This document shows positions 1-9,342 of a stretch of 9,342 nt of DNA, piece by piece. The stretch lies in NCBI GenBank assembly GCA_016209865.1, contig JACQVL010000031.1, positions 1-9,342 on the forward strand, in the 5' to 3' direction. A program made the translations under genes and the position numbers. The notes under the pieces were generated by a model. It ran no database searches, was not told the DNA's origin, and saw only the letters and a program-made list of their open reading frames with translations. Position 1 is the stretch's first letter; the number at the start of each line of letters is the position of its first letter. This DNA comes from Candidatus Latescibacterota bacterium. Lineage in GTDB: Bacteria > JAAXHH01 > JACQVL01.

Positions 1-95
1 CCTAACATCGCGCTGAACAGGATGAGGGCGGAACGCAGGCGGAATCGCCACATCAGCCGCAGCGATCCTGACATGATATGGAGGAACTTGGCCAT
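1..95 (-). CDS. Second FtsX/MacB-type ABC permease, N-terminal fragment (3' end outside window)
   Basis: Only the first 31 codons are inside the window. The frame opens with ATG at 95, 3 nt after the stop of the upstream permease, and stays open to the edge. The peptide begins MAKFLHIMSGSLRLMWRFRL and runs into a hydrophobic stretch. This matches the usual start of FtsX-fold permeases: a short cytosolic amphipathic segment, an arginine-rich R-x-R-L-R-S turn, then transmembrane helix 1. The upstream permease has the same layout (SMSRHRLRAFFMMVG). The inference is a second, non-identical permease that could pair with the first as a heterodimer. A later in-frame ATG (codon 8) is possible, but the spacing to the previous gene favours the first. 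The Shine-Dalgarno is weak (TAGGG), consistent with translational coupling. Confidence 0.72.
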   Translation of the reverse strand, partial: MAKFLHIMSGSLRLMWRFRLRSALILFSAML

Positions 96-98
96 GCC

Positions 99-1322
99 CT
101 ACACTCGCAGCGCGGCCACCGGGTCGACGTTGGTGGCCTTCCAGGCCGGGTACAGTCCGAACACCAGCCCGATCACGACCGACAGTCCGACCGCCAGGCC
201 GAGCGCATCCCAGGCGACGATGTGCGGGAGGTTCTGGAGTTGGATGACGATGCGCGTCCCCCCCAGGCCGACCCCGATGCCGATCAGTCCGCCCAGGCTG
301 GACACGACGAGCGCCTCCAGGACGAATTGCAGGAGAATGTCCCGCCGGCTGGCCCCGACCGACCGCCGGACGCCGATTTCCTTTCGCCGCTCAGACACGG
401 CGATCAGCATCAGGCTCATGATAACCACCCCGCCGATGATCATGGCGATGATGGCCACCCCCATGAGCGTCTTCGACAGGGTCGATCCGACCTGCGTCAC
501 CTGCGCCATCGACGCCCGCGGGCTGGTGATCGTGAAATCATCGAGAGCGGAGGGGGCGATGCGATGGCGCTCCCGCATCAGGGCGGTGATCTTCCGGATC
601 GCCGTCTCGCTGTCCTCAGGGTCTTTGAGCTGAGCGACCGTCATCGTCAGATAATCGCGATTGAACAGCCGTTTTGACGCGGTCGTCACCGGGATGAGGA
701 TCACGTTGTCGAGGCTGCCGCCGCCCGGTCCGGCGCCACGCGACGCGAGAACGGCCTTGACCTGGAACGGCACGTCCCCGATGCGCAGGGTCTTGTCGAG
801 CGGGTTTTCGTCCGGGAAGAGAGCCTTCTGCACGTCCATCCCGATGACGGCGACGCGGGCGAGCGACTGCATGTCGTCGTTCGTGAAGAACGCCCCTTCG
901 GTGACTTCATCCCCCCGCAGGTCGAGCCAGTTGGCGGAGACACCCACCACGGCGGGCGTGGCGGCACGATCCCGGTACTGCACGTCGATATCGAACGCGT
1001 TCTGGACTTGCGCGACCTGTTTGATCTCGGCCACTTCAGAGGCGATCGCCTGCGCGTCCTCAAACTTGAGGGTCGGTTCGGCGGTGGTCAGGGAGATCAT
1101 CCCGCGCATCCGTCCCGCGCCGGGACGGACGATCACGGTATCGAACGTCCCGACCATCCGTTTGAACCGCTTGATCGTCTCCTGCTTCGTGCTCTCCCCC
1201 ACCGAATACAAGATCGTCAGGGATGAGATCCCGACCATCACCCCGACCATCATGAAAAATGCACGGAGACGGTGCCGGGACATGCTGCGCCACGCCAGTC
1301 GGATACCTTCCAGGACTCCCAT
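99..1322 (-). CDS. ABC transporter permease, MacB/FtsX family (407 aa)
   Basis: Inner-membrane permease of a mechanotransmission-type ABC exporter. The layout is the standard four-helix FtsX fold: TM1 about residues 20-41, a large extracytoplasmic MacB-PCD-type domain about 45-280, then TM2 about 285-308, TM3 about 331-356 and TM4 about 371-392. Family hallmarks are the cytosolic loop ERRKEIGVRRSVGAS (311-325), which contacts the ATPase, and the C-terminal GLYPAWKATNVDPVAALR (389-406). There is no fused ATPase domain, unlike Escherichia coli MacB. That domain is the separate gene just upstream. The start is fixed by a strong AAGGAGG (1328-1334) 5 nt before the ATG; this site overlaps the end of the ATPase gene. 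By family these permeases move the periplasmic adaptor mechanically rather than carrying substrate through the membrane. The substrate cannot be read from sequence. Confidence 0.93.
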   Translation of the reverse strand: MGVLEGIRLAWRSMSRHRLRAFFMMVGVMVGISSLTILYSVGESTKQETIKRFKRMVGTFDTVIVRPGAGRMRGMISLTTAEPTLKFEDAQAIASEVAEIKQVAQVQNAFDIDVQYRDRAATPAVVGVSANWLDLRGDEVTEGAFFTNDDMQSLARVAVIGMDVQKALFPDENPLDKTLRIGDVPFQVKAVLASRGAGPGGGSLDNVILIPVTTASKRLFNRDYLTMTVAQLKDPEDSETAIRKITALMRERHRIAPSALDDFTITSPRASMAQVTQVGSTLSKTLMGVAIIAMIIGGVVIMSLMLIAVSERRKEIGVRRSVGASRRDILLQFVLEALVVSSLGGLIGIGVGLGGTRIVIQLQNLPHIVAWDALGLAVGLSVVIGLVFGLYPAWKATNVDPVAALRV

Positions 1323-1334
1323 GCGGTCCTCCTT

Positions 1335-2009
1335 TCATGCCGTCGAACGATCCGAGCCGATGCCGCCGTCACGCAGGACGATCTCCCGCGCGGCGTACGA
1401 CGCGACCGCGTCATCGTGCGTCACCAGGACGATCGTCCGGCCTTCGGTGTTCAGGTCTTGCAGCAGACGCATGATCTCCATCCCCGCCACCGAATCGAGG
1501 TTGCCCGTCGGCTCGTCCGCCAGGATCAGGTGGGGGTCGTTGATGAGCGCGCGGGCGATGGCGACACGCTGCTGCTCTCCGCCCGACAGCTCCGTCCCAT
1601 AATGGCGCGTCCGGTCGGCCAGTCCGACACGCTGCAACACGACCGTCGCTTTCGTGCGGTCGACGCGGCCGTTGCCGTAGATCATCGGAATCTCGACGTT
1701 CTCCAGGGCGGTCGTCCGGGGGATGAGGTTGAACGACTGGAAGACGAACCCGATCTTGCGACAACGGATGCGCGAGAGTTGCCGGTCCGAATAGCCGGAC
1801 ACGTCTTCGCCCTCCAGCCGGTACGTCCCGCTGGTCGGCGTGTCGAGGCAGCCGAGGATGTTCAGGATGGAGGATTTGCCCGAGCCGGACGGCCCGCGGA
1901 TCGTGACGAACTCGCCGGCGACGATCGCAAACGACACATCGTTCAAGGCCGTCACCGGGGTTCCATCCCCGCGACGGTACACCTTGGACACGTGCGACAC
2001 TTCGATCAT
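1335..2009 (-). CDS. ABC transporter ATPase, MacB/LolD type (224 aa)
   Basis: Cytoplasmic nucleotide-binding subunit powering the adjacent permeases. All motifs are present and in order: Walker A GPSGSGKS (39-46), Q-loop glutamine in FVFQSFNLIP (Q91), ABC signature LSGGEQQR (141-148), Walker B LILADE with the catalytic glutamate (161-166), D-loop GNLD (169-172) and the switch histidine in LVTHDD (H198). The length, about 225 aa, is normal for the MacB/LolD/YknY subgroup, and the FQSFNLIPRTTALENVEIPM segment is typical of it. The gene begins 3 nt after the adaptor stop. Its Shine-Dalgarno (AAGGA, 7 nt before ATG) lies inside the end of the adaptor gene, so the two are translated together. It should be functional; no key residue is missing. 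Confidence 0.96.
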   Translation of the reverse strand: MIEVSHVSKVYRRGDGTPVTALNDVSFAIVAGEFVTIRGPSGSGKSSILNILGCLDTPTSGTYRLEGEDVSGYSDRQLSRIRCRKIGFVFQSFNLIPRTTALENVEIPMIYGNGRVDRTKATVVLQRVGLADRTRHYGTELSGGEQQRVAIARALINDPHLILADEPTGNLDSVAGMEIMRLLQDLNTEGRTIVLVTHDDAVASYAAREIVLRDGGIGSDRSTA

Positions 2010-2012
2010 GCG

Positions 2013-3104
2013 TCAGTCCTTCGTCTCGACAACAGACGGGTTTCCCACGAGCACACGGTCGTTCGGGCTCACCCCCTTCTTGATCTCCGTCAACCCCACA
2101 TCGCGAATGCCCACGGTCACCACCCGCTTCTCCAGCTTGCCCTCGCGCTCGACGTAGACGAACCGCTCATCCTCGTCGCGATGGACGGCGGCGTTGGGGA
2201 CGACTAAGGTTTCGTGCTGCGCGGTCTTGATCGAGACGTTCGCGGTCATGTCGGGCTTCAACAGGTCGATACCATCCTGGATGCCGATCGTCACCTCATA
2301 GTTCACCACCCCGGAGATGATCGTCGCCTTAGGCGCAACCCGCTTGACCACGCCGGTGAACTCGCGGGACGGGTACGCCTCGACGGTGAACGTCACCGGG
2401 TTGGCGGGTTTGACGTTGGCGATGTCCGTCTCATCCACCAGCGCGACGAGTTCCAGGGCACGATCCCCGATGATCGTGACGAACGTGGGGGCTGTAAACG
2501 AGGCGGCGACCGTCTCTCCTTCTTGGGTGGACACCGAGGCGACGGTGCCGGAGATGGGCGCGTGGATCCGGGTGTAAGCCAGGTCGGCTTCCACGACGGC
2601 CAGGTCTCGCCGAGACTTCTCCAGTTTCGCCTGGGCCAACTCGACGACCGTGGCCAGGTCTTCGATTTCCTGGCGGGACACCAGGTTGGTCGCGAACAGG
2701 CGCTGGCTTCGTTCGAGGTCACGCTGCGTTTTGTTCAGCGCGACTTCATCCAGCTTCACTTGCGCCCGCGCCTGTGCGATGCGCTCTTCCAGGCCGCGCG
2801 ACTCGATCTCCGCGATGACTTCACCCTTGCTGATGTGGGAACCGACGGTGACGTTCAACTGCCTGACGATGCCCGACAGTTGCGCGCCGACGCGGACCTC
2901 CGCGCCCACTCGCAGCCGGACCACCCCGGTCGCGGACACGGTCGCGTCCAGGGTGCGGGTCTCCGGCGTGACGAGCGCCAGCCCTGCCGTCTCAGCGGAC
3001 GGAGACGCTCCGTAGCTCCGTCCCCAGTAGTAGACGGCGCCAGCGGTCAGTCCCAGCACACACAGGATGGGCAGCACCCAGCGCATCGTTCTCCCCGAAG
3101 TCAT
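2013..3104 (-). CDS. Periplasmic adaptor subunit, MacA/HlyD (RND-type MFP) family (363 aa)
   Basis: Membrane-anchored adaptor linking the ABC exporter to the cell exterior or an outer-membrane channel. Order of parts: N-terminal membrane anchor (about 9-27), first half of the lipoyl domain (VGAQLSGIVRQLNVTVGSHI, 72-91), a charged alpha-helical hairpin (about 104-175), second lipoyl half (YTRIHAPISGTVASVSTQEG, 177-196), beta-barrel (about 215-290) and a membrane-proximal domain (about 298-360). The lipoyl motif APISGTV is the family signature. The hairpin of roughly 70 residues is short to medium for the family. The ATG at 3104 overlaps the stop of the upstream gene as ATGA, a coupling arrangement that supports this start. 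An ATG at codon 7 with GGGGAGA ahead of it is an alternative start. No lipobox is visible, so the anchor is a helix rather than a lipid. Confidence 0.94.
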   Translation of the reverse strand: MTSGRTMRWVLPILCVLGLTAGAVYYWGRSYGASPSAETAGLALVTPETRTLDATVSATGVVRLRVGAEVRVGAQLSGIVRQLNVTVGSHISKGEVIAEIESRGLEERIAQARAQVKLDEVALNKTQRDLERSQRLFATNLVSRQEIEDLATVVELAQAKLEKSRRDLAVVEADLAYTRIHAPISGTVASVSTQEGETVAASFTAPTFVTIIGDRALELVALVDETDIANVKPANPVTFTVEAYPSREFTGVVKRVAPKATIISGVVNYEVTIGIQDGIDLLKPDMTANVSIKTAQHETLVVPNAAVHRDEDERFVYVEREGKLEKRVVTVGIRDVGLTEIKKGVSPNDRVLVGNPSVVETKD

Positions 3105-3568
3105 TGTTTCTTCTCGAATACCATCACGACGGACGGATTACTCCCCCGTACGGTTTCGACCGTCATCGTCTTGCCGTCGGGTGAGAGGGAACGGGTTTCT
3201 GTGCGAACGACCTTCGTGCCCGCGATCGCGCCCTCGCTCGTCCACGTCGTCACGAGTTTGCCCCCCACCCATTTCGTCACGGTCTCGCTCTTGTCTCCCA
3301 TCGCCGCGATGTTCGGCACCGGCTTCCCCGTCAGGTCGTAGCGGACTTCCCGTGTATCCTCTTGCCCGTTCATCTTGGCCACATTCGTGATCGTCAGCAT
3401 CGTGGCCGTCTGCTTGATCGTGGATGTCAATTGCAAGGCGGCCATCATCCCGACGTTTTTGCTCTTGGACGGGGTAAAGACCCAGGTCCCTGAGAAGTCG
3501 ATTTTCTCGGCGGCTGACGCGGTCACGGCCCATAGACAGAGGATGGTGAGTAGGAGGGCTTTCCTCAT
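3101..3568 (-). CDS. Small secreted protein, possibly a lipocalin-like beta-barrel (155 aa)
   Basis: First gene of the export operon. The N-terminus is a clear Sec signal peptide: MRK, a hydrophobic core ALLLTILCLWAV, then a TASA|AEK cleavage site near residue 19 or 20. The mature part opens with IDFSGTWVFTPSKSKN, a pattern seen in secreted calycin/lipocalin-like proteins of GC-rich environmental bacteria. It continues with alternating Thr/Val-rich segments that look like antiparallel strands (TATMLTITNVAK, TVTKWVGGKLVTTWTS, TKVVRTETRSLS, GKTMTVETVRG). The frame extends upstream to an ATG at 3592, but that start has no Shine-Dalgarno. The ATG at 3568 has AGGAG 7 nt upstream (3576-3580) and begins the signal peptide. 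The four-base overlap with the adaptor gene suggests a role tied to the exporter, perhaps cargo binding in the periplasm. The specific function is unknown and the family assignment is tentative. Confidence 0.85.
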   Translation of the reverse strand: MRKALLLTILCLWAVTASAAEKIDFSGTWVFTPSKSKNVGMMAALQLTSTIKQTATMLTITNVAKMNGQEDTREVRYDLTGKPVPNIAAMGDKSETVTKWVGGKLVTTWTSEGAIAGTKVVRTETRSLSPDGKTMTVETVRGSNPSVVMVFEKKQ

Positions 3569-3648
3569 AGGATATCTCCTGCAAAGCGTCATCTATTTTC
3601 GCTGAAATGGACGACGATGGTAGAGGAAAATGATGAAACGAAAATATA

Positions 3649-3677
3649 ATACTATCACGCACAACCTGTGGTGTCAA
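3649..3677 (-). promoter_or_regulatory. Sigma70-type promoter of the secreted protein/ABC exporter operon
   Basis: On the minus strand there is a perfect -35 TTGACA (3672-3677), a 17-bp spacer and a -10 TAGTAT (3649-3654, 4 of 6). The -10 is preceded by TGA, giving an extended -10 element. The predicted start is near 3642, leaving a leader of about 75 nt before the ATG at 3568. The -35 lies only about 30 bp beyond the alpha-galactosidase stop, and no terminator is visible between them, so read-through from that gene is also possible. Confidence 0.72.
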
Positions 3678-3706
3678 GACCAATCCCGCTCTCGCCCGGA
3701 GACGGT

Positions 3707-5638
3707 TCACGCGGAGACCTTCTGATACACGACCAGGTCCGACCGGTGCGGTTCCGGGAGGGTGAGCGGGAACCGGTTCATCAAGTCTGCGCCCGTCGCG
3801 CGGGCGGTTGCGCCGGTGCGGTCGAACGAGAGGTCGTACGTGGCGTGAGCGTCTAGGCCGCGGAGGGAGACGTCGGCCGTCCGGTACGGGCTGTGCGGCC
3901 GGCGGAAGGCGAGCACCATCCCCTCGTCCAGGTCCGGTCGGTGGTACTGGGAGGCGATCCAGTCGTGCAGGTCGCGGGAGTACGGGAGCAGCGGGTACCA
4001 CGCCCCGATGAGCAGATGGCGGACGGCGCGGTAGCGATCCAGGAGTCGTTTCCCGGTCTGGGCGTCAAAATCGGGAGCGTCCGCGATCCAGCCCAGACAG
4101 AGGGAGGAGGCCAGGGTTGAGTGAAACGAATACTCGTCCAGCCGGCTGAGGTGGGCGACGAACAGGTTGTTGGGGAGGTACTGGCTGAGTCCCCAGAGGC
4201 TCGCCTGATCGACTTCGTTATCGAACCAGTAATCGGTCTTCTGGTGGATGTGTAGCCGCATGATCGTCTCGAGGTCGATGCGCCGTCCGCCGCTGGCGCA
4301 TTCCTCGCGGAGGCTGTCCGGCCAGGTCTGGGCGATCCGGTCCCAGTAGGCGTACAGCCCTTCGATGTACTTCATCTCGGTGATGCCCTGGCGGTCGGGC
4401 GCGTCGTTGTCCCGCCAGTACGGGAGCGGGTCGATGTTGAAGTCCTGCCGGTAGACCCGGAACCCGGGCAGATCCATAAACCCTTTCACGATAGAGAAGA
4501 AGTAGTCCTGCACCTCGGACAGGCCGAAGTTCAGCAGGCAGGCGTTCCGTCTTCCCCCGGCTCTGGAGCTGTGCAGGATCCATTCCGGATGGTGGGTGTA
4601 GAGCCATGTGCCCTCCATCACCCGCTCCGGCTCGAACCACAGGCCGTAGATCATGCCGTGGTCTTTCGCAGCCGACGCCACCGGCCCCATCCCGTCGGGG
4701 TAGGCGTCCCGCCGCGGCGTCCAGTTCCCCGCACCCTCCGGCCAGCCCCCCTCGAACCAGCCCGCGTCGGTGATGACCGCCTCCAGGCCGAGCGGGGCGT
4801 ACGCCTTGATGAGGGAGATTTGATTCTCCGCGTCACACTCGTTGAGCCAGTGGCCGCCGCGCGTGAAGCAGGTGTTGCAAAACAGCGTCGGGAGCAGTTT
4901 CTCGCCGTTCCGCACGGCCGCGTAATGCCGATAGATCACCTGGCGAAACCGGGCGTGGCTGTCGAGCACATCCCCGGGCCACGCCAGCACGAGCATCCGG
5001 GGGGAGCGCACCCGCTCCCCCGGACGCAGCCGGAAATGGGTGAGTTCCAGGCCCGCCCTGAGATGCAGGCACCCATCCTCCTGGCAGCTCACCACCGCCC
5101 GCCACTGGCCGGACCAGCCGACCGCTACGACGAGCGTCCCGGCGCCGGTCTCGACCGTGAAGAACGGGAAATCCCGGTTCGACGAACGGCCGCCGCCCCC
5201 GCCTAAATGCTCATGATGCCCGGGGGGGATGCCGACGGTCCGGACCTCGAAATCGGTCGGGTTCGATGGCGCGCCATTCGTCCGGTGCAGCCGGTAGGGA
5301 GGCGTGTCGCGCAAGGGCGACTGGCAGGCCAGGTCGAGGGCCTGGACATCTTCGATGATGGGAGTCTCGACCGCGCCGGTGTTCTCGAAATACACCACCC
5401 ACTCTAACGCCGGGTCGTCAGCGAACCGGATGGCGTCCCACTCGACCCGCAGCCCGGTGTCCGGGTCGGTCCAGACGGTCGTGGTCATTGTCTGAGTGGC
5501 GTCCAGGGTGGTGGAGTGCTGCTGCTGAGGCCAGGCATCGAGGAGACTGTCGGCCGGCCGGCCGCCGTACGTGAACGAGAACGGGTACCGGGAGACCAGA
5601 TTGGGGATGACGGCCGGGGTCATCTCATCGCGTCTCAT
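3707..5638 (-). CDS. GH36-family alpha-galactosidase-like glycoside hydrolase (643 aa)
   Basis: Predicted to release alpha-linked galactose (melibiose/raffinose-type substrates) by a retaining mechanism. It has no signal peptide, so it is probably cytoplasmic. The N-terminal beta-sandwich (about 15-240) precedes a (beta/alpha)8 barrel with the GH36 landmarks VITDAGWFEGGW (288-299), YGLWFEPERV (331-340) and the post-strand segment GFRVYRQDFN (392-401), where D399 is the expected nucleophile. ECASGGRRIDL (446-456) follows, then TDYWFDNEVDQ (468-478), where D473 is the likely acid/base. A C-terminal beta-domain closes the protein. Length fits bacterial GH36 (about 640-740). The common KWD context of the nucleophile is RQD here, marking a divergent subgroup, so exact specificity is uncertain. 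The frame is open back to 5908, but that extension is low-quality sequence. ATG at 5638 has GAGGAG (5647-5652) 8 nt upstream, and homology begins just after it. It stands alone, with no sugar transporter nearby. Confidence 0.9.
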   Translation of the reverse strand: MRRDEMTPAVIPNLVSRYPFSFTYGGRPADSLLDAWPQQQHSTTLDATQTMTTTVWTDPDTGLRVEWDAIRFADDPALEWVVYFENTGAVETPIIEDVQALDLACQSPLRDTPPYRLHRTNGAPSNPTDFEVRTVGIPPGHHEHLGGGGGRSSNRDFPFFTVETGAGTLVVAVGWSGQWRAVVSCQEDGCLHLRAGLELTHFRLRPGERVRSPRMLVLAWPGDVLDSHARFRQVIYRHYAAVRNGEKLLPTLFCNTCFTRGGHWLNECDAENQISLIKAYAPLGLEAVITDAGWFEGGWPEGAGNWTPRRDAYPDGMGPVASAAKDHGMIYGLWFEPERVMEGTWLYTHHPEWILHSSRAGGRRNACLLNFGLSEVQDYFFSIVKGFMDLPGFRVYRQDFNIDPLPYWRDNDAPDRQGITEMKYIEGLYAYWDRIAQTWPDSLREECASGGRRIDLETIMRLHIHQKTDYWFDNEVDQASLWGLSQYLPNNLFVAHLSRLDEYSFHSTLASSLCLGWIADAPDFDAQTGKRLLDRYRAVRHLLIGAWYPLLPYSRDLHDWIASQYHRPDLDEGMVLAFRRPHSPYRTADVSLRGLDAHATYDLSFDRTGATARATGADLMNRFPLTLPEPHRSDLVVYQKVSA

Positions 5639-5727
5639 CGGGGTTGCTCCTCGAAGGTCATTGCGTGCCAAAGCAGAACGCGGGACGTACCGGATGAACC
5701 CCAGCATACCCAATTCCGGGGCCGGGC

Positions 5728-5743
5728 GCAAGAGTTTTCTTGC
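5728..5743. repeat. Short inverted repeat (hairpin), 6-bp arms
   Basis: GCAAGA-GTTT-TCTTGC forms a perfect 6-bp stem with a 4-nt loop. With a bulged base, GGGC on the left can also pair with GCCC on the right. It would lie in the 5' leader of the GH36 transcript if that starts further right. It is not followed by a T-tract on either strand, so it is not a clear intrinsic terminator. It could be an operator or leader structure; the role is unknown. Confidence 0.45.
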
Positions 5744-5766
5744 CCGACGGGACGGCCGGGCAAAAA

Positions 5767-5785
5767 TTTCGGTCTTTGTCCGAAA
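5767..5785. repeat. Inverted repeat with A/T flanks, 6-bp arms
   Basis: TTTCGG-TCTTTGT-CCGAAA is a perfect 6-bp inverted repeat just upstream of the distal nrdR promoter. On the minus strand the hairpin is followed by TTTTT (complement of 5762-5766), superficially terminator-like, but the stem has only three G-C pairs. It could be an operator for either divergent gene or a weak structure in the GH36 leader. Confidence 0.4.
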
Positions 5786-5791
5786 AAAGAC

Positions 5792-5821
5792 TTGACAGAA
5801 CACTACATATTGTGTTATTTT
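5792..5821 (+). promoter_or_regulatory. Distal nrdR-nrdJ promoter (P1), NrdR-controlled
   Basis: A perfect -35 TTGACA (5792-5797), an 18-bp spacer and a TG-preceded -10 TATTTT (5816-5821, 4 of 6) form an extended -10 type promoter. A near-consensus NrdR box (5800-5815) fills almost the whole spacer. Bound NrdR would therefore directly block RNA polymerase. Confidence 0.65.
5800..5815 (+). promoter_or_regulatory. NrdR box 1
   Basis: ACACTACATATTGTGT matches the published 16-bp NrdR consensus ACACWATATATWGTGT at 15 of 16 positions; only position 7 (C for T) differs. It lies inside the P1 spacer and 142 bp upstream of nrdR itself. NrdR is known to repress ribonucleotide reductase operons from such boxes, so this is the expected autoregulatory site. 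Confidence 0.88.
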
Positions 5822-5826
5822 GGAAG

Positions 5827-5844
5827 CTACCCTACAATGGGTAG
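5827..5844 (+). promoter_or_regulatory. Perfect inverted repeat overlapping a degenerate second NrdR box (5832-5847)
   Basis: CTACCC-TACAAT-GGGTAG is a perfect 6-6-6 inverted repeat just downstream of the P1 -10 element. Overlapping it, the 16-mer at 5832-5847 (CTACAATGGGTAGGGT) matches the NrdR consensus at 10 of 16 positions. It starts exactly 32 bp after box 1, about three helical turns, the spacing usual for tandem NrdR boxes. Either reading places a protein-binding site at the P1 transcription start. Which one is real cannot be decided from sequence. Confidence 0.55.
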
Positions 5845-5893
5845 GGTTTCGCTCCCCCATCGTGCCTGTGCGACGCCAGACCGAAAAACAGGC

Positions 5894-5922
5894 TTGACGA
5901 CTCAACATCAGTTTAGTATATT
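5894..5922 (+). promoter_or_regulatory. Proximal nrdR-nrdJ promoter (P2)
   Basis: -35 TTGACG (5894-5899, 5 of 6), a spacer of exactly 17 bp and -10 TATATT (5917-5922, 5 of 6). The predicted start is near 5929, giving a very short leader of about 28 nt before the nrdR ATG. It lies outside the NrdR box pair, so it could give a basal level not controlled in the same way as P1. Confidence 0.65.
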
Positions 5923-5956
5923 GATTACTGTCCCTCCTCCTGGGATCACGCTACCG

Positions 5957-6424
5957 ATGCGCTGCCCGGCCTGTGGAACGCCCGATAGTCGTGTGGTCGA
6001 TTCTCGCACGGCGCAGAGTGGACGGGCCATCCGACGGCGCCGAGAGTGCGTCACGTGCGGGAAGCGGTTCACGACGTACGAGACGATCGAAGAAGGGGAA
6101 TTGGTCGTCATCAAATCGGATGGCCGGCGGGAACCGTTCGACCGGAACAAGGTGTTTCGGGGCATCCAGATCGCGTGTACGAAGCGGCCGATCTCGACCG
6201 ATCAGATCGAGGAGATCGTCGACCGGGTGACGTTCCATGTGACCAGCTTAGGAGAGCGCGAGGTCAGCACGAAGCGCATCGGCGAACTGGTCATGGAGGA
6301 GTTACGGAAACTCGATGAGGTGGCGTTCGTCCGGTTCGCGTCGGTCTACCGGGAGTTCAAGGACCGTGGGGAATTCTTAGAGGAGTTACGGCATTTAGAC
6401 AACCCGCGCGGGGAGCGTCCATAA
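5957..6424 (+). CDS. nrdR: Transcriptional repressor NrdR (155 aa)
   Basis: Nucleotide-sensing repressor of ribonucleotide reductase genes. The N-terminal zinc ribbon has its four ligands C3, C6, C31 and C34 (MRCPACG and ECVTCGKRF). An arginine-rich DNA-binding stretch lies between them (RAIRRRRE). The ATP-cone domain follows (about 49-139), opening VVIKSDGRREPFDRNKV and including KLDEVAFVRFASVYREF. Length is typical (150-160 aa). The frame is open upstream to 5516, but essentially all NrdR proteins begin MRCPxC, which fixes the start at 5957. No Shine-Dalgarno precedes it; instead the leader has a CCTCCTCC tract. It precedes nrdJ by 75 nt in the same direction, so regulator and target probably share a transcript. 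The NrdR boxes upstream indicate self-control. Confidence 0.97.
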   Translation: MRCPACGTPDSRVVDSRTAQSGRAIRRRRECVTCGKRFTTYETIEEGELVVIKSDGRREPFDRNKVFRGIQIACTKRPISTDQIEEIVDRVTFHVTSLGEREVSTKRIGELVMEELRKLDEVAFVRFASVYREFKDRGEFLEELRHLDNPRGERP

Positions 6425-6499
6425 CGGCGCCCCGCCATACTCTTGACGACATCACAGATCGCGACTCGATACATTGTTATCCATTGAGGAGGAGAGACG

Positions 6500-9342
6500 A
6501 TGGCCACAGAGGAGATGGGTTCACAACTCGCAACGCAGACGCCGGCGGTCGAGGTCCGCAACGGACACGGCAAGCGCAACGGGCACGGCAAGGCGGGCAG
6601 CCAGACGAAGAAAGGCCGACGGGCCAGCGCGAAGAAGCGCGGTGGGCTGACCGTCAGGCGGCAGTACACCGTGCCCGGCGTCGACCCGTTCGACCAGGTG
6701 GAGTGGGACCGCCGGACGGCGACGATCACCGGGGAGAGCGGCGAGGTCGTGTTCGAGCAGAAGGATGTGGAGGTGCCCACGTTCTGGTCGCAGTTGGCGA
6801 CGAACGTCGTCGTCTCGAAGTACTTCCGCGGGCCGCTCGGCACCCCGCAGCGGGAGCGCAGCGTCCGCCAGATGATCAGCCGGATCACGAACACCCTGAC
6901 CGGCTGGGGCCGCGCCCAGGGCTACTTCGCCACCCCGGACGACGCGGCCGCGTTCCATGCGGAACTGACCCACATCCTCCTCAACCAGAAGGCGACGTTC
7001 AACAGCCCGGTGTGGTTTAATGTCGGGGTTGAGGAACACCCGCAAAGCTCGGCGTGCCAACCCTATCATGCGCTCGTTTCAACGCCGGACGGCATGATTC
7101 CGATCGGGCAGCTTGTCGAAGAAGGCCAGATCGGACATGAGGTCTATGACTCGAACGGCATCACACGGGTGATTGCGGTCAAGGCCAATGGGCAAAAGCC
7201 GATCTATCGGGTCACCCTTCGCAACGGCAACTTCATCGAAGCCACGCCGGATCATCTGGTCAAAGCCGTCTCAGAGCGACGGACTCAACCGGCTTGGCTG
7301 CGTGTGGATCAGCTCACGGATGGCATGCGGCTCCACCTTCATCCGCACAGAGCGAAGGTGACTGAGCCTGTTCTGGTCGCGTCTGGAGAGCTTCCCTCTT
7401 GGGAATCCTCTCCATTCTCAGTCATCGACCCGGTCGAAGAAATCGGCGACGAGCAACGAGTCCGTGAAGCCCAGGCGGCGCTGGCTGGCTGGCTCCAGGC
7501 GGATGGGTTCGTCGGTCAGTACAAGCATGGAACCAACACATCTCTCACGATTGAGTTCCAGGTTGCCAATGATGAAGAGTATGCCTGGATCATCGAACGC
7601 CTCGACCTCGTCTTCGGGGATGTTCATCGGCACGTCCGTGAAGTCGAAACAAAGGATAAGACGCTTCATGTCCGCAGGATTCGATTGTACGGTAAGGTCC
7701 TGCGTGAGTTCGTCGTGGAATGGGACCTGCTGGCGCGTGGGACCGAGATCCGCGTGCCTTCGAGGCTCTGGAAGGCTTCACGTGGCGAGATTGTCGCGTA
7801 CCTGCGCAGTGTTTTCCAGGCAGATGGGTACGTGACCATCCGCCGTGATCAAGATCGTGGACAGGAAAGCAGCCACATCGCGGTCGCTGTCATCGGTGAG
7901 CGGTGGACTGAGGACTTGCAGTTGTTGCTGAATGTCATGGGGATCTATTCCCGCCGTCTGCCCAAGATGGATCGTCGGAGCAACCGTCATGATCTCTACG
8001 AGGTGCAGATTAATATTGGCTCAGAACGAACACGGTATGCTGAACTGGTCGGGTTTATCAGTGAGGAGAAGCAACGCCGATTGCGTGAGTCATTGAGTCT
8101 GCCACGCCAGAAGAACTGTGGCGATCTGAGAGAGGAAGAGATCGTCTCTATCGAATCTCTCGGCATCCAGGATGTATACGATATCCAAACTGAGTCGGGC
8201 GAGTACCTCTCCAATAACGTGGCTGTCCATAACTGCTTCATCCTTTCCGTCGACGACACGATGGAATCGATCCTCGACTGGTGCAAGACGGAAGGGATGA
8301 TTTTCAAGGGCGGCTCCGGGTCGGGCATCAACCTGTCGAAGATCCGGTCGTCGAAAGAGACGCTCTCCGCCGGCGGCCAGGCGTCCGGGCCGATCTCGTT
8401 CATGCGGGCGGCGGACTCCGTCGCCGGGTCGATCAAGTCGGGCGGGAAGACCCGGCGGGCAGCGAAGATGGTCGTCCTGAACATCGACCATCCGGACGTC
8501 GTCGAGTTCATCTGGTGCAAGGCGACGGAGGAGAAGAAGGCCTGGGCCTTAGGCGCGGCGGGCTGGGACATGTCCCTCAACGGGGAGGCGTGGAGTTCGA
8601 TCCAGTTCCAGAACGCGAACAACTCCGTCCGGGTGACGGAGGAGTTCATGCGGGTGTACGACCAGGGAAAGGACTGGCCGCTGCGGGCGGTGACGACCGG
8701 GAAGGTGCTGGAGACGCACCCGGCGCGCGATCTGATGCGATGGATCGCGGAGGCGGCCTGGCAGTGCGGCGATCCGGGCATGCAGTACGACACGACGATC
8801 AACGACTGGCACACCTGCCCGAACAGCGGGCGGATCAATGCGAGTAATCCGTGCTGCATCACCGGTGACACCCTCATCGCGGTAGCAGATGGACGCAACG
8901 CTGTGCCGATCCGAGAGTTAGTTGGACAGGAGGTTCCAGTCTATGCTTGGGATCACCGGACGTGTAAGACTGTTATCGCAAGGATGTGGAACATCGGTAT
9001 CAAGCGGCAGCAGGTGCCTGTCTATCGTGTGACATTGGATGATGGTTCATCCTTCCGCGCCACTGATGACCATCTCATTATGCTTCGTGATGGGTCGTAT
9101 CGGCAGGTTAAGGATTTGAAAGCAGGCGATTCACTGAATCCATTCCATTCCAAGATCCGCCAACCGCCTGACATACGTACTGCACGCCGCTACGTCTACA
9201 CAGGTCAGGGTTGGCGGGCGCAGTATCGCTGGGTCTGGGCAGCAGTCCACGGTAAGAAGCCTGAAGGTTATCACCTTCACCATCGAGATTTCAACAGCCT
9301 GAATGATCGCCTGGACAACTTGCAATTACTGATACCAGAGGA
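6500..9342 (+). CDS. nrdJ: Class II (adenosylcobalamin-dependent) ribonucleoside-diphosphate reductase with two inteins; 3' end outside window
   Basis: Makes deoxyribonucleotides from ribonucleotides using a B12-generated thiyl radical, with no need for oxygen. ATG at 6500 follows GAGGAGGAG (6486-6494). The frame is open for 947 codons to the window edge. Reductase segments are residues 1-185, 579-785 and the part beyond the window. Residues 1-50 are basic and low-complexity. Then come family blocks VPGVDPFDQVEWDRR (56-70), KYFRGPLGTPQRERSVRQMI, NSPVWFNVGVEE, CFILSVDDTMESIL (579-592), FKGGSGSGINLSKIRSSKE, FMRAADSVAGSIKSGGKTRR, NANNSVRV and NDWHTCPNSGRINASNPC (768-785). No N-terminal ATP cone is seen. 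Inteins occupy 186-578 and 786 onward. After splicing, C579 is the first cysteine of the redox pair and C785 (NPC, normally followed by SEY) is the thiyl-radical cysteine, matching C134 and C322 of Thermotoga maritima NrdJ by motif. Confidence 0.95.
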   Translation, partial: MATEEMGSQLATQTPAVEVRNGHGKRNGHGKAGSQTKKGRRASAKKRGGLTVRRQYTVPGVDPFDQVEWDRRTATITGESGEVVFEQKDVEVPTFWSQLATNVVVSKYFRGPLGTPQRERSVRQMISRITNTLTGWGRAQGYFATPDDAAAFHAELTHILLNQKATFNSPVWFNVGVEEHPQSSACQPYHALVSTPDGMIPIGQLVEEGQIGHEVYDSNGITRVIAVKANGQKPIYRVTLRNGNFIEATPDHLVKAVSERRTQPAWLRVDQLTDGMRLHLHPHRAKVTEPVLVASGELPSWESSPFSVIDPVEEIGDEQRVREAQAALAGWLQADGFVGQYKHGTNTSLTIEFQVANDEEYAWIIERLDLVFGDVHRHVREVETKDKTLHVRRIRLYGKVLREFVVEWDLLARGTEIRVPSRLWKASRGEIVAYLRSVFQADGYVTIRRDQDRGQESSHIAVAVIGERWTEDLQLLLNVMGIYSRRLPKMDRRSNRHDLYEVQINIGSERTRYAELVGFISEEKQRRLRESLSLPRQKNCGDLREEEIVSIESLGIQDVYDIQTESGEYLSNNVAVHNCFILSVDDTMESILDWCKTEGMIFKGGSGSGINLSKIRSSKETLSAGGQASGPISFMRAADSVAGSIKSGGKTRRAAKMVVLNIDHPDVVEFIWCKATEEKKAWALGAAGWDMSLNGEAWSSIQFQNANNSVRVTEEFMRVYDQGKDWPLRAVTTGKVLETHPARDLMRWIAEAAWQCGDPGMQYDTTINDWHTCPNSGRINASNPCCITGDTLIAVADGRNAVPIRELVGQEVPVYAWDHRTCKTVIARMWNIGIKRQQVPVYRVTLDDGSSFRATDDHLIMLRDGSYRQVKDLKAGDSLNPFHSKIRQPPDIRTARRYVYTGQGWRAQYRWVWAAVHGKKPEGYHLHHRDFNSLNDRLDNLQLLIPE
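6557..6592 (+). repeat. Tandem 18-bp duplication in the nrdJ N-terminal extension
   Basis: Two adjacent 18-bp units (6557-6574 and 6575-6592) differ at one base and encode RNGHGK twice (residues 20-31). They lie in the basic low-complexity leader of NrdJ, ahead of the conserved fold, and look like a recent in-frame slippage duplication. Confidence 0.85.
7055..8233 (+). mobile_element. Intein 1 in NrdJ, complete, with LAGLIDADG homing endonuclease (393 aa)
   Basis: Self-splicing protein element translated in frame with NrdJ (host residues 186-578). Block A starts at C186: CQPYHALVSTPDGMIPIGQL. Block B has the TxxH motif in IEATPDHLVKAV (T249, H252). The C-terminal blocks are VYDIQTESGEYLSNN and NVAVHN, with the penultimate His and terminal Asn, followed by Cys579 as the +1 nucleophile. 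All splicing residues are present. The endonuclease domain has two dodecapeptide motifs, LAGWLQADG (328-336) and LRSVFQADG (435-443). Both catalytic aspartates (D335, D442) are kept, so both splicing and homing look intact. Splicing would join HPQSSA to CFILSV, restoring the conserved NrdJ block. Codon use is more T-ending and less GC-rich than in the reductase segments, consistent with horizontal acquisition. Confidence 0.95.
8855..9342 (+). mobile_element. Intein 2 in NrdJ with HNH homing endonuclease (C-terminal end outside window)
   Basis: Second in-frame intein, starting at host residue C786 after NASNPC. Block A is CITGDTLIAVADGRNAVPIR, a classic start. Block B carries TxxH in FRATDDHLIML (T855, H858), followed by the usual RQVKDLKAGDSL segment. 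The endonuclease part has WVWAAVHGKKPEGYHLHHRD and FNSLNDRLDNLQLL (about residues 912-944). This is the H-H...N...N-L pattern of HNH-type homing enzymes of the phage/intein HNH_3 group, not LAGLIDADG. The expected downstream host sequence is SEYMFLDD-like, so the +1 residue should be Ser. The C-terminal blocks F and G (His-Asn end) lie beyond the window, so splicing competence cannot be confirmed here. Codon use resembles intein 1 rather than the host segments. Confidence 0.9.

What the first reader, a model, noticed from the sequence alone, without database searches (positions are those of the whole stretch)
7055..9342. Two inteins with unrelated homing endonucleases interrupt one ribonucleotide reductase at two catalytic cysteines
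Intein 1 (LAGLIDADG) is inserted immediately before the NrdJ cysteine of SACFILS. Intein 2 (HNH) is inserted immediately after the thiyl-radical cysteine of NPC(SEY). Both motif sets are directly visible. Inteins are known in reductase genes, but a pair carrying different endonuclease classes in one class II enzyme implies two independent invasions of the most conserved codons. The enzyme must stay inactive until both splice.
Basis: partly seen in the sequence, partly recalled or inferred. Interest (0 to 1): 0.72.

Follow-up and report, generated by a model that had tools for sequence, protein, structure and literature searches.

The report
Two inteins in one ribonucleotide reductase
An uncultured bacterium's only detectable gene for making DNA building blocks is interrupted by two foreign self-splicing protein elements placed exactly at two catalytic cysteines; each kind is known, but one gene carrying a LAGLIDADG element and an HNH element at these two sites was not seen elsewhere in our sample.

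Summary
Confirmed, with one gap. The ORF at 6500-9342 is a class II (B12-dependent) ribonucleotide reductase gene, nrdJ, downstream of nrdR. Intein 1 (7055-8233, C186-N578, 393 aa) is a complete LAGLIDADG intein at SA|C; its +1 Cys579 aligns with T. maritima NrdJ Cys134. Intein 2 starts at 8855 (C786), right after Cys785, which aligns with thiyl-radical Cys322. It has blocks A and B and an HNH_3 domain, but the contig ends 488 bases in; its C-terminus and the rest of nrdJ were not found in the 83%-complete genome. Full-length relatives (446 aa, ...HN|SEYM) sit at the same site in a Berkelbacteria and a Nitrospirae genome, 68-69% identical although exteins are only 50-56% identical. All 14 same-order genes are empty at both sites, and intein GC3 (64%, 56%) is far below extein GC3 (91-92%): two separate horizontal acquisitions. 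No other ribonucleotide reductase was found, so splicing is probably essential. The kind is known: NrdJ-1 has NPC/SEI flanks, and a Trichodesmium RNR has four inteins. Only the mixed-endonuclease pairing is unusual. Splicing and homing are inferred, not shown.

The parts
5957..6424 (+). nrdR, transcriptional repressor of RNR genes, upstream neighbour of nrdJ
   Evidence: Pfam Zn_ribbon_NrdR 2e-20 and ATP-cone 3.3e-26
6500..7054 (+). NrdJ N-extein (residues 1-185)
   Evidence: PF08471 4.6e-22; 63-71% identical to same-order NrdJ over this part
7055..8233 (+). Intein 1, residues C186-N578 (393 aa), LAGLIDADG type, complete, at SA|C
   Evidence: Motifs read; TIGR01445 6.2e-9; LAGLIDADG_3 5.5e-11; same-site homologues L050, L075, L084, L091; fold match to inteins and I-DmoI; GC3 64%
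8234..8854 (+). NrdJ middle extein (residues 579-785), from the redox cysteine C579 to the thiyl-radical cysteine C785
   Evidence: PF02867 2.5e-53; aligned with 1XJE residues 134 and 322
8855..9342 (+). Intein 2, from C786, HNH type, at NPC|S; cut off by the contig end (162 complete codons)
   Evidence: TIGR01445 4.1e-9; HNH_3 2e-9; 68-69% identical to the full-length inteins of L022 and L024; GC3 56%

Best explanation
This is the only detectable ribonucleotide reductase gene (nrdJ) of an uncultured bacterium, invaded separately by two mobile inteins. After translation intein 1 removes itself by the standard Cys1 / last Asn / Cys+1 reaction and rejoins SA-CFILS; intein 2 would do the same with Cys1 / last Asn / Ser+1 and rejoin NPC-SEY. 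Only the doubly spliced protein would have both catalytic cysteines in a continuous active site. At the DNA level the LAGLIDADG endonuclease of intein 1 and the HNH endonuclease of intein 2 would cut intein-free nrdJ alleles and be copied in by repair (homing). Shown: the anatomy, the junctions, the foreign composition, the patchy distribution and relatives at the same sites. Inferred: splicing, endonuclease activity, completeness of intein 2, and inactivity of unspliced protein.
For: Domain matches; conserved splicing motifs at both N-termini and at the C-terminus of intein 1; predicted fold of intein 1 matches known inteins and I-DmoI; junctions at residues aligned with T. maritima 134 and 322; full-length relatives of intein 2 at the same site ending HN|SEYM; empty sites in all 14 same-order genes; intein GC3 64% and 56% against 91-92% in exteins; intein 2 more similar to its relatives than the exteins are; no other RNR barrel, class I small subunit or class III RNR in the genome.
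Against: The 3' part of intein 2 and of nrdJ is missing from the assembly. Splicing and homing were not tested. The assembly is 83% complete, so another RNR could be in the missing part. The intein 1 model is of moderate confidence (mean pLDDT 68.7).
Confidence: 0.88

Rival explanations
1. Intein 2 is degenerate or truncated in this strain, so the gene is a decaying copy and the cell relies on another RNR in the unassembled part of the genome.
For: The contig ends inside intein 2 and the C-terminal half of nrdJ was not found; the genome is 83% complete.
Against: Reading frame open through 947 codons with intact motifs; extein GC3 and conservation look normal; no other RNR class found; a contig end is common in a 356-contig assembly.
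Confidence: 0.07
2. Intein 2 is naturally split here, like NrdJ-1: the N-half ends near the contig end and the C-half with the C-extein is encoded elsewhere, joined by trans-splicing.
For: The known split intein NrdJ-1 has the same flanks, NPC and SEI (PMC13123727); the gene's 3' half is not on this contig.
Against: The two closest relatives (68-69%) are contiguous 446-aa inteins; no stop codon occurs before the contig end; no C-half was found elsewhere in the genome.
Confidence: 0.03
3. The inteins are kept as a regulatory switch: splicing at redox-sensitive cysteines holds the reductase inactive until conditions are right.
For: C579 is at once the +1 splicing nucleophile of intein 1 and the residue aligned with the redox cysteine 134; both junctions lie at active-site cysteines.
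Against: Nothing here tests it: close relatives do without, composition points to recent arrival, and insertion at conserved codons is explained by homing alone.
Confidence: 0.05

Closest known systems
HNH inteins of nrdJ in a Berkelbacteria (L022) and a Nitrospirae (L024) genome
   Same: Same site (NPC|S), 68-69% identity to intein 2 over 162 aa, same HNH_3 domain.
   Different: Full length is seen there (446 aa). The first site is empty in L022 and not visible in L024, whose contig starts after it.
LAGLIDADG inteins at SA|C of nrdJ in L050, L084, L091, and mini-intein in L075
   Same: Same site and both junction motifs (CQPY... HN|CFIL), 44-51% identity to intein 1.
   Different: None has the HNH intein at the second site; L075 and L091 instead have one at a third site, APTG|T.
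NrdJ-1 split intein (marine metagenome), native flanks NPC and SEI
   Same: Same insertion point after NPC with Ser+1 (PMC13123727).
   Different: Split in two genes and lacks a contiguous HNH part; its sequence was not compared here.
Intein of the class I RNR of Synechococcus phage S-CBWM1
   Same: 36% identity to intein 2 with a shared ADGRNAVPIKELV stretch, an H..H HNH-like region, interrupts SNL|CTEI.
   Different: Class I enzyme; inserted before rather than after the cysteine; 342 aa.
Ribonucleotide reductase of Trichodesmium erythraeum with four inteins
   Same: Several inteins in one RNR gene (PMC1635734).
   Different: Its inteins and sites were not compared with these here.

Membership tests
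Class II ribonucleotide reductase NrdJ (host) | NrdJ N-terminal and barrel domains with catalytic cysteines | tested here: met
   PF08471 and PF02867; C579 and C785 aligned with 1XJE residues 134 and 322
Class II ribonucleotide reductase NrdJ (host) | C-terminal barrel half and TSCPD region | not testable with these tools
   Beyond the contig end; not found in the assembly
Class 1 intein, LAGLIDADG type (intein 1) | Cys1, block B TxxH, terminal HN and Cys/Ser/Thr +1 | tested here: met
   C186, ATPDH, VHN|C579; TIGR01445 above cut-off
Class 1 intein, LAGLIDADG type (intein 1) | Two LAGLIDADG motifs with acidic residues | tested here: met
   LAGWLQADG and LRSVFQADG; PF14528, two stretches; fold match to I-DmoI and inteins
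Class 1 intein, HNH type (intein 2) | Cys1, block B TxxH, HNH domain | tested here: met
   C786, ATDDH, HNH_3 2e-9; TIGR01445 above cut-off. The last part of HNH_3 is cut off
Class 1 intein, HNH type (intein 2) | Terminal HN and Ser+1 | not testable with these tools
   Beyond the contig end; met in relatives L022 and L024
Active, mobile inteins | Ligated exteins; cleavage of the empty site | not testable with these tools
   Needs bench work

The most novel reading that the evidence does not exclude
One RNR gene holds active inteins of two endonuclease classes at two catalytic cysteines, and the HNH intein belongs to a lineage that has homed to the active-site cysteine of RNR genes of different classes, class II in bacteria of several phyla and class I in a cyanophage, pointing to phage carriage between enzyme classes.
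Probability: 0.25. Interest if true: 0.45.

Novelty: new member of a known kind. Interest (0 to 1): 0.28.

Why it matters
It is a clear case of inteins settling at catalytic codons: the +1 nucleophile of intein 1 is itself an active-site cysteine. It also shows one short NrdJ stretch (NP-C-SEY) used by several intein types: HNH after the cysteine, LAGLIDADG before it, a mini-intein, and the split NrdJ-1. That makes it a useful system for asking how different homing endonucleases converge on one target. The double insertion in what seems to be the only RNR would make growth depend on two splicing events.

Tried and rejected
Looked for the missing 3' part of nrdJ in the own genome with TSCPD (PF12637) and with the L022 intein and C-extein: nothing. 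Looked for relatives of either intein in viral contigs with single proteins and an alignment: none. Intein 1 in phages: one remote hit (23%). Plasmids, intein 2: only remote gyrB, DnaB-like and terminase hits. Considered that the gene is spare: not favoured, for lack of any other RNR class, with the caveat of 83% completeness. Considered a foreign or misassembled contig: unlikely, because the extein is closest to same-order genomes (76-82% over 578-786). The first GC3 figure for a minus-strand gene was taken in the wrong frame and was replaced.

Full report
What is there. The window is the whole of contig C299 of a 3.75 Mb, 83%-complete genome. An ORF starting at 6500 stays open to the contig end (947 residues). 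Pfam places NrdJ domains at residues 81-163 and 578-786, an intein splicing domain, LAGLIDADG_3 at 431-518 and HNH_3 at 910-944. Upstream on the same strand lies nrdR, 5957-6424, an expected neighbour.

Intein 1. It runs from Cys186 to Asn578 (7055-8233): CQPYHALVSTPDGMIPIG at the start, ATPDH as block B, LAGWLQADG and LRSVFQADG as endonuclease motifs, VYDIQTESGEYLSNNVAVHN at the end, then Cys579 of CFILS. The N-terminal splicing region is recognised above cut-off. An AlphaFold model of moderate confidence (mean pLDDT 68.7) finds the TliVMA, PI-PfuI and PI-SceI inteins first and I-DmoI for the endonuclease part; the low global TM-scores and high rmsd of the intein matches mean that single domains are matched, not their relative placement. 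Homologues sit at exactly this site in L050 (Actinomycetota), L084 (Omnitrophota) and L091 (Planctomycetales), 49-51% identical, and as a 145-residue mini-intein without endonuclease in L075.

Intein 2. It starts at Cys786 (8855) after NPC and shows CITGDTLIAVADGRNAVPI, block B ATDDH and most of an HNH_3 domain. The contig ends 488 bases into it. Full-length relatives of 446 residues sit at the same place in a Berkelbacteria genome (L022) and a Nitrospirae genome (L024), ending GIFIHN|SEYM and GVFVHN|SEYM; the L022 copy also has a NUMOD3 motif. The remainder of the window's gene was not found in its assembly.

The insertion points. In the alignment with T. maritima NrdJ (1XJE), Cys579 pairs with residue 134 and Cys785 with residue 322. 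From general knowledge of this enzyme, 322 carries the thiyl radical and 134 belongs to the redox pair.

Two independent arrivals. All 14 same-order genes that matched read SACF and NPCSEY without insertion. Third-position GC is 91-92% in the exteins, where no 162-codon stretch falls below 90%, and 77-87% in the other genes of the window, against 64% in intein 1 and 56% in intein 2. Intein 2 is 68-69% identical to its relatives while the exteins are 50-56% identical, the pattern expected if the intein moved between distant hosts. The nearest relatives of the two inteins live in different phyla, and L022 is empty at the first site. In a sample of 384 genomes spread over the domain, no other genome had a close copy of either intein.

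The second site is a hot spot. Besides the HNH type after the cysteine (NPC|S), two Omnitrophota genes (L041, L060) have LAGLIDADG-like inteins one codon earlier (NP|C), and L047 has a 150-residue mini-intein at NPC|S. The split intein NrdJ-1 has native flanks NPC and SEI (PMC13123727). In Synechococcus phage S-CBWM1 an intein with a closely similar start (ADGRNAVPIKELV) interrupts the class I enzyme at SNL|CTEI. A third NrdJ site, APTG|T, is occupied in L075, L091, L092 and L101. Distant relatives of intein 2 are found in genes that read as GyrB and GyrA.

Function. No other RNR barrel protein, class I small subunit or class III enzyme was found in the genome. The control genomes rang as expected, but the assembly is incomplete. 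If the gene is the only RNR, both splicing events are needed for DNA synthesis. That unspliced protein is inactive is an inference from the positions.

Compared with what is known. Inteins in RNR genes, at conserved codons and several to a gene, are well documented: four in one Trichodesmium gene (PMC1635734), LAGLIDADG inteins in two RNR genes of Azotobacter chroococcum (PMC4465626), and phage cases (PMC3653736). LAGLIDADG is the commonest intein endonuclease and HNH a known homing family (PMC7765530). I found no paper describing a LAGLIDADG and an HNH intein together in one class II RNR, and none of the relatives read or one search has both sites filled, but the literature held is partial and the survey small.

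Verdict. It is a new member of a known kind with one uncommon pairing.

Noticed in passing
L041 and L060 (Omnitrophota nrdJ): A LAGLIDADG-like intein sits one codon earlier than intein 2 (NP|C instead of NPC|S), so two intein types use adjacent codons of one motif.
   Followed up: partly
L108:3004-4029 (Synechococcus phage S-CBWM1): A related intein interrupts the class I RNR at SNL|CTEI, with the ADGRNAVPIKELV stretch shared with intein 2.
   Followed up: partly
L075, L091, L092, L101: A third nrdJ intein site, APTG|T, is filled; L075 and L091 also have an intein at the first site.
   Followed up: no
L109 (genome of L024, C47): A gene reading as GyrB has an HNH-like intein and, further on, the start of what looks like a second intein.
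   Followed up: no
L022 and L024 inteins: Between block F and the terminal HN there is an extra stretch (SCVEG...NYSG) longer than in usual inteins, in part also in the S-CBWM1 intein.
   Followed up: no
99-5908, minus strand: A MacB-type ABC export set (permease, ATPase, HlyD-like protein) and a GH36 alpha-galactosidase-like gene.
   Followed up: no
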